This document shows positions 1 to 64,000 of a DNA stretch of 64,000 bases, piece by piece. A program made the position numbers and the translations under genes. Every line of letters starts with the position of its first letter. The first letter of the stretch is position 1. The notes under the pieces were generated by a model, which worked only from the letters and a program-made list of their open reading frames with translations, did not search any database and was not told the DNA's origin. This DNA is from Phytoactinopolyspora alkaliphila (lineage in GTDB: Bacteria > Actinomycetota > Actinomycetes > Jiangellales > Jiangellaceae), in assembly GCF_010550695.1 (NCBI RefSeq), contig NZ_JAAGOB010000003.1, forward strand, positions 248,001 through 312,000, written 5' to 3'.

Positions 1-169
1 GCCGCGAGTCGCACGGTACTTGGCTCGATCTTTACCTTGCACTGTTCTTGCCCCCAGATTTCTGGCCCGTGGTGACTAGGCCGTCGTGATGATTTCGTTA
101 CCGACGCACCACTGAATCAGGTGATCTTCAATATGGCAAGTTCTGGGCCTCGTGAATTTCCTTGAGTAT
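1..169. other. intergenic / window edge
   Basis: No supportable gene. The stretch lies downstream of the flippase gene and is visibly less GC-rich than the rest of the window. It may continue into a gene outside the window. Confidence 0.4.
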
Positions 170-1780
170 TCAAGAACCGCTCACATTCTGCTTGATCTTT
201 ATGGTGCGATCTGCGTCGTCATCATCGGTTTCCACCATGGGATCGAGCGGGTCGACGATGTGGGATTGGTGTCGCCTATTCGAGTGATTTTTGATCTTGT
301 GAAGCGCCGAGCGCGTCATCGCCCGCAGATCGGGTTCAAGGAGAAGTAGGGTTCCCGCAGCGATGGTCGCACTCAACGCGCCGGCCACGGCGAGCCCGAG
401 AAGTGGTGAGCTGGCGGTGATCAATGCTGCCGTGAACCAGCCTGAAATGGCTCCGACCGATCCTGCGACGAAAGATGGAAAATATGCGCCAACGCCCGAT
501 CGCAAAGATAGCGAGGTGAAGCGAGAAATGATCACTAAGTGGATGCCGGTGATGAGCACGCCGTAGATTGCGGCACGCGAGACCGACACCCAGAGGGCTT
601 GTCGATCTTCGGGCATGTCTTGCAGCAGCAGGCCGGCGGCGGTGAACGTCCCTACGCTGACGGCAGCAGCCAGCCACGTGATTCCCGCCTGGACGAACGG
701 ACGGCCCAGCGCTTGCACCAGTGGACCATCAAGGACGATCACGACGCGGATCAAACCGACCAGGCAGAGGACCTGGAGCACCGCGACCGTGCTGTTCCAT
801 TCGCTGCCCAGGAGGCCGACGAGCGGCTCCGCGACACCTGCCAGCACTCCAAGCACGGGAAGAGCTGCGATTGCGCTTACTCTCATCAATCTGCGAAGCC
901 GTCGCGCGAACTCGTCATGCTCATCTTGGTGTGGTGACAACTCGGGGAGGGCAACCGTCTGAACAGGGCGCGACGCAATGGTGACGATCATGTCGATGAG
1001 GCGCGATGCAAGCTGGTAGATGCCCACAACGAAGGGTCCGAAGAAGATCCCGATCAGCAGGACATCGGCGCGATTGTTCGCAAAGACCGCGATGCTGGAG
1101 AGGAACGAACCCGTCGAGAATCCCAGAAGATCCCGAGCGCATCGAGAAGAGAACCGGAACCGTGGCCGCCAGCCACTGACCGCCCAGAGTACCGCTAGGG
1201 AGACAACCGAGGTGGTCAGCTGCTGGGCAACGATGGCCCAAGCGCCCCAGCCAATGAGAGCTCCGACTATTCCGATCACGCCGCCCGCGCTGACTCCGAT
1301 GAGGCTTCGCGCGGCCAGTGCGCGGAAGTTCATGTGGCGAGTAAGTAAAGCTCTCTGCACCGTAGTGAGCGCCTCAACCACGACGAGCGCCGACAGTGCC
1401 ATGATGATGGGCCGAAGCTCCGGCAGATCATTGACCCCGGCCCACCACCCGGCGAATGCGACGCTCGCCGCAGTCAAAACACCGCTGATCGTCAACACCA
1501 ACCAGAACGCGGTGTCGAGATGCCTCCCGCTCAGATCCTTACGTTGAATGATCGCCGACGCCATGCCCTGGCGCTGAACCATCTGAACGAAGGCCACATA
1601 GACCATGGCCATCGCAACCACGCCGTACGTGCGAGGACCAAGTAGGGCCGCCAGCGCGAAGGAGATCACCAATGTGAGGACCTGGCCTCCGCCGTCCATC
1701 GTGAACGCCCAGCCCACCGACCGAAGAAACCCAGCGCGGCCGTGCGTCGATCGCCGCGTGGTGTGCTCGTCCGGTGCCAT
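170..1780 (-). CDS. polysaccharide flippase (Wzx/MOP superfamily)
   Basis: Predicted integral membrane exporter of about 536 residues that would move lipid-linked oligosaccharide across the cytoplasmic membrane. The sequence is a series of about a dozen long hydrophobic segments with short charged loops. Its opening hydrophobic region (GQVLTLVISFALAALLGP) and the FVQMVQRQGMASAIIQR loop resemble Polysacc_synt/MATE-type flippases. The C-terminus ends in a charged cytoplasmic tail. It is the last gene of the minus-strand polysaccharide run. The ATG at 1780 is used here; a GTG at 1792 forms a GTGA overlap with the stop of the upstream secreted-protein gene and is an equally plausible coupled start. 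Neither has a clear Shine-Dalgarno site. Family assignment is firm; the transported glycan is inferred from the neighbours. Confidence 0.85.
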   Translation of the reverse strand: MAPDEHTTRRSTHGRAGFLRSVGWAFTMDGGGQVLTLVISFALAALLGPRTYGVVAMAMVYVAFVQMVQRQGMASAIIQRKDLSGRHLDTAFWLVLTISGVLTAASVAFAGWWAGVNDLPELRPIIMALSALVVVEALTTVQRALLTRHMNFRALAARSLIGVSAGGVIGIVGALIGWGAWAIVAQQLTTSVVSLAVLWAVSGWRPRFRFSSRCARDLLGFSTGSFLSSIAVFANNRADVLLIGIFFGPFVVGIYQLASRLIDMIVTIASRPVQTVALPELSPHQDEHDEFARRLRRLMRVSAIAALPVLGVLAGVAEPLVGLLGSEWNSTVAVLQVLCLVGLIRVVIVLDGPLVQALGRPFVQAGITWLAAAVSVGTFTAAGLLLQDMPEDRQALWVSVSRAAIYGVLITGIHLVIISRFTSLSLRSGVGAYFPSFVAGSVGAISGWFTAALITASSPLLGLAVAGALSATIAAGTLLLLEPDLRAMTRSALHKIKNHSNRRHQSHIVDPLDPMVETDDDDADRTIKIKQNVSGS

Positions 1781-1788
1781 GGGGGTGG

Positions 1789-4521
1789 TCACAAAGGTGA
1801 GACGACGACGTCGCCGAACGTCGCGTCGACATGGTGGGCGATGAGAAGGACGGAACCAGTTGCGGGTCCGTCGTCCTCGACGAGGGTCAAGCCCCAGGCC
1901 GCGGGCTCTGTCGAGTCTTGCGGCCACCATTTATAGCTGTACCGGTAGCCACCGGAAACGCTCTCGACTCGGGCCTTCATGACATAGGTGGTATTGAAGT
2001 CCCAACCGGTGTTCTTCCGAGTCAACGGAGATCCATCGTTTCCGATGAGCTCGAATCGCCCGCCTTGCTGCCAGCGATGCCACGCAAACGCTCCGGTGGG
2101 GTACCAGCCTCGGGCGGGTTGCTCCGATCCGACAGTTGTGTGTCCTTGCCAGTGGAGCCCAAGGCCCACGAGAGGCGCACCACTTTGTGGCGTCCCGGCA
2201 CCTGGTCCGAGTTCTCGAACGGTCACGGGCACCGTCACCTCATAGTTCTCCCAGCCTGTGTGACCGACTGCGACGGTGCGGTCGTATCCCATTTCGGTAA
2301 CCGTGAGGCCGTTGGAGCTCGATGTCCATTTGCCGTCGACTACCTGAGCGGTGTGGTTGGGGTTGGTTGACGAACCCCACGAGACGTTGTGCGGCAGAGT
2401 CGCGGCCTGGATGTCTTTTCGCACAGTGACAGACTTGGTGGTAGTAGCACCGGTAGTATCGACCGCGGTGATCGCAACTGTATTCGCCCCGTTGTTGAGG
2501 TTGCTGTAGAGGATTTCAACGTTGAAGTCGCCGGTGCCGTAAAGGCGACGTAAGTCCGGTCCGCGTTGAAGCGTCACTGGCGAACCGCCATTCAGGCGGT
2601 ACGTCAGGCTCTGGACGCCGTCACCATCCGAGACGTTTCCCAGGATATTGACCCACTTCTGGCTCTGGCCGCGCGCGCCGAATATCTGATCGTCGCCGTA
2701 CCACACGTCGATCACCGGCGGGTTCGACTGCGCCTGCGAGAATGTGGCTGTGACGGACTTGTTGCCGTCCATCGTGACGTCGGTAGTCGTGTTGGTTCCT
2801 GACGCGGCGCCGGACCATCCTGCGAACTGCCAGCCCGACGCCGCTTGCGCTGTCAGCGTCACCACCGTGCCGGCGGCGTACGAGGTCTGGTTGGGGCTCT
2901 TGCTGATGGTTCCCTGTCCGACTGCGTTGGTTGTCAACGAATATTCGGGGTTTGGCTCGGGATCGCCTGGATCCGTGTTCGCGAGATCGACAAAGTAGTC
3001 GATCTCCGCCGTGAACGCTGGATACGGCGAGCCGTTGCTGGCGAAGGGGCCGATTCGGCTGGCTTGCAGTACATGATCTGCGGTGCCAGCGCTCGTCCAT
3101 GTGGTGCCATTCGTGGAATAGCTCAGCGCCCACGAGTCGTTGGTGCGTTCGAGCCGGAGAAGGACTTGGGACGAGGCGCTGATCGTCTTGCTGAACAGTT
3201 GCGCTGACGCCCCGTTGACAGTTCGCGCGCCGTAAACACGCAGCGCTGATCCGGTGGAGTGCACGTCGAAGCGGAGCCAGTTGGTGGCATTCTGCTCCAC
3301 CAGGATGCCCTGGGTCTGGTACTTCTGCGATGGCACGGAGGTGAACCGTACTTCGGCTTGGAAGTCCGTGTCGGCGACGGGTTGGGTCACTCTCAGGGCG
3401 CGATTGGTGCCCCAAATGTCATAATTGGTGCCGGACGGAACAGAAAGGCGCAATCGGCCGTCGTTGACTGTCGCGTTGCCCTTCCCGGCGGGGTCGGTGA
3501 TGGCCCACAGGCCGGTGTTCAACGACCCAGACGCGAAATCGTCGGAGACGAACGCCGCCTCACCCGGTGGTTCGGCCTGCGCTTCAATGAATGTGGCGTT
3601 GACGGTCTTGTTGCTGTCAACGGTGACATCGATGGATGCGGCGGTACCTGAAGCGTCGCCTGACCAACTGCTGAATTCCCAGCCGTCCGACGGCTGGGCC
3701 GTCAGCGTAACTGTGGCTCCGGCCGGATAGCTCTGTTGGTTTGGTGATCTTGTGATGCTTCCTTGCCCACTAGTAACCGTATCCAGAGTGAAAGTGGGGT
3801 CAGGATCACCGGGATCTCCGGGGTCACCAGGATCAGGCGCGGCAGTATCGATGAACCAGTCGACCTCCGCCGTGAAGGCGGGGTACGGAGAGCCGTTGCT
3901 GGCGAAGGGACCGATGCGATTGGCCTGAAGAGGGTGGGTGACCGTCGTCGTGTTGACCCAAGTGGTGCCGTTGGTGGAGTAGGCGAGTGTCCAACTATCG
4001 CCCTCGCGGGTGAGTCGGAGCTGAACTTCTGGGCCAGCGCTGATGTTGGACTGGAGAAGTTGCGTGGACGAGCCGTTGATCGTCTTCGCTGCAAATACAC
4101 GGAGTGCCGAGCCGGTGGAGTACACATCGAACCGGAGCCAGTTCGTTGCATTCTGTTCCACCAGGATGCCTTGTGTTTGGTACTTCTGAGTGGGAACAGT
4201 GGTGAACCGGACCTCGGCCTGGAAATCCGAATCGGCGACGGCTTGTGTGGCCCGCAGCGCGCGATTCGTTCCCCAGATGTCGTAGTTCTTGCCCGACGGC
4301 ACAGACAGCTTTAGACGGCCGTTGGCGACTGAGACGCCTCCCTCACCAGCGGGATCGGTGACTGTCCACAAGCCGGTGTTCAGTGTTCCGGATGCAAAAT
4401 CGTCTGAGATGAACGCCGGATCGGGGTCCTCGGCGCTCGCGGGCTGCGCGATGGCAGTGCCCCCCGCTAGTACGGCGACAAGGCCGAGGGCTAGTGACCG
4501 GAAGCGGATGCGGGCGTTCAT
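1789..4521 (-). CDS. secreted repeat protein (duplicated concanavalin-like domains plus InlB-type repeats)
   Basis: A 910-residue exported protein with a Sec signal peptide at residues 1-30 (hydrophobic core LALGLVAVLAG, cleavage after QPASA). Two near-identical beta-sandwich domains of about 190 residues (about 36-228 and 323-515) resemble DUF1349/concanavalin-like folds. Each is followed by an acidic Pro-Gly-Asp linker and a divergent InlB-type B-repeat (about 242-312 and 530-600) with the pattern GQGxIxxSPNQxSY and WSGxAxG. Residues 610-910 form a third, different beta-rich region. No catalytic residues are recognised, so binding to extracellular glycan is the best inference. The ATG at 4521 has a strong GAGGAG site upstream and overlaps the preceding glycosyltransferase stop (ATGA), so it belongs to the operon. 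Confidence 0.8.
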   Translation of the reverse strand: MNARIRFRSLALGLVAVLAGGTAIAQPASAEDPDPAFISDDFASGTLNTGLWTVTDPAGEGGVSVANGRLKLSVPSGKNYDIWGTNRALRATQAVADSDFQAEVRFTTVPTQKYQTQGILVEQNATNWLRFDVYSTGSALRVFAAKTINGSSTQLLQSNISAGPEVQLRLTREGDSWTLAYSTNGTTWVNTTTVTHPLQANRIGPFASNGSPYPAFTAEVDWFIDTAAPDPGDPGDPGDPDPTFTLDTVTSGQGSITRSPNQQSYPAGATVTLTAQPSDGWEFSSWSGDASGTAASIDVTVDSNKTVNATFIEAQAEPPGEAAFVSDDFASGSLNTGLWAITDPAGKGNATVNDGRLRLSVPSGTNYDIWGTNRALRVTQPVADTDFQAEVRFTSVPSQKYQTQGILVEQNATNWLRFDVHSTGSALRVYGARTVNGASAQLFSKTISASSQVLLRLERTNDSWALSYSTNGTTWTSAGTADHVLQASRIGPFASNGSPYPAFTAEIDYFVDLANTDPGDPEPNPEYSLTTNAVGQGTISKSPNQTSYAAGTVVTLTAQAASGWQFAGWSGAASGTNTTTDVTMDGNKSVTATFSQAQSNPPVIDVWYGDDQIFGARGQSQKWVNILGNVSDGDGVQSLTYRLNGGSPVTLQRGPDLRRLYGTGDFNVEILYSNLNNGANTVAITAVDTTGATTTKSVTVRKDIQAATLPHNVSWGSSTNPNHTAQVVDGKWTSSSNGLTVTEMGYDRTVAVGHTGWENYEVTVPVTVRELGPGAGTPQSGAPLVGLGLHWQGHTTVGSEQPARGWYPTGAFAWHRWQQGGRFELIGNDGSPLTRKNTGWDFNTTYVMKARVESVSGGYRYSYKWWPQDSTEPAAWGLTLVEDDGPATGSVLLIAHHVDATFGDVVVSPL

Positions 4522-5444
4522 GATGCGCTCCTCGTGGGAACCGATTGCGCACTCGGTGCGCCGACCGTGGTCCGCCGAAATAGCCTCGATGCAGCTTCAC
4601 GCGCGAGCGTTCGTCGATTACGACCACACCAGCGTCCAATAGCCGCGAACGTACGGACGCGTTCAGTGGGCGAGACGGGGCTTCTCGCCGTGGCCCTGAC
4701 GTACTCCCGCAAGAGCCTCCATTGTGGAGCACTGCGTTTGCCATGCCAGTTGGGGTCAAACCACAAATTGCGCGCGCGTGAGTCCCGATATTGATGTACA
4801 GAACGTTGCGCATGCTGCCGATGCAAAAAGAGAACTTCCGGCACTTCGTAAAACCTGCCGAGGAGAGCAAGTTCAAGGAAGAGAGTACGGTCTGAGCTTG
4901 TGTAAGGGCCGATACGCGATGTCTGAAGTAGCTGGCTTCGCCGAACCAAGCCGAACGACTCCATGCAGGGTGAGGGGTCGAGGATTACTGACGCTACGCG
5001 CTTTGACGGTGTGATTTCGGTGGCATAGCCTGGCAGATCGTGTACATGCACCACGTCACCGCGTTCGTCGATGTCGACAGCGCGGGTGTAGGCGAGGGAG
5101 ACCTGCGGATCATCGTCGAGCACCGTGACACAAGCACTCAGAAACGAGGGTTCAAGAAGGTCGTCATGCGCCGCCCACTTGAAATACTCACCACGGGCGA
5201 GGTCAACCAGGCGGTTGTAATTCCACGCCGCACCGCGATTGGCCTCACTGCGGTGCACTGACACCCGGCCGTCCCTGGCTGCTGCTTCCTCACAGATCAC
5301 CGCGGTGGCGTCGGTCGAACCGTTGTCGGCCAGAAGCAATTCGAAGTTCTCGTAGTCCTGATCAAGAATCGACTGTATGGCAGCGCCGATGTAGGACTCC
5401 CCGTTGTAGACGGGGAGCCCTACGGTGACACGGGGATCGCTCAT
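4518..5444 (-). CDS. glycosyltransferase family 2
   Basis: A 308-residue GT-A fold glycosyltransferase. The N-terminus has the GT2 opening VTVGLPVYNGESYIGAAIQS, the nucleotide-binding DNGSTD, and a metal-binding DxD equivalent in KWAAHDDLLEP. It would transfer a sugar from an NDP-sugar to a growing glycan at the cytoplasmic face; donor and acceptor cannot be told from sequence. It overlaps both neighbours by 4 nt (start at 5444 in the oxygenase stop, stop at 4518 in the next start), which points to tight translational coupling. The basic, Arg-rich C-terminus may associate with the membrane. Confidence 0.88.
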   Translation of the reverse strand: MSDPRVTVGLPVYNGESYIGAAIQSILDQDYENFELLLADNGSTDATAVICEEAAARDGRVSVHRSEANRGAAWNYNRLVDLARGEYFKWAAHDDLLEPSFLSACVTVLDDDPQVSLAYTRAVDIDERGDVVHVHDLPGYATEITPSKRVASVILDPSPCMESFGLVRRSQLLQTSRIGPYTSSDRTLFLELALLGRFYEVPEVLFLHRQHAQRSVHQYRDSRARNLWFDPNWHGKRSAPQWRLLREYVRATARSPVSPTERVRTFAAIGRWCGRNRRTLAREAASRLFRRTTVGAPSAQSVPTRSAS

Positions 5445-6382
5445 GCCTTGCTGGATCCGTCCGGTGTGAAGACCAGCACCGCATCTTCGGGGACCTCGCC
5501 GCTGTCGTACTTGGCGACGACGTCCTCGGGCATCGCGGACTCGTCCGACATGCGGCGGAAGTCACGCAGCGACGTGCCCTCCGGGTACGAGTCGGCGTTG
5601 GGTGCAGCCTTGCCGACCCGCAGGTCGGCGATGTTGACGGTGCGGAAGTCGATGCTGAACCGGCTGCGTCCCGAGGTGTTCGGGACGGTCGAGTGCATCT
5701 GCTGACCGGAGAAGACCACCAGACCACCTGGCGGGACGACGAAGCGGATCTGTGGGTCCCGTTCGATGTCCTCCGGAGGATGCGGCTGCTTGCGCTCGTC
5801 CTTGTGGATCTGGCTGGCGGCTTGCGCACGGCCAACGGCGTTCCAGTTGTAGTAGTTGAACTCCTCGGAGTGGTTCTCCACGCCTTCGGCCCAGTAACGG
5901 GGGTGGAACGCCATCGAACTCTCCGACTCGAACGGGTAGATGGGCATCCACCAGTTGAGCTGAGCCAGCGGTGCGCTCCACCAGGTGTCACGGTGCAGCG
6001 GATGCGCGTACCCGACACCTGCGGTGAGGTACGCGTCGCTGGTGACGCCGCGCAGGCGCGGCACGTCGAGGTAGGTCTCGTCGAGATCGCAGCCGAGGTT
6101 CGAGAGCACGTCGCGCATGAGCCGCTTCGTCTCCGGGTGATGGATGAACTTCGGCTTCAGCGGGCCGAAGATCTCCACGAAACGCTCGACGCTCATGTCG
6201 AACTGTGCGGTGACAGGGTCATAGGGCGCGAACGCGTCCTCGAGCATCTCGGCGGCGAAGTCCCGCAGCGCCTGGGTAGCCTCGGTCGCGGTGTAGATGA
6301 AGAGCTGCCCCGCGTAGAGGCGCTCCCGGCGGATGTGGTCGGCGTCGACGCTGTCGATATAGACCGTGTTGTTCGTGTACAT
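5441..6382 (-). CDS. 2-oxoglutarate/Fe(II)-dependent oxygenase (PhyH-like)
   Basis: A 313-residue non-haem iron oxygenase of the phytanoyl-CoA dioxygenase type. The double-stranded beta-helix is marked by an HxD pair (His130, Asp132 in HPLHRDTWW), a distal His230 in QQMHSTVPN and an arginine shortly after (GRSRFSIDF) that would bind 2-oxoglutarate. The frame is open upstream to 6649, but the ATG at 6382 has a strong GGAGGGGG site and the upstream extension is Arg/Gly-rich shadow sequence, so 6382 is chosen. It sits between a methyltransferase and a GT2 gene in the sugar operon and likely hydroxylates or otherwise oxidises a sugar or lipid precursor; the substrate is unknown. Its stop overlaps the next start (ATGA). 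Confidence 0.8.
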   Translation of the reverse strand: MYTNNTVYIDSVDADHIRRERLYAGQLFIYTATEATQALRDFAAEMLEDAFAPYDPVTAQFDMSVERFVEIFGPLKPKFIHHPETKRLMRDVLSNLGCDLDETYLDVPRLRGVTSDAYLTAGVGYAHPLHRDTWWSAPLAQLNWWMPIYPFESESSMAFHPRYWAEGVENHSEEFNYYNWNAVGRAQAASQIHKDERKQPHPPEDIERDPQIRFVVPPGGLVVFSGQQMHSTVPNTSGRSRFSIDFRTVNIADLRVGKAAPNADSYPEGTSLRDFRRMSDESAMPEDVVAKYDSGEVPEDAVLVFTPDGSSKA

Positions 6383-6399
6383 GCTCCCCCTCCAAGTAC

Positions 6400-7569
6400 T
6401 TATACGAGCGCGACGTCTGAACTGACGCCGAGCATGGCCAGCTGGCCCTCGATCTCTTCGCGGTATGCCGGGTTGGTGACGAGCACCCGGCTGACATTGG
6501 TGCCGACCAGGGAATCCGGTGTGCCGATCTCGTTCCCGGTGCCGGGCAAATGATGGCCGGCCTTGCGCGGGTTGATGTCGACCACCGGAATCTCGCCCCG
6601 TGGGTCGACGGCATTCAGGAAGTTGACGCCCTTGGAGCCCGCCCCCCACATGGCCACGGTCTCACCCTTCTCCCGCAGCGCGGCGATCTCGTCACGCCAG
6701 GACAGCACCGCGCCCTGCCAGCGGGACGCGAAGCCACGCACCAGGGAGATGTGCTGAGCGACAGCGGTGGACTCCAGTGCGGCTGCACTGACGTCTCTCT
6801 CGGGGCCGTCGGTCACGGGCGCTTCCACGGACAGGAACTGCCCGTGGAAGGACGGGCGCAACGACATGGCAGAGAATCCGACCCGGCGCATCAGCGCGGC
6901 CAGGGACCCGGCGGAGAAGTAGGAGACGTGCGGGTAGATGCAGTCCCACAGCCCGTCGGGCCCGAAGTTGAACTCCGCGGCGGGCACCTCGAAGTAGTGC
7001 AGCGCCTCGCGCGGGGCGGACGCGGCGAGCGGGCTCAGCAGGCCGGCCGGGTCGCCTAGATGCTCCAGCACGTGCCGGCAGACGAGCAGGTCGTACGGAT
7101 CCGTCTCGTCGCCCGGGCGGAAGTAGTCCTGCACCAGGGTGACGCCCGGGATGGTCGTCGACGGTTCGACCGTCGGGTCGTAGCCGGTCCCGGTGTTCCC
7201 ACCCGCCTCGGCAATGGCGGCGAGAAAGTCACCCTTGCCGGACCCGATCTCCACCACGTGCTTGCCGCGGATGTCGTACCAGTCCACGAGCTGTTTCACC
7301 AGCTCGTCGGCGTACTGCTGGAACGTGCCGGAGAAGTGCAGGGAGCTGTCGTAGGTGACGTCGTACTGCACCCGCCCGGGGTCGAACGCGGTGTTCTGCA
7401 CGTGGCCGCAGACCAGGCAGACGGCCAGCTTGAGCTCCCCGCGCACCGCGTTCCGTGCGCTTTCGCGGTCAGGGAAGAGTGCGCCGGCCAGGACGGGGGA
7501 GTCTCCGAGATCGGCGACCTCCTCCAGGAGCCCCCCGCCGCAGGCCAGGCACATGTCCAGGGATGTCAT
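6400..7569 (-). CDS. C-methyltransferase-type SAM enzyme, third paralogue
   Basis: A 389-residue protein with the three-part plan of sugar C-methyltransferases: an N-terminal zinc-binding domain (Cys7, Cys10, Cys51, Cys54), a Rossmann SAM-binding domain with EIGSGKGDFL at about 108-116, and a C-terminal Methyltransf_14-like domain (AMWGAGSKGVNFLN). The usual Tyr-x-Glu-His active-site motif reads Tyr-Pro-His (IYPHVSYF, 211-218), so the glutamate is missing. It may therefore catalyse a different methylation or act in another way. Start overlaps the upstream paralogue stop (ATGA at 7569). Confidence 0.82.
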   Translation of the reverse strand: MTSLDMCLACGGGLLEEVADLGDSPVLAGALFPDRESARNAVRGELKLAVCLVCGHVQNTAFDPGRVQYDVTYDSSLHFSGTFQQYADELVKQLVDWYDIRGKHVVEIGSGKGDFLAAIAEAGGNTGTGYDPTVEPSTTIPGVTLVQDYFRPGDETDPYDLLVCRHVLEHLGDPAGLLSPLAASAPREALHYFEVPAAEFNFGPDGLWDCIYPHVSYFSAGSLAALMRRVGFSAMSLRPSFHGQFLSVEAPVTDGPERDVSAAALESTAVAQHISLVRGFASRWQGAVLSWRDEIAALREKGETVAMWGAGSKGVNFLNAVDPRGEIPVVDINPRKAGHHLPGTGNEIGTPDSLVGTNVSRVLVTNPAYREEIEGQLAMLGVSSDVALV

Positions 7570-8801
7570 ACCGCCTCCAGGGATGGCCGCAGACCGAGGG
7601 CGTCCAGGTCGCTCCCGATCTCCTCGAGGTAGGCGGAGTTCATCGCGATCACCAGATCCGGCTGGAACTCGGTGAGCTCCTTCGGGGCGATGATGCGGTG
7701 CCCGCTACCTGCCATGTACTTGCCGTGCTTGAACGGGTTGATGTCGACGGCCGCTGTCACGAGGGCGGCGTCGTCGCCGAGAGCGGCCAGGAAGGCCACT
7801 CCCTTGGAACCCGATCCCCAGATCACGCTGGAACCACCCTGGGCGGCCACCGTCTGCAGCCGGGTCCGCCAGCGGCCGATCATCTCCGCGTGCGCGGCCG
7901 CGAACCGGTCCGCCGCGCTTCCAGTGGCCGCGTTCTCGTCGTCGCCCTCGGCAGCGTCCTCCGCCCCCGGCGTGGCCGGACGTGCCTCGATGATCAGGTA
8001 CTGGTCGTCGTAGGCGGTCCACTGGTCGACGATCTCGAACCCGGTACGGCGGAACAGCCGGGCGAGCGAGCCGGCGGTGAAGTACGTGCAGTGCTCGTAG
8101 TAGACGTCCCAGAACGCGCCCTCCTCGAGCACCCGGCTGACGTCAGGAAGCTCGAACAGCACCACGGTGTCGGTGCGCTCGCCGATGGACTCCCGCACGG
8201 TGCGCATCCAGTCCGCCACCGGCGCGATGTGCTCCAGGGTGTGGCGGCAGATCACGGCGTCGGCGTCGATCAGTGGGAAGTCCTCGGGGAAGAACCCCTT
8301 GACCCAGGTCAGGCGATTCGCGACGTCGTCGTCGATCCGCTCCGGATGCACTCCGGGATCCACGCCGATGCCGCTCGCAACACCGGCCCGGACCATCTCG
8401 GCCAGGAACTCTCCCTTGCCGCAGCCGATCTCGACGACCTTCTTGCCGGCCAGGTCATAGCGCTGGACCCACCGCTCGGCGAGGTCCTTGATGAACTCGC
8501 GGAACAGCGGCGAGAACCCCTGGGTCTCCTCGTAGTCCGACGAGTAGGCGTTGTGCGAGGGATCGAACAGCTGGTTGTAGACGAACCCGCACCCGGTGCA
8601 GAACGCCAGGTCGAGCTCTCCGCGCGGAAAGTCCAGCGCTGTTTGCTGGTCGTCCACCAGCAAACAGCTGTGTACCGGGACGTCCGCACACCGGTAGAAC
8701 GAGCGGGTCCGGTCGGATCCGCAGGCGGGGCATGCCGTTGCCCCGGGGGCCTCAAACCGCGAGGAGGCAACGGCATGGTTCGGGGATTGGGGGGCGTTCA
8801 T
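7566..8801 (-). CDS. C-methyltransferase-type SAM enzyme, second paralogue
   Basis: A 411-residue SAM-dependent methyltransferase of the NDP-deoxysugar C-methyltransferase class. It has zinc-ligand cysteines (Cys24, Cys27, Cys68, Cys71), SAM-binding EIGCGKGEFL (about 124-133) and a C-terminal Methyltransf_14-like domain (IWGSGSKGVAFL, then NPFKHGKYMAGSGH). The active-site motif is Tyr234-Tyr-Glu236-His237, keeping the Tyr, Glu and His of the family. The frame is open to 9419, but the ATG at 8801 has GGAG upstream and overlaps the preceding stop by 4 nt, so it is the natural start. It lies in the middle of three tandem paralogues. Confidence 0.85.
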   Translation of the reverse strand: MNAPQSPNHAVASSRFEAPGATACPACGSDRTRSFYRCADVPVHSCLLVDDQQTALDFPRGELDLAFCTGCGFVYNQLFDPSHNAYSSDYEETQGFSPLFREFIKDLAERWVQRYDLAGKKVVEIGCGKGEFLAEMVRAGVASGIGVDPGVHPERIDDDVANRLTWVKGFFPEDFPLIDADAVICRHTLEHIAPVADWMRTVRESIGERTDTVVLFELPDVSRVLEEGAFWDVYYEHCTYFTAGSLARLFRRTGFEIVDQWTAYDDQYLIIEARPATPGAEDAAEGDDENAATGSAADRFAAAHAEMIGRWRTRLQTVAAQGGSSVIWGSGSKGVAFLAALGDDAALVTAAVDINPFKHGKYMAGSGHRIIAPKELTEFQPDLVIAMNSAYLEEIGSDLDALGLRPSLEAV

Positions 8802-10075
8802 AGGATCTCCGGGATGGGTACGGGGCGGATGAAGCGCCCGCCGGCCCGGCGGTACTCCTCCTGCTGAGCGAGGATCTCGTCGGTGAAGTTCCAGGCGAGG
8901 ATCAGCACGTAGTCCGGCTGCTCTTCGAGCAACGCCTCCACCGGCCGGATGGGCACGTGAACGCCGGGCATGTACTTGCCCTGCTTCCACGTGTTGCGGT
9001 CGACGACGAAGTCCAGGATCTCGGTGCCGACGCCCAGGTAGTTGAGCATGGTGCTGCCCTTGGCGGCGGCGCCGTAGGCGGCGATCATCGCTCCCTGCGC
9101 CTTGAGCTTGTCGAGGAGCATCAGCAGCTTCGAGCGCGCCTCGTCCACCCGGTCGGCGAAGTCGGCGTAGTACTCGAACTCGGTGACGCCCGCAGCGCGC
9201 TCCAGCGCCAGTATCCGCCGGGCCTCGGCGGATACCTGCTCGCGTTTGCCGATGTGCCAGCGCAGGGTTCCGCCGTGCAGATCCGGGAAGTACTCGACAT
9301 GGTTCAGGTACATCCCGTGCCGGCGGACCAGGGCGTCCACCGCGGTGCACGAGTAGTAGCAGAAGTGCTCGTGGTAGATCGTGTCGAACTCGCCGTGGTC
9401 GACGAGGTCCTTGACCCACGGATTCTCAACGGTGATCAGCCCGTCGTCACTGAGCAGCTCCGCCATGCCGCCGACGAAATCGTTCAATGCGGGCACGTGC
9501 GCCATCACGTTGTTGGCGATGATCACATCCGCGGCCCCGTGTTCGGCGCGGATCCGCCGTGCCAGGTCCACGCCGAAGAACTCCTCGACGGTGGGCACTC
9601 CGGCTTCCCGTGCGGCTTGCGCCTGGTCGGGGGCTGGATCGACGCCGAGCACACGCACTCCGTGCGGCGTGAAGTTTCGCAGCAGGTAGCCGTCGTTGCT
9701 GGCCAGCTCGACGACGAAGCTCGACGAGTCGAGCCCGCGCGAGGCCACCAGGGCGTCGGCGTGCTCCTTCGCATGTTTGAGCAGATGGTCGGAGAACGAC
9801 GAGAAGTACAGGTAGTTGTCCACGAACAGCTGCTCCGCCGGCACTTCTTCGAGGATCTGCACCAGCGTGCAGGACGGGCAGAACGCCACGTCCAGCGGGA
9901 ACGACGGGTCGATCTGGCCCAGCTGCTCGCCGGTGACCAGCGCGTCGGCCAGCGGTGTGCGGCCGAGAGACAGGAACCGCCGCAGCTCGCCGCCACCGCA
10001 GGAGCGGCACGGCGGCAGCAGGCCGCGCTGTCTTGCCACCGGGGCGGGAGAGGCGTGCAGGAGTTGCTCAGACAC
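8798..10075 (-). CDS. NDP-sugar C-methyltransferase, first paralogue (TylCIII/EryBIII-like)
   Basis: A 425-residue enzyme closest in plan to the dTDP-4-keto-deoxyhexose C3-methyltransferases: zinc ligands Cys23, Cys26, Cys66, Cys69; a SAM domain with ELASNDGYLL (about 123-132); the complete catalytic motif Tyr234-His-Glu236-His237 (YHEHFCYYS); and a C-terminal domain with AAYGAAAKGSTMLNYLG and WKQGKYMPG. It is the canonical member of the three. The GTG at 10075 is chosen because GAGGGGG sits 6 nt upstream; a GTG at 10090 in the same frame lacks such a site. The start overlaps the epimerase gene by 8 nt. It would add a methyl branch to a 4-keto sugar. Confidence 0.88.
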   Translation of the reverse strand: MSEQLLHASPAPVARQRGLLPPCRSCGGGELRRFLSLGRTPLADALVTGEQLGQIDPSFPLDVAFCPSCTLVQILEEVPAEQLFVDNYLYFSSFSDHLLKHAKEHADALVASRGLDSSSFVVELASNDGYLLRNFTPHGVRVLGVDPAPDQAQAAREAGVPTVEEFFGVDLARRIRAEHGAADVIIANNVMAHVPALNDFVGGMAELLSDDGLITVENPWVKDLVDHGEFDTIYHEHFCYYSCTAVDALVRRHGMYLNHVEYFPDLHGGTLRWHIGKREQVSAEARRILALERAAGVTEFEYYADFADRVDEARSKLLMLLDKLKAQGAMIAAYGAAAKGSTMLNYLGVGTEILDFVVDRNTWKQGKYMPGVHVPIRPVEALLEEQPDYVLILAWNFTDEILAQQEEYRRAGGRFIRPVPIPEIL

Positions 10076-11117
10076 CTGAGACCCCCTCACCAGCCGTGAC
10101 CCGGAGCTGCTCGTCCACCACGCCTTGCTCCTGCCGAGCCCGGATGTGCTTGATCCGCTGCAGGTGGCTGCCGGTGAGCATGTCCTCGGTCAACTGGACC
10201 TGGAGGTAGGCGTCGTAGAGCTCCTCGACGCCGCGCCGGACCGTCCACTGTGGCTGGAACCCCGGCAGCTCACGGGTGATGAGCGAGCAGTCGACCCGGT
10301 AGTTGCGCTTGTCCGGTCCGGCACCCTCGGCGAAGCTCAGCTCCGAGCCGGGAACCACGTCGGCCACGATCTCCGCCACCTCGCGGATCCGGTAAGTCTC
10401 GTCGGTGCGCCCGACGTTGTAGGCCTTGAGGTGCACCAGATCCCGCGGTGCCTCGACGACGGCGAGGAAGGCGCGGGCGATGTCCTCGATGTGCACGAGT
10501 GGCCGCCACGGGCTGCCGTCGCTCTTCAGCAGCACCTGCCCGGTGGTGACCGCATACCCGACCAGGTTGTTCACGACGAGGTCTCCGCGTAGCCGCGGAG
10601 ACACCCCGTACGCGGTGGCGTTGCGCAGGAACGTCGGGCTGAACCGATCGTCGGCGAGCGCGGTCAGGTCCCGCTCGCTCAACACCTTGGACTCGCCGTA
10701 CGGCGTGACCGGCAGGAACTCCGCCGACTCGTCGAGGACGTCGTCGCCGTGCGCGCCGTAGATGCTGCACGACGACGAGAAGGCGAACCTGGTGACGCCC
10801 GCAGCCTTGGCCGCCTGCGCCACGTGAAGCGTGGCGAGATGGTTGATCTGGTACGTGGTGTCCGGGTTCAGGTCGCCGAGCGGGTCGTTGGAGATGCCGG
10901 CGAGGTGCACCACGGCGTCGACACCGTCGAAGTGCTCTGCGCGCAGATCGCGGATGTCCATCCACAGCTCGGAGTCGGCCCGGCTCAGCTCAGGTGTGAA
11001 CCTGCAGCTGCTGAACAGGCCGCTGTCGACGCCCACCACCTCGTGGCCGGCCAGCTTGAACAGATGGACCAGAACGGTGCCGATGTAGCCGTCATGGCCG
11101 GTGACGAGAATACGCAT
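10068..11117 (-). CDS. NAD-dependent sugar epimerase/dehydratase (extended SDR)
   Basis: A 349-residue extended short-chain dehydrogenase. The N-terminus has the dinucleotide-binding TGHDGYIG; the active site is visible as SSSCSIYG followed by YGESK (YxxxK). The WRPLVHIEDIARAFL segment matches the substrate-binding region of nucleotide-sugar epimerases. It most likely epimerises, reduces or dehydrates an NDP-hexose made by the adjacent cytidylyltransferase. It is not an obvious CDP-glucose 4,6-dehydratase, so its exact reaction is open. It starts 6 nt after the rfbF stop and overlaps the first methyltransferase. Confidence 0.85.
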   Translation of the reverse strand: MRILVTGHDGYIGTVLVHLFKLAGHEVVGVDSGLFSSCRFTPELSRADSELWMDIRDLRAEHFDGVDAVVHLAGISNDPLGDLNPDTTYQINHLATLHVAQAAKAAGVTRFAFSSSCSIYGAHGDDVLDESAEFLPVTPYGESKVLSERDLTALADDRFSPTFLRNATAYGVSPRLRGDLVVNNLVGYAVTTGQVLLKSDGSPWRPLVHIEDIARAFLAVVEAPRDLVHLKAYNVGRTDETYRIREVAEIVADVVPGSELSFAEGAGPDKRNYRVDCSLITRELPGFQPQWTVRRGVEELYDAYLQVQLTEDMLTGSHLQRIKHIRARQEQGVVDEQLRVTAGEGVSGV

Positions 11118-11123
11118 GAAATG

Positions 11124-11900
11124 TCACTTCTCCCAGGTCATCCACGGCGCGCTCTCGCTGCGCCAGAGCTCTTCGAGGATGTGCTTCTCGCGCATCGTGT
11201 CCATGCACTGCCAGAAGCCGTAATGCCGGTAGGCCATGAGCTGGCCGTCTTTCGCGAGCCCCTCGAGTGGCTCCTTCTCGAACTGGGTGGCGTCCCCGTC
11301 GATGTAGTCGAACACCTCGGGCTCCAGGACGAAGAACGCCCCGTTGATCCACCCCTCGCCGATCTGTGGCTTCTCCGAGAACTCGACGATCTGGTCCCCG
11401 TCGGTGACCAGGTGCCCGTAGCGGGCGGGCGGGCGGACCGCGGTCAGGGTCGCGATCTTGCCGTGCGACCGGTGGAACGCCATCAGAGCGTCCAGGTTCA
11501 CGTCGCTCACACCGTCCCCCCACGTCAGCATGAACGTCTCGTCGCCCACCCAGCGCTGCAGCCGCTTGATCCGCCCACCGGTGTTGGTCGACTGCCCGGT
11601 GTCGACGACGTTGACCGTCCAGTCTTCACTGATGTCCCGGCTGTGCAGCGTGACCTCGCCCAGGCGCGGACGCACGGTGACGTCCGCGGCCAGCGTGGCG
11701 TAGTCGAGGATCCAGCGCTTGATGACCTCGGCCTTGTAACCGGCGGCGATGACGAACTCGTTGTGGCCGTAGTGCAGGTAATGGCGCATGATGTGCCAGA
11801 GGATGGGCCGGTCGCCGATCTCCACCATGGGCTTCGGCTTGATGACGGTCTCTTCCGCCAGCCTGCTACCGAGCCCCCCGGCCAGGATTGCTGTTTTCAC
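11124..11900 (-). CDS. rfbF: glucose-1-phosphate cytidylyltransferase
   Basis: Makes CDP-glucose from CTP and glucose-1-phosphate, the entry step of CDP-deoxysugar pathways. The 258-residue length matches RfbF (about 257). The nucleotidyltransferase signature AILAGGLGSRLAEET and the KPKPMVEIGDRPILWHIM segment are present, with WGDGVSDV for metal binding and the family ending GFWQCMDTMREKHILEELW. The GTG at 11900 is preferred over an in-frame start at 11933 because GGGGGGAA lies just upstream. It overlaps the end of the preceding GT4 gene by 35 nt. Confidence 0.92.
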   Translation of the reverse strand: MKTAILAGGLGSRLAEETVIKPKPMVEIGDRPILWHIMRHYLHYGHNEFVIAAGYKAEVIKRWILDYATLAADVTVRPRLGEVTLHSRDISEDWTVNVVDTGQSTNTGGRIKRLQRWVGDETFMLTWGDGVSDVNLDALMAFHRSHGKIATLTAVRPPARYGHLVTDGDQIVEFSEKPQIGEGWINGAFFVLEPEVFDYIDGDATQFEKEPLEGLAKDGQLMAYRHYGFWQCMDTMREKHILEELWRSESAPWMTWEK

Positions 11901-13284
11901 TGGTTCCCCCCACTGTGTGTAATGCACGTTCATGCGTGCGGCCGGCTTTCGGCAGCCGCGGACGCGGACCAGCGCCGCTGACGGACATCGCCGGAAGCAT
12001 GGCTGGTGGCTGATGACCCACCAGGTGGTTGTACATCGCCAGGTAGGCGCGTGCCTGGTCCGGCCAGGCCAGATGGCGTTCGATTCGGATCCGCCCGGCC
12101 ATCGCCATCTCGCGGCGGCGAGCGGGATCGTCGAGCACCGCGGCGATGGTCTTGGCCATCACCGCGGGGTCGGCGTCAGGGACGTACTCGGCGGCCGGAC
12201 CCGCACAGCGCCGCGTCTCCTTGAGGTCTGAGGCCACGACCGGCACGCCGTGTGCCATGTACTCCAGCGTCTTGTTCATCGTGGAGCGGTCGTTGAACTC
12301 GCACGGCGGATCCGGTGTGACACCGACGTCGGCCGTGGAGAGCCAGTGGTTGAGCTCGTCGTGGTCGACGCGTCCGGTGAAGGTGACGTAGTCCTCGATT
12401 CGCAGCCGCTTGCTCCGGGCCTTCAGCTCGTCCAGGCTGTCCCCGTAGCCGAGCAAGGCGAAGTGCGCGTCGTCTCGCCCCATCGCGTGCACGTACAGAT
12501 GGATGGCCTCGAGCAGCCCGTCGACGCCGTCCTGCGGACCCATGATCCCCACGTAGCAGACCAGCCGGCGCCGGCCGGCACGCAGGGACGGATCCACGTC
12601 GCGGCGCACCATGAGCGCAGGATCCGGTGTGCTCATGACCACCGTGGTCCGCTCGACCGGAACGCCGCCCCGCTCCACCGCTATCTCCTGGTAGGACGGG
12701 TTCGGGCTGATCACCCGGTCCGCCACCCGATAGGTGGCCCGCTCCAGGAGCAGCAGCACCCGGTGCAGGGCGCCGCGTTTGCCGAACTTCGCCTCGTACA
12801 CCTCCGGGCACAGGTCGTGCTGGTCGAAGACGAACTTCTTGCCGCGAAGCTTCCAGACGAGTCCGAGCAGCCAGTACGTGTCCGGCGGATTGCATGCCTG
12901 CAGGACGTCGAAGCCCTCGGCGCGTGCCGTGCGCACCGACAGCCTGGCCGTGCGCAGCCAGCACACCACGAATTCGAGCACGTAGCTGAGCAGCCCGGAC
13001 GTAGCCGGAGGTGCCGGGTAGGACCGCACCGTGACGCCGTCGAGCTGATGCTGGTCCGGCTCGTCCGGCATGGCCTTGGGACAGATGACCGTGACGCCGT
13101 AGCCGGCGCCCAGCAACGCCTGACATTCCATCCGGACCCGCCGGTCGAACCGCAACGGCAGGTTCTGCACCACCACGAGAACCCGTGGTGATGTCGCCGC
13201 GGACGCGCGCTGCTCGGTTCTCGAGTCAGCGCGTGACCACGGCAGCGCCCACGTGCGGCGCCGTTGAGCATTCAAGCCGTTCAC
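11866..13284 (-). CDS. glycosyltransferase family 4
   Basis: A 472-residue GT-B retaining glycosyltransferase. Residues after an Arg-rich N-terminus begin with PRVLVVVQNLPLRFDRRVR, followed by ICPKAMPDEP and WKLRGKKFVFDQHDLCPE typical of actinobacterial GT4 enzymes. The C-terminal Rossmann domain carries VCYVGIMGPQDGVDGLL and the donor-binding acidic region ending in KTLEYMAHGVPVVASDL. It would add a sugar to the lipid-linked glycan at the cytoplasmic membrane. Start is a GTG with GGGGGGG upstream. It is the first gene of the long minus-strand run, downstream of the sortase substrate. The last 30 or so residues look disordered. Confidence 0.88.
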   Translation of the reverse strand: MNGLNAQRRRTWALPWSRADSRTEQRASAATSPRVLVVVQNLPLRFDRRVRMECQALLGAGYGVTVICPKAMPDEPDQHQLDGVTVRSYPAPPATSGLLSYVLEFVVCWLRTARLSVRTARAEGFDVLQACNPPDTYWLLGLVWKLRGKKFVFDQHDLCPEVYEAKFGKRGALHRVLLLLERATYRVADRVISPNPSYQEIAVERGGVPVERTTVVMSTPDPALMVRRDVDPSLRAGRRRLVCYVGIMGPQDGVDGLLEAIHLYVHAMGRDDAHFALLGYGDSLDELKARSKRLRIEDYVTFTGRVDHDELNHWLSTADVGVTPDPPCEFNDRSTMNKTLEYMAHGVPVVASDLKETRRCAGPAAEYVPDADPAVMAKTIAAVLDDPARRREMAMAGRIRIERHLAWPDQARAYLAMYNHLVGHQPPAMLPAMSVSGAGPRPRLPKAGRTHERALHTVGGTSENSNPGRGAR

Positions 13285-13326
13285 ATGCCCCCCCAGGCTT
13301 GACGAACGCTTACAGACGACAGCCGA

Positions 13327-13740
13327 TCAGCTGGTTCCCGAGTCCCCGGAACCGGCGTCTGCGACGCCAAACTTGCGTGCCGCGGCGTACAAGGCCGCTC
13401 CCCCCACTGCTAGAGCGCCACCTGCGGCGAGCACGCCCGCAGCCTCGCCCGCACCCGTGTCCGGCAGCGCCTTGGGCTCCTCGCCAGGCGGCTTGCCGCT
13501 CGGCGGCTTGTCACCCGGCGGTTTCTCGCCCGGTGGCTTCTCGCCCGGCGGTTGCTCCGGCGGAGGTGGCTTCTCCGGAGGTTTCTCCGGAGGCGGCCCC
13601 TCGGGACTCGGCACTGCCGCATGGGCAGGAGTCAACGAGACGGCCGTAATGGTCGGTGCCGCCCACACCGCACCGCCGACAACGAGTCCGCGGCTGATCA
13701 TCTGACGCCGGCTGAGGCCGGCCGTAGTGGTCCTAGCCAT
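13327..13740 (-). CDS. Tat-exported proline-rich LPXTG surface protein
   Basis: A 137-residue small surface protein. The N-terminus carries a twin-arginine signal (LSRRQMISRG, then a hydrophobic stretch and a PAHA cleavage site), so export by Tat is likely. The mature region is almost entirely a Pro/Gly/Glu/Lys repeat with PPxEKPP and PPGEKPPG units. It ends with LPDTG, a hydrophobic segment (AAGVLAAGGALAVGGAALYAA) and a positively charged ARK tail: a complete sortase cell-wall sorting signal. The ATG at 13740 has GGGGGG upstream; the longer in-frame start at 13818 would destroy the Tat signal layout. It probably acts as a short cell-wall-linked spacer or glycan acceptor. The signals are seen directly; the role is inferred. 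Confidence 0.82.
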   Translation of the reverse strand: MARTTTAGLSRRQMISRGLVVGGAVWAAPTITAVSLTPAHAAVPSPEGPPPEKPPEKPPPPEQPPGEKPPGEKPPGDKPPSGKPPGEEPKALPDTGAGEAAGVLAAGGALAVGGAALYAAARKFGVADAGSGDSGTS

Positions 13741-13840
13741 GGTAAAGCCCCCCAAAAGGTCACACGCCCCCCGTGCGACTTTTGTCATGCTACGGCAGAT
13801 CGTCCGGTTTGTCTCCACAAGAAAATCCGGTCATATCTCC

Positions 13841-13867
13841 TTGCGCTTTCAAGAGAGCCATTAATCT
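13841..13867 (+). promoter_or_regulatory. putative promoter of the PqqD-like gene (leaderless type)
   Basis: A TTGCGC at 13841-13846 and TAATCT at 13862-13867 are separated by 15 nt. The -10 hexamer ends 7 nt before the ATG at 13875, the spacing expected of leaderless actinobacterial transcripts, and no strong ribosome site is present. Confidence 0.4.
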
Positions 13868-13874
13868 AGAGCGC

Positions 13875-14147
13875 ATGAGTTCTGACGTGCCCCAACGAGC
13901 CGTCTCCGTGCGGGAGATGGAGATCGACGGCGACGTCACCCTGTTCCACGCCGAGACCCAGGAAGCGCTGGTTCTGAACGCGACGGCCAGTGACGTCTGG
14001 CGCCTCCTCGACGGCGAGCGCAGCGTCGACGAGATCGTCAAGGCGCTGGCCCCGGCCTACGCCGCTGACGCCGTCGTCGTCAGGGCCGGTGTCGAGTCGG
14101 CTCTGGCCCAGCTCGAGGAGCACCGGGCGCTCGAATGGGCGGGCTGA
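13875..14147 (+). CDS. PqqD-like protein (RRE-type fold)
   Basis: A 90-residue protein matching the PqqD family pattern: an N-terminal beta-hairpin (FHAETQEALVLNATASDVW), the WRLLDGERSVDEIV helix and a C-terminal helix ending LAQLEEHRALEW. PqqD-like domains bind peptide precursors in RiPP pathways and also occur as stand-alone partners of kinases and glycosyltransferases. The ATG at 13875 follows a candidate -10 box closely. The next gene, an HPr-kinase-like protein, starts inside its 3' end, so the two are coupled. No precursor peptide with a core motif was recognised nearby. Family is clear; the partner is not. Confidence 0.82.
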   Translation: MSSDVPQRAVSVREMEIDGDVTLFHAETQEALVLNATASDVWRLLDGERSVDEIVKALAPAYAADAVVVRAGVESALAQLEEHRALEWAG

Positions 14148-14782
14148 GCGCCCGCATGGCCGATGGCCAGGAGGCCGGGCGGCAGGAGGCTGGGCCGCAC
14201 GCGGCATGGCCGGCCCTGGAAGCGCAGATCGAGCGCTCCGCGGATCTGCTCCTGCATGCCGGCGCCGTGGAGAGAGATGGCCGGGCAGTGCTGTTCCCCG
14301 GCGTGTCCGGCGTTGGCAAGAGCACTATGACGGCCGCCTGCCTCTCGTGTGGTTTCGGCTACCTCAGCGACGAAGCCGTAGCCGTCGACCTCGGGTCCGG
14401 TCACATCACGGGCATGCCCAGGTCGCTGATGCTGACGCCGTGGGCCGTCCGCGCGCTGGGGATGGACGAGCGTGCGGGCACCGGCGTGGGCAAGGTGGCG
14501 GTTCCGGTGGACGCCTTCGGCTCCGAGCCGGTCTCGGGTCCGCTGCCGGTGGCGCACGTCGTGATCATCGAGCGCGGAGCGGAGGTCACGTCCGTGGAGC
14601 GGGTGCCGGCGGGCGAGATTCTCACCCAGGTGCTCAAGGCATCGTTCAACCATTACATGCACGGCGCCCGTGCCTGGGAGGCGGCGGCCCGGCTGGCACA
14701 GGAAGCGCAAGGGTGGCGGCTCGCGTCCGCCGACCCCCGGTCGGCGGCGACCGCCGTCGCAGATCTGTTCCCGCCGCGTTGA
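14135..14782 (+). CDS. HPr-kinase-like P-loop protein
   Basis: A 215-residue protein resembling only the C-terminal catalytic domain of HPr kinase/phosphorylase; the N-terminal HPr(Ser) domain is absent. The P-loop is GVSGVGKST (56-64), followed by the family strand FGYLSDEAVAVDL with the acidic pair Asp79-Glu80. In other bacteria such truncated HprK-like proteins accompany PqqD-like proteins and sugar- or peptide-modifying enzymes; substrates are unknown. The chosen ATG at 14135 overlaps the PqqD-like stop by 13 nt and has GAGGAG further upstream; an ATG at 14156 is a possible alternative. Kinase activity is inferred from the fold. Confidence 0.8.
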   Translation: MGGLSARMADGQEAGRQEAGPHAAWPALEAQIERSADLLLHAGAVERDGRAVLFPGVSGVGKSTMTAACLSCGFGYLSDEAVAVDLGSGHITGMPRSLMLTPWAVRALGMDERAGTGVGKVAVPVDAFGSEPVSGPLPVAHVVIIERGAEVTSVERVPAGEILTQVLKASFNHYMHGARAWEAAARLAQEAQGWRLASADPRSAATAVADLFPPR

Positions 14783-14833
14783 CAGCTGCCGTTCCGACTG
14801 GCCAAAACGCCGGCCGGAACAGATACTGCGGAA

Positions 14834-15820
14834 ATGCCCAGTGTCGTCGTCCCCGCCCACAACGAGGAACGCGTGATCGCCCGCCTGCTGTCGGGTTTGC
14901 TGGAGGGGTCCGGGAACGACGACGAGCTGGAGCGCCTGGACGACGACGAGAGACAGCGGCCACGAGGCGACGAGGGTCCAAGCGACCCGCTCGAGATCGT
15001 CGTCGTCGCGAACGGATGTGACGACGCCACCGCGGAGGTCGCGCGGGGCTTCCCGGGGGTGCGGGTGATCGAGACCCCTATGCCCTCCAAGAGCGCCGCG
15101 CTGCGGCTCGGGGACGAGATCGCGTCGTCGTTCCCGCGGCTCTACGTCGATGCCGACGTGAGCCTGGGCGCGGCGGACATGCACGAACTGTGCCGTGCGC
15201 TGGACAGCCCCGGCGTCCTGGCCGCCGGCCCGGCGCGGACGCTGCCGATGGACGGAGTGGCCGTGCCGGTGCGCTGGTACTACGACGTCTGGCAGCGGCT
15301 ACCCGTGGTGCGGGAGGAGCTGTTCGGGCGCGGGGTGATCGCGGTGAGCCGTTCGGGACACGAACGGCTGGCACCCTTCCTGGAGGCAGGGGAGCAGATT
15401 ATGGCGGATGATCTGGCGATGTCTCTGGCCTTCGGCGTCGAGGAGCGCGTCGTCGTTCCCGCGGCGCGCGTGGTGATCCGCCCGCCCCGTACGTACCGGG
15501 ACCTGATGCGCCGGCGTATCCGGGCCATGACCGGCAATGCGCGGCTCGCGGAGGGGAACTCGTCGCCGTCCGGCCAGCCTGCCGGCTCGTCGCCCGGCTC
15601 GTCGTCGGGGCTCACGCAGACGAGGACCGCGCCACGCACCGGGCCTCGTGACCTGCTGGCGGTCCTGACCGGCGAGCCCGGCCTCGGCGGCCGGCTCCGG
15701 CTGGCTCCCAAGCTGGGCGTCTTCCTGGTCACCGCCACGGCCTCGCGGGTGCTGGCACGCCGGGCCGTGCGCCGGCGGGACACTGAGTGGCTGCGCGACG
15801 AGAGCTCCCGTGATCATTGA
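14834..15820 (+). CDS. glycosyltransferase family 2
   Basis: A 328-residue GT-A enzyme with the opening PSVVVPAHNEERVIARLL, nucleotide-binding VVVANGCDDAT and the metal-binding YVDADVSLG (DxD). A later MADDLAMSL matches the acceptor or catalytic-base region (ED-like). An acidic, low-complexity insertion (residues about 25-52) interrupts the first Rossmann half, and a Ser/Gly/Pro-rich linker sits near residue 250. It is third in the PqqD/HprK-like/GT2 group, 51 nt after the kinase, and probably transfers a sugar linked to the neighbouring rhamnose or methyl-sugar pathways. Its stop codon lies in the inverted repeat shared with rfbB. Confidence 0.82.
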   Translation: MPSVVVPAHNEERVIARLLSGLLEGSGNDDELERLDDDERQRPRGDEGPSDPLEIVVVANGCDDATAEVARGFPGVRVIETPMPSKSAALRLGDEIASSFPRLYVDADVSLGAADMHELCRALDSPGVLAAGPARTLPMDGVAVPVRWYYDVWQRLPVVREELFGRGVIAVSRSGHERLAPFLEAGEQIMADDLAMSLAFGVEERVVVPAARVVIRPPRTYRDLMRRRIRAMTGNARLAEGNSSPSGQPAGSSPGSSSGLTQTRTAPRTGPRDLLAVLTGEPGLGGRLRLAPKLGVFLVTATASRVLARRAVRRRDTEWLRDESSRDH

Positions 15821-15864
15821 CGATCGGGCACCTGATCAGGTGCACGATCGCCAATGATCACCGG
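15807..15864. terminator. 29-bp inverted repeat between convergent genes
   Basis: Arms 15807-15835 and 15836-15864 match at 26 of 29 positions with no spacer. The centre is the palindrome CACCTGATCAGGTG, flanked by CGATCG and by TGATCATTG/CAATGATCA. It overlaps the stop codons of both the GT2 gene and rfbB. It could act as a bidirectional terminator or be a dispersed palindromic repeat. Confidence 0.6.
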
Positions 15865-16841
15865 GAGGCGAGGTGCTTGAGCGGCTCCCACCACTCCCGG
15901 TTCTCCCGATACCACGCCACGGTGTCGGCCAGTCCCTGTTCGAAGGGCACCAGGGGTGCGTAGCCGAGCTCGGTGCTGATCTTGGAGATGTCCACGGAGT
16001 AGCGCAGATCGTGACCGAGCCGGTCAGGCACCTGCTCGACCATGTCCCAGCCCGCGCCGCACGCGTCCAGGAGAGTACGGGTGAGCTCCCGGTTGCTCAG
16101 TTCGGTGCCGCCGCCGATGTTGTAGACCTCGCCGTCCCGCCCGCTCTCCCGCACCAGTTCGATGCCGCGGCAGTGGTCGTCGACGTGCAGCCAGTCCCTA
16201 ACGTTCGCACCCTCGCCGTAGAGCGGGACCGGCAGCCCGTCCAGCAGGTTGGTGACGAACAGCGGGATGACCTTCTCCGGGAACTGGTAGGGCCCGTAGT
16301 TGTTCGAGCACCTGGTGACCACTACTGGCAGGCCATGGGTGCGGTGGTACGCGCGGGCCAGCAGGTCGCTCGAGGCCTTGCTCGCGCTGTACGGGGAGTT
16401 CGGCTGCAGAGGATGATCCTCGGGCCACGAGCCGTCGTCGATCGAGCCGTAGACCTCGTCCGTGGAGACGTGCACGAAGCGCTCGATGCCGTGCCGCAGT
16501 GCGGAGTCGAGAAGCGTCTGGGTGCCGACCACGTTGGTGACCACGAAATCCGCGGCTCCGGTGATGGAGCGGTCCACGTGGCTCTCCGCGGCGAAATGCA
16601 CTACCTGATCCACCTGCGCCATCACCGCGTCGACGGCCACGGCGTCGCAAATGTCGCCCTCGACGAAGGTGAGCCCGGGCGCATCGGCCACCGGGGCCAG
16701 ATTGGCCCGGTTCCCGGCGTAGGTGAGCTTGTCCAGAACGACGACGTCCGCGCCGGTCAGTGACGGATACGCACCGCTCAGCGCCGAGCGGACGTAATGC
16801 GAGCCGATGAAGCCGGCCCCGCCCGTGACCAGTATGCGCAT
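15858..16841 (-). CDS. rfbB: dTDP-glucose 4,6-dehydratase
   Basis: Second enzyme of dTDP-L-rhamnose synthesis; converts dTDP-glucose to dTDP-4-keto-6-deoxyglucose with bound NAD. The 327-residue length is normal. Signatures are the dinucleotide site TGGAGFIGSHYVR, FAAESHVDRSI, HVSTDEVYG with catalytic Asp-Glu, and YSASK (YxxxK). The TRCSNNYGPYQFPEKVIP and GANVRDWLHVDDHC stretches are diagnostic of RfbB/RmlB. The frame is open upstream to 17378, but the ATG at 16841 has GAGGGGAC and starts directly with the Rossmann strand. It is divergent from rfbA. Confidence 0.96.
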   Translation of the reverse strand: MRILVTGGAGFIGSHYVRSALSGAYPSLTGADVVVLDKLTYAGNRANLAPVADAPGLTFVEGDICDAVAVDAVMAQVDQVVHFAAESHVDRSITGAADFVVTNVVGTQTLLDSALRHGIERFVHVSTDEVYGSIDDGSWPEDHPLQPNSPYSASKASSDLLARAYHRTHGLPVVVTRCSNNYGPYQFPEKVIPLFVTNLLDGLPVPLYGEGANVRDWLHVDDHCRGIELVRESGRDGEVYNIGGGTELSNRELTRTLLDACGAGWDMVEQVPDRLGHDLRYSVDISKISTELGYAPLVPFEQGLADTVAWYRENREWWEPLKHLASR

Positions 16842-16973
16842 GTTCGTCCCCTCGTCTCGCCTGTACGGTACGCGCATCGTATGAGATTCTGAACAGGTTC
16901 TCGCAGAGGACGACTTTTCTGAACCAGCAGGGGCTCGTTCAGAGGTTAACCAGGCTCGGGGGGGGCATGGAGC
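16842..16973. promoter_or_regulatory. divergent rfbB / rfbA promoter region
   Basis: A 132-nt gap between divergent rhamnose genes that must hold both promoters. It contains a repeated TTCTGAAC (near 16885 and 16917), a possible regulator site. No clear -35/-10 pair could be assigned by eye. Confidence 0.4.
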
Positions 16974-17885
16974 GTGAAGGGCATCATTCTGGCGGGCGGG
17001 ACCGGTAGCCGCCTGCATCCGCTCACGGTCGCGGTCAGCAAGCAGCTCATGCCGGTCTACGACAAGCCGATGATCTACTACCCGCTGACCACGCTGATGC
17101 TGGCCGGCGTGCGGGACATCCTGGTCATCACCACACCGGAGGAGTCCGGCGCGTTCCAGGCGCTGCTGGGCGACGGCTCTCGCTTCGGCGTGTCCATCAG
17201 CTACGCCAGCCAGCCACGACCCGAGGGGCTCGCACAGGCCTTCCTCATCGGCTCTTCCCACATCGGCGACGACGCCGTGGCGCTGGTGCTCGGTGACAAC
17301 ATCTTCCACGGGCCGGGCCTCGGCGCCCAGTTGCGGCGGCATTCCGACCCCCGCGGCGGCGTCGTCTTCGCGTATCACGTGGCCGATCCGAGTGCCTACG
17401 GCGTCGTCGAGTTCGACGACGAGGGCCGGGCCGTCTCGCTGGAGGAGAAGCCGGAGAAGCCGAAGAGCGCCTACGCGGTGCCGGGGCTGTACTTCTACGA
17501 CAACCAGGTGGTCGACATCGCCGCGGCGCTTCGGCCGTCCGCGCGGGGTGAGCTGGAGATCACCGACGTCAACCTGGCGTATCTGCGCTCGGGGTCCTTG
17601 CGCGTGGAGGTGCTGCCGCGCGGCACGGCGTGGCTAGACACCGGCACCTTCGAGACGCTGATGGCGGCGGGCGAGTACGTGCGGGTTGTGGAGGCTCGGC
17701 AGGGACAGAAAATCGGATGCCCGGAAGAGGTCGCCTGGCGCCTCGGCCTCATCGACGACGACCATCTGTGGAAACAGGGCCGGGAACTGGAGAGATCCGG
17801 CTACGGCAGGTACCTGATGAGCTTGCTCGACCTGCCCGCGTCACCACCCGTGGCGTCGCCGGCCCCGTCGGGACACGGGAATTGA
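16974..17885 (+). CDS. rfbA: glucose-1-phosphate thymidylyltransferase
   Basis: First enzyme of dTDP-L-rhamnose synthesis: dTTP plus glucose-1-phosphate gives dTDP-glucose. At 303 residues it is a typical short RmlA. The signature [16 protein letters not shown], the [16 protein letters not shown] block, the [11 protein letters not shown] metal site and the EEKPEKPKS and [13 protein letters not shown] segments are all present. The start is a GTG preceded by a G-run at 16957-16964 serving as ribosome site. rfbC follows after 10 nt in the same direction. The product also feeds rfbB and rfbD and possibly the C-methyltransferase branch. Confidence 0.96.
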
Positions 17886-17895
17886 GGTAGCACGC

Positions 17896-18528
17896 ATGCT
17901 TGACCCAGCCGACCACGAGCCCGGGCTGACACCGATGGCCATCCCCGGCGCCTGGACGTTCACCCCGAGACAATTCCACGACGAGCGCGGCACCTTCCTG
18001 GAGTGGTTCCGGCAGGATCTCCTCGAGGCCGAGCTCGGGCATCCACTGGATCTCCGGCAGGCGAACTGTTCCGTCTCGGCGGCCGGTGTCGTGCGCGGTA
18101 TCCACTTCGCCGACGTGCCTCCCGGCCAAGCGAAATACGTCACCTGCACGGCCGGTGCGATCCTCGACGTCGTGGTGGACGTGCGACGCGGATCCCCCAC
18201 GTTCGGGCAGTGGGACAGCATCCTGCTCGACGACGTCGACCGCCGCGCCGTGTACCTGGCCGAAGGGCTGGGGCACGGCTTCATGTCCCTGGCCGACGGC
18301 TCGACCGTGACGTATCTGTGCTCGTCCGAGTACGCACCCGGGCGCGAACACGGTGTCCAGCCGCTCGACAAGGAGCTGGCCATCATGTGGCCCTCCATCA
18401 ACCTGCGCGGTCAGTGGCTCACGGTGCAGATGTCGGCCAAGGACGCCGAGGCGCCTACCCTGGCCGAGGCCGAGCGGCTCGGGCTCCTGCCGGAGTTCCA
18501 GGAAGTGACGCCGGCGCCCAGCCGGTGA
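17896..18528 (+). CDS. rfbC: dTDP-4-dehydrorhamnose 3,5-epimerase
   Basis: Third enzyme of dTDP-L-rhamnose synthesis; a cupin-fold epimerase acting on dTDP-4-keto-6-deoxyglucose. The 210-residue sequence has the opening RQFHDERGTFLEWF, catalytic His in GVVRGIHFAD, the VVVDVRRGSPTFGQW strand and the EGLGHGFMSLAD segment. The ATG has GAGGT upstream. It forms a two-gene operon with rfbA and ends immediately before the stop of the convergent rfbD, with no spacer. Confidence 0.95.
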   Translation: MLDPADHEPGLTPMAIPGAWTFTPRQFHDERGTFLEWFRQDLLEAELGHPLDLRQANCSVSAAGVVRGIHFADVPPGQAKYVTCTAGAILDVVVDVRRGSPTFGQWDSILLDDVDRRAVYLAEGLGHGFMSLADGSTVTYLCSSEYAPGREHGVQPLDKELAIMWPSINLRGQWLTVQMSAKDAEAPTLAEAERLGLLPEFQEVTPAPSR

Positions 18529-19383
18529 TCAGCGGACCGAGGTGAGCATCCGCACCGCGGCCGCGTCGAACGCCTGCCGCCAGGGCCGCATGGGCGGCAA
18601 GGCCGCTTTCGCCCACCCCGCGTGCCCGAGCACCGAATACGCGGGCCGCGGGGCGGGGCGCACGAACCGGTCCGACGTGGTGGGCCGGACCCGGCCCGGA
18701 TCGAGTCCGAGCACAGCGAAGACGGCCTGGGCCAGCTGGAACCAGGTGGCCTGCCCGGCGTTGGTGGCGTGGTAGACGCCGGGAGGCGCTCCAGCCCGGA
18801 CCAGATCCACGATCCGTTCGGCCAGATCGCGCGTCCAGGTCGGCTGCCCCGACTGGTCGTCCACGACGTCGACGTGGTCCCGGGTGGCGGCGAGGTGACG
18901 CATGGTGGAGACGAAGTTCGGGCCGTGTTCGCCATACAGCCAGGCCGTGCGCAGAATGGCGCCGGAGCCGGGCAGGTGCTCCAGCACTGCCCGTTCCGCC
19001 TCCGCCTTGCTGCGCCCATAGGCCGAGACCGGATTGACCGGGGTGTCCTCGGGGTACGGCTCGGTGGCGGTCCCGTCGAAGACGTAGTCGGTGGAGACAT
19101 GGATCAGCCGCGCTCCGTGCGCCTGGCAGGCCTTCGCGACGTTGGCGGTGCCGACGCCGTTGACCTCCATCGCGGCGTCCGGCTCGGCCTCCGCGCCGTC
19201 CACGTCCGTCCACGCTGCGAGATGTACGACGACGTCATGCCCGGCCACCGCGTCGCCGACCGCGGCGGTATCCGTGACGTCGAGATCAGCCCTGGTGGAG
19301 GCTGTGGTGGCCTCCGGCGGCAACATCGGGACCAGATCCTGGCCGAGCATCCCGCCCGCTCCGGTGACGAGCCACCTGGTCAT
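18529..19383 (-). CDS. rfbD: dTDP-4-dehydrorhamnose reductase
   Basis: Last step of dTDP-L-rhamnose synthesis; an NAD(P)H-dependent SDR. Seen are TGAGGMLGQDLV, LAAWTDVDGAE, HVSTDYVFDG and YGRSKAEAE (YxxxK), followed by RTAWLYG, all RmlD hallmarks. The ATG at 19383 with GTGGGA upstream is preferred over an in-frame GTG at 19395. The gene is convergent with rfbA-rfbC and abuts it, so the four rhamnose genes are clustered but split into three transcription units. Confidence 0.94.
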   Translation of the reverse strand: MTRWLVTGAGGMLGQDLVPMLPPEATTASTRADLDVTDTAAVGDAVAGHDVVVHLAAWTDVDGAEAEPDAAMEVNGVGTANVAKACQAHGARLIHVSTDYVFDGTATEPYPEDTPVNPVSAYGRSKAEAERAVLEHLPGSGAILRTAWLYGEHGPNFVSTMRHLAATRDHVDVVDDQSGQPTWTRDLAERIVDLVRAGAPPGVYHATNAGQATWFQLAQAVFAVLGLDPGRVRPTTSDRFVRPAPRPAYSVLGHAGWAKAALPPMRPWRQAFDAAAVRMLTSVR

Positions 19384-19437
19384 GCTTCCCACCACATCAG
19401 CCCACGGTATCGCGGCCTTTTCCGGAGCGTCCAGGGG

Positions 19438-20079
19438 TCAGTACGCGGCCGTGAAGCGAGACCGGCGATGCTTCGGCCGCTCCACCTCGTCCACGAGGGC
19501 GGCGGCGAGGTCGGGCACCGAGATGACGGATTCGCCGTCGGCGTCGGTCAGGAGCTCGTCGGTGCCGACCCGGAAGCGCCCGGTTCTCGATCCTTCCTCC
19601 AGCCGGGCCGGCGGGCTGAGGTAGGTCCAGTCGACGACCGGGTCGGCGCGGAGCGTGTCGAGCTGCTCGGCGCAGGCCAGCGCGATGGGCCGATACTCGG
19701 GGAAGACGTAGCGGGGATCGTCGAGCGCGATGCGCCCGCCTGTCCCGGGCACCACCAGGCTGGCGGCGCCGCCGACGAGCATCAGCCTGGCCGGTGAGTG
19801 GGCGAGGCCGGCCAGGAGCGCCTTGGCGGTGATGACCAGGTCGGCCTCCTGGCCCGCTGGTGGACGGGTGGCGCTGACGACGACGTCCTGCCCCGCGGCG
19901 AGCTCGGCCACGTCGTCGACGTTGGTGGCGTCGCCAGATCGGATCCGGATGCCGGGCGGCAGCGAGCCGCGGCGGGAGAGGTCACGGACGACCGCGGTGA
20001 CGTCGTGGCCGCGGGTGAGTGCCTCGGTGACGATGTGATGGCCGACGTTCCCCGTGGCTCCGAAGACGGTGATACGCAT
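19438..20079 (-). CDS. NAD(P)-dependent oxidoreductase (atypical SDR, NmrA-like)
   Basis: A 213-residue single-domain Rossmann protein with the opening ITVFGATGNVGHHIV and the conserved MLVGGAASL strand. It lacks a standard YxxxK, as in the atypical SDR5 group. Such proteins reduce small carbonyl substrates or sense redox state. Start has GGAG 9 nt upstream. It is separated from the transporter gene by a low-complexity spacer. Substrate unknown. Confidence 0.8.
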   Translation of the reverse strand: MRITVFGATGNVGHHIVTEALTRGHDVTAVVRDLSRRGSLPPGIRIRSGDATNVDDVAELAAGQDVVVSATRPPAGQEADLVITAKALLAGLAHSPARLMLVGGAASLVVPGTGGRIALDDPRYVFPEYRPIALACAEQLDTLRADPVVDWTYLSPPARLEEGSRTGRFRVGTDELLTDADGESVISVPDLAAALVDEVERPKHRRSRFTAAY

Positions 20080-20169
20080 GGGTCAGGTTCTCCTTGTGTG
20101 CTGGCGGTTGCTGGTTGATGGTTGCTCGTTGGCGGGTGCCGGTTGGTGGTTGCCGGTCGATGCGATGGT
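20080..20169. repeat. degenerate GGTTG-type short repeats
   Basis: Within this spacer, 20106-20157 is a run of degenerate GGTTGC/GGTTGG units, giving unusually G/T-rich plus-strand composition. No function can be assigned. Confidence 0.4.
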
Positions 20170-21189
20170 TCAGACGGGGTGGCGGAGGTGCTTGCGTGCC
20201 ATGGCGGCTCGAACGGTGCCAGCCGGAAGCTGGGCGGCGGCGATCGACAGCAGGGCGAGGCCGAGGCCCGCGGTCTGGGCGAATGTGAGCGACTCCGACA
20301 GGATCAGCCAGCCGAGAATGGTGGCGACCACCGGAGAGAGCAGCGGCAGGAAGGACACCGCCGCGACGGGCAGCCGCTCCACGCCCTGGAACCACAGCGC
20401 GTACGCCAGGAGTGTCCCCACCAGGCCGAGCCAGGCGTACCCGCCGATCGCGGGCAGGTCGAGCGCGGGTGGCGGCCCTTCAATCGCGAGGGCCAGCGGC
20501 GCGAGGAACAGGCCGCCCGCGGTGAGCTGCCAGCCAGTGAAGGTCAGGAGGCTGGTACCTGCAGGCCGGCCCCAGCGCTTGGTCAGCACGACGCCGGTGG
20601 CCATCGCGGCGGTCCCGGCCAGGCCGGCCACCACGCCGAGGGTGTCGAAGGTGGCCTCGCCTCGGAGCACCATCATCGCCACCCCGGCGGTGCCGGCCAC
20701 ACCCCATCCGATCCGCCAGCCTGTCGGGCGCTCGCGAAGCAGTCCGAACGCGATTCCCGCGACGAGGAGCGGCTGGACGGCGCCGAGGGTGGCGGCGACC
20801 CCGCCGGGAAGCCGGTAGGCCGCGACGAACAGAAGCGCGAAGAACGCGCCGATGTTGAGGGTGCCGAGGATGGCCGATCGCCACCACCAGGAGCCGCGCG
20901 GCAGGGCGCGGGTGAACGCGAGAACGAGCAGCCCCGCGGGGAGAGCCCGGATGGCGCCCGAGAGCAGCGGCCGGTCGGGTGGGAGGAACTCGGTGGTGAC
21001 CAGGTAGGTGGTCCCCCAGGTGATCGGTGTGATCGCCGTGAGTGCGGTGATCATCCCGATCCGCGGGCCCTCGCTGGAGGCGGGGGAAGCGCCGGTCGCA
21101 GAGGAAGTACCGGTGCCGGATGGAGCGCCGTCGGCGGAGGGAGTTCCGGCGCGAGAGGGAACGATCACCGGTGCTGTCTGAACCGCCAT
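20170..21189 (-). CDS. EamA/DMT-family transporter
   Basis: A 339-residue membrane protein with a Ser/Pro/Gly-rich N-terminal tail (about 40 residues) and then about ten hydrophobic segments in two homologous EamA halves; WGTTYLVTTEFLPPDRPLL is typical of the first half. Such proteins export metabolites or drugs. The gene is divergent from a marR gene and the two share operator copies that include each ribosome-binding site, strongly suggesting control by that MarR protein. Confidence 0.88.
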   Translation of the reverse strand: MAVQTAPVIVPSRAGTPSADGAPSGTGTSSATGASPASSEGPRIGMITALTAITPITWGTTYLVTTEFLPPDRPLLSGAIRALPAGLLVLAFTRALPRGSWWWRSAILGTLNIGAFFALLFVAAYRLPGGVAATLGAVQPLLVAGIAFGLLRERPTGWRIGWGVAGTAGVAMMVLRGEATFDTLGVVAGLAGTAAMATGVVLTKRWGRPAGTSLLTFTGWQLTAGGLFLAPLALAIEGPPPALDLPAIGGYAWLGLVGTLLAYALWFQGVERLPVAAVSFLPLLSPVVATILGWLILSESLTFAQTAGLGLALLSIAAAQLPAGTVRAAMARKHLRHPV

Positions 21190-21193
21190 GACG

Positions 21194-21274
21194 ACTCCTT
21201 AACGTTGAAATGTTGAATGTTAAGGAGACTAGCGGTCTGATACCTTAGTGTCAAAGAGTTCAACGTTAAGGAGT
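21194..21274. promoter_or_regulatory. MarR-type operator region shared by the EamA transporter and marR
   Basis: Two exact 16-bp copies in inverted orientation, ACTCCTTAACGTTGAA at 21194-21209 and its complement at 21259-21274, plus a third imperfect copy at 21213-21228. Each outer copy contains the AAGGAG ribosome site of the adjacent gene. The inner AACGTT is itself palindromic, as expected for a MarR-dimer site. Confidence 0.65.
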
Positions 21275-21278
21275 TCTG

Positions 21279-21776
21279 ATGGTGGACAACGTGGATCGAG
21301 TGCTGGAGCAATGGAGAGCCGAGCGGCCCGACCTCGACGCCGCGCCGATGGGCGTCATCGGGCGCATCTCGCGCGCGGCCCGATGCCTCGAACGCGAGCT
21401 TCAGGAGATCTTCGACCGCCACGGTCTGCAGACGTGGGAGTTCGACATCCTCGCCACCCTGCGCCGGTCCGGCCGTCCCTACCAGCTCACCGCGGGCGGG
21501 CTCGTCGCGTCCGCGATGGTGACGTCCGGAGCCATCACCAACCGGATCGACCGGTTGGTCGCCAGAGGGTTGGTCACCCGGGTGACCGACCCGAACAACC
21601 GGCGCAGCGTCCTGATCACTCTCACCGACCAGGGCCTCGATCTGGTGAACGAGGCCGTGGAACGGCACGTTGCCAACGAGCACCGCCTGCTCAGCGTGTT
21701 CACCCAGGCCGAACAGGACGAGCTTGCCGGCCTCTTGCGTACGCTGCTCGAAAGCCTCGGCGACACGCCGGCGTGA
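21279..21776 (+). CDS. MarR-family transcriptional regulator
   Basis: A 165-residue winged-helix regulator. The N-terminal dimerisation helix is followed by the DNA-binding core TAGGLVASAMVTSGAITNRIDRLVARGLV and the wing RVTDPNNRRSVLITLTDQG, a textbook MarR signature. It probably represses its own gene and the divergent exporter gene through the three-copy operator between them, released by an unknown ligand exported by that transporter. Confidence 0.93.
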   Translation: MVDNVDRVLEQWRAERPDLDAAPMGVIGRISRAARCLERELQEIFDRHGLQTWEFDILATLRRSGRPYQLTAGGLVASAMVTSGAITNRIDRLVARGLVTRVTDPNNRRSVLITLTDQGLDLVNEAVERHVANEHRLLSVFTQAEQDELAGLLRTLLESLGDTPA

Positions 21777-21786
21777 GCGTGGGACC

Positions 21787-22110
21787 TCAGAGCACGAACA
21801 TGCCCTTGGCCGGCAGCGTCTTGATCAATCCTCGCCGCTCGAGCTCGGCCACCGCACGCCGCACCGTCTCCAGCGAGACGCCGTACTGCCGCGCCAGAGT
21901 CCGCTGCGGGGTCAGCATCGACTTCGGCCTGATCGCCTCGGTCTTGATGCACTCCGCGAGATACTCGGCAAGTCTCATGTACTGATATGCGCCATCCTTC
22001 GCGTCCGGATCGAACGGCTTCATCAGGGACGGGTCCGGCGTGCGCGCCGGTGTCTCGTCATCGTCGGGCCGAGCCGCCCCCACGGCCGCGGCCAAGCGTC
22101 GTTCACTCAC
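21787..22110 (-). CDS. GntR-type HTH regulator (HTH domain only)
   Basis: A 107-residue protein with one GntR winged helix: YQYMRLAEYLAECIKTEAI, then MLTPQRTLARQYGVSLETV and the RRAVAELERRGLI recognition region. No effector domain follows, so it is shorter than most GntR proteins. The GTG at 22110 overlaps the upstream stop (GTGA); an in-frame GTG at 22122 sits too close to the AAGGAGG site. It is co-transcribed with the APS-kinase gene. Confidence 0.8.
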   Translation of the reverse strand: MSERRLAAAVGAARPDDDETPARTPDPSLMKPFDPDAKDGAYQYMRLAEYLAECIKTEAIRPKSMLTPQRTLARQYGVSLETVRRAVAELERRGLIKTLPAKGMFVL

Positions 22111-23396
22111 CTGGTGACCCACCCTCCTTCAGCCAGGAACTCCATGACCAGGTCTCGCGCCTGTGAGATTGTCATCTGCGACGTGTCGAGCACAAGATCC
22201 GCGTCCTCCGGGATCTCGTACGGGCTGGAGATGCCGGTGAACTCCGGGATGGTACCGGCCCTGGCCCGCGCATACAGGCCCTTGCGGTCCCGCCGCTCGC
22301 ACTCCTCCAGCGGCGTCGCCACGTGCACCAGGACGAAGTCTCCTGATTCCTCGGCCATCGCCCGCACTTCGGCCCGGGTGGTGGCGAACGGGGCGATCGG
22401 CGCGCAGACGGCCAGACCGTCGTGGCGGGCGATCTCGGCCGCGACAAACCCGATTCGCCGCACGTTGCGGTCCCGATCCACGCGGGAGAACCCCAGCCCG
22501 GCAGAGAGGTTGCGCCGGACGACATCGCCGTCGAGCAGGGTGACGGTGCGTCCGGAATGCTCAGCGAGTCGTTCGACGACGGCCCTCGCCACCGTCGACT
22601 TGCCGGAACCGGACAGCCCGGTGAGCAGGACGACGAGCCCACGCTCGGGACGGGCAGGGCGCCACCTTCGCCAGGCCGCCGCGCTGGCGGCCGGCCAGTC
22701 TTCGGCCGGGAGCTCCTTCCCGGTGTTCAGTGCCTCGTGCAGGGCGGCGTGATCGGGTCGCCTGAACGCGAGTGCCGGTTCGGCCCCGTAGGCCCGGGCG
22801 ACCGTCGCGGCCAGCGCGTCGTCTCGCTCGTCGTCGTAACGCGGTGCCGGTACGACGACGACCTCGGCCTCCCGGCCGTCGGCCCGCAGGTCGTCGCGGA
22901 TTGCGAGCGCGGCCGGGACGACCATGTGCACCGGTGGTCCCGGGACGGTCAGCCGCGGACCGTCGAGGACCACAATCAGGGCCGGGCGATCCGGGGCGAG
23001 TGCGGCGAGTGCGTGGGCGTCAGGAGGGTTGTGCCCGACGACGGCCGACGCGCTGTCGAGGCGGGCATGTGCCGGGTTCAGCCGCAGGCCGCTGTATGGA
23101 CCGCGGGCCGGGCCTTCGGCGGAGGCGTCCGACGCGGTGATCACGCCGGAGAGTGCGATCTCGCGGTCCGGGTCGGACAGCTGGGCGTGGGTCTGGGCGA
23201 CCACGCCGACCGTCGTGACCGGCGCGCCCTCCTGATCGGTGACGACGAGCCGGCGGCTGGCGAACGCATCCTGGCCGACCGCTGCGGGTACCTCGATCCG
23301 TACGGTCGGCGTGCCGATGCCGAGCAGCGCGAGCTCGATCTCGGCCAGCGTCACTGGCGCGGGAGTGATGCTGGGCGGTGCCGTCGGGTGATTCAC
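22107..23396 (-). CDS. cysC: adenylylsulfate kinase with degenerate ATP-sulfurylase-like N-terminus
   Basis: A 429-residue two-part protein. Residues 250-429 are a complete APS kinase: P-loop GLSGSGKST (260-268), LLDGDVVRRNLSAGLGFSR, the NVRRIGFVA segment, and the GLYARARAG and FTGISSPYE substrate loops. It phosphorylates adenylylsulfate to PAPS. Residues 1-240 resemble the PUA and catalytic parts of ATP sulfurylase, but the QxRNP/HxxH active-site motif is not visible, so that half may be structural. It is followed by a coupled GntR gene. No cysN, cysD or sulfate transporter gene lies nearby. Confidence 0.85.
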   Translation of the reverse strand: MNHPTAPPSITPAPVTLAEIELALLGIGTPTVRIEVPAAVGQDAFASRRLVVTDQEGAPVTTVGVVAQTHAQLSDPDREIALSGVITASDASAEGPARGPYSGLRLNPAHARLDSASAVVGHNPPDAHALAALAPDRPALIVVLDGPRLTVPGPPVHMVVPAALAIRDDLRADGREAEVVVVPAPRYDDERDDALAATVARAYGAEPALAFRRPDHAALHEALNTGKELPAEDWPAASAAAWRRWRPARPERGLVVLLTGLSGSGKSTVARAVVERLAEHSGRTVTLLDGDVVRRNLSAGLGFSRVDRDRNVRRIGFVAAEIARHDGLAVCAPIAPFATTRAEVRAMAEESGDFVLVHVATPLEECERRDRKGLYARARAGTIPEFTGISSPYEIPEDADLVLDTSQMTISQARDLVMEFLAEGGWVTR

Positions 23397-23476
23397 GCGG
23401 CAAGCCTATGAGGGGGCGGAACGCGAGGCCAGCGGGGGACGCGGCGGTCCTTTCATCCTCGCGCGGACTGGCCGCG

Positions 23477-24130
23477 TCAGGCGAGCCGGTCGACCGCCTC
23501 GTCGATGGGTACCTCGCCACCGGCGAGCTCCAGATTGAGCAGAGCCGTGCGGGGCTCGTCGAGCAGTTTGAGCACGACCGCCGCGACGTCGTCGCGCGAA
23601 ATCTCGCCCCGATCGACCGACTCGTCCAGCGTCACCCGCCCGGTGCCCGGCTCGTTGGTGAGCCGCCCGGGGCGGAGCACCGTCCAGTCGAGGTCGCGGG
23701 CACGAAGATCGTCCTCGCTGGCCGACTTTGCTTTCAGGTAGGCGGCGAACACCTCATCGGTGCCGGGAGGCACGGGCTTGCCGGCGCCCATCGAGGAGAT
23801 GAGGATGTACCGGCGGACTCCGGCCTGCTCCGCGGCGTCGGCCAGAAGAGCCGCCGCGGCGCGGTCCACGGTGTCCTTGCGGGCGGCGCCGCTCCCCGGG
23901 CCCGCGCCTGCCGCGAAGACCACGGCGTCGACACCGTCCAGCTCCGGCAGGAGATCCTCCGCGCCGGCCTGCTCCAGGTCCAGGACCACGGCCGTGGCGC
24001 CGACGTCGGCCAGCTCGGCGCCGTGGTCCGGATTGCGGATCAAGCCGATCGCCTCGTCGCCCCGGAGGGTGAGCAGCCGCTCGAGCCGCATGGCGATCTG
24101 TCCGTGTCCGCCCGCAATCAGCACTCGCAT
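23477..24130 (-). CDS. NAD(P)-binding oxidoreductase (atypical SDR)
   Basis: A 217-residue Rossmann protein starting MRVLIAGGHGQIAMRLERLL, with a conserved YILISSMGAGKP strand and a YLKAKSASED helix in which Tyr and Lys could be the YxxxK pair. This pattern fits the NAD(P)H-binding SDR_a5 group. The ATG at 24130 is preferred over one at 24148 because it starts at the first Rossmann strand. The reaction is unknown. Confidence 0.8.
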   Translation of the reverse strand: MRVLIAGGHGQIAMRLERLLTLRGDEAIGLIRNPDHGAELADVGATAVVLDLEQAGAEDLLPELDGVDAVVFAAGAGPGSGAARKDTVDRAAAALLADAAEQAGVRRYILISSMGAGKPVPPGTDEVFAAYLKAKSASEDDLRARDLDWTVLRPGRLTNEPGTGRVTLDESVDRGEISRDDVAAVVLKLLDEPRTALLNLELAGGEVPIDEAVDRLA

Positions 24131-24452
24131 GCGCCACACCGTACCCAATTGCGCCTGGGCCGTCGCCTACCCGTTGATCGTCGCTGCGTTAGGCATCGTC
24201 AGGCGGATGCTCAACGGGCCGACGATCACCTCGTGGAGTGACCGACACAGCGACGATCACCGGCCGCCTGGATCGCCGAACCGGGTGTCCGCCGTGGTGA
24301 GCACATGCACCGTGGAGGCCGGGATCGCTTTGGCCATCTTGTCTGAAGTGCGTCATGTCGGCATCTGGCCAACGCAAACCGTTGCTTATGCAACTTCAAC
24401 CGGTTAGGGATTGTCTATACCGCAGCCGGCCTGCATTTACCTGGGAGACCCG
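24131..24452. promoter_or_regulatory. upstream region of the subtilase gene
   Basis: A 322-nt gene-free stretch. It contains an inverted pair TGATCGTCGCTG (24175-24186) and its complement (24248-24259), related to the GATC-rich palindromes elsewhere, and a small inverted repeat GTTGC-TTAT-GCAAC (24381-24394) close to the start that could be an operator. Confidence 0.4.
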
Positions 24453-27400
24453 ATGAAGCCTCGTACAGACGTCGCCGCGCCCGTACCGCGGGTCAACCGC
24501 TGGACCTCGGCGTTCGGCCTGATCCTCGCCTGCGTCATCGGCCTCGCGCTGGTCGCACCCCAGGCCACCGGCGCGTCTCCGGAGCCGGGGCCGGACACCC
24601 GGATGATCGTGCTGTTCGAGGACGAGCCCGCGGTGGCCGCGTTGGACCAGGCAGCCGTGCCGGACCTGGCTCCTGCTGCCCGTGCCAGGCTCGATCGGCA
24701 CCGTGCCTCGGTGCGCGCGGTGCACCATGCGTTCGCGTCCGCCACTGATGACCTCGACCTTGAGGTTCGGATGAGACACGAGTTCACCTTCCTCGTCAAC
24801 GCGGTGGCGGTCACGGTTGCAGAATCCGATGTCGAGGCGCTGTCCGCGCTCCCAGGAGTCTCCGACGTGGTGCCCGACGGCAGGGTCCAGGCGGCCACCG
24901 ATGTCAGCGTCCCCCTGATCGGTGCGCCGGAGGTGTGGGAGCGTAGCGACCCCGACGGCGTAAACGTACGTGGAGAGGGAACGACGGTGGCCGTGCTGGA
25001 TACCGGCATCGACTACACCAACCCGTCGCTCGGCGGGAGCTTCGGCCCCGGGAACAAAGTGGTCGCAGGCTACGACTACGTCAACGGCGACGACGACCCG
25101 ATGGACGACAACGGCCACGGCACACACGTCGCTGGAATCATCGCCGGGGATGGCGACGTCGTCGGTGTGGCTCCCGCGGCGTCCCTCACCGCCTACAAGG
25201 TGCTCGGGCGCGATGGCGGCGGCTGGGAGTCGGACATCATCGCCGCATTGGAGGATGCCGTCGACCCGGCCAACCCGCACCGTGCTGACGTGGTGAACCT
25301 GAGCCTCGGTGGGGTCGGCGACGGCACCGACCCGCTCGGGGCCGCAGCCTCCGCGGCCGTGGACGCGGGCGCCGTGGTGGTCGCTGCCGCCGGCAACTCC
25401 GGTCCCGGCGCACAGACCGTGCTCACCCCGGCCGCCGCCGATCGGGTCCTCGCCGTCGGCGCGTCCACGAGCGGCCTGAGCCTTCCGTCGGCGCGGATGG
25501 CCTCTCCACGCGAGGAGCCGATCAACGCATTCCGGGCACCGCATTCGGCCTCCGCTCCCGTCGAACCCGTCACCGGCGAGCTCGTGGACGTCGGGAACGG
25601 CACCGAGGCGGATTACGACGAGGCAGGGGACGTCACCGGGAAGGTGGTCGCCTACCGGGCGCAGCTGCCCCAGGCGCTGAGGTACGTCACGCCTGCGATG
25701 ATCGAGCAGGCCAAGCTCGCCGAGGACCGCGGTGCCATCGGGCTGCTCGGCTACTCGGAAAGTGCCGGTCCGTTCCAGTTGCCCGAGGTGGGCGACGAGC
25801 CGGCGGGAGTGCTGAGCGGCGGGACCGTGGACGTTCCGCTGGTTCCGGCCGGCTCTGAGGAGAGCTTCCGGATGGACTCCATCGTGGTGATGGGCTTGCT
25901 GGATCTCCAGTGGCCGCGGCTGGCCCGTGACCTGGCCGACGGCCCGGTCGAGATCACCATCTCCGGTGAGGACGTCACCGACCGGGTGGCCTCGTTCAGT
26001 TCGCGCGGGCCGACGTCGCGGTTCACCCTGAAGCCCGAGTTGGTGGCCCCCGGGGTCGAGATCCGTTCCACCTGGCCGCTGCAGCAGTGGAAGCCCGGTG
26101 TCTACCGGACCTCCGGTACCAGCATGGCCGCGCCGCACGCCGCCGGGGCGGCAGCCCTGCTCCGGCAACTTGATCCGGACGCCTCCGCCGACACCATCCA
26201 GGCCCGGCTGGTTGGTTCCGCCGCTGCGGTGGACGACGTCGGCTCGGCGGTGACGGGGTCCGGACGACTCGACGTGGCGGCCGCGGCCGACGCTCGGCTG
26301 GTCGCGGAGCCTACGGTGTTGTCGCTGGGCGTGGCCGACCTCTCCGCGGACACGGTCGGCGCGACCGCGACGCTCACCCTGCGCAACGACGGCGACGCCG
26401 ATCTCCCGGTCGCCCTGCGTGCCGAACAGGCGCCGGACGGCGCTGGCACCGCCGTCGTGACTCCGGCCGAAGCGGTGGTCCCGGCGGCTGGCGAACTCGA
26501 GGTCTCGCTCACCCTGTCCGCCGACCGCCCCGAGCAAGACATCGACTATTCGGGCTGGATCGTCGCCGACGTCCGCAGCGCCGCGACGCTGCCCTCGCTG
26601 CGTGTGCCGTATCTCCTGGCCGGCCGGCCACTCGTCGTCCAGGTCTCGCCCGATCCCAGCGACGGCAGGTCGGAGGCCTTCGTCTGGAGTCCCGCACCGC
26701 TCCCGGCCCCGCCCGTGGTCACCGTGACTCCGCCCAAGGGCAAGCCGGTCCGCGTGACGGCCGAACATGACCACGACCAGTGGTACCGGGCAACGCTCGA
26801 CGGCGGCCGGACCGGCGCGTACCAGGTTTCCGCCGAGGCGCGGGTGAGTGAGGAGGTGCTGCTGACCGGGGTCTCGTCATTCGAGGTGGCCGAGAACCGC
26901 GCGGGAGGTCCCAGCCCGATGGACTGGTCGCCGATCGGACCCAACGGAGCCGGCGGCCCCATGGCCACGACACCGGCGGACGAGGACGTCGTCGTCGTCA
27001 ATCAGTACGTCCGCGCCGGACCGTGGCGAACTGAAGACGGCGGCGACACGTGGCGCCAGCACAACCGGCTGCCCGTCGCCGGAGGGACCGGCAGCACCGT
27101 CATCGACGCCGCTGATCCGGACACGATGTGGTACGCCGTCAACGGCACTTCTCCCGGAGGTCACCTGCTGGATCCCACCTACCAGGGCCGGCTCCTGCGA
27201 ACCTGGGACGGCGGCACCGGCTGGCAGATCCTCGATTTCCCGGACGTACACGTAGACGACCTGGTGAGCGACGCCGACACCAGGGTGCTCGTGGCAGTCA
27301 CCGCCGGCGCCCTGATGGTGAGCCGCGATGGAGGGCACACCTGGTCCGCGCACCCCAACCCGGCGGGTTCCGGCACCGTGGGAGCCGCCTTCGGCGGCGA

Positions 27401-28787
27401 CGACCTCTACGTGGCGTCCAGGTCGGCGGTGTGGGCGGTCCGCGGGCTGCTCACCGGCGATCCGGCCATGACCGACGTGGTGTACGAGGCCGCCGACGGA
27501 CACTCGGAGCGGGTGGCCGGCATGGTGGCCGACGACGAGTTGGTGGCGGCGCTGATCGGTGGCGTGCGGGTGATCGGCTCCACCGACGGCGGCAGCAGCT
27601 GGCAGGAGATCTACGACGTTCCTGAGGGCGGCGGGATGAGCATCACGATGCGAGACGGTGACCTCATGGTGGCCACCTACCGCCAGCACAACCACGTCGG
27701 CCGTGATCACGGCACCTCCTGGGCGATGCTGCCCCAACCCGTCGGTGGTGCGGTCGAGGACGACGTCGCCCGGTGGCCCGGTGGTGGCCTGGTCTGGTCC
27801 TCGCCCAGCGCCGGCATGTTCCACACGGACGACGACGGCGCCGCGCCCCGCCGCATCGGCGTGCAGGGGCTCACGGTCTACGACATGGCGGTACTCGATC
27901 ACGGCGGGACACCGAGGTTGCTGGCGGGCACCGACTCCGAGATCTACGACACCGACCTACCGATGCGACCGAGGCTTGAGCCGGACGTCGCGGAGTGGGG
28001 CCTGTCCGGCGCCGAAGCGCACTTCGGGACCCGGATCGGCCAACTGGCCGTGTCCCCGTCCGAGGAGAACACCCTGTGGAAGATTCGCAAGGACGCGGTC
28101 TCGGAGTTCTGGGTCTATCGAAGCACGGACGGCGGCGAGGAGTGGGAACTGCGTGGGCGCACCGTCGAGCTGCCGTATGACCTGCACATCGATCCGGTCG
28201 ATCCCGACCGGGTGGTGGTGCCGTTCTGGAGCATTTCCGGGCCCGGGTTGTACGTGACTGAGGACGCGGGCGAGCAATGGCGCAAACTCTTCCACGCGCC
28301 ACAGTTCACCGCGGTGGCGGCAGACGCCGTGCACGAAGACCGGCTGTGGCTGGCGTCGCCGTCCGGGCTCTATCGCAGTGACGACTTCGGTGAGACGGTC
28401 GAACTGGTCTTCGGCGGGCATGTCGCGGCGGTCGAGGTGGACGGCGACAAGATCGTCGCCGGCGGGACCGAGATCCGGGTGAGCGACGATGCCGGCGAGA
28501 CCTTCGTCGCGGCCGACAGCGGCGGCCTGGACATGCTCGTGACCGACCTCCTGGTCTCGCCCGGCCGCCAGGGCACGTGGTACGCGGCCACGGGCAGGTA
28601 CCAGGCGAACGGCCTGGTCAAGGGTGGCCGCGGCGTGCTGCGAAGCACAGATGGCGGCCTCACCTGGGGAAACGTCTCCCGGGGCCTGCAGAATCTTGAC
28701 GTCGAGTCTCTGGAGATCAGTCCGGACGGCCGCTGGCTGTTCGCCGGCACCAACCAGGGCGGCGTCCACCGGGTGCGGGCACGCTAG
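24453..28787 (+). CDS. secreted S8 subtilisin-like peptidase fused to Asp-box beta-propeller
   Basis: A 1444-residue exported protease. A signal peptide at about 16-40 precedes an I9-like propeptide (about 48-150). The catalytic triad is Asp183 (VAVLDTGID), His222 (NGHGTHVAG) and Ser557 (SGTSMAAPH), with oxyanion Asn315. About 200 residues sit between Asn315 and Ser557, including a PA-like insert. A CARDB/Fn3-like region follows (about 620-830). Residues 850-1444 contain at least six Asp-box motifs (SRDGGHTWS, STDGGSSWQ, STDGGEEWE, STDGGLTWG), the signature of sialidase/VPS10-like propellers. The start at 24453 has GGGAG upstream. It would degrade extracellular protein, the propeller giving substrate or wall binding. 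The triad is seen; the target is inferred. Confidence 0.88.
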   Translation: MKPRTDVAAPVPRVNRWTSAFGLILACVIGLALVAPQATGASPEPGPDTRMIVLFEDEPAVAALDQAAVPDLAPAARARLDRHRASVRAVHHAFASATDDLDLEVRMRHEFTFLVNAVAVTVAESDVEALSALPGVSDVVPDGRVQAATDVSVPLIGAPEVWERSDPDGVNVRGEGTTVAVLDTGIDYTNPSLGGSFGPGNKVVAGYDYVNGDDDPMDDNGHGTHVAGIIAGDGDVVGVAPAASLTAYKVLGRDGGGWESDIIAALEDAVDPANPHRADVVNLSLGGVGDGTDPLGAAASAAVDAGAVVVAAAGNSGPGAQTVLTPAAADRVLAVGASTSGLSLPSARMASPREEPINAFRAPHSASAPVEPVTGELVDVGNGTEADYDEAGDVTGKVVAYRAQLPQALRYVTPAMIEQAKLAEDRGAIGLLGYSESAGPFQLPEVGDEPAGVLSGGTVDVPLVPAGSEESFRMDSIVVMGLLDLQWPRLARDLADGPVEITISGEDVTDRVASFSSRGPTSRFTLKPELVAPGVEIRSTWPLQQWKPGVYRTSGTSMAAPHAAGAAALLRQLDPDASADTIQARLVGSAAAVDDVGSAVTGSGRLDVAAAADARLVAEPTVLSLGVADLSADTVGATATLTLRNDGDADLPVALRAEQAPDGAGTAVVTPAEAVVPAAGELEVSLTLSADRPEQDIDYSGWIVADVRSAATLPSLRVPYLLAGRPLVVQVSPDPSDGRSEAFVWSPAPLPAPPVVTVTPPKGKPVRVTAEHDHDQWYRATLDGGRTGAYQVSAEARVSEEVLLTGVSSFEVAENRAGGPSPMDWSPIGPNGAGGPMATTPADEDVVVVNQYVRAGPWRTEDGGDTWRQHNRLPVAGGTGSTVIDAADPDTMWYAVNGTSPGGHLLDPTYQGRLLRTWDGGTGWQILDFPDVHVDDLVSDADTRVLVAVTAGALMVSRDGGHTWSAHPNPAGSGTVGAAFGGDDLYVASRSAVWAVRGLLTGDPAMTDVVYEAADGHSERVAGMVADDELVAALIGGVRVIGSTDGGSSWQEIYDVPEGGGMSITMRDGDLMVATYRQHNHVGRDHGTSWAMLPQPVGGAVEDDVARWPGGGLVWSSPSAGMFHTDDDGAAPRRIGVQGLTVYDMAVLDHGGTPRLLAGTDSEIYDTDLPMRPRLEPDVAEWGLSGAEAHFGTRIGQLAVSPSEENTLWKIRKDAVSEFWVYRSTDGGEEWELRGRTVELPYDLHIDPVDPDRVVVPFWSISGPGLYVTEDAGEQWRKLFHAPQFTAVAADAVHEDRLWLASPSGLYRSDDFGETVELVFGGHVAAVEVDGDKIVAGGTEIRVSDDAGETFVAADSGGLDMLVTDLLVSPGRQGTWYAATGRYQANGLVKGGRGVLRSTDGGLTWGNVSRGLQNLDVESLEISPDGRWLFAGTNQGGVHRVRAR

Positions 28788-28798
28788 CACGGCCCGGG

Positions 28799-28853
28799 GT
28801 GATCGTCAGCGCGAGAGCACGCCAGAGCCGGGTGCTTTCGCGCTGACGATCAC
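28799..28853. terminator. 22-bp hairpin after the subtilase gene
   Basis: Arms 28799-28820 and 28832-28853 pair along 22 bp with a single G-U, loop of 11 nt. No T-run follows. The arm contains TGATCGTCAGCG, a core shared with repeats near 50.4 and 51.4 kb. Likely a terminator or a member of that repeat family. Confidence 0.55.
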
Positions 28854-28926
28854 GCGAGCGCGGTACCGTCGCGCCGACGGTCACCTGGGTGGTATCGCCT
28901 GCCCGGCGTAGGATGGACCGCGGCTA

Positions 28927-28950
28927 CCCCCACCGCCTGGCGGCTGGGGG
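28927..28950. other. GC hairpin upstream of mfd
   Basis: CCCCCA pairs with TGGGGG, followed inward by CCGC/GCGG with a bulge and 3-nt loop. About 80 nt upstream of the mfd start. It could attenuate transcription or be a leader hairpin; no T-run is present. Confidence 0.3.
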
Positions 28951-29032
28951 CTAAACGGCGTGCCCACCGCGCGTCGCCACGCCCTGCCCACGCGCGTCGC
29001 CTGGCGCCTCCACGTCAACGGATCAAGGGATC

Positions 29033-32000
29033 ATGACGCTGACCGGCCTCTTGCACACATTGCTCGATCACGACGGGGATCCCGCCCTGCGTTCCGCGGT
29101 GTCCGACGCCAGGACCGGGTCCATCTCGGCACTCGATCTGACCGCACCGCCCTCGATGCGGCCGTTCGTCGTCGCCGCGCTTGCCGACTCCACAGTTGGC
29201 GCCGGCCGGCCGGTGCTGGCCGTCACCGCCACCGGCCGAGAGGCCGAGGACCTGGTCGCGGCGCTCGGCAGCCTTCTTCCTGCCGGCTCTGTGGTGGAGT
29301 ATCCGGCGTGGGAGACGCTGCCGCATGAGCGGCTCTCGCCACGCAGTGACACGGTCGGCCGCAGGCTCGCCGTCTTACGCCGCCTCGTGCATCCTTCTGA
29401 GTACGACACCCCGGTCACCGTGGTGGTCGCGCCGGTACGCAGCGTCCTGCAGCCGCAGGTTGCCGGCCTGGCGGAGCTGCGCCCGGTGCGCCTGCACAGC
29501 GGGGACGACGTCGCTCTCGACGACGTCGTCGGGCAGCTGGCTGCCGCCGCGTACACGCGGGTGGATCTGGTGGAGCGGCGCGGCGAGTTCGCCGTGCGTG
29601 GCGGCATCGTGGACGTCTTCCCGCCCACCGAGGAGCATCCCCTGCGGGTCGACTTCTGGGGCGACACCGTGGAGGAGATCCGTTACTTCACCGTTGCCGA
29701 CCAGCGTTCCGCCGACGTCGCCGAGCACGGGCTGTGGGCGCCGCCGTGCCGGGAGCTGCTGCTCACCGATGAGGTGCGGGAACGGGCAGCGTCGCTCTCC
29801 GGTCAGCATCCAGAGCTGGCCGAGATGCTCGACAAGATCGCAGCCGGGATCGCCGTCGAGGGGATGGAATCTCTCGCGCCGGTGCTCGTGGACGAGATGG
29901 AGCTGCTGGTCGACCTCCTCCCGGAAGGCACCCACGTGCTGGCCTGCGATCCGGAACGGATCCGCACCCGCGCCCACGACCTGGTGGCCACCAGCCAGGA
30001 GTTCCTGGACGCGTCATGGGCGGCCGCCGCCGGCGGCGGGACCGCTCCGATCGACCTGGGTGCCGCCGCGTACCGCAGCCTGGCCGAGATCCGGGCACAC
30101 GCCATCAAACTGGGGCTGCCGTGGTGGAGCGTCAGCTCGTTTGGACTGGGCGCCAGCGAGAACGGCGGGGGGCGCGCTTCGCAGGAGGACCGAGCGCTGG
30201 AGCTGGACGCCGACCTCTACGGCGTGGATCTGGGCGACGAGATGGTGTCCGCCGGAGCGGTGCAGACGCGGGAGATCGCCGCGCGTCCCGCGGAGGCCTA
30301 CCGCGGTGACACCAGCCGGGCGGTGGCCGACCTCACCGGGTGGCTGGCCACTGGCGGCCGGGCCGTCGTCGTCACCGGCGGGCACGGTACCGCCCAGCGT
30401 GCGGTGGAGCTGTTCGGCGAGTCCGAGGTGCCGGCCCGCCTGGCGGAGGACGTCGTCGGCGGGGTCGAGCCCGGCGTCGTCCAGGTGACGACGGGAACGC
30501 TGCAGCACGGATTCATCGCCGACGCGGCGCGGCTCGTCGTTCTCACCGAAGACGACATGACCGGGCAGCGGGCCTCGGAGAAGAACGCCGTGCGGATGCC
30601 GAGCCGCCGCCGCAACCAGGTGGACCCGCTGCAGCTCAAGCCCGGCGACTACATCGTCCACGACCAGCACGGCGTCGGCCGCTACATCGAGATGACCAGC
30701 CGGACGGTGCAGGGCGCCACCCGCGAGTACCTGGTCGTGGAGTATGCGCCGAGCAAGCGAGGCCAGCCCGGAGACCGGCTGTATGTGCCGACCGACCAAC
30801 TGGAACAGGTCACCAAGTATGTCGGCGGCGACGCGCCCGGACTGGACCGGATCGGCGGTGCCGACTGGGCCAAGCGCAAGGGCCGTGCCCGTAAGGCGGT
30901 CAAGGAGATCGCCGCCGAGCTGATCAAGCTCTACGCCGCGAGGCAGGCGGCGCCGGGATTCGAGTTCGGCCCAGACACGCCCTGGCAGCGCGAGCTGGAG
31001 GACGCCTTCCCGTATGTCGAGACGGTGGACCAGCTGTCCACCATCAACGAGGTCAAGGCCGACATGGAGCGCTCTACGCCGATGGACCGGGTGATCTGCG
31101 GTGACGTCGGATACGGCAAGACGGAGATCGCCGTCCGGGCGGCCTTCAAGGCCGTGCAGGACGGCAAACAGGTGGGAGTGCTGGTCCCGACGACGCTGCT
31201 GGTCCAGCAACACCTGGCCACCTTCTCCGAGCGCTACGCCCAGTTCCCCATCACCGTCAAGTCCCTGTCGCGGTTCCAGACCGACGCCGAAGCGGCGGAC
31301 ATCATCCGCGGCCTGGCGGAGGGAACTGTGGACGTCGTCATCGGCACGCACCGGCTGATCACCGGCGACGTCCGGTTCAAGGACCTGGGCCTGCTGATCG
31401 TCGACGAGGAGCAGCGCTTCGGTGTCGAGCACAAAGAGAAGCTCAAGCACCTGCGCGCCAACGTCGACGTCCTCACGATGTCGGCCACCCCGATCCCTCG
31501 GACGCTGGAGATGTCCATCACCGGGATTCGCGACATGTCGGTGATCACCACGCCGCCCGAAGAGCGGCACCCGGTGCTGACCTACGTCGGCGGGTACGAC
31601 GAGAAGCAAGTGGGCGCGGCGATCCGGCGGGAGCTCATGCGCGAAGGGCAGATCTTCTTCGTCCACAACCGGGTGGACACCATCGAGAAGGTCGCCGCGC
31701 ACCTGCGCGAGCTGGTTCCGGAGGCGCGCGTGGCGACGGCGCACGGCCAAATGGGAGAGCACTCGCTCGAAGCGGTGATCAACTCGTTCTGGCAGCGCGA
31801 AGTGGACGTGCTCGTCTGCACCACCATCGTCGAAACCGGGCTCGACATCTCCAACGCCAACACCCTGATCGTCGACCGGGCCGAGCGCCTCGGGCTCTCG
31901 CAGTTGCACCAGCTGCGCGGCCGGGTCGGGCGTGGCCGCGAACGGGCCTACGCGTACTTCTTCTACCCACGGGAGACGCCCCTCACCGAGGAAGCACACG

Positions 32001-32674
32001 AACGGCTGGCCACCATCGCGCAACACTCCGACCTCGGATCCGGCATGCAGGTGGCGATGAAAGACCTGGAGATCCGCGGCGCCGGGAACCTGCTCGGTGG
32101 TGAGCAGTCCGGGCACATCGCCAATGTCGGGTTCGACCTGTACGTGCGCCTGGTGGGCGAGGCCGTCGCCGAATACCGCGGCGACAAGGGCGATGAGGCG
32201 GCCGAGGTCCGCATCGACCTACCCGTCGACGCACACGTCCCGCACGACTATGTGGCCAGCGAGCGGCTGAGGCTCGAGGCCTACCGCCGGCTGTCCGAGG
32301 CGAGCGACGACGATGCCGTGCAGTCCGTGCGCGACGAGCTGGTGGACCGGTACGGGCCTCCACCGGAAGAGGTGGAGAACCTGCTCGCCATCGCCCTGTT
32401 CCGGGCGAAGGCACGGCGAGTGGGCCTCACCGAGGTGACGCTGCAGGGCAACTACGTGCGGTTCGCGCAGATCGAGCTGGCCGACTGGCAGAAGGTCCGG
32501 CTCAAGCGCCTCCACCCGAAGGCCCTGGTCAAGGAGGCCGTGGGATCGGTCCTGGTGCCGCGGCCGCTGCCCACCACCATCGGCGGTCCGCCGTTGCGCG
32601 GACTGGAGCTGCTCGGATGGGTGCACAAGGTGGTGGACGACGTGCTGGCGCCTGCTCCCGCTGCGTCGGGGTGA
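29033..32674 (+). CDS. mfd: transcription-repair coupling factor
   Basis: A 1213-residue SF2 translocase that removes RNA polymerase stalled at DNA lesions and recruits UvrA. The domain order is the usual one: N-terminal UvrB-homology region (residues 1-450), CarD-like RNA-polymerase interaction domain (about 530-600, with QLKPGDYIVHDQHGVGRYIE), translocase with P-loop GDVGYGKTEIA and Walker B LLIVDEEQRFG, motif VI QLRGRVGRGRERAYAYF, and the C-terminal TRCF domain. It stands at the start of the mfd / SurA-like / mazG segment typical of actinobacteria. Start follows AAGGG. Confidence 0.97.
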   Translation: MTLTGLLHTLLDHDGDPALRSAVSDARTGSISALDLTAPPSMRPFVVAALADSTVGAGRPVLAVTATGREAEDLVAALGSLLPAGSVVEYPAWETLPHERLSPRSDTVGRRLAVLRRLVHPSEYDTPVTVVVAPVRSVLQPQVAGLAELRPVRLHSGDDVALDDVVGQLAAAAYTRVDLVERRGEFAVRGGIVDVFPPTEEHPLRVDFWGDTVEEIRYFTVADQRSADVAEHGLWAPPCRELLLTDEVRERAASLSGQHPELAEMLDKIAAGIAVEGMESLAPVLVDEMELLVDLLPEGTHVLACDPERIRTRAHDLVATSQEFLDASWAAAAGGGTAPIDLGAAAYRSLAEIRAHAIKLGLPWWSVSSFGLGASENGGGRASQEDRALELDADLYGVDLGDEMVSAGAVQTREIAARPAEAYRGDTSRAVADLTGWLATGGRAVVVTGGHGTAQRAVELFGESEVPARLAEDVVGGVEPGVVQVTTGTLQHGFIADAARLVVLTEDDMTGQRASEKNAVRMPSRRRNQVDPLQLKPGDYIVHDQHGVGRYIEMTSRTVQGATREYLVVEYAPSKRGQPGDRLYVPTDQLEQVTKYVGGDAPGLDRIGGADWAKRKGRARKAVKEIAAELIKLYAARQAAPGFEFGPDTPWQRELEDAFPYVETVDQLSTINEVKADMERSTPMDRVICGDVGYGKTEIAVRAAFKAVQDGKQVGVLVPTTLLVQQHLATFSERYAQFPITVKSLSRFQTDAEAADIIRGLAEGTVDVVIGTHRLITGDVRFKDLGLLIVDEEQRFGVEHKEKLKHLRANVDVLTMSATPIPRTLEMSITGIRDMSVITTPPEERHPVLTYVGGYDEKQVGAAIRRELMREGQIFFVHNRVDTIEKVAAHLRELVPEARVATAHGQMGEHSLEAVINSFWQREVDVLVCTTIVETGLDISNANTLIVDRAERLGLSQLHQLRGRVGRGRERAYAYFFYPRETPLTEEAHERLATIAQHSDLGSGMQVAMKDLEIRGAGNLLGGEQSGHIANVGFDLYVRLVGEAVAEYRGDKGDEAAEVRIDLPVDAHVPHDYVASERLRLEAYRRLSEASDDDAVQSVRDELVDRYGPPPEEVENLLAIALFRAKARRVGLTEVTLQGNYVRFAQIELADWQKVRLKRLHPKALVKEAVGSVLVPRPLPTTIGGPPLRGLELLGWVHKVVDDVLAPAPAASG

Positions 32675-33078
32675 TCGTCGCCGGGTGTGTCGTCATCGGG
32701 GCGACCGGGCTGACCGGGCGACCGGCCTGACCGGGCGCGGTTGGTCCGGGGTGTCCGGGGTGACAGGGTGCTCGGGGGGATCTGGGGTGGCCGGACACGG
32801 AGCGGTCAGCATTTACACGGCGGTGCGCACGGGGGTCTTGGCGTGGCGGGATCACGCGGCCGATCACCCGGGCGTGCCGCGGGGCGGCGCACTCGGACCA
32901 TCCTCACCGTCGCGTCGTGCTCGGGAGGGTGATGAATGCGCTGGCAGTCCACTCGGGTTGGCGAGCGGCGAGCTGGTGTCGACTGGTGGCCGGGCCGAGG
33001 CGAAGGCGGGGGACCGGCCGGCTCATGTCGCTGGGTAGGATGCACGTGGTTTGACGTCAACGACAAAGAGGAACCTCC
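32675..33078. other. gene-free spacer between mfd and the SurA-like gene
   Basis: About 400 nt without a convincing gene. It opens with GTGATCGTCG, then degenerate tandem GACCGGGC units (about 32702-32740). The promoter of the SurA-like/mazG pair should lie near the 3' end, but no clear hexamers were recognised. Confidence 0.4.
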
Positions 33079-33696
33079 GTGTCCATCTTCCGCCGCGTCC
33101 TCGTCGCGGCCGCCACCGCGGCCACAGCCGTCGCCCTCACCGCGTGTGAGCCGGACCAGGTCGGGACGGCCGTTACCGTGAGCGGAGACCGCCTGAGCGT
33201 CTCCGACCTGCAGGGCCAGGTCATGGCTGTGGTTGAGCTGCGCAATGAGGCGATCGAGGATTACGAGCTGGGCATCCCACCGCTGAACCCGGGCGGTGAC
33301 CTCGCGGAAATCCAGCAGAGCGAGCTGGAGCGATGGGTCGCGTCGCACCTGTTCGAGAGCGTCGCGGCGGACCTGGGCATCGAAATCTCCGAGGCGGAGG
33401 TCGACGAGTTCCTCGACCAGCTCGCCGCGCAGTTCCCCGATGGCGACATCACGCCGTTCCTTGCGGAGCAGGGCTTCACGGAAGACACCGTGCGCGCCGC
33501 GGTGCGTATCCAGCTCATCAACGATCAGCTGGTACAGGCGGCGGGTGGTGAGGCCCCAGCGCAGGAGGCGGTCGCCTCGGCCATCGAGCGCCTCGACGTG
33601 GACGTCAACCCGCGCTACGGCGCCTGGACCGAGACCGGCCTGTCGGCCGAGAGCGGCTCGGTGTCCCGCCCGTTCGAGGCGGCCGCGCCGGAGTGA
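33079..33696 (+). CDS. SurA N-terminal-like lipoprotein
   Basis: A 205-residue exported protein with a signal peptide and lipobox LTAC (Cys near residue 23). The middle (about 30-155) resembles the SurA N-terminal chaperone domain: VSVSDLQGQVMAVVELRNEA, then SELERWVASHLFESVAADLGIEISEAEVDEF and TEDTVRAAVRIQLI helices. No peptidyl-prolyl isomerase domain is seen. It probably chaperones secreted proteins at the outer face of the membrane. GTG start with AGAGGAA upstream; its stop overlaps the mazG start (GTGA). Confidence 0.82.
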   Translation: MSIFRRVLVAAATAATAVALTACEPDQVGTAVTVSGDRLSVSDLQGQVMAVVELRNEAIEDYELGIPPLNPGGDLAEIQQSELERWVASHLFESVAADLGIEISEAEVDEFLDQLAAQFPDGDITPFLAEQGFTEDTVRAAVRIQLINDQLVQAAGGEAPAQEAVASAIERLDVDVNPRYGAWTETGLSAESGSVSRPFEAAAPE

Positions 33697-34385
33697 GCGA
33701 GGAGCAGCCGGGCACCGGGGGGCAGCGAGGGTCGCGTCTTCTCGAGCTGGTCGCGGTGATGGACCGGCTGCGCTCGCCCGGCGGCTGCCCCTGGGATGCC
33801 GAACAGACCCACCGCAGCCTTGCCACGTACCTCCTCGAGGAAACGTACGAAACCCTTGAGGCCATCGAGTCCGGTGATGATACCGACCTGCGCGAAGAGC
33901 TCGGTGACTTGCTCCTGCAGGTGATCTTTCACGCTCGCATCGCCGAGGAACGCGATTCCGGCCCGTGGTCGATCGACGATGTCGCCGGTGGCATTGCGGA
34001 GAAGCTTGTCCGCAGGCATCCACACGTGTTCGGTGACGCCGTCGCTCCGACGGCGGAATACGTCGAAGGCCGCTGGGACGCGATGAAGCGGGCCGAGAAG
34101 CAGCGGACGTCGGCGGTGGACGGCGTACCCATGGCACAGCCCGCGTTGTCATTGGCAACGAAGCTGATGAACCGGGCGGCGCGTGCCGGCGTCGAGGTGG
34201 ACCGGCCGGCTGCTGGTGGTGTGCCAGAGTTCGCCACAGCCGATGACGTGGGCGAGCATCTGATGGCGGTCGTCGACGCCGCCCGTGAAATAGGCGTGGA
34301 CCCGGAACAGGCACTGCGCGACGCCACCCGCCGCTTCGTCACCGCCGTCCGAGCCGCCGAGCCCGCACCGCCGCCCTCCGAATGA
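33693..34385 (+). CDS. mazG: nucleoside triphosphate pyrophosphohydrolase
   Basis: A 230-residue all-alpha NTP-PPase that hydrolyses NTPs or dNTPs to monophosphates. The family block GGCPWDAEQTHRSLATYL is followed by the metal-binding glutamates of EETYETLEAIES and EELGDLLLQVIFHA. A WDAMKRAEK segment follows. The GTG start overlaps the SurA-like stop by 4 nt. The stop codon falls in the left arm of a perfect 37-bp inverted repeat. Confidence 0.93.
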   Translation: MSEEQPGTGGQRGSRLLELVAVMDRLRSPGGCPWDAEQTHRSLATYLLEETYETLEAIESGDDTDLREELGDLLLQVIFHARIAEERDSGPWSIDDVAGGIAEKLVRRHPHVFGDAVAPTAEYVEGRWDAMKRAEKQRTSAVDGVPMAQPALSLATKLMNRAARAGVEVDRPAAGGVPEFATADDVGEHLMAVVDAAREIGVDPEQALRDATRRFVTAVRAAEPAPPPSE

Positions 34386-34466
34386 TCATGTAAACCATGT
34401 TTTCTCGTGCTTCACCAGGGCTGCAGGCATGGTGAAGCACGAGAAAACATGGTTTACATGATCATT
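34381..34466. terminator. perfect 37-bp inverted repeat between mazG and the ABC exporter
   Basis: Arms 34381-34417 and 34430-34466 are exact reverse complements, with a 12-nt loop. The arms are AT-richer than the surroundings. The repeat starts at the mazG stop and lies 10 nt from the convergent ABC-gene stop, so a bidirectional terminator is the simplest role; its length is unusual. Confidence 0.7.
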
Positions 34467-34475
34467 TAGGAGGGG

Positions 34476-36236
34476 CTAGTTGGTGCTTTCCTGGGCCGGA
34501 CGGCCGTGCCACGATTCCCACAGCTTCGCGTACGCCTCACCGTGTTCCACCAGCTCGTGGTGGCTGCCGAGCTCGCTGATCCAGCCGTTCTCCACGACCG
34601 CCACCCGGTCGGCGTCGTGTGCGGTGTGCAGCCGGTGGGCGATGGCGACGACGGTGCGTCCGTGCAGGACGGCGGACAGTGAGCGCTCGAGGTGCCGGGC
34701 TGCCCGCGGATCGAGCAACGACGTCGCCTCGTCCAGGACCAGCGTGTGCGGGTCGGCCAGCACGATCCGCGCCAGCGCGATCTGCTGGGCCTGTGCCGGG
34801 CCGACCGGATGCCCGCCCGAGCCGACGACTGTGTCGAGCCCTTCGGGCAGCGCGTCAGCCCATGCGAGCGCGTCGACCGAGTCGAGGGCTTGGCGGAGCT
34901 CGTCGTCGGTGGCGGACGGAGCCGCCAGCGCCAGGTTGTCTCGCAGCGTGCCCACGAAGACGTGGTGCTCCTGGGTGACGAGCACCACCTCGCGACGGAG
35001 CTGATCGAGCTCCAGGTCCACCAGGGGAACACCGGCGACCTCAACGCTGCCGGCGCGGGTGGGGTGTATACCCGCGAGCAGCCTGCCCAGCGTCGACTTG
35101 CCGGCGCCGGACGGGCCTACCATGGCCAGCCGTTCACCCGGGCGCAGATCGAGGGAGACACCGTGCAGGACGTCCTGCCCGTCAACGTACGAGTAGCGCA
35201 CGTCGGAGGCGTGGATGTCCTCACCGGCGGGGGACCGGCCACTCGGCTCCCGATCGTTCGGCACCTTGGCGACCCCGACGACGCGCGCCAGCGACGACGT
35301 CCCGACCTGAAGTTCGTCCAGCCAGGACACCAGCCGATCGACCGGGTCGACGATCTGCACCATGTACAGCACCACCGCGGCGACCTGCCCCACGGTCGCA
35401 TGCCCGGCCGACACCAGCCATGCGCCCCACGCGAGGGTAGCCACCACGGGCAGCACGTAAGACAGCTCAGCGGTAGGGAACCACACGCTGCGCAGGAACA
35501 GCGTGCGACGCTCCGCGGCGAACGCCTCCCGGAGGTCGCCGTCGATCCGCTGGATGCGCACGTCCGCCATGTCCAGGGCTTCCACGGTCCGCACGCCGTC
35601 GACGGTTTCCGTCACGGTGCCGTCCAGGGTGGCGTACGACGCCCGTTCCCACAGGTAGGCGGCCCGGGCGCGCTTCAGGTACCAGCGCGTGCCGGCGTAG
35701 AGCAACGGCACTCCGACGATGGCGCCAGCCGCCACCAGCGGACCGGCGATCACCGCGGCGGCCAAGGTGAGCACCGTGGTCACCAAGGCCACGAGAATCT
35801 CGGGCACCGCGAAGCGCACGGTACGAGACAGCGCGTCGATGTCTCCCGTGGTACGCGCCACCAGATCACCGGTCCCGGCTCGCTCGACCGTGGACAACGG
35901 CAGGCCCAGTACCCGGGCGATAAAGGTTTCGCGGAGCTGGGCGAACACCCGCTCGCCCAGGACCAGCGAGCGCTGAATGGCCGCTCGCGTGAGGACGGCC
36001 TGAGCGACGATGAACGCTGCGAGGGTCGCGGCGAGCAGGTCGATCCGGGTGGTGGAGGTGCCCTCGATCACGCCGTCGACCATGCGGCCCAAGAGGAACG
36101 GGCCGGCCAGCCCGAGCGCCGCCGCCAGCACGTGCAGGGTCAGCGTGATGCTCAGTGGCCGGCGGTGCTCCTGGAAGAGCTTGCCGGCCTCGGTCCGCAC
36201 CTCAGGTGGTGTGGCTACCGGCAGGCGGGTGCTCAT
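34476..36236 (-). CDS. heterodimeric ABC exporter subunit with intact Walker A/B but degenerate signature
   Basis: A 586-residue type IV ABC exporter half: six-helix transmembrane domain (about 25-310) followed by a nucleotide-binding domain. The P-loop GPSGAGKST, Q-loop region LVTQEHHVFVG, Walker B LVLDEATSLLD and H-loop IAHRLH are normal, but the LSGGQ signature reads VGPAQAQQ. The upstream partner gene shows the opposite pattern, so one consensus and one degenerate ATP site would form. It likely exports lipids, peptides or drugs. The ATG at 36236 overlaps the partner stop by 4 nt. Confidence 0.92.
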   Translation of the reverse strand: MSTRLPVATPPEVRTEAGKLFQEHRRPLSITLTLHVLAAALGLAGPFLLGRMVDGVIEGTSTTRIDLLAATLAAFIVAQAVLTRAAIQRSLVLGERVFAQLRETFIARVLGLPLSTVERAGTGDLVARTTGDIDALSRTVRFAVPEILVALVTTVLTLAAAVIAGPLVAAGAIVGVPLLYAGTRWYLKRARAAYLWERASYATLDGTVTETVDGVRTVEALDMADVRIQRIDGDLREAFAAERRTLFLRSVWFPTAELSYVLPVVATLAWGAWLVSAGHATVGQVAAVVLYMVQIVDPVDRLVSWLDELQVGTSSLARVVGVAKVPNDREPSGRSPAGEDIHASDVRYSYVDGQDVLHGVSLDLRPGERLAMVGPSGAGKSTLGRLLAGIHPTRAGSVEVAGVPLVDLELDQLRREVVLVTQEHHVFVGTLRDNLALAAPSATDDELRQALDSVDALAWADALPEGLDTVVGSGGHPVGPAQAQQIALARIVLADPHTLVLDEATSLLDPRAARHLERSLSAVLHGRTVVAIAHRLHTAHDADRVAVVENGWISELGSHHELVEHGEAYAKLWESWHGRPAQESTN

Positions 36237-37981
36237 ACCAGCTGCTCCTCTCGGATGACGGTGCGTCGGTAGTCGGTGTTGGTGGTGAGGAGGTGGTCGT
36301 GGCGGCCTATGGCGGAGACCTGGCCGTCGGCAAACCACACGACGGTCTCCGCGCGTGCCAGCAGGAGCGGACTTGCCGTCACCACGACGGTGGTGCGGCC
36401 CGCCCGGTACTCCACCAGCCGCTGCGCGATGGCGGCCTCCGTGTGCGCGTCGACGGCACTCGTTGGCTCCACGAGTACCAGGATCTCCGGGTTGGTGAGC
36501 AGTACGCGGGCCAGGGCGATCCGCTGCCGCTGGCCACCGGAGAGCGAGCGGCCACGTTCCTCGACCACGGAGTCGAGGCCGTCCCGGAGCGTCTCCAGGA
36601 TGTCCTGGCCGGAGGCCACCTCGATGGCCGCGCGAAGCTCGTCGTCACCGTATCGGCCCCGCGGGTCGAGATTGGCCCGGAGGGTGCCGGTGAACAGTGT
36701 GGGCTCGGGGTCGCTGACGACGATCCGCCGCCGTACCTCGGTAAGGGGAAGCTCGTCCAGCGGGGTGCCGTCGAGACGGACGTCGCCGCCGGACACCAGC
36801 CGCCCGAGCCGGTCCGCCACGGATGCGGTGGCCGATGGGTCGTCAGCGACCAGCATGGTGAGCACGCCGGGCTCGACGACGAGACCCGACGCCGCGTCGA
36901 CCAGTGTGGAGCCCGAGGCAGGGCGGCCGGGTTCGGTGGCTCCCGTGGTGACGGCGGGCGTTTCACCGGTCGGTGCGGCGTCGTCCTTGACGTCGCGCTC
37001 GATGGCCAGCAGCCGCAGCACACGGCGTCCGGCCACGACGGCCCGCGACGCTACGAAGGCCATCTCACCGGCTGTGCGTACGGGAATCACCAGGAAGAAC
37101 GCGAACCCGTACATGGCCACGAGCGCGCCGGGCTGGATGGTGCCGTTGAGAACCAGGCGGGCGCCCACCCAGGTGAGCAGGACCAGGAAGATGCCCGGCA
37201 GCAGGACCAGCAGCGCGTCGAGGAAGGAGTGCGTGGTGGCCAGCCGGTTTCCGGCGAGCCGGACGGTGTCCGAGCGCTCGGCGTAGCGGCCGAGGAAAAC
37301 CCGCTCGCCGCCGACGCCGCGCAGCACGCGCAGCCCCGCCACCGTGTCGGCGCCCAGAGCGGTCAGCCTGCCCAGTGCGTCGCGCTGCTCACGCTGCCGC
37401 CGCTGGAGCGGCCGGATGATGGGAGTGACAGCGCCGACCAGGACGGGAACGCCGATCAGGACCATCAATCCGAGCGGCACAGAGGTGGTCAGGACGATGA
37501 AGGAGACCACCAGATAAGAGATGATCGCACCGGCGAACCGGGAGATCACCTCGAACGCATGCCCGATGTGGTGAGCGTCGCTGGACGACGTGGCGACGAC
37601 CTCACCGGTGGGCATCGAGCTGGAGACGGACGGCCCGGTGCTCGCTGCGTGCCGGTTGACCACCTGAATGGTCCGGAACGCCGAGTACAGCCAGTTGGCG
37701 ACTGCAGCACGGTGCCGGAGAACGCCGACGCCGGCCTGGGTGATGCCCAGCCCGGCGATCACCGCGGCCCACTGGTACGCGGTGCCGCTCTCACCTTCGG
37801 CCATGCCGTCGATGCCTCGTCCGATCGCCCAGGGCATGAGTGCCTGCGCCACCATCCAGATGACACCGTAAACGGTGGCCAGTGCGATGGCGGCCTTCTG
37901 GCCCCGCGCCACCCACACGAGGAAGCGTTGGGGAGAGCGGGTATCGGGGATGCCGGGATCGGCGTAAGGCAACGTGCGCAC
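36233..37981 (-). CDS. heterodimeric ABC exporter subunit with degenerate Walker motifs
   Basis: A 582-residue ABC exporter half. The transmembrane region (about 25-300) is typical. The nucleotide-binding domain has a perfect LSGGQRQRIALAR signature, but its P-loop is replaced by VADDPSATAS, the Walker B aspartate is Val (LVLVEPTSAVD) and the H-loop His is Ala (VTASPL). These changes mark the degenerate half of heterodimers such as TM287/288 or BmrCD, so this is not a pseudogene. The start is uncertain: GTG at 37981 fits the protein, while an ATG at 38086 would add a poorly conserved tail; neither has a strong ribosome site. Confidence 0.88.
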   Translation of the reverse strand: MRTLPYADPGIPDTRSPQRFLVWVARGQKAAIALATVYGVIWMVAQALMPWAIGRGIDGMAEGESGTAYQWAAVIAGLGITQAGVGVLRHRAAVANWLYSAFRTIQVVNRHAASTGPSVSSSMPTGEVVATSSSDAHHIGHAFEVISRFAGAIISYLVVSFIVLTTSVPLGLMVLIGVPVLVGAVTPIIRPLQRRQREQRDALGRLTALGADTVAGLRVLRGVGGERVFLGRYAERSDTVRLAGNRLATTHSFLDALLVLLPGIFLVLLTWVGARLVLNGTIQPGALVAMYGFAFFLVIPVRTAGEMAFVASRAVVAGRRVLRLLAIERDVKDDAAPTGETPAVTTGATEPGRPASGSTLVDAASGLVVEPGVLTMLVADDPSATASVADRLGRLVSGGDVRLDGTPLDELPLTEVRRRIVVSDPEPTLFTGTLRANLDPRGRYGDDELRAAIEVASGQDILETLRDGLDSVVEERGRSLSGGQRQRIALARVLLTNPEILVLVEPTSAVDAHTEAAIAQRLVEYRAGRTTVVVTASPLLLARAETVVWFADGQVSAIGRHDHLLTTNTDYRRTVIREEQLV

Positions 37982-38118
37982 GATGCATAACGTTACGGAT
38001 ACGGACCGACAGAGCGCACCTGGTTTTCCGCCGCCTGAGGACGGGGTGAAAGCGGGCACTAGAGTGTTGCCGGTCACATGCGACATACTCGCCGTCTGCG
38101 CACCTGGAGGCCTGCCGG

Positions 38119-38589
38119 ATGAAACACGTCGTGGTTGCTGTGTTCGCGATTTTCGCTCTGCTGACGGGCCTGGCCACCACGGCGCACGCCGGTGGCGATT
38201 CCACCCTCGCGCCGGGGCACACCACCACGCTGGCCGGTCCGTGTGGCTCGTCGTACAGTCACATCGGCCACCACCCGATCACGGCGTCGTCCACCACGGT
38301 CGGGCATCTCGACGTCTACTGGTCGTCCAGCACCAAGCGCAACTGCCTGGTCACCAATCACTCCGGGCCGACCTACGGAGTCAGGCTCTTCACCGAGGCC
38401 AGGATCCGCCCCAGCGGCTACAGCTGGCCGAGCTGCCCGTCCAGCACCGGCTGCGATTCCGGTTTCTACAGCTATTACGCCGGACCCGTCTACACGCCGG
38501 CCGGGGTCGACATGACGAACAGGTGCATCGACGTCACGGGAACCGTGGACTGGACATCGCGTACTCGCACCAGGATCCACTGCGGCTGA
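38119..38589 (+). CDS. small secreted cysteine-rich protein
   Basis: A 156-residue exported protein of unknown function. A clear Sec signal (VVVAVFAIFALLTGLATTAHA) leads to a mature domain of about 130 residues with six cysteines, which could form three disulfides, and many Ser, Thr, Gly and Tyr residues. No catalytic motif was recognised. GGAGG lies about 9 nt before the ATG. It faces the ABC exporter operon across a short divergent gap. Confidence 0.7.
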   Translation: MKHVVVAVFAIFALLTGLATTAHAGGDSTLAPGHTTTLAGPCGSSYSHIGHHPITASSTTVGHLDVYWSSSTKRNCLVTNHSGPTYGVRLFTEARIRPSGYSWPSCPSSTGCDSGFYSYYAGPVYTPAGVDMTNRCIDVTGTVDWTSRTRTRIHCG

Positions 38590-38688
38590 CAGCCGATGAC
38601 ATACTCACTGGTGTTCAGCCGGTACCCTCCGTCCTGCCGTTCGGGAGGCCGGCCGGTCGCCGGATCTCGAAGACACAGGAACGCTGAT

Positions 38689-39207
38689 ATGAACGGTGAC
38701 CACAGTCCGGACCGCGTCGATACGACCGTGGCGGCATGGCAGGCGGCAACGGAGAACGGCGATGCTGACGCGGCGGCCGTGTGTCTCGCCGATGACGCGG
38801 TGTTCATCTCCCCGCTGACGGCCCGCTTCCAGTTTCGTGGTCGCGTTCAGATTCACGAGATGCTGACGTCGGCCTTCGAGGTGATCAGCGGGGTCCGTGT
38901 GCACACGGTGGTGGGCTCCGAGGATACCCGTGCCGTGTTCTTCACCGGAACAAGCGGCTCGGTGGAGTTCGAGGAAGCCCAGCTGCTGCGCTTCGGCGAG
39001 GACGGCCTGATCACCGAGATCACGTTGTTCGGAAGACCACTCCCGGGTGTGACGGCCGTGATGGCCGGCATCGGGCCGAGAATGGTCCGGCGCCAGGGGC
39101 GCCGCCGCCTGGCCGTGGTGGTCGGCGCCGCCGTGCGCCCGCTGGCGGCGATGACCCGGCTCGGTGAGCGCTATCTTGTCCCGTTGACCGATCCCAACCG
39201 CAGGTAG
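38689..39207 (+). CDS. SnoaL/NTF2-like protein
   Basis: A 172-residue protein. Residues 1-115 follow the nuclear transport factor 2/SnoaL pattern: helix [20 protein letters not shown], then [19 protein letters not shown], ending [19 protein letters not shown]. The C-terminal 50 residues are basic and hydrophobic and may touch the membrane. Such folds act as polyketide cyclases, isomerases or binding proteins. The ATG at 38689 follows AGGAACG. Function unknown. Confidence 0.72.
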
Positions 39208-39284
39208 CCGCCACCGACCGTAGCTGGGCCGCCTCCGGGCGGGGAGGGCGGCAGCGAGGATGGCAGGTCGGCTACGCTCGTCGG

Positions 39285-40856
39285 GTGGCTGAGACTACCC
39301 ATGACACCGTGCTCGTCGTCGATTTCGGCGCCCAGTATGCGCAGCTGATCGCGCGCCGAGTGCGAGAGGCGAGGGTCTATTCGGAGATCGTCCCGCACAC
39401 CATGCCGGTGGAGCAGATGCTCGCCAAGAAGCCGAAGGCGATCATCCTGTCCGGTGGGCCGGCCAGCGTGTACGCCGACGACGCGCCTTCGGTCGACCCG
39501 GCGCTGTTCCAGTCCGGTGTCGCCGCGTTCGGCATCTGTTACGGGTTCCAGGCGATGACCGTCGCGCTCGGCGGCCAGGTGGCGCGCACCGGTCTGTCGG
39601 AATTCGGCCGTACCCAGGTGGAGATCGTGGCGCCGGGCTCGCTGCTTCAAGGCGTTCCGCAAGGGCCATCGGTGTGGATGAGCCACAACGACTCCGTGAC
39701 CCAGCCACCCCCGGGATTCGACGTTCTGGCCATGTCCGACGCCACTCCCGTCGCGGCGTTCGAGAACGCCGACATGGGGCTGGCCGGCGTCCAGTGGCAC
39801 CCCGAGGTGCTGCACACCGAGCACGGCCAGGCGATGCTCGAGCATTTCCTCTTCGACGTCGCGGGCGCACGGCCGTCGTGGACGATGGTGAACATCGTCG
39901 ACGAGGCGGTGGAGGTGGTCCGCCAGCAGGTCGGGGAGAAGCGGATCATCTGCGGGCTCTCCGGCGGAGTGGACTCGTCCGTTGCGGCGGCGCTGGTGCA
40001 GCGCGCCGTCGGCGACCAGCTCACCTGTGTGTTCGTCGACCACGGCCTGCTCCGCGAAGGTGAAGCCGAGCAGGTCGAGCGGGATTTCGTCGCAGCCACG
40101 GGTGTCGACCTCTACGTGGTGGAGGCGGCAGACCGATTCCTGACTGCCCTCAAGGACGTCGACGACCCCGAGACCAAGCGTAAGATCATCGGCCGGGAGT
40201 TCATCCGGGCGTTCGAGGAAGCGGCCCGTGAGATCGTCGCCAAGGCCGGTGCCGACGGCGACGAGGTGGAGTTCCTCGTGCAGGGAACCCTGTACCCCGA
40301 TGTGGTCGAGTCCGGCGGCGGCGAGGGCGCGGCGAACATCAAGAGTCACCACAACGTCGGCGGCCTGCCGGAGGACCTGCAGTTCACCCTCGTCGAGCCA
40401 TTGCGCTGGCTGTTCAAGGACGAGGTCCGGGCGGTCGGCGAGCAGCTTGGCATCCCGGCGGACATCGTGTGGCGTCAGCCGTTCCCCGGGCCTGGCCTGG
40501 CGATCCGGATCATCGGGTCGGTGACCGGTGAGCGGCTGGAGATCCTTCGCCGCGCCGACGCCATCGCGCGAGCGGAGCTGACGGCGGCGGGCCTGGACCG
40601 CGACGTCTGGCAGTTCCCCGTGGTCCTCCTGGCCGACGTCCGCTCGGTGGGAGTCCAGGGCGATGGGCGCACCTACGGTCACCCGGTTGTCCTGCGACCG
40701 GTGAGCAGCGAGGACGCCATGACGGCTGACTGGTCCAGGCTTCCCTATGAGCTTCTGGAGCGCATCTCCACCCGGATTACCAACGAGGTGGCGGAAGTCA
40801 ACCGAGTGGTCCTCGATGTCACGAGCAAGCCGCCGGGCACCATCGAATGGGAGTAG
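39285..40856 (+). CDS. guaA: GMP synthase (glutamine-hydrolysing)
   Basis: Converts XMP to GMP using ATP and glutamine. The 523-residue protein has the class I glutamine amidotransferase domain first ([18 protein letters not shown]; catalytic Cys85 in AFGICYGFQ; His and Glu in GVQWHPEV), then the ATP-pyrophosphatase P-loop [14 protein letters not shown] and the C-terminal dimerisation domain ending PGTIEWE. The start is a GTG without a clear ribosome site. It begins the guaA to pcrA block conserved in actinobacteria. Confidence 0.97.
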
Positions 40857-41005
40857 CGGGTGCGCTTCCGGGCATGCTCGATTGTCAGGGAATGTGACTG
40901 CAAGTCCGAGTTCTAGTCACCCGCCTTCGCGATTGTCGCTGCCCCGTCATGTCGTGTTCGGCCGCACGTCGCGGTCGAGCCATCTGAGCGGCGTGACCTT
41001 GACCC

Positions 41006-42118
41006 ATGCGAGCACTACTCGGCCGCCCACCAGCGCTGCTGGGCCGCCGCCGGCCACCTGCCCCCACCGTCCCGCCTCCTGCGCACGCGGGACCACTGGT
41101 CGTCGCTCACCGCGGCGCCAGCGGCTACCGTCCGGAGCACACTCTGGAGGCATACCGGCTGGCGATCGAGCTCGGCGCGGACTTCATCGAACCAGATCTC
41201 GTGATCACCGCCGACGGCGTCCTGGTCGCCCGGCACGAGGCGGAGCTGTCCACGTCGACCGACGTCGCGCATCGGCCCGAGTTCGCCGACCGGCTCGACA
41301 CGAGGACGCTCGACGGCCGGGAAGTGAGCGGATGGTTCGTCGACGACTTCAGTCTCGAGGAGCTCAAACGGCTCTACGCAAGGGAACGGCTGGCCACGGT
41401 GCGGCAGCAGAGCGCCGGCTACGACTGCCGCTTCCGCGTGCCGACGTTCGCCGAGATCACCGCTCTGGCCGTGCAAGCCGGCCGCCGGCTGGGCCGCCGC
41501 GTCGGCGTCTACCCTGAGCTGAAGCACCCCACGTACTTCGCCGAACGCGGGCTCCGCCACGAGGATGCGTTGCTGACCGGGCTCGAGATCGCCGGGCTCG
41601 GCCGTGCGGACGTGTTCATCCAGTGCTTCGAGCCGTCGGCGCTACGCCGGCTTGCCGTGCGTACGTCTGTCCCGCTCGTCCAGCGTGTCGATGTCGCCGG
41701 CCAACCGTACGACTGGGAGCACCACGGGCACGGCGGCACCTTCGCCGGCATGCTGGCCCCGGGTGGGCTCAAGGAGATCTCCGCCTACGCGGCCGCGGTG
41801 GGTGTGCACAAGTCACTCGTCATCCCCCGTGATCCAGACGGGCGGCTGGCCCGCCCCAGTGGCTTGGTCGAGCAGGTCCACAAGGCCGGTATGGCCGTGC
41901 ACGCATGGACGTTCCGCAACGAAAGCGCCTTCCTGCCGGCTGACTTGCGGCACGGCTCGGACGCCGGAGCCTTCGGCGACGCCATCGGAGAGTATTATGC
42001 GTTCTTCGCCGCGGGCGTCGACGCCGTGCTCAGCGACCACCCGGACACCGCGACGGCCGCCCGGCAGATCTTCGCCGGGCCGGCCGTGCGGCACCGGAAC
42101 TCCGCTGCCGGACCGTAG
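41006..42118 (+). CDS. glycerophosphodiester phosphodiesterase
   Basis: A 370-residue TIM-barrel phosphodiesterase. The active site reads VVAHRGASGYRPEHTLEAY (HRG and catalytic Glu), then FIEPDLVITADGVLVARHE (metal-binding Glu-x-Asp and His). YPELKHP and the final AVLSDHPDTA are also typical. The N-terminus is basic and proline-rich and is not an obvious signal peptide, so localisation is unclear. It would release glycerol-3-phosphate from deacylated phospholipids or teichoic-acid fragments. Confidence 0.9.
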   Translation: MRALLGRPPALLGRRRPPAPTVPPPAHAGPLVVAHRGASGYRPEHTLEAYRLAIELGADFIEPDLVITADGVLVARHEAELSTSTDVAHRPEFADRLDTRTLDGREVSGWFVDDFSLEELKRLYARERLATVRQQSAGYDCRFRVPTFAEITALAVQAGRRLGRRVGVYPELKHPTYFAERGLRHEDALLTGLEIAGLGRADVFIQCFEPSALRRLAVRTSVPLVQRVDVAGQPYDWEHHGHGGTFAGMLAPGGLKEISAYAAAVGVHKSLVIPRDPDGRLARPSGLVEQVHKAGMAVHAWTFRNESAFLPADLRHGSDAGAFGDAIGEYYAFFAAGVDAVLSDHPDTATAARQIFAGPAVRHRNSAAGP

Positions 42119-42128
42119 CGAGGCTCCG

Positions 42129-42329
42129 CTAGCCGTCGCGGCCCCGCCGGATCTTGCCGATAGATGCCGTGAGTCCGGCCAGACCGACCGTCACCAGGAG
42201 CAACGGTGCCGCTACCTCGAGTGCGGCGACGCCCATGACGTCGTGCTTCAGCAGGGCCCAGATGCCGAAGACGCCGAGAAAGAACAGCCCGAAGACGAGG
42301 GACATGATGTCGGTGTCGTGTCGCTTCAC
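42129..42329 (-). CDS. small two-helix membrane protein
   Basis: A 66-residue protein translated from a GTG that overlaps the stop of the PspC/LiaF-like gene (GTGA at 42329-42326). It has two hydrophobic segments (SLVFGLFFLGVFGIWALL and AAPLLLVTVGLAGLTASI) and a basic C-terminus. It is too short to classify, but the coupling suggests a role in the same envelope-stress system. Confidence 0.6.
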   Translation of the reverse strand: MKRHDTDIMSLVFGLFFLGVFGIWALLKHDVMGVAALEVAAPLLLVTVGLAGLTASIGKIRRGRDG

Positions 42330-43855
42330 TGGTCGACCTCCGTGTCCGCCCGGGTGACGTTGATGGGCCCCATGCCCAGCTCGAGGTTGAGCTGTATCTC
42401 CCCGCCGCCGGGACCGTCCGGCCCGACGTCGGTGATGTTGAGCTGGCGGTCGAACCCATTGGTGGTGTGATCGAAGGCGTTGATCACCCCGGCGCCGACG
42501 GAGCTGGTGAGTACGACGTCGGCGGTCTCGGGGACGACGACGGTCATCGGCCCCATGCCCAGCTGCATCGTCACGGCGACAGTGTCCTCGTCCTCGAGCT
42601 CCAGCAGAGAGAGGTCGTAATCCATTGGGCCGATGCCGTGCGTGAGCGTGTCTGCCGGTACCTCCTCGACGGTGGCGGGCGGCATGATGTTGCTCGGTCC
42701 TGACGTCAGGTCCCAGCGGGAGAAGAACGTGGCTGGGATCAAGGCGAGCGTCAGGAGGATGCCGAGAGCTATCAGGCCCCTCGACCTGCCGAACCACGAG
42801 CCGACGAGCAGGCCGAGTGCGACGACGGCCAGCGGAGCCGCCACGTACAGGGGGCCCGGTTCGATGCCTGCCAACACCTCGAGCATCGCGACGATCCCGA
42901 CGGAGATCAGGGCGGAGCAGAAGGTCAGCAGACCGAGGACGGAACGCGGTTGATCTATGCCCGGAGGCGGTTCCTCGGGCTGCGAATAGGGGTCGGCCTC
43001 GCGCCGCAGGTACAGGTCGGCGTAGGGCGAACCCGCGTCCGCGGGCTGCCAGTCCGGTCCCTCCGGCCAGCCGGTGCCGGCCTGATACGTGGGCTGCCCC
43101 ACGTGCCCGGCCGGATCGGCGACGTCCGCCGGACTGGCCGGGTCAACGGGGCCCGCCGGGTCCGGGGGATCCACCGCGTCAGTCGGGTCTGCGGGGTCCG
43201 CCGGGTCTGCGGGGTCTGCCGGCCCGGCGGAGTCCGCCGGCCCGGCGGCGCCGGACCACCGCGAGGACGTCGTGTCGGTCTCGGGTGCGGGTGGTGGCCA
43301 GCCGGCCCAGGTGGTTCCGCCCGCGGAGACGTCGTCGTACCCGGGCGGTGAGTATCCCGGCGGTGCGTAGCCGGGCGCGTAGGCGTCCGTGTGTGCGGAG
43401 GCTGAATCGCTCGCCGTGCGTCGTCTGAGGAGGGCGAACAGGCCGGCCCCCGCGAGTATCAGCAGGACGGTGCCGTTCCACGAGCCGCCGAGAACCACGC
43501 CGGAGGAGATGATGACACCGGCGCCGAGAGCGAGGGCCAGCGGGACAGCGCTGGCGTCGCGCACCTCGCGCCGACCGATCGCCTGCTCGATGACGGACGC
43601 CGGTTCCCCATCGGCCGGCATGAACAGCCAGGCCAAGGCATACAAGAGGATTCCGACCCCGCCGAACAGGGCCAGCACGGCGGTGGCCACCCGCAGAATC
43701 GTCGGGTCCACCCCGAGCCGCCGGCCCACACCGCCGAGCACCCCCGCGATCACGCGGTCGGTCTGGCTACGTCGCAGCAGCCGGATCTCGTCGGCCACGT
43801 TTGGCGGTGTCTCGGTGCCTCTACCTGGTGGGGGAGTCGACGGCATCTCGTTCAT
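42326..43855 (-). CDS. PspC-domain protein with LiaF-like C-terminus
   Basis: A 509-residue membrane protein. Residues 25-85 are a PspC domain (RVIAGVLGGVGRRLGVDPTILR, then a long hydrophobic helix). Two more helices and a long low-complexity Pro/Asp/Ala linker with AGPADPADPADP-type repeats follow. Three further helices precede a C-terminal domain (about 400-509) resembling the LiaF C-terminal beta-helix (GIGPMDYDLSLLELED). It likely senses or dampens envelope stress upstream of the divergently encoded PspC-kinase and LuxR regulator. Confidence 0.85.
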   Translation of the reverse strand: MNEMPSTPPPGRGTETPPNVADEIRLLRRSQTDRVIAGVLGGVGRRLGVDPTILRVATAVLALFGGVGILLYALAWLFMPADGEPASVIEQAIGRREVRDASAVPLALALGAGVIISSGVVLGGSWNGTVLLILAGAGLFALLRRRTASDSASAHTDAYAPGYAPPGYSPPGYDDVSAGGTTWAGWPPPAPETDTTSSRWSGAAGPADSAGPADPADPADPADPTDAVDPPDPAGPVDPASPADVADPAGHVGQPTYQAGTGWPEGPDWQPADAGSPYADLYLRREADPYSQPEEPPPGIDQPRSVLGLLTFCSALISVGIVAMLEVLAGIEPGPLYVAAPLAVVALGLLVGSWFGRSRGLIALGILLTLALIPATFFSRWDLTSGPSNIMPPATVEEVPADTLTHGIGPMDYDLSLLELEDEDTVAVTMQLGMGPMTVVVPETADVVLTSSVGAGVINAFDHTTNGFDRQLNITDVGPDGPGGGEIQLNLELGMGPINVTRADTEVDQ

Positions 43856-44222
43856 GTCACCGATACTGCCGTGCCACGGGAGCTCTCACCATGGGGGATC
43901 ACCCTGAACTGCCCCGGATCCATCCCGGCTGCACACCGCTCCTTCATCCTGTCCGCACCTCCGCGCGCCGTCGAAGACCTGACGCGATCCCGTCGTCCTG
44001 ACGCCTTCCAGTCGCGCCAAACCGCCTGAACCCGGGTTGTGGCGAGAATAGATGGCGTCAAGACGACGTAATGACGCCAGATGCAGATCGCCCCGGCTCA
44101 CAAGCTGGCCCCCGGCTCGCAAGCCGGCCCCCGGCTCGCAGGCAGGCCCCCGGCTCGCAGGCAGGGGCCCCCGCCTCGCAAGGCGATCGCCCCAGCCCAC
44201 GGACCATTAGGGGTGTTCCCTC
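43856..44222. promoter_or_regulatory. divergent regulatory region of the PspC genes
   Basis: A 367-nt gene-free gap between the divergent PspC/LiaF-like and PspC-kinase genes. It contains an inverted repeat TGGCGTCA (44053-44060) / TGACGCCA (44072-44079), a candidate LuxR-type operator, and the 18-21-bp tandem repeats at 44091-44185. Confidence 0.45.
44091..44185. repeat. five 18-21-bp tandem repeats
   Basis: Five head-to-tail copies based on CCCCCGGCTCGCAAGCCGG with small changes. Units are 44091-44108, 44109-44127, 44128-44146, 44147-44167 and 44168-44185. There are no unique spacers, so this is not a CRISPR array; it lies about 40 nt upstream of the kinase start. Confidence 0.75.
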
Positions 44223-45587
44223 ATGGCGGGGATGAGGATGACGTGTGAGTATCGAGGAGTGAGTGTTGTTCCCAAGCTGACGTCCACCGGTCGGTCGGCC
44301 GGCTCCGGCGCGCGAGCCCGCCGGGAGACCCCGACGTTCGCGCGCGGCTCCGACGGCCGGTTGGTCGGGGGCGTGGCGGTGGGTATCGCCAGGCATCTCG
44401 GCGTCCAGCCACTCACGGCTCGTATTGCCTTCAGCCTGCTCAGCGGGTTGTCTGGCTTCGGCGTAGTGCTGTATCTGGCGCTGTGGATCTTCACTCCGCT
44501 CGACGCAGACGTCGCTCGCCGGGAGGAGCGCGAGGCCCCGGCCGGTATCGCCGCCGCCACGCGGTCTGGCATGCGACGCGGCCGCACGTTCATCCGGCGG
44601 TCCGGCGACCTGGGGCAGCTTGCGGCGCTGGTGGCGCTGGGAGCCGGCGCCATCCTCATGTTCGGGCAGACACCGCTGGGGGTGAGTCCCGCCTACACGG
44701 TGCCGATGATCCTGGCGGCCGCCGGCCTCACGTTGATGTGGCGCAGCGCGGACTCGCAGGAACGGCGGCGGATGGCGGAACTGTCGCCGCGGGCACCGCT
44801 TCTGGGTGCGATCGCCGGCGGGCACGGCTGGGGGGCAGCGGTACGCGTCGTCGCCGGTGTTCTGGTGGTCGTCGTCGGCGGTGTGGTCTTCCTGGCCGGC
44901 CGCGGGCAGCTCGACGCCACCGTCGACGCGCTGTCCGGCATCGTCGTGCTGCTCGTCGGGATCAGCCTGATCCTGGGGCCCTGGCTGTGGCAGCTGTGGC
45001 GTACGGCCGAGTCGGAGCGGCGGGAGCGTATCGTCACTCAGGAACGTGCCGACATGGCTGCCCACCTGCACGACTCCGTGCTGCAGACACTGGCGCTCAT
45101 CCAGAAACAGGCACACGAGCCGCGCACGGTCGTCAAGCTGGCCCGCAGCCAGGAACGAGACCTGAGGAACTGGCTCTACGGGGACAAGGACGCCGCGGAC
45201 GACACGTCGCTCGCGGCCGCGCTCACCACCGCGGGAGCCGAGGTGGAGGATGCATTCGGTGTCCCCGTCGAGGTGGTGACCGTCGGCGACGCCCCGGTGG
45301 ACGACACCGGGCGGGCCCTCCTCAGCGCCGCGCGGGAGGCCGCGATGAACGCCGCCAAGCACTCCGGAGCCGGCAAGATCGACATCTACCTCGAGGTCAT
45401 CGACCACGACATCGAGATCTTCGTCCGGGACCGGGGAACGGGATTCGACCCCGAGCAGATCCCCGACGACCGGCTGGGTGTCCGCCGCTCGATCATCGAC
45501 CGGATGCGCCGGCACGGGGGATCGGCCGAGGTGCGCTCGGAGCCCGGTTCGGGAACCGAGGTCAGGTTGACGGCGAAGAAGCAGTGA
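44223..45587 (+). CDS. PspC-domain sensor histidine kinase (LiaS-like)
   Basis: A 454-residue membrane kinase. A PspC domain (about 40-95) is fused to several transmembrane helices (130-255) and a cytoplasmic HisKA_3 domain with phosphoacceptor His283 (HLHDSVLQTL), then an HATPase_c domain (EAAMNAAKHSGAGKI, DRGTGFDPEQIPDD, GSGTEVRLT). This places it with LiaS/DesK-type kinases. ATG at 44223 with AGGGGTG upstream; ATG at 44238 is an alternative. The response regulator follows 38 nt later. Confidence 0.9.
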   Translation: MAGMRMTCEYRGVSVVPKLTSTGRSAGSGARARRETPTFARGSDGRLVGGVAVGIARHLGVQPLTARIAFSLLSGLSGFGVVLYLALWIFTPLDADVARREEREAPAGIAAATRSGMRRGRTFIRRSGDLGQLAALVALGAGAILMFGQTPLGVSPAYTVPMILAAAGLTLMWRSADSQERRRMAELSPRAPLLGAIAGGHGWGAAVRVVAGVLVVVVGGVVFLAGRGQLDATVDALSGIVVLLVGISLILGPWLWQLWRTAESERRERIVTQERADMAAHLHDSVLQTLALIQKQAHEPRTVVKLARSQERDLRNWLYGDKDAADDTSLAAALTTAGAEVEDAFGVPVEVVTVGDAPVDDTGRALLSAAREAAMNAAKHSGAGKIDIYLEVIDHDIEIFVRDRGTGFDPEQIPDDRLGVRRSIIDRMRRHGGSAEVRSEPGSGTEVRLTAKKQ

Positions 45588-45625
45588 CGTGTGACAATGA
45601 GGGTCAGCTGGTGGATGGAGACGAC

Positions 45626-46315
45626 GTGAGCGAAGCGACAGGCAACGACGGCGCGGGCACCGGGCGCACCGGACCCGTCCGGGTGGTGCTCGTGGACGAT
45701 CACGCGATGTTCCGCACGGGGGTGCGTGCCGAGCTGGCTCAGGCCGCTGATTCCGTCGACGTCGTCGCCGAGGCCGCGGACACCGCGGAGGCGATCACGG
45801 TGGTGTCCGAGCTACGTCCGGACGTCGTCCTGCTGGACGTGCACCTGCCGGGCGGCGGCGGGGTGGAGGTGCTGCGGCAGTGCCTTCCCCAGCTCCCCGA
45901 CGTCCGCTTTCTCGCCCTATCCGTCTCCGACGCAGCGGAGGACGTCATCGGCACCATCCGCGCCGGCGCCCGCGGCTATGTGACGAAGACGATCACCGGC
46001 GACGACCTGGTCGCCGCCATCGTGCGGGTGGCCGACGGCGACGCCGTGTTCTCCCCGCGTCTGGCCGGCTTCGTCCTGGACGCGTTCGCCGGCTCCGAGG
46101 CACCCAGCGTCGACGACGACTTCGACCGCCTCACCCAGCGTGAGCGCGAGGTGCTGCGGCTGATCGCCCGCGGCTACGCGTACAAGGAGATCGCCAAGGA
46201 GCTGTTCATCTCGGTCAAGACCGTGGAGACCCACGTCTCGGCCGTGCTGCGCAAGCTCCAGCTGTCCAACCGGTACGAGCTGACCCGCTGGGCCACCGAC
46301 CGCCGTCTCATCTAG
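45626..46315 (+). CDS. LuxR/NarL-family response regulator (LiaR-like)
   Basis: A 229-residue regulator: receiver domain with the acidic pair Asp24-Asp25 and phosphoacceptor Asp71 (VVLLDVHLP), switch Thr/Ser and Lys (YVTKT), then a GerE HTH (about 160-225) with LTQREREVLRLIARGYAYKEIA and VKTVETHVSAVLRKL. It is the output partner of the preceding kinase. The GTG at 45626 follows GGAGAC at good spacing. Confidence 0.93.
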   Translation: MSEATGNDGAGTGRTGPVRVVLVDDHAMFRTGVRAELAQAADSVDVVAEAADTAEAITVVSELRPDVVLLDVHLPGGGGVEVLRQCLPQLPDVRFLALSVSDAAEDVIGTIRAGARGYVTKTITGDDLVAAIVRVADGDAVFSPRLAGFVLDAFAGSEAPSVDDDFDRLTQREREVLRLIARGYAYKEIAKELFISVKTVETHVSAVLRKLQLSNRYELTRWATDRRLI

Positions 46316-46351
46316 CGTCCGGTAGGACATGAGGCGTTCCGGGGCGAGGCG

Positions 46352-47800
46352 TTACCCTCGGGCGCCGGCGATGCCGACCACCGCGGCCAAACCCAGGGCG
46401 CTGCGCGGAGCGTAGGCACTGCGCCACAGCCCACCATGAGCGGCCGTCGCCGCCTCGTCCATCCACGGATGCGTCCCAGCCGGTGAGGGGCGGCGCAGGT
46501 CATGCACCAGCAGCGCGGCCATCAGTGTGTTGGCGGTGCCGGGTTCGAAGACTTCGACGCCGAACCGGTGGGCGCCGGAGTACACGGCGGCGAGGGCCCG
46601 GTTCTTCATCACCGAACGGGTCCGGGTGGGCGGTGCCACGTTGAGGCTCACTGTGCGCCCGCGTGAGCGTTCGGTGGTGGCACGCCAGCGTTGCAGCCGT
46701 TTGGCCAACGCGTAGTTCGGACCTTGCTGCGGCACCAGGCTGTCGCAGATGCCGGGGTCCGCACCGGGAGCATAGTTGCGCTGCAGCAGCCGGCCCGCGG
46801 ACAGCACCTTCAGCGGACGGCGGACCGCCCTCAGCGGCGAGTGCTTCTCATAGGCGCGGACCGAGTGCTCGACCACGTCTCCCGGTACCGCGAACACGTC
46901 CGTCGGCGTAGCCAGGAAGGACACCGCGGTGTCCGGGCGTGCCGTGGTCAGGTGCGCGGTCAGGGCGTCAACGGCCATCGCCACGCGCACGTAGGTGGCT
47001 CCGTCGGCGTAGACGTAGTTCCCGAGCACCAGGCGGCCGTCGAGGTCGGACAGCCAGCGGGCGATCTCGGGCAGCTCCCCGATCAGGTCCGCGCCTGCCC
47101 GTGTCTCGAGATCACCACTGCCTGGACGCGCCGGCAGGTGCAATCGTCCGGGATAGCGTCGCGCGACGTCGATCAGATCTCTCCAGATGCCGGGCCGGGG
47201 CAGGTCGACGGCCGTGACCTCGCCGCCCCACCGGAGGACGGCGCGCAACGGCCCCATCTCGGCGCCGGCGCCGATGGTGACCAACCGGACGTCGGACAGG
47301 TCCAGCCAGTCCGGATTGGCCATGACCTGCTGGACGGCTTCCGCGGTGGACGGCTCGATGACGCCGGCCAGTGCCCAGCTGTCGAGCTGACGGGCCAGGG
47401 AGTCGCCGTACAGGCGGGAACCCCGGTATGGCAGGACGAGTTCGCGCTCTGGTGTCCCCGTACCGGTGACCACTTCGGTGGCCCACGGGTGTGCGCCCTG
47501 GTTCAGGGACTCGGCCAGCGTGATCTCGGCGTCGTCGGTCTGGACTCGCATCCGGGCGTGCAGCGATGCGAGCCCGCCCGCGGCGATCCGCCGGGCGGCG
47601 TCGGCGGAGTCGAGCCCGGCCTCGACGAGCCGGCGGAAATGCAGAACGTAGCCTTGGCGCCAGTTCGTCTCATGCTCGGCCGCACGTGCTCCTACCGGGT
47701 CCACATCGCGCAGAGCGTCCGCGACGACGGAACGGCCGAGGGCGGAGGTGCTGCGCACACCGTCGGAACTGAGCGGGAACACCACTCCGGACGAGTTCAT
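46352..47800 (-). CDS. conserved protein of unknown function with Rossmann-like motif
   Basis: A 482-residue protein, apparently cytoplasmic, that I do not recognise. A Gly-rich stretch LVTIGAGAEMGPLRAVLRWG followed by GEVTAVDLPRPG resembles a SAM/NAD-binding Rossmann strand-loop with acidic Asp. The upstream 170 residues are helical. It has no signal peptide; its extreme C-terminus is hydrophobic (ALGLAAVVGIAG) and may be a membrane anchor. ATG at 47800 has AGGAG upstream. It is convergent to the response-regulator gene and divergent from pcrA. Confidence 0.72.
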   Translation of the reverse strand: MNSSGVVFPLSSDGVRSTSALGRSVVADALRDVDPVGARAAEHETNWRQGYVLHFRRLVEAGLDSADAARRIAAGGLASLHARMRVQTDDAEITLAESLNQGAHPWATEVVTGTGTPERELVLPYRGSRLYGDSLARQLDSWALAGVIEPSTAEAVQQVMANPDWLDLSDVRLVTIGAGAEMGPLRAVLRWGGEVTAVDLPRPGIWRDLIDVARRYPGRLHLPARPGSGDLETRAGADLIGELPEIARWLSDLDGRLVLGNYVYADGATYVRVAMAVDALTAHLTTARPDTAVSFLATPTDVFAVPGDVVEHSVRAYEKHSPLRAVRRPLKVLSAGRLLQRNYAPGADPGICDSLVPQQGPNYALAKRLQRWRATTERSRGRTVSLNVAPPTRTRSVMKNRALAAVYSGAHRFGVEVFEPGTANTLMAALLVHDLRRPSPAGTHPWMDEAATAAHGGLWRSAYAPRSALGLAAVVGIAGARG

Positions 47801-47958
47801 CTTGCTCCTATACCCAGTGGAGACGCGTAGCCGCGACCCATGGTCGAGCGGGCCGGGCCGGTTGCCCACGAGGCTATCGCCCGGCCGTGACACGGGTGCC
47901 GGCGTCCGCGCGAGGCGATCTCGTCGTTGTCGGTGTCGGCGCATAGGCTTGAGCCACG

Positions 47959-50316
47959 ATGAGCGCACCCATGGAACAGACCACGTTGCTGCCCCCTACG
48001 TCGTCGGCGTTGTTACCCGGAATGACGCACGTCAAGCGTGCCGACGAGGGAGCGGAAGAGCAGCCCGAGCGACGCCGGACCGACCCTGCGTCGATCGTCG
48101 ATGGGTTGAATCCGCAGCAGCGCGAAGCGGTCGTTCACGAGGGGTCCCCGCTGCTCATCGTCGCCGGCGCCGGGTCGGGCAAGACCCGGGTCCTCACCCG
48201 CCGCATCGCCTATTTGCTGGCCGAACGGAATGTCCACCCCGGCTCGATCCTGGCTATCACCTTCACCAACAAGGCCGCCGGAGAGATGAAGGAGCGGGTC
48301 ACCGAGCTGGTCGGGCGCCGGGCAAACATCATGTGGGTCTCCACCTTCCATTCGGCGTGCGTGCGTATCCTGCGCCGGGAGGCCAAGCGGTTCGGGTTCA
48401 CGTCGTCGTTCACCATCTACGATCAAGCCGATTCGCAACGGTTGATGACCATGGTCTGCCGGGATCTGGACCTGGACCCGCGGCGGTACCCACCGCGTTC
48501 GTTCAGCTACGCGGTCAGCAATTTCAAGAACGAGCTGATCGACCACGAGACGGCGGCCGCGCAGGCCAGCAACCACCACGAGCGCACCATCGCCGAGGCG
48601 TACGCGATGTATCAGCGGCGGCTGACCGACGCCAACGCGTTCGATTTCGACGATCTCATCATGACCACGGTCAACCTGTTCCAGGCGTTCCCTGACGTCG
48701 CCGAACTGTACCGTCGCCGGTTCCGCCACGTGCTGGTCGACGAGTACCAGGACACCAACCACGCCCAGTACGCCCTGATCCGGGAGCTGGTGGGCCGCAC
48801 CGAGGAAGACGCGGGTGACGCACCGTCGCTCGAGCCGGCCGAGCTGTGCGTCGTCGGTGACGCGGACCAGTCCATCTACGCGTTCCGTGGTGCCACCATC
48901 CGCAACATCGAGGAGTTCGAGAAGGACTATCCCGATGCGCGCGTGGTGATGCTGGAGCAGAACTATCGTTCCACTCAGACCATCCTGTCCGCCGCCAACG
49001 CGGTCATCTCCCGCAACGAGGGCCGCAAGCCGAAACGGCTCTGGAGCGAGAGCGGCGACGGCGAGAAGATCGTCGGATACGTCGCGGATGACGAGCACAG
49101 TGAGGCGCAGTTCGTCGCGGAGGAGATCGATCGCCTCAGCGACGAGGGCCTGGCCAAGGCTGGCGACGTCGCCATCTTCTACCGCACCAACGCTCAGTCC
49201 CGGGTCATGGAGGAGATCCTGATCCGGGTCGGACTGCCGTACCGGGTGGTCGGAGGTGTGCGGTTCTACGAGCGCAAGGAGATCAAGGACGCGCTGGCGT
49301 ATCTGCGCTTCCTGGTCAACCCGGAAGACACCGTCTCGCTGCGCCGCATCCTCAACGTTCCCAAGCGCGGAATCGGTGATCGTGCGGAGGCGATGGTCGA
49401 CGCGCTGGCGCAGCGGGAGCGGATCACCTTCTGGCAGGCTTTGCGCCGGGCCGCCGACGCACCTGGCATCGCCGCCCGCTCGGTCAACGCCATCGAGTCG
49501 TTCATCTCACTGACCGACGAGTTGCGCTCGCTGGCCGAGAATGACGCGGACCCGGTCACCGTCCTCGAAGCCGTACTGGAACGCACCGGCTACATGGCCG
49601 AGCTCGCCGGCTCCACCGACCCGCAGGACGAGACCCGGGTGGACAACCTGCGGGAGCTCGTGGCCGTCGCCGCAGAGTACGACGTCGGCCGGGCCGACGA
49701 GGAGGAAGGCGGCACACTCACCGGGTTCCTCGAGCAGGTCAGCCTGGTTGCCGACGCCGACCAGATTCCCGAGGGGGATGATCACGAGGGCGTCGTCACC
49801 CTGATGACCCTGCACACCGCCAAGGGCCTGGAGTTTCCTGTCGTGTTCCTCACCGGTATGGAAGACGGCGTCTTCCCGCATCAGCGCTCGCTGAGCGAGC
49901 CACGTGAGCTGGAGGAGGAGCGCCGGCTGGCCTACGTCGGCATCACGCGGGCCCGCGAGCGGCTGTACATCTCGAGGGCCACCGTGCGCAGCGCGTGGGG
50001 CGCACCCAGTCACAACCCGGCGTCCCGGTTCCTTGCCGAGGTTCCGGACGAGCTCGTCGACTGGCGGCGTACCGAGGCGGACCAGACCCGCTGGGCCTCC
50101 TCACCTGTGCGGCGAATGAGCGGAAGCCGGCAGCAGGCGCCCGCCCGGGCCGTGCCGATGCTGTCCGCCGGTGACCGGGTCAACCATGACGCCTTTGGGC
50201 TGGGGACCGTCGTCGCGACCTCCGGCGCCGGTGAGCAGGCACAAGCCACGGTGGACTTCGGGACCGACGGCCTGAAGACCCTCATGCTGAAATACGCCCC
50301 GGTTGAGAAGCTCTAG
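47959..50316 (+). CDS. pcrA: ATP-dependent DNA helicase PcrA/UvrD
   Basis: A 785-residue SF1A 3'-5' helicase for repair and replication-fork maintenance. Motif I is AGAGSGKTRVLTRRI, Ia AITFTNKAAGEMKERV, II VLVDEYQDTNHAQY, III VVGDADQSIYAFRGA, IV VVMLEQNYRSTQTIL, V LMTLHTAKGLEFPVVFLTGM, VI RRLAYVGITRARERL. The C-terminal 100 residues include a short PcrA-type tail (HDAFGLGTVVATSG). The guaA / PspC / LuxR / pcrA order is an actinobacterial signature. Confidence 0.96.
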   Translation: MSAPMEQTTLLPPTSSALLPGMTHVKRADEGAEEQPERRRTDPASIVDGLNPQQREAVVHEGSPLLIVAGAGSGKTRVLTRRIAYLLAERNVHPGSILAITFTNKAAGEMKERVTELVGRRANIMWVSTFHSACVRILRREAKRFGFTSSFTIYDQADSQRLMTMVCRDLDLDPRRYPPRSFSYAVSNFKNELIDHETAAAQASNHHERTIAEAYAMYQRRLTDANAFDFDDLIMTTVNLFQAFPDVAELYRRRFRHVLVDEYQDTNHAQYALIRELVGRTEEDAGDAPSLEPAELCVVGDADQSIYAFRGATIRNIEEFEKDYPDARVVMLEQNYRSTQTILSAANAVISRNEGRKPKRLWSESGDGEKIVGYVADDEHSEAQFVAEEIDRLSDEGLAKAGDVAIFYRTNAQSRVMEEILIRVGLPYRVVGGVRFYERKEIKDALAYLRFLVNPEDTVSLRRILNVPKRGIGDRAEAMVDALAQRERITFWQALRRAADAPGIAARSVNAIESFISLTDELRSLAENDADPVTVLEAVLERTGYMAELAGSTDPQDETRVDNLRELVAVAAEYDVGRADEEEGGTLTGFLEQVSLVADADQIPEGDDHEGVVTLMTLHTAKGLEFPVVFLTGMEDGVFPHQRSLSEPRELEEERRLAYVGITRARERLYISRATVRSAWGAPSHNPASRFLAEVPDELVDWRRTEADQTRWASSPVRRMSGSRQQAPARAVPMLSAGDRVNHDAFGLGTVVATSGAGEQAQATVDFGTDGLKTLMLKYAPVEKL

Positions 50317-50741
50317 CCTTCCGCGACCCGTGGTCTCTTAGCGCGCTTGCCGACCCCGCCACACCCCGCCACTTGGTCACCTGATCGTCGTTTTGTCGCC
50401 TGATCGTCTTCTCGTAGCGGATCAGGTGTGCAAACTCTGATGGAACGACGGGATATGCCAGCTGATCACGTCTCAAGATGTGGGACGCTGACGATCAGGT
50501 GACACAACCGCGCTGGTTGTGGCCGTTACGTCATCTGATCAACGACGGTCGGCAGTGACCAGTAGCGCTTGTGGGCGAGATCCCGTAGGGTCAGGCCAGG
50601 GTTTGATGTGACCCGCCGCCCGCGCCTTCACGGCATGGTGAACACATCGCTGCGCGGTCACCATGCATGCTGCGAGACACGGTGCCCCTTCAGAAACGCG
50701 GGCCCTGATCGACGATGGCACCGGAACACGCAGGTGAACTG
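50317..50741. other. gene-free spacer containing the left inverted-repeat arm
   Basis: Between pcrA and the glyoxalase-like gene there is no convincing reading frame. The main feature is the 168-bp arm at 50373-50540, listed separately; the remaining 200 nt probably hold the promoter of the glyoxalase-like gene. Confidence 0.5.
50373..50540 (+). repeat. 168-bp inverted repeat, left arm
   Basis: Reverse complement of 51309-51476 with 144 of 168 positions identical by hand count and no gaps; the first 35 and last 72 positions are almost perfect. The arm begins TCACCTGATCGTC (50377) and later has GACGATCAGGTGA (50490), so it is itself an imperfect hairpin with GATC-rich ends. Confidence 0.8.
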
Positions 50742-51275
50742 ATGGACGTGACGATCGCCGACGCCAAGCGCGCCGCTCGTATCCTCCGAGACCGCCTCAC
50801 ACACTCGGCCGTAGATCTGAGCCACAGTGCGGCCTTGGAGATCGTCGCTCGACAGCTCGGGTACCGAGATTGGAATACCGCCGTGGCTGCGCTGGACGAT
50901 CAGCAAGGCCCCGGGCTTGGTCACGCGGTCCCAGTACTTCGCATCTACGACGAGTCGCAGGCACGCGGGTTCTACGTCGACTATCTCGGCTTTCACGTCG
51001 AGTGGGAGCACCGATTCGAACCGGGATTACCCCTGTATGCACGGCTGCGGCGTGACGAGCTGGTCATCGACATGTCGGAGCATCACGGCGATGGGACACC
51101 GGGCTCGGTCCTGTGGGCGCCGATACGAGACCTCGCCGCGTTCCACCGGGAACTGGTCAACAGGGCGTACGCCAATCTGCGTCCTGGCATCGACCGGCAA
51201 GCTCCGGGCGGACCCACGATGGAGATCGTCGACCCGTTCTCCAACGTGATCAGATTTTGCGAAGCAACTGCCTGA
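50742..51275 (+). CDS. glyoxalase-superfamily protein
   Basis: A 177-residue protein. The first 55 residues are a helical region (VTIADAKRAARILRDRL, then LSHSAALEIVARQLGYRDW) of a kind that precedes the domain in the Glyoxalase_8 group. Residues 65-175 form a vicinal-oxygen-chelate domain (PVLRIYDESQARGFYVDYLG, DELVIDMSEHHGD, GPTMEIVDPFSNVIRF) that could bind a metal and a ligand or antibiotic. The ATG at 50742 has GGTGA upstream and is preferred over 50715. It is the only gene between the two 168-bp inverted repeats. Substrate unknown. Confidence 0.8.
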   Translation: MDVTIADAKRAARILRDRLTHSAVDLSHSAALEIVARQLGYRDWNTAVAALDDQQGPGLGHAVPVLRIYDESQARGFYVDYLGFHVEWEHRFEPGLPLYARLRRDELVIDMSEHHGDGTPGSVLWAPIRDLAAFHRELVNRAYANLRPGIDRQAPGGPTMEIVDPFSNVIRFCEATA

Positions 51276-51308
51276 TACCAGTGTGCTCCCGGGCCAGCCT
51301 TAGATGCG

Positions 51309-51476
51309 GATCAGATGACGTAATGGCCACAACCAACGCGGTTGTGTCACCTGATCGTCAGCGTCCCACATCTTGAGACGAGATCAGGTGACGTATCCGC
51401 GTCGTCGTTCAGGGTTTGCGCATCTGATCGCCCGCCGGAAAACGATCAGGCGACAAAACGACGATCAGGTGACCAA
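51309..51476 (-). repeat. 168-bp inverted repeat, right arm
   Basis: Partner of 50373-50540 in opposite orientation. Together they bracket a 768-nt segment with a single gene. No transposase and no clear target-site duplication were found beside either arm. Confidence 0.8.
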
Positions 51477-51485
51477 ACGGCAAGG

Positions 51486-52250
51486 TTAGACGCGGCGGAA
51501 GAGGAGGGCGCGCTTGACCTCTTGGATGGCTTTGGTGACCTCGATGCCTCGCGGGCACGCGTCGGTGCAGTTGAACGTGGTGCGGCAGCGCCACACGCCT
51601 TCCCGGTCGTTGAGGATCTCCAGCCGCTGCTCGGCGCCTTCGTCCCGCGAGTCGAAGATGAACCGGTGTGCTCCGACGATCGCCTGCGGGCCGAAGTACT
51701 GCCCGTCGGACCAGTACACGGGGCAGGACGTGGTGCACGCCGCGCACAGGATGCACTTGGTGGTGTCATCGAAGCGCTCGCGCTCCTCCGGCGACTGCCG
51801 ACGCTCCCGGGAAGGATCGTTGCCCGTGGTGACCAGGAACGGCATGATCGACTTGTAGGCCGAATAGAACGGCTCCATGTCGACGATCAGGTCCTTCATC
51901 ACCGCGAGACCCTTGATCGGCTCCACCACCACCGGCTTGTCCAGCGGGAGGTCTTTGAGCAGCGTCTTGCAGGCGAGCCGGTTGCGGCCATTGATCCGCA
52001 TCGCGTCCGAGCCGCAGATCCCGTGTGCGCAGGACCGGCGGAAGGTCAGCGAGCCGTCGATCTCCCACTTGATCTTGTGCAGCGCGTCGAGCACGCGGTC
52101 CGTGCCGTGCATGGTGAGCGTGTGCTCTTCCCAGCGTGGCTCGGTGTCCGACTCCGGGTTGAACCGGCGCAGCTTCAGCGTGACCTGGAACGACGGGATG
52201 GCACCGGCGGCGGGCGAGTCTTGGACAGGTGCCTCGGCAGTCAACGTCAT
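51486..52250 (-). CDS. sdhB: succinate dehydrogenase iron-sulfur subunit
   Basis: A 254-residue subunit that passes electrons from SdhA to the membrane anchor. The plant-type 2Fe-2S site (RRSCAHGICGSDAMRINGRN), the 4Fe-4S motif (CILCAACTTSCPVYW) and the 3Fe-4S motif (CRTTFNCTDACPRG) are all present. The ATG overlaps the sdhA stop (TGATG). Last gene of the sdhCDAB operon, ending just before the right 168-bp arm. Confidence 0.97.
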   Translation of the reverse strand: MTLTAEAPVQDSPAAGAIPSFQVTLKLRRFNPESDTEPRWEEHTLTMHGTDRVLDALHKIKWEIDGSLTFRRSCAHGICGSDAMRINGRNRLACKTLLKDLPLDKPVVVEPIKGLAVMKDLIVDMEPFYSAYKSIMPFLVTTGNDPSRERRQSPEERERFDDTTKCILCAACTTSCPVYWSDGQYFGPQAIVGAHRFIFDSRDEGAEQRLEILNDREGVWRCRTTFNCTDACPRGIEVTKAIQEVKRALLFRRV

Positions 52251-54004
52251 CAGAACTTACGCTCCATCGGCTGGTAACGGGTGATGACGACGGGCTTGTA
52301 GTCCAGCCGGACGCTGGCGCTCCCGTCCTCATTCACGGTCCGGTACGCCATCGTGTGGCGCATGTAGTTGACGTCGTCGCGGTTCTGGTAGTCCTCGCGG
52401 AAATGCCCGCCGCGCGACTCCTTGCGTTCCAGGGCTCCGACGACGATCACCTCGGCGAGGTCGAGGAGGAATCCGAGTTCCAGGGCCTCGAGCAGATCGG
52501 TGTTGAACCGCTTGCCCTTGTCCTGCACCGAGACCCGCTCGAAGCGTTCGCGCAGCACGCCGATGTCGGCCAGCGCCTGCTTCAGTGTCGCCTCGGAGCG
52601 GAAGACCTGGGCATTGGCGTCCATGGTCTCCTGCAGCGCACGCCGGACCTCGGCGACGCGTTCGCCGTCGTCCCGGCTGCGCATGCCCTCGAGCATCGCG
52701 ACGGTCTGGCTCTCCGGCGACTCGGGCAGGTCCACCCAGGGTGCCTTGGCGGCGAAGGCAGCCGCGGCGATACCGGCGCGCCGGCCGAACACATTGATGT
52801 CGAGCAGGGAGTTCGTACCCAGGCGGTTCGCGCCGTGGACGCTGACGCATGCCACCTCTCCGGCGGCGAACAGGCCGGGAATGACGTGGTCGTTGCTGGC
52901 CAGGACCTCGGTCTCGACGGTGGTGGGGATGCCGCCCATCGCGTAGTGGGCGGTGGGGAAGACCGGAACCGGCTCCGTGTACGGCTCGATACCGAGGTAG
53001 GTCCGGGCGAACTCGGTGATGTCCGGCAACTTCGCGTCGATGTGCGCGGGCTCGAGGTGAGTGAGGTCCAGCAGGACGTAGTCCTTGTTGGGTCCGGCGC
53101 CGCGGCCCTCGCGCACCTCGTTCGCCATGGCGCGAGCGACGACGTCCCGCGGGGCCAGGTCCTTCAGCGTCGGGGCGTAGCGCTCCATGAACCGCTCGCC
53201 CTCACTGTTGCGCAGGATCGCGCCCTCGCCCCGGGCGGCCTCGGACAGCAGGATGCCGAGCCCGGCCAGACCCGTCGGGTGGAACTGGAAGAACTCCATG
53301 TCCTCGAGCGGGACACCGCGGCGGTAGGCGATGGCCATGCCGTCGCCGGTGAGGGTGTGCGCGTTGGATGTCGTCTTGTAGACCTTGCCCGCGCCGCCAG
53401 TGGCGAACACCACGGACTTGGCCCGGAACACGTGGATCTCACCGCTGGCGAGGTCGTAGGCGACGACCCCCGCGGTCCGGCGCTCGCCGTCGATCTCGCT
53501 GAAGATCAGGTCGAGCACGTAGAACTCGCTGAAGAACTCCACCTCGTGCTTGAGACACTGCTGGTAGAGCGTCTGCAGGATCATGTGGCCGGTACGGTCG
53601 GCCGAATAGCATGCCCGGCGCACAGCGGCCTCACCGTGGTTGCGGGTGTGCCCGCCGAAGCGTCGCTGGTCGATGGTGCCATCGGGGGTCCGGTTGAAAG
53701 GCAGCCCCATCTTCTCCAGGTCGAGGACGGCGTCGATGGCCTCCTTGGCCATGATCTCGGCCGCATCCTGGTCCACCAGGAAGTCGCCGCCCTTGACGGT
53801 GTCGAAGGTGTGCCACTCCCAGTTGTCGTCTTCGACGTTGGCGAGTGCGGCGCACATGCCGCCCTGGGCAGCGCCGGTGTGCGAGCGGGTCGGGTACAGC
53901 TTGGTGATCACCGCGGTGCGGGCCCGCTGTCCGGCTTCCAGGGCGGCTCGCATCCCGGCGCCGCCGGCACCGATGATCACCACGTCGTACTGGTGAGTCT
54001 GCAT
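52250..54004 (-). CDS. sdhA: succinate dehydrogenase flavoprotein subunit
   Basis: A 584-residue flavoprotein oxidising succinate to fumarate. The FAD-binding GAGGAGMRAALEAG, the covalent-FAD histidine in SHTGAAQGGMCAAL, and the active-site blocks QFHPTGLAG and GEVACVSVHGANRLGTNSL are clear. It lies between the membrane anchor genes and sdhB. Confidence 0.98.
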   Translation of the reverse strand: MQTHQYDVVIIGAGGAGMRAALEAGQRARTAVITKLYPTRSHTGAAQGGMCAALANVEDDNWEWHTFDTVKGGDFLVDQDAAEIMAKEAIDAVLDLEKMGLPFNRTPDGTIDQRRFGGHTRNHGEAAVRRACYSADRTGHMILQTLYQQCLKHEVEFFSEFYVLDLIFSEIDGERRTAGVVAYDLASGEIHVFRAKSVVFATGGAGKVYKTTSNAHTLTGDGMAIAYRRGVPLEDMEFFQFHPTGLAGLGILLSEAARGEGAILRNSEGERFMERYAPTLKDLAPRDVVARAMANEVREGRGAGPNKDYVLLDLTHLEPAHIDAKLPDITEFARTYLGIEPYTEPVPVFPTAHYAMGGIPTTVETEVLASNDHVIPGLFAAGEVACVSVHGANRLGTNSLLDINVFGRRAGIAAAAFAAKAPWVDLPESPESQTVAMLEGMRSRDDGERVAEVRRALQETMDANAQVFRSEATLKQALADIGVLRERFERVSVQDKGKRFNTDLLEALELGFLLDLAEVIVVGALERKESRGGHFREDYQNRDDVNYMRHTMAYRTVNEDGSASVRLDYKPVVITRYQPMERKF

Positions 54005-54033
54005 ATGTGATCAGCCTTCCTGAAGTGCCGAGA

Positions 54034-54480
54034 TTAAGGCGCCGGGCAGAATGACGGCAGCAGGTGCGCGGCCGCCTCCGCGGGGCAGGGGTCGAAGGTG
54101 AAGATGACCAGGGTGCCGAGGACGATGGTGATGGCCGTCGCCGTGTAGAGGCCGACCTTCAGCCACATCCGCAGCATGTCCCGCTCGGCGTAGTCGTTGA
54201 TGATGGTGCGCAGCCCGTTGGTGCCGTGGATCATGGCCAGCCACAGCATGAGCAGATCCCAGATCTGCCAGAACGGGCTGGCCCACTTGCCGGCGACGAA
54301 CGCGAAGTCCAATGCGTTGATGCCTTCGCCCACCATGAGGTTGACGAACAGGTGGCCGAAGACGAGTACCAGCAGCAAGACGCCGGAGATGCGCATGAAC
54401 AGCCAGGCATAGAGCTCCGTGTTGGTGCGAGAGCGCATCCGGCGGGGGGAGCGGGGAGCGGCGATAGACGTTGCGGTCAT
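54034..54480 (-). CDS. sdhD: succinate dehydrogenase hydrophobic membrane anchor
   Basis: A 148-residue membrane subunit with three helices (about 25-48, 70-90, 108-130). It carries the SdhD-type start MRSRTNTELYAWLFMRISGV and the conserved IHGTNGLRTIINDYA, whose His may ligate haem or face quinone. It sits between sdhC and sdhA. Confidence 0.9.
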   Translation of the reverse strand: MTATSIAAPRSPRRMRSRTNTELYAWLFMRISGVLLLVLVFGHLFVNLMVGEGINALDFAFVAGKWASPFWQIWDLLMLWLAMIHGTNGLRTIINDYAERDMLRMWLKVGLYTATAITIVLGTLVIFTFDPCPAEAAAHLLPSFCPAP

Positions 54481-54486
54481 CGATGA

Positions 54487-54864
54487 TCAGCCCCCGAAGA
54501 CGTGGGAAAGGTGGCGGACCAGGAACGGCACCATGAGGACGACCCAGAGCACGCCGACACCGACCAGCATCTGCCGCTGGTAGCGCGGTCCCTTGCCCCA
54601 GAAGTCGACCAGGATGATCCGGATGCCGTTGAAGGCGTGGAAGATGATCGCACCGACCAGCCCAGCCTCCATCAGCCCGACGATCGGAGTTTGGTACGTG
54701 TGGATGACCTCGTTGTACGCCTCGGGGGAGACCCGGACGAGTGCTGTGTCGAGGACGTGGACGAACAGGAAGAAGAAGATGCCTACGCCGGTGACCCGGT
54801 GGGCCACCCACGACCACATGCCTTCGCGGCCGCGATAAAGCGTGCCTGCCGGCGCCTTGGGCAC
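54487..54864 (-). CDS. sdhC: succinate dehydrogenase cytochrome b556 subunit
   Basis: A 125-residue membrane subunit with three helices. The SdhC signature GMWSWVAHRVTGVGIFFFLFV is followed by HVLDTALVRVSP and IFHAFNGIRIIL with a likely haem-ligand His. The GTG at 54864 is inferred because the protein then begins PKAPAGTLYRG as in relatives; AAAGG lies about 11 nt upstream. First gene of sdhCDAB. Confidence 0.88.
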   Translation of the reverse strand: MPKAPAGTLYRGREGMWSWVAHRVTGVGIFFFLFVHVLDTALVRVSPEAYNEVIHTYQTPIVGLMEAGLVGAIIFHAFNGIRIILVDFWGKGPRYQRQMLVGVGVLWVVLMVPFLVRHLSHVFGG

Positions 54865-55030
54865 GGGGAGGTTACCTTTCGCCGATGTCGAAATGGGGCA
54901 CGCGGTCACGTCACGACGACGTGGCGCGTGTCGGGCGGACTGATGCCTGGTGGCACCGGTCGACTCGTTCACGAGGTCGCGCACCCAGCCGGAGCGTCTC
55001 GCTTCGACCGGCGTTCATCGTATCTGCGTC

Positions 55031-55058
55031 GTTATAGCCGTTCCGTGGTCAATGTCAC
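55031..55058 (-). promoter_or_regulatory. putative sdhCDAB promoter
   Basis: On the minus strand GTGACA (55053-55058) and TATAAC (55031-55036) are 16 nt apart, about 160 nt before sdhC. The -10 is good; the -35 is moderate. Confidence 0.4.
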
Positions 55059-55111
55059 CTCAGGGGTGTGAGATAGGTCGCGAGCCGGTGAAATAGGTCA
55101 CGTGGACGTGG

Positions 55112-56248
55112 TCAGCCGGCGGCGACGGCGCTGATCGACGCGCGACGGCTGATCGCTGCTTCGTAGTGTCCCAGCAGCTCATGGCAGATCGCCGTCCATG
55201 ATCTGCCATGGACCGACTCACGCGCGGCGCGCCCCATCGCCGCTCGTCGCCGGCCGTCGGACGTCAGCCGCTCGACGGCCGCACGGACCTCGGGCCGGCT
55301 GCCGGGTTCGACGAGGTAGCCGGTGCTGCCGTGGCTGACGAGGTCGATCGGACCGCCCGCGCGGGGAGCGACGACCGGCACCCCTGACGCGAGCGCCTCC
55401 TGCACCGTCTGGCAGAACGTCTCGGCCGGTCCGGTGTGCACGAACACGTCGAGGCTGGCGTAGGCGCGGGACAACGCCTCCCCGGAACGGAAACCGAGAA
55501 ACGCCGCTGCGGGCAGGGCCTCACGCAGTTCGGCCTCGCTCGGCCCGCCACCGACCACCACCAGCTTGACGTTCGGCAGGTCTCGCAGAGCGGTGAGCGC
55601 CGAGACCTGCTTCTCGGGAGCCAGCCTGCCGACATAGCCGACCAGGACTTCCCCGTTCGGCGCGAGGTCGCGGCGGAGGCCTTCGTCACGGTGCGCCGGG
55701 TGAAACCTGACCAGGTCGACGCCGCGGCCCCAGCGGGCAAGCCGGGGGAATCCGTGCGTGGCCAGCTGGGCCATAGTCGCCGTGGACGGGGCGAGCGTGC
55801 GGTCCGCGTGATCGTGGATACGCCGGAGCCAGGACCAGATCACGTCGTCGCCGACGACGCGCCAGAACCGGTAGCCGCGGGCGAATCCGGCGAGATCGGT
55901 CTGGAAGACGGCCACGGTGGGCAGCCCGAGCCGGGCCGCCGCGTTCATGCCGGCCCGGCCGAGCCAGGCCGGCGATGCGAGGTGGACGACATCGGGCCGG
56001 AAGTCACGCAGGGTGGCGGCGATCCGGCGCCTCGTGGACAGTCCGACGACGCTGTCGTCATTGCCGGGCAGTGTCACCGACGGCACTCGGACGACCGGCG
56101 CCCCCGCGTAGCTGTCCGGACCGTCGCCTGGAGCGACGACCAGGGCGTCGTGACCATGACCGGAAAGGTGCTCCACGACGCGGCAGACCGAGTTCGCAAC
56201 CCCGTTGATCTGCGGGAGGAAGGACTCTGTGATGATCACGACGCGCAT
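55112..56248 (-). CDS. GT4 glycosyltransferase, PimB/MgtA-like mannosyltransferase
   Basis: A 378-residue GT-B enzyme. The N-terminus RVVIITESFLPQINGVANSVCRVVEHL is the acceptor-binding signature of the actinobacterial PimB/MgtA group; the C-terminal half has VGYVGRLAPEKQV and the donor-site E-x7-E (ETFCQTVQEALASGVPVV). It probably transfers mannose from GDP-mannose to a glycolipid on the inner face of the membrane. ATG at 56248 has GGAGG; an in-frame ATG at 56281 is less likely. Confidence 0.88.
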   Translation of the reverse strand: MRVVIITESFLPQINGVANSVCRVVEHLSGHGHDALVVAPGDGPDSYAGAPVVRVPSVTLPGNDDSVVGLSTRRRIAATLRDFRPDVVHLASPAWLGRAGMNAAARLGLPTVAVFQTDLAGFARGYRFWRVVGDDVIWSWLRRIHDHADRTLAPSTATMAQLATHGFPRLARWGRGVDLVRFHPAHRDEGLRRDLAPNGEVLVGYVGRLAPEKQVSALTALRDLPNVKLVVVGGGPSEAELREALPAAAFLGFRSGEALSRAYASLDVFVHTGPAETFCQTVQEALASGVPVVAPRAGGPIDLVSHGSTGYLVEPGSRPEVRAAVERLTSDGRRRAAMGRAARESVHGRSWTAICHELLGHYEAAISRRASISAVAAG

Positions 56249-56440
56249 GGCCTCCACGGTGTGCGGTGCCGATGGCTGCACGGCGAGACAGATGTGAATG
56301 CCTGATGACGTTCAGGCGTCGGATTGATCGAAGTGAGGAGAAATATCTCACCATGAGAGATGGGCCGTGACTTTTCATGAGACGAACGTCCATGATCTTT
56401 GTCAAGGGTTTGGCGGAGCGCAGCGCGGTCAGGGGTGCCT

Positions 56441-57019
56441 ATGACGGCTGAATCGGCACAACGAGTGGCACGGGTGTTACTCGTTGGTAAACGTGCTCGG
56501 GTGCTCGACGAATTGGGTCGTGCGCTGCAGCATCTCGGTATGGAGGTTATCCAGGAGACGGATCTGGACAGAGCCCGGACCACCGTTGACGGAGCATCCG
56601 TGGACGTGGTCGCTCTCGGGCGTGCGGTGCGCGGCGCGAAGCGTGAGGCGGTGGTCACCGCCCTCAAGGCGCAGAATCCCGGGCTTAAGGTCGTCGATGG
56701 CTTGGCGCCAATTCCACCATTGCTTGTGGCTCAAATTCAGGAAGCGGTGAGCTCGCCGCCTGGATCAGCCAGAATCGTCAGCAGTGCCATGTACGAGCAG
56801 GTAAATAATCGCGTGGTTCTGATGATGACTCGCCCGGCGGAAGTCGGTGTGGTGTTGCACCGGCTGGATCCGTTGTACAGAATTCACCAGACCCCGCTCT
56901 TCGCGGGGCGGCTCGGTGACGGGCGGCAGAACATTCCCATCGGCAGGAAGATTGGCCGCGGCGAGCGGTACCTCGTCGTCCGCGCGGACCAGCAGACCTC
57001 GGTTCACCAGGTCCACTGA
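56441..57019 (+). CDS. receiver-like protein of unknown function
   Basis: A 192-residue protein. Residues 8-95 look like a receiver/flavodoxin fold: VARVLLVGKRARVLDELGRAL and VDVVALGRAVRGAKREAVVTAL match beta-1 to alpha-3, but the phosphoacceptor Asp and the acidic pair are absent. Residues 115-192 form a second beta-rich region (RVVLMMTRPAEVGVVLHRLD). No HTH or membrane helix. ATG at 56441 follows AGGGGTG. Function unknown. Confidence 0.65.
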   Translation: MTAESAQRVARVLLVGKRARVLDELGRALQHLGMEVIQETDLDRARTTVDGASVDVVALGRAVRGAKREAVVTALKAQNPGLKVVDGLAPIPPLLVAQIQEAVSSPPGSARIVSSAMYEQVNNRVVLMMTRPAEVGVVLHRLDPLYRIHQTPLFAGRLGDGRQNIPIGRKIGRGERYLVVRADQQTSVHQVH

Positions 57020-57050
57020 CGTCCCTGTGATGACGCACGCGGGTTCGTTC

Positions 57051-57069
57051 CCCGCGGGATTACCGCGGG
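57051..57069. terminator. short GC hairpin after the receiver-like gene
   Basis: CCCGCGG (57051-57057) and CCGCGGG (57063-57069) with a 5-nt loop, 31 nt after the stop. No T-run follows. Confidence 0.4.
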
Positions 57070-57197
57070 AGACGCGACGGGTTCTCGGACGGCCGGAACG
57101 ACGACGCCGTTGCCGAGGCGGTCGTCGGTGACGTCGAGGTGTCGCTTCGGGGACCACCCTGCGACGGGCATCTTGCGACGTGATGTACTAAATGCAA

Positions 57198-57239
57198 CCG
57201 GCCGGGCTGGTGCCGCGGCGACGCCACCAGTCCGGCCGG
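57198..57239. terminator. 15-bp terminator hairpin between convergent genes
   Basis: Arms 57198-57212 and 57225-57239 pair over 15 bp with one G-U and a 12-nt loop. It lies just after the acidic-lipoprotein gene stop (57265, minus) and can serve both convergent genes. Confidence 0.6.
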
Positions 57240-57264
57240 AACTCATGCGGCCGTCACGCTCCGA

Positions 57265-58047
57265 TCAAGAGAGCGTGACCTCGACCGATTCTTCCTGGCG
57301 CTCGTCGCTGAGCAGCTCACCCTCGTCGTCGACCGGCGTCAGGCGGGCCTCGAAGATGACCGGCGAGTCCGTCTTGTACATGAAGTTGTCGGCCTGCGAG
57401 TAGGACTCGCCTGGCGCCAGCGGGTAGACGCCCTCTTCGCTGCGCTCCGCGACGGCGTTGGTGTCCAGCTCCATCGCCTCGTAGAGGTCACGGTCGGTGA
57501 TCGAGTCCATGCCCTGCAGGTACTCCCAGTCCGCATACTTCGCGACGACCGCCACCAGGCTGGAGCTGAGGTTGATCGGCTCACTGGACGTGTTGGTGAC
57601 GACGTAGTTCACGAAGACGATGTCGTCGCCTTCGGCGAGAATCGGCTTGTTGCTGTCCGGGTCCACCAGCATGCCGTCCTTGGGCGACGGCTCCACGCCC
57701 ACCTGGTAGATCTCGACCTGGAAGTTGTCACCCTCGATGGTGGCGATCTGCTCACCGGGGAGGGTGATGGGGTCGGTCCAGGGCGCGGCGGTGTGCTCAC
57801 CGCTGCCGTTGGGGCTGTCGGCCGGCTCGTCCTCGGCTTCCTCCGCCTCGTCGGTGTCTTCGTCCGTGTCCTCGTCGTCCGCGACATCCTCAACGTCGAG
57901 CTCGTCGGAGTCCACCTCGTCGGTGACTTCCTCCGTGGTGGTGTCCTCGGGCGCGTCGTCGTCGGACGAGCACGCGGCCAGCCCGAATACGAGCGCACTG
58001 CCAGCGAGAGCAGCGATGACGCGACGCGAGGCAAGCGTCTTGCGCAT
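57265..58047 (-). CDS. acidic-linker lipoprotein
   Basis: A 260-residue exported lipoprotein: signal peptide with lipobox GLAAC (Cys near residue 26), then about 60 residues made almost entirely of Asp, Glu, Thr and Ala, then a compact domain (about 85-260) with DPITLPGEQIATIEGDNFQV and FVNYVVTNTSSEPINLSS, resembling the beta-sandwich fold of DUF4352-like extracytoplasmic domains. ATG at 58047 has AAAGGAACC. Role at the cell surface unknown. Confidence 0.75.
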   Translation of the reverse strand: MRKTLASRRVIAALAGSALVFGLAACSSDDDAPEDTTTEEVTDEVDSDELDVEDVADDEDTDEDTDEAEEAEDEPADSPNGSGEHTAAPWTDPITLPGEQIATIEGDNFQVEIYQVGVEPSPKDGMLVDPDSNKPILAEGDDIVFVNYVVTNTSSEPINLSSSLVAVVAKYADWEYLQGMDSITDRDLYEAMELDTNAVAERSEEGVYPLAPGESYSQADNFMYKTDSPVIFEARLTPVDDEGELLSDERQEESVEVTLS

Positions 58048-58303
58048 GGTGGTTCCTTTCGTATGGATCATCTAGTGAAGTGAGCAGCCCGTGAGATACC
58101 GGGGCAGGGGGCATGCAGGCGTACGCGGAAAGGTTTCCCGAAGGGACGCAGCATGACCGTTCGTCATCATATGCACGGGCGACTGTCAACCAGCCGTCAG
58201 GGCGATATCAAGATCATTACGGGCTATCGGTACTATGTCGGGTCGCGTAAGCCGAACGCCGAGACGTGGTGCGGTGACGCCGCGCGTCAGGAACACTGGA
58301 GGC

Positions 58304-59260
58304 ATGAACCTCGACGCCGCCGCTACCGAACTGTACGGGCTGCCGCTCGACGAGTTCGTACCGGCTCGCGATGCCTTGGCCAAAGAGGCGAAGCGCCAGG
58401 GCGCGGCCGACGTCGCTGCCAGAATCAAGGGATTGCGGAAGCCGACGCATCCCGCCTGGCTCGCCAATCAGCTGGTGCGGGCCCACCGCCAGGATGTGGA
58501 CGAACTCGTCGGGGTGGGCGACGAGATGCGCGAGGCCACCGCTGACGGCGACGGTGCCCGGCTACGCGAACTTGCGGCCCGTCGCAAAGAGAAGGTCGAC
58601 GCGCTCCTGGCCAAGGTCGCGAAGCTGAACGGCGGCAAACGGCCGAGTCACGACGCGGTCGAGGCGCTCAACGAGACACTGCTGGCCGCGACCGCCGATC
58701 CCGGTGTGGCGGCGGAGCTGCAGGTTGGTCGGCTCACGCATCCGCTGCAGCACGTGGGATTCGGCCTCCCCGGCGGTGGAGCCGCGCAGGTCATCTCGCT
58801 CAGCCAGGCACGGGCGGCGCGGGAGAAGCGAGAAGACGGCCGCGGAGCGCCCCCGAGACCGTCGTCGCCGGCGAAGCCCCGTGCCCGGCGGGCCGACGAC
58901 GAGGACGTCAAGGATGAGGACGCCGGGGAGGGTGCTGAGGACGCCACGACCGCCCGGGAGCGCCGGCTGGCCCAACAGCGTGCTGAGGCTGAGCGGGAGT
59001 TCGAGGAGGCCGACGCAGCGGTCACGGAGGCTGAGGAACACGTCGGCGGGCTCGAGACAGCCCTCGATGAGAGGCAAGACGCCCTGGAGAGTGCGGAGGC
59101 GAAGGTCGAGCGGCTGCTCGCCGAGCTCGAGGCGGCAAAGGGCGAACTGGAGAACGCCCGGACCGGTGTCGACGACGCCGAGGAGGAACTGGGCGAGGCG
59201 AGGGCGGACCTCGAGGCAGCTCGTAAGCGCCGACGCGAAGCCAAGCGGAAGCTGCTGTGA
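58304..59260 (+). CDS. coiled-coil protein of unknown function
   Basis: A 318-residue soluble protein. Residues 1-170 are helical with a KEAKRQGAADVAARIKGLRK start and no recognised fold; 175-215 are a charged, disordered linker; 220-318 are a long coiled coil rich in Glu, Ala and Arg (heptads such as AEAKVERLLAELEAAKGELE). GGAGG precedes the ATG closely. It could be a structural or DNA-associated protein; the family is actinobacterial and unnamed. Confidence 0.7.
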   Translation: MNLDAAATELYGLPLDEFVPARDALAKEAKRQGAADVAARIKGLRKPTHPAWLANQLVRAHRQDVDELVGVGDEMREATADGDGARLRELAARRKEKVDALLAKVAKLNGGKRPSHDAVEALNETLLAATADPGVAAELQVGRLTHPLQHVGFGLPGGGAAQVISLSQARAAREKREDGRGAPPRPSSPAKPRARRADDEDVKDEDAGEGAEDATTARERRLAQQRAEAEREFEEADAAVTEAEEHVGGLETALDERQDALESAEAKVERLLAELEAAKGELENARTGVDDAEEELGEARADLEAARKRRREAKRKLL

Positions 59261-59406
59261 TCACGGCGGGCTGCGCAGGCCGGTCCGTGTGAACTATCTC
59301 CTGATGTGGGCATTCTCACGGCTGCCGGGAGGCAAGCGGCACTACGTTAGGGCGATCCCGCAGTGAGCATAGGTTCGTAAGAAGCAGCAGGTCCGTGAGA
59401 GTGCGG

Positions 59407-59427
59407 GCGGGATCGTGTTCATCCCGC
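59407..59427. other. hairpin in the leader of the mutase gene
   Basis: GCGGGAT (59407-59413) and ATCCCGC (59421-59427) with a 7-nt loop, about 40 nt before the mutase start. Possible 5'-UTR structure; it does not resemble a cobalamin riboswitch. Confidence 0.3.
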
Positions 59428-59465
59428 GGGTTCACGGATCACCCGTCGTACGGAGCGAGGCGATC

Positions 59466-61046
59466 ATGAGCGCGACATCGGAGTCCGGCTTGCCGATCGA
59501 ACCCGTCTACGGGCCCAGCGAGCTCGACGGCTGGGATCCCGGAGAGAAGCTGGGTGAGCCTGGCTCGTACCCCTTCACCAGGGGTGTCTATCCCTCCATG
59601 TACACGGGGCGGCCGTGGACCATGCGCCAGTACGCCGGCTTCGGCACGGCCGCAGAGTCGAACCGGCGCTACCACCAGCTCGTCGAGGCGGGGACTGGTG
59701 GGTTGTCCGTCGCCTTCGATCTGCCGACGCAGATGGGCTACGACTCCGACGCCCCGCTGGCCAAGGGCGAAGTCGGCAAGGTCGGTGTGGCCATCGACTC
59801 CATCGAAGACATGCGGGTGCTGTTCGGCGGCATTCCCCTCGATCAGGTCTCGACGTCGATGACGATCAACGCGCCGGCCGCGCTGCTCCTGCTGATGTAT
59901 CAGCTCGTCGGCGCCGAGCAGGGCGTCGCGGGCGAGAAGCTCACTGGAACCATCCAGAACGACGTGCTCAAGGAGTACATCGCCAGGGGCACCTACATTT
60001 TTCCGCCGGCGCAGTCGTTACGGCTGGTCAGCGACATCTTCGCGTACTGCCAACGAGAGATCCCGCGCTGGAACATGATCTCGATCTCCGGCTATCACAT
60101 GGCAGAAGCTGGCGCGACGCCCGCGCAGGAGGTGGCGTTCACGCTGGCGAACGCGCGTGAGTACGTGCGAGCCGCGTTGTCCGCCGGGCTGGACGTCGAC
60201 GAGTTCGCACCGCGACTGTCCTTCTTCTTCGTCGCGCGGACTTCCATTCTCGAGGAGGTGGCCAAGTTCCGCGCCGCGCGGCGGATCTGGGCGCACATGA
60301 TGCGTGACGAGTTTGGCGCGAAGAACCCCAAGTCCCAGATGCTGCGGTTCCACACCCAGACGGCCGGTGTCCAGCTCACGGCCCAGCAGCCCGAGGTGAA
60401 TCTGGTGCGGGTGACCGTGCAGGCGCTGGCCGCGGTGCTGGGCGGCACCCAGTCCCTGCACACCAACTCCTATGACGAGGCGATAGCGCTGCCGTCGGAG
60501 AAGGCGGCCAGGCTGGCGCTGCGGACCCAGCAGGTCCTCGCGCACGAGACCGACGTGACGAAGACCGTGGACCCGTTCGCCGGCTCCTACGCCATCGAGT
60601 CCTTGACCGACGACGTCGAAGAGGCCGCGCGTGACCTGATGCGGCAGGTGGAGGAGCTTGGCGGAGCGGTCATGGCGATCGAGCGCGGCTTCCAGAAGAG
60701 TGAGATCGAGCGCTCTGCCTACGCCATCGCACAGGGGATCGACTCCGGGGAACGGGCCGTCGTCGGTGTCAACAAGTTCAAGGCCAACGGCGACGAGCCG
60801 TACGAGCCGCTGCGCGTTGACCCGGAGCTGGAAGCGGCCCAGTGTGAACGCCTGGCGGCGCTGCGTGAGTCACGTAACGGCGCCGCCGTCGACCGGGCGC
60901 TGGACGAGCTGCGCACGGCCGCCTCGGGGTCGGAGAATGTGATGGACCCGATGCGCGACGCGCTGGCCGCCCGAGCCACTGGCGGGGAGGTCTGCGACGC
61001 GCTGCGCGAAGTGTGGGGCGTGTACCAGCCGCCGTCCACCATGTGA
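59466..61046 (+). CDS. methylmalonyl-CoA mutase family catalytic subunit (no B12 domain)
   Basis: A 526-residue TIM-barrel acyl-CoA mutase subunit. The substrate-channel motif [20 protein letters not shown] carries Tyr56, KEYIARGTY carries Arg174 and [13 protein letters not shown] carries His211. By the constant offset these align with Tyr89, Arg207 and His244 of the P. shermanii mutase, a methylmalonyl-CoA pattern rather than the Phe/Gln seen in isobutyryl-CoA mutase. The protein ends without the C-terminal cobalamin-binding domain, so a separate B12 subunit encoded elsewhere is needed. ATG at 59466 has GAGG upstream. Confidence 0.9.
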
Positions 61047-61227
61047 GGCCGTCGCCGCAGCGGGAGGCATGCGCGGGGCTGCGGATCGCTGGTTCGGTGA
61101 TTGCGGGTTTGCCGGTCATCCGGTGGCGGTATCGTCTGGCGCGGAAGTCCTGCCGTCCGCGTAGCCCGTACACGGCCGTGTCGGCACGGGACGTTGACTG
61201 GATTTTGCACGGGAAAGGGAACAACGG

Positions 61228-61923
61228 GTGACCGTCACGAAGACAGCCAGGGTGGCAGCCGCGGCGGCGATGGCCGCTCTCGTGCTCACGGCTTGTGGCG
61301 GTGGCGGAACGGAGCCTCCCGGGCTGGACGGACAGACCGATGTCGTCACCAGCCCGCCGCCCACCGACCTCGACGAGCCGCCGGCATCCGGGGAATCGAC
61401 GGCGACTCCGCCGCCGGACGACGACGGCGGGTCCGAGCCGGAGCCCGGATTCACCCAGCCGTACCTGCCAGGTGACGAGCCGAACGTCATCGAGCTGCCC
61501 GACGAGCTGCCGGTGGAACCGCCAGACGACGCCACCGACGACGAGCTCGAGGTGCTTGAGGGCGTAGGCCGGTTCATGGCCAGCTGGCAGGCAGTTTTGT
61601 TCGGTGCCGACGCGGAACTGTCCAAGGTCCGCGACACGGCGGTGGAGCCTCAGCTCGGCCGTTTGATTGAGTTCATCGGTCAGGCGGAGCAGGAAGAATG
61701 GGTGTTCACCGGTGAGCCGATGCTGCTTCAGGCTCGCGACGTCTCGGTGAACGGTGACAGCGCTGAGGTGGACCTGTGCCTGGCTTTGCCGGGATGGATC
61801 GAGTTCCGCGGCGGCTCGGTATCTCCGTATCCGTCCCCCGAGAGGTACATCGTTGATATGCAGCAACGATCTGGCACCTGGGTCGCTTCGAACGCGAGAG
61901 AGCAGGACGCGCAGGCATGTTGA
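61228..61923 (+). CDS. proline-rich lipoprotein
   Basis: A 231-residue exported lipoprotein: signal peptide with lipobox LTAC, a long Pro/Asp/Glu/Gly-rich linker (about 24-105), then a helical-plus-beta domain (about 108-231) with EVLEGVGRFMASWQAVLFGADAEL and a C-terminal cysteine. GTG start with AAAGGGA upstream. It precedes another secreted protein and may act with it; function unknown. Confidence 0.72.
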   Translation: MTVTKTARVAAAAAMAALVLTACGGGGTEPPGLDGQTDVVTSPPPTDLDEPPASGESTATPPPDDDGGSEPEPGFTQPYLPGDEPNVIELPDELPVEPPDDATDDELEVLEGVGRFMASWQAVLFGADAELSKVRDTAVEPQLGRLIEFIGQAEQEEWVFTGEPMLLQARDVSVNGDSAEVDLCLALPGWIEFRGGSVSPYPSPERYIVDMQQRSGTWVASNAREQDAQAC

Positions 61924-61982
61924 CGATCTTTGACCGCGGATGTGACCGAATGATTGATCGCTGCCCTGCTTGGGAACGATCC

Positions 61983-62002
61983 TGCTACGATACGGCACGT
62001 TC
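61983..62002 (+). promoter_or_regulatory. extended -10 promoter of the following secreted-protein gene
   Basis: TGC-TACGAT (61983-61991) matches the extended -10 form; no good -35 is seen. It would start a transcript near 61998, about 30 nt before the ATG at 62030. Confidence 0.35.
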
Positions 62003-62029
62003 CGGACTTGATTGTTGAGGTATGGGTAC

Positions 62030-63070
62030 ATGCGTCTGAAGCACCGTAGCGCGACGATCGCGCTCGTGGCGGGTGCCATGCTGGTTCCGACAACCGCGTC
62101 CGCCATCCCGGGCGGCGAAGAGGGCGGCGGCGAGGAGACCGGGAGCGGGTACAGCGTCGAGGTACGGCTCTCCGGAGACGGCGCGCCGGGCGGTGGCGGT
62201 GACGGTTACACCATCCACGTACCGCCTGTCTGCTGGTGGGAGCCGATTGCGGTCATGCCAGGAGTCGACATCACCGACCCTGAAGAGATCCGCGAGTACT
62301 TCGAGGAAGAGATCCGTCCCTGGCTCAGAGGGCACGCAGCGGCCGGCTATTTCGCCTGGCCCTCCTATGAGGTCTTCGAGGACGCGATACGGCGTGCTGG
62401 AGCTGGCGAAGAGATCACTTTCTACCAGATCGAAGGTGCGGACAAAGAGGCCAAAATGGCGTGCTCACCTCAGATTAACCACTACGATGGCGAGGACATA
62501 CCCGTCGCATACTGGCCATTTGCCACTGGGGAGCAGCCGGATCCGGTCGTCGACCCCGAGGACCTCGCTGAGGCGGCTCGAGACGAGATGGTGATCGAGG
62601 CACCGGAGATCGACCGGAACCCGCAGGGCGCCGGGGCATTGGGCGGCGCGACGCTCGTCGGCTTCGACACGTGGTTCTGGGTGACCAACCCGGAGGAGAG
62701 CATCGGCGGCGCCGACGGTGAGCGCAGGATCCGGGCCGAGGTGGTGGGCGGCACCGTCTGGGCTGAGGTCACCGCGCAGACGGACGGATTGACCGTCGCA
62801 TCCCCCGCAGGCAGGGCGGACTGTGAGCCCGCTCTCGCCATCAAGGCGTGGTCGCCGGGATCCAGCGACGCCGAGGGTTGCACGGTGAGCTTCACGCGAG
62901 CTTCTGTTCAGTACCCCGACGGCTACCCTGTCTCGGCTTCGGTCGAGTGGGCAGCCACGTGGGAGGGCGTGACGCAAGACGGGGAGCAGGTCGGCGGTGA
63001 CCTGGCAGGCCGTTCTGAGTCGGTTGTTGTCAATGTGCCGGTGGCGGAGAGCCAAGCCACCGTCCGCTGA
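62030..63070 (+). CDS. secreted protein of unknown function
   Basis: A 346-residue exported protein. The signal peptide (SATIALVAGAMLVPTTASA) leads to a Gly-rich, acidic N-terminal region, then two sub-domains rich in Trp and Glu (VCWWEPIAVM; TLVGFDTWFWVTNPEES). No catalytic motif recognised. GAGG lies 9 nt upstream. A T-rich-tailed hairpin follows the stop, ending the unit. Confidence 0.7.
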   Translation: MRLKHRSATIALVAGAMLVPTTASAIPGGEEGGGEETGSGYSVEVRLSGDGAPGGGGDGYTIHVPPVCWWEPIAVMPGVDITDPEEIREYFEEEIRPWLRGHAAAGYFAWPSYEVFEDAIRRAGAGEEITFYQIEGADKEAKMACSPQINHYDGEDIPVAYWPFATGEQPDPVVDPEDLAEAARDEMVIEAPEIDRNPQGAGALGGATLVGFDTWFWVTNPEESIGGADGERRIRAEVVGGTVWAEVTAQTDGLTVASPAGRADCEPALAIKAWSPGSSDAEGCTVSFTRASVQYPDGYPVSASVEWAATWEGVTQDGEQVGGDLAGRSESVVVNVPVAESQATVR

Positions 63071-63080
63071 CGCACGAACG

Positions 63081-63119
63081 ATCCTCCGGCGGCCGCACCC
63101 GGCCTCCGGAGGATTTTCA
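63081..63119 (+). terminator. Rho-independent terminator
   Basis: ATCCTCCGG (63081-63089) pairs with CCGGAGGAT (63106-63114), followed by TTTCAT. The clearest intrinsic terminator in the window. Confidence 0.75.
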
Positions 63120-63250
63120 TTTCAGAACATTCCTTTGCGTTCTGGTAACAACACCCAGTTGAGCTCGCCCTAACTCGGACACAACGGATACGCTCTCGCT
63201 CACTCGGGCTCGCAACAGCTGCTCGAGTCAGGTTTGTGAAGGGAGCTGCC

Positions 63251-64000
63251 CGTGCGCCGGGTCATGAAACTTGCCGCGGGATTCGCCACCGCGGCCATGC
63301 TGCTCACAGCATGTGCGAGCGACGATGACGGTACCGACGACCCCACCACCGGCACCGACGGTGAGGGCGCGTCCGGAGAGGACGTCCAGGTCGGCATGGC
63401 CTTCGACGTCGGTGGCCGGGGAGACCGGTCCTTCAACGACTCGGCTGCGGCTGGTCTCGACCGGGCGGGCGAGGAACTGGGCGTCACATTCCAGGATCTG
63501 TCTCCCGCGTCGGACGGCTCCAACCGCGATGAGTTGCTGCGCGAGCTCGCCGACGGTGGCCACAACCCGATCCTCGGTATCGGTTACGCCTTCTTCGAGG
63601 TCATGGACACCGTCGCCGACGAGTACCCCGACGTGCAGTTCATTCGGATCGACGGGCCGCCCAGCGACCGCGAGAACGTCGCCGTCATGACGTTCGCCGA
63701 AGAGCAGGGCTCTTTCCTCATGGGAGTGGCGGCGGCGCTGAAGACCGAGACCGGTCAGGTCGGCATCGTCGGCGGTAACGAGGGCGAGGTCATCAACGCG
63801 TTCGGCGCCGGATTCAAGCAGGGCGTGGAGGCGGTCGACCCGTCGATCGAAATTGAAGACCAGCGCTTGTCTCCCGGCGAGGAGCCGGCCGGGTTCGCCG
63901 ACCCCGCCGGCGCCCGGGTGGCCGCCGAGGCGATGTACCAGCGCGGCGTCGACATCATCTACACGCCCGCCGGTGATTCCAACGTCGGCACGTTCCAGGC
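63251..64000 (+). CDS. BMP/PnrA-type nucleoside-binding lipoprotein (5' part)
   Basis: Partial gene running off the window: 250 codons visible, no stop. Signal peptide and lipobox LTAC (MKLAAGFATAAMLLTAC), an acidic linker, then the basic membrane protein fold: VQVGMAFDVGGRGDRSFNDS, then LGIGYAFFEVMDTVADEYPD, FAEEQGSFLMGVAAALKT, QVGIVGGNEGEVINAFGAGF and IIYTPAGDSNVGTF. These proteins bind nucleosides for an ABC importer, usually encoded just downstream. GTG at 63251 has AAGGGAG upstream. Confidence 0.88.

Follow-up and report, generated by a model that had tools for sequence, protein, structure and literature searches.

The locus analysed here raises the question of what the two long inverted repeats between pcrA and sdhB are, and how the gene enclosed by them came to lie there. 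The window, which is the whole stretch of 64,000 nucleotides that was analysed, is located on contig 23 of a 5.5 Mb genome in 33 contigs. In it, a left arm (50373..50540, + strand) and a right arm (51309..51476, − strand) enclose a gene of the glyoxalase superfamily (50715..51275, +; 186 aa, with Pfam Glyoxalase_8 followed by Glyoxalase_7), flanked by pcrA on the left (47959..50316, +) and by sdhB on the right (51486..52250, −). The outer, tandem-motif end of the left arm lies toward the stop codon of pcrA, and the outer end of the right arm toward that of sdhB, about 10 bp off. The earlier note on this DNA had reported inverted arms with near-identical blocks around one glyoxalase-superfamily gene, with no transposase inside, and these observations were confirmed: 144 of 168 ungapped positions match, against a maximum of 65 in 2000 shuffles; identity is complete over the outer 35 positions and almost complete over the inner block; and the enclosed gene, the one judged for this purpose, is not a transposase. 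By using a repeat search, the pair could be extended to 187 nt at 83% identity.

Within each arm, six GTCACCTGATC-type motifs or near variants, here called A to F, follow one another in the pattern > > < > < > and at offsets of about 3, 22, 47, 84, 120 and 157. In the left arm, motif A (50376..50386, +) reads GTCACCTGATC and is followed after 19 bp by B (50395..50405, +), then by C (50420..50430, −), D (50457..50467, +), E (50493..50503, −) and, at the inner end, F (50530..50540, +). The right arm starts at its inner end with F (51309..51319, −), followed by E (51346..51356, +), D (51382..51392, −), C (51419..51429, +, with 3 mismatches), B (51444..51454, −) and A (51463..51473, −). The description of each arm as a hairpin was therefore roughly right: the predicted RNA folds beat shuffles (z −3.2 and −3.9), the arm itself being composed of six alternating motif copies.

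The arm is one of dozens of copies in this genome and belongs to a Jiangellaceae repeat family. An arm search of the genome returned at least 46 matches (40 of 72 candidates scored), and a scan for the end pattern with up to 3 mismatches found 67 ends, in comparison with none for the reversed-pattern control. At least three of the four inner motifs are kept at near-fixed spacing in 52 of these ends, which form the alignment used below (A1), the other 15 being left out for want of inner motifs. Copies occur as solo arms, as double-ended elements of about 220 bp and as wide units of 1.1–1.5 kb with a gene inside, and two-arm forms of about 450–630 bp were found in the relative G004; taken together, double-ended units range from 217 to 1460 bp. 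In a motif scan of named genomes, from which the records of the window genome itself were perhaps absent, the only match was Haloactinopolyspora alba (Jiangellaceae), with 3 stretches. At five loci of Haloactinopolyspora / G011 (L102, L103, L225, L227 and L231), three tandem 19-bp terminal motifs were seen instead of two.

Most arm copies in the window genome are old. Identity between the two window arms is 0.89, and it does not exceed 0.73 between them and the arms of other wide units outside G004. In 7 of 14 units, as exemplified by the G004 nuclease unit (0.96), the two arms are more like each other than like any arm of another unit, and in the other 7, such as the C30 unit of the window genome (0.69 vs 0.74), this does not hold. 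The case raised in the earlier note, in which all relatives carry the same arms and no other copies exist, is not what was found, many other copies being present.

The copies lie mostly behind genes. Among the 65 outer ends that lie outside the window, 53 are turned toward the 3′ terminus of a gene (median distance 15 bp), and for 47 of these the distance is between −15 and +40 bp; the corresponding values are 20/27 in G004 and 17/20 in G011, and the bias is weak in G014 (11/20). Convergent contexts make up 34/53 in the window genome, in comparison with 36/217 other neighbouring gene pairs in the fetched loci, and 8/18, 11/20 and 7/19 in G004, G011 and G014, respectively. These contexts were obtained with a composition-based ORF caller built by the authors, which favours high GC3 and missed both the glyoxalase gene and the C30 nuclease; the contexts are therefore approximations, and any comparison of GC3 with genes called in this way carries a bias. 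The GC3 values are 0.72 for the glyoxalase gene, 0.74 for the C30 nuclease, 0.87 for pcrA and 0.91 for sdhB, and those of the called window genes start at 0.74, but with the same preference of the caller for high GC3. In the 30 bp beyond the ends of 26 double-ended units, read in gene sense, C reaches 0.46 and G 0.25, a composition reminiscent of Rho-dependent terminator regions. Inverted resemblance just beyond double-ended units is weak, being reached by 28 of 1000 shuffles.

Among the helices tested alone, only that formed by motifs B and C (50391..50434, +, in the left arm) covaries across the 52 copies, a result reached by 0 of 500 shuffles, which is support rather than proof because related copies can beat such shuffles without structure. 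The D–E, E–F and C–D helices, tested in the same way, gave no covariation (336, 451 and 410 of 500 shuffles, respectively), and the combined pairings CD+EF and CF+DE were rejected, also for want of covariation. In the consensus computed from the 52 arms by RNAalifold, the B–C hairpin is absent, and 0 of the 14 pairs changed on both sides; mutual information over all alignment columns is weak. A search of positions 50200-51700 against Rfam returned 0 matches at E up to 1. In G001, a relative with one arm-search match, five junctions were examined, with both flanking genes matched in two of them; two of the five keep a decayed element that retains a paired B–C hairpin and in which, as judged by eye, both sides of the hairpin have changed, and the other three have no element. 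We take the B–C hairpin to have been conserved for its structure, probably at the RNA level, and the other motifs to be conserved, putative binding sites. On contig C5 of G001, at the orthologues of the L190 and L203 junctions, the arm is absent and a different long palindrome stands behind the same gene (by eye), which looks as if 3′ hairpins had been exchanged between species.

These properties are what would be expected if the arms were host 3′-end elements, terminators or mRNA-end hairpins, kept under selection, with the nuclease discussed below and the glyoxalase as mere passengers; the inverted pair would then simply reflect the convergence of pcrA and sdhB, with one copy belonging to each gene. 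The outer ends facing stop codons, the bias to convergent contexts, the covarying B–C hairpin and its survival in the otherwise decayed G001 junctions all argue for such a role. However, a scan for intrinsic terminators found none at the window arms, and the kept spacing of D, E and F, where the helices do not covary, is left unexplained. The same holds for the association with a nuclease family described in the following paragraphs, and as the origin of the arms this explanation is considered rather unlikely.

The C30 unit is 1.4 kb long and carries two arms and an open frame read as 329 aa. This protein has no match in Pfam and NCBIfam at 0.001. At the level of its family, all 22 members match PADLOC AbiEi models (E 0.01), 11 of the 22 match Pfam AbiEi_4 (E 0.1), and 13 of the 22 show a weak match to DUF559, with the first member below the curated cut-off; in addition, the family profile matches the solved endonuclease-like protein 3hrl with an E value of 0.0057. 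The acidic residues D259, E270 and D285 (numbering of the first row) are invariant in the 22 members and, from the alignment, are candidate catalytic residues. The protein is presumed to be an AbiEi-like/DUF559-like nuclease with a Vsr-type fold of the PD-(D/E)XK class.

A close clade of this nuclease (at least 59% identity) has one gene in each of 8 of the 22 family genomes; it is weakly supported in the tree (81/61), and the next clade well supported (97/98). Arms were found at all eight close-clade loci, on both sides of the gene in G000, G004, G011 and G014 and on one side in G010, G013, G015 and G018, one of these four lying at a contig end. By comparison, the arm array was found at none of 22 other paralogue loci that were fetched. 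Among the matches listed, and in genomes that are related to each other, the close nuclease is present in 8 of the 10 family genomes that have an arm match and in none of the remaining 12, the exceptions being G021, with at least 10 arm matches, and G001, with decayed arms, both of which are without a close nuclease. Host 3′-end elements leave the arms at eight of eight close-clade loci unexplained.

The junction of pcrA and sdhB is the usual place of this gene. Several relatives have no arms there, and in one of them pcrA and sdhB are 33 bp apart. The nuclease is at or beside the junction in 6 of the 8 close-clade genomes: it lies between sdhB and pcrA in G010, G015, G018, G011 and G014 (a broken copy in the last), with other genes intervening in four, and behind pcrA, about 10 kb from sdhB, in G004, where sdhB has its own two-arm element. 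In G013, the nuclease starts a contig beside its usual Jiangella neighbour gene and sdhB ends another, which suggests the same place across a contig break. The window genome alone has its close nuclease elsewhere, on C30, behind a DUF179-like gene (named by look) and with arms of its own; a search for a nuclease at the equivalent place gave no match in 21 of 21 relatives, G013 being cut by a contig end soon after the DUF179-like gene. At six Jiangella-group loci (L142, L144, L145, L146, L149 and L155), sdhB and pcrA are separated by a PadR-like gene (by look) and one other gene, and the junction is therefore a variable region.

At the window junction, both arms have been kept, and the glyoxalase gene stands where relatives have the nuclease. 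On the simplest reading, it appears that the nuclease relocated and the glyoxalase took its place, the order and the route of this exchange being presumed. By searching plasmids with the 1.1-kb unit, 8 matches were obtained, 5 of them without a listed gene beneath, the best covering a glyoxalase gene; no match was found in the plasmid search with the short double-ended element. On the Mycolicibacterium plasmid NZ_OY726396.1, a gene annotated as glyoxalase superfamily lies under a match that covers 62% of the 1.1-kb unit with a DNA identity of 67%; relatives of the window glyoxalase gene therefore occur on plasmids. The earlier suggestion that a gene had been captured by two copies of a palindromic repeat came close, to which can now be added that the palindromes form a dispersed family and that the middle gene varies among relatives.

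The other suggestion, a cargo-carrying MITE-like element, finds no support as a recently inserted 1.1-kb unit. MITEs have inverted arms and no coding capacity, and the arms described here resemble them in being inverted, the solo and short copies also being without coding capacity. A cargo MITE, or an ordinary long-inverted-repeat transposon with an unseen transposase and with the glyoxalase and the nuclease as alternative cargos, would account for outward-facing arms with variable middles and for double-ended units of 217 to 1460 bp. However, arms occur at the pcrA/sdhB region in three genera, and no arm array accompanies the glyoxalase homologues found in 7 further genomes of the family. Over the 26 double-ended units, no common target-site duplication was detected, the best mean identity being 0.38 against a shuffled median of 0.40, a test in which old duplications could have eroded. 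The orientation of the arms, in contrast to that of MITEs, is tied to gene ends, no transposase was found, the genome itself gave only weak matches to IS21 models, and one gene family stands beside the arms in 8 genomes. Taken together, this explanation is judged improbable. An IS21 origin of the ends was also rejected: no full arm array is present at the 30 IS21-model loci (L041-L070), L056 having three loose motifs within about 90 bp.

A very improbable explanation is that only regulation is involved, the palindromes being operators of the AbiEi-like protein and the dispersed copies its regulon, as could be argued from the nearly fixed motif spacing and from the AbiEi antitoxins of type IV toxin-antitoxin systems, which are reported to bind promoter inverted repeats (PMC7319586), but which does not fit repeats on both sides of nuclease genes or dispersed arms that lie mostly behind genes and not before them.

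The association of such nucleases with flanking repeats extends beyond the close clade. Of 118 genomes sampled from the class Actinomycetes, 65 contain a match at 1e-20, and within the family other nucleases of the same type are flanked on both sides by repeats of a different kind, often hairpins of 50–60 bp, which are also left unexplained by host 3′-end elements. A two-sided flank-repeat score of at least 20 was reached by 37 of 50 nuclease loci, in comparison with 2 of 200 control genes (1 of 16 in a smaller control set was above 16.5); the nuclease loci do not count as independent, and the class sample consists of best matches rather than random picks. The 50 comprise 22 loci from other families of the class, out of 30 returned, and 28 of 30 Jiangellaceae loci, L268 and L280 being left out as too short. 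The score was reached by 14/22 of the former and 23/28 of the latter (close clade 4/7, outside it 19/21), which gives 33/43 outside the close clade; the 13 loci below the cut comprise 8/22 of the class sample and 5/28 of the family.

Two palindromes were tested for dispersal by counting strand-hits, in which a palindrome scores about twice, and both are dispersed: for the first, G010 has 47 strand-hits and 15 of 22 family genomes have a match; for the second, G111 has 22 strand-hits and three other genomes have none. Across 32 loci with a repeat, the likeness of repeats follows that of proteins weakly (rho 0.17, 7/2000 permutations) and visibly only above 60% identity, and the repeats therefore change faster than the proteins. 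At L300 (G075), near-identical inverted DNA extends over several hundred bases on the two sides of a nuclease gene of this family. Further nuclease paralogues, at L288 and L289 (G000 and G001), have repeats built on CTGCAGGAC/GTCCTGCAG.

On balance, it is somewhat probable that the arms are REP-like extragenic palindromes with a dedicated AbiEi-like/DUF559-like nuclease partner, and that the window locus is its former home. The AbiEi-like half would probably read the motif array, a function suggested because AbiEi antitoxins are reported to bind inverted repeats (PMC7319586), and the nuclease half would cut at the array. Repair of the break, templated by other copies, could then spread the arms and, now and then, the whole unit, and the nuclease would in this way move the repeats. 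Since no common target duplication was seen over the 26 double-ended units, such break-and-copy repair between arms seems likelier than cut-and-paste. The spread would be REP/RAYT-like in its logic and homing-like in its mechanism, without target duplication. Behind stop codons, the B–C hairpin would be kept, probably as a 3′-end RNA hairpin. At the pcrA/sdhB junction, the nuclease would have left and the arms stayed, and the glyoxalase gene would have come to lie between the old arms.

Several known systems share parts of this organization. Vsr-like free-standing homing endonucleases may spread by break repair between homologous flanks, which differ from the flanks described here in that the latter are multi-copy palindromes and not one conserved target gene. 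The REP/REPIN palindromes and their RAYT partners form “REPtrons”, in which the palindromes lie behind genes or between convergent genes, the partner is flanked by inverted copies, copies are dispersed in partner-holding genomes, and some partners keep the same place in related species, as set out in PMC2817692, PMC3116915 and PMC3733652. The arms are likewise dispersed extragenic palindromes, mostly behind genes (more weakly in G014, 11/20), and the nuclease is at or beside pcrA/sdhB in 6 of its 8 genomes; inverted copies flank it on both sides at 4 of 8 loci and on one side at the other 4. The gene flanked by arms is, in contrast to RAYT, AbiEi-like/DUF559-like and not a Y1 HUH tyrosine transposase, and the arm is a six-motif array of 168 bp. 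CGTC-tagged REPs are described in PMC3733652, which also mentions MITEs, as palindromic, located behind genes and without a dedicated transposase; the motif end found here, ..GATCGTC, resembles them by description, although the motif array is larger. The word “Actinobacteria” does not occur in the main text of this source. With AbiEi antitoxins, the nuclease family shares its matches to AbiEi models, but the protein continues into a DUF559-like nuclease half. In a literature search covering titles and abstract openings, with no preprints and few subscription papers, no link of palindromes to DUF559 genes, or of dispersed palindromes to AbiEi genes, was found; AbiEi operators are known.

A broader reading, which we hold tentatively, is that Actinomycetes harbour widespread selfish or domesticated units, each formed by an AbiEi-DUF559 nuclease and a private palindrome family, which would cut and copy between homologous palindromes behind genes and whose central gene could be exchanged for cargo. 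Such units would constitute a REP system powered by a restriction-fold nuclease and not by an HUH transposase. If this is true, genes at present annotated as AbiEi or DUF559 would acquire a function, and the system would represent a second, independent way to spread short palindromes in bacterial genomes, with the unit of the window showing that such a site can swap its central gene. The nuclease family, which has its own two-sided repeats in most of the loci examined, offers a directly testable partner.
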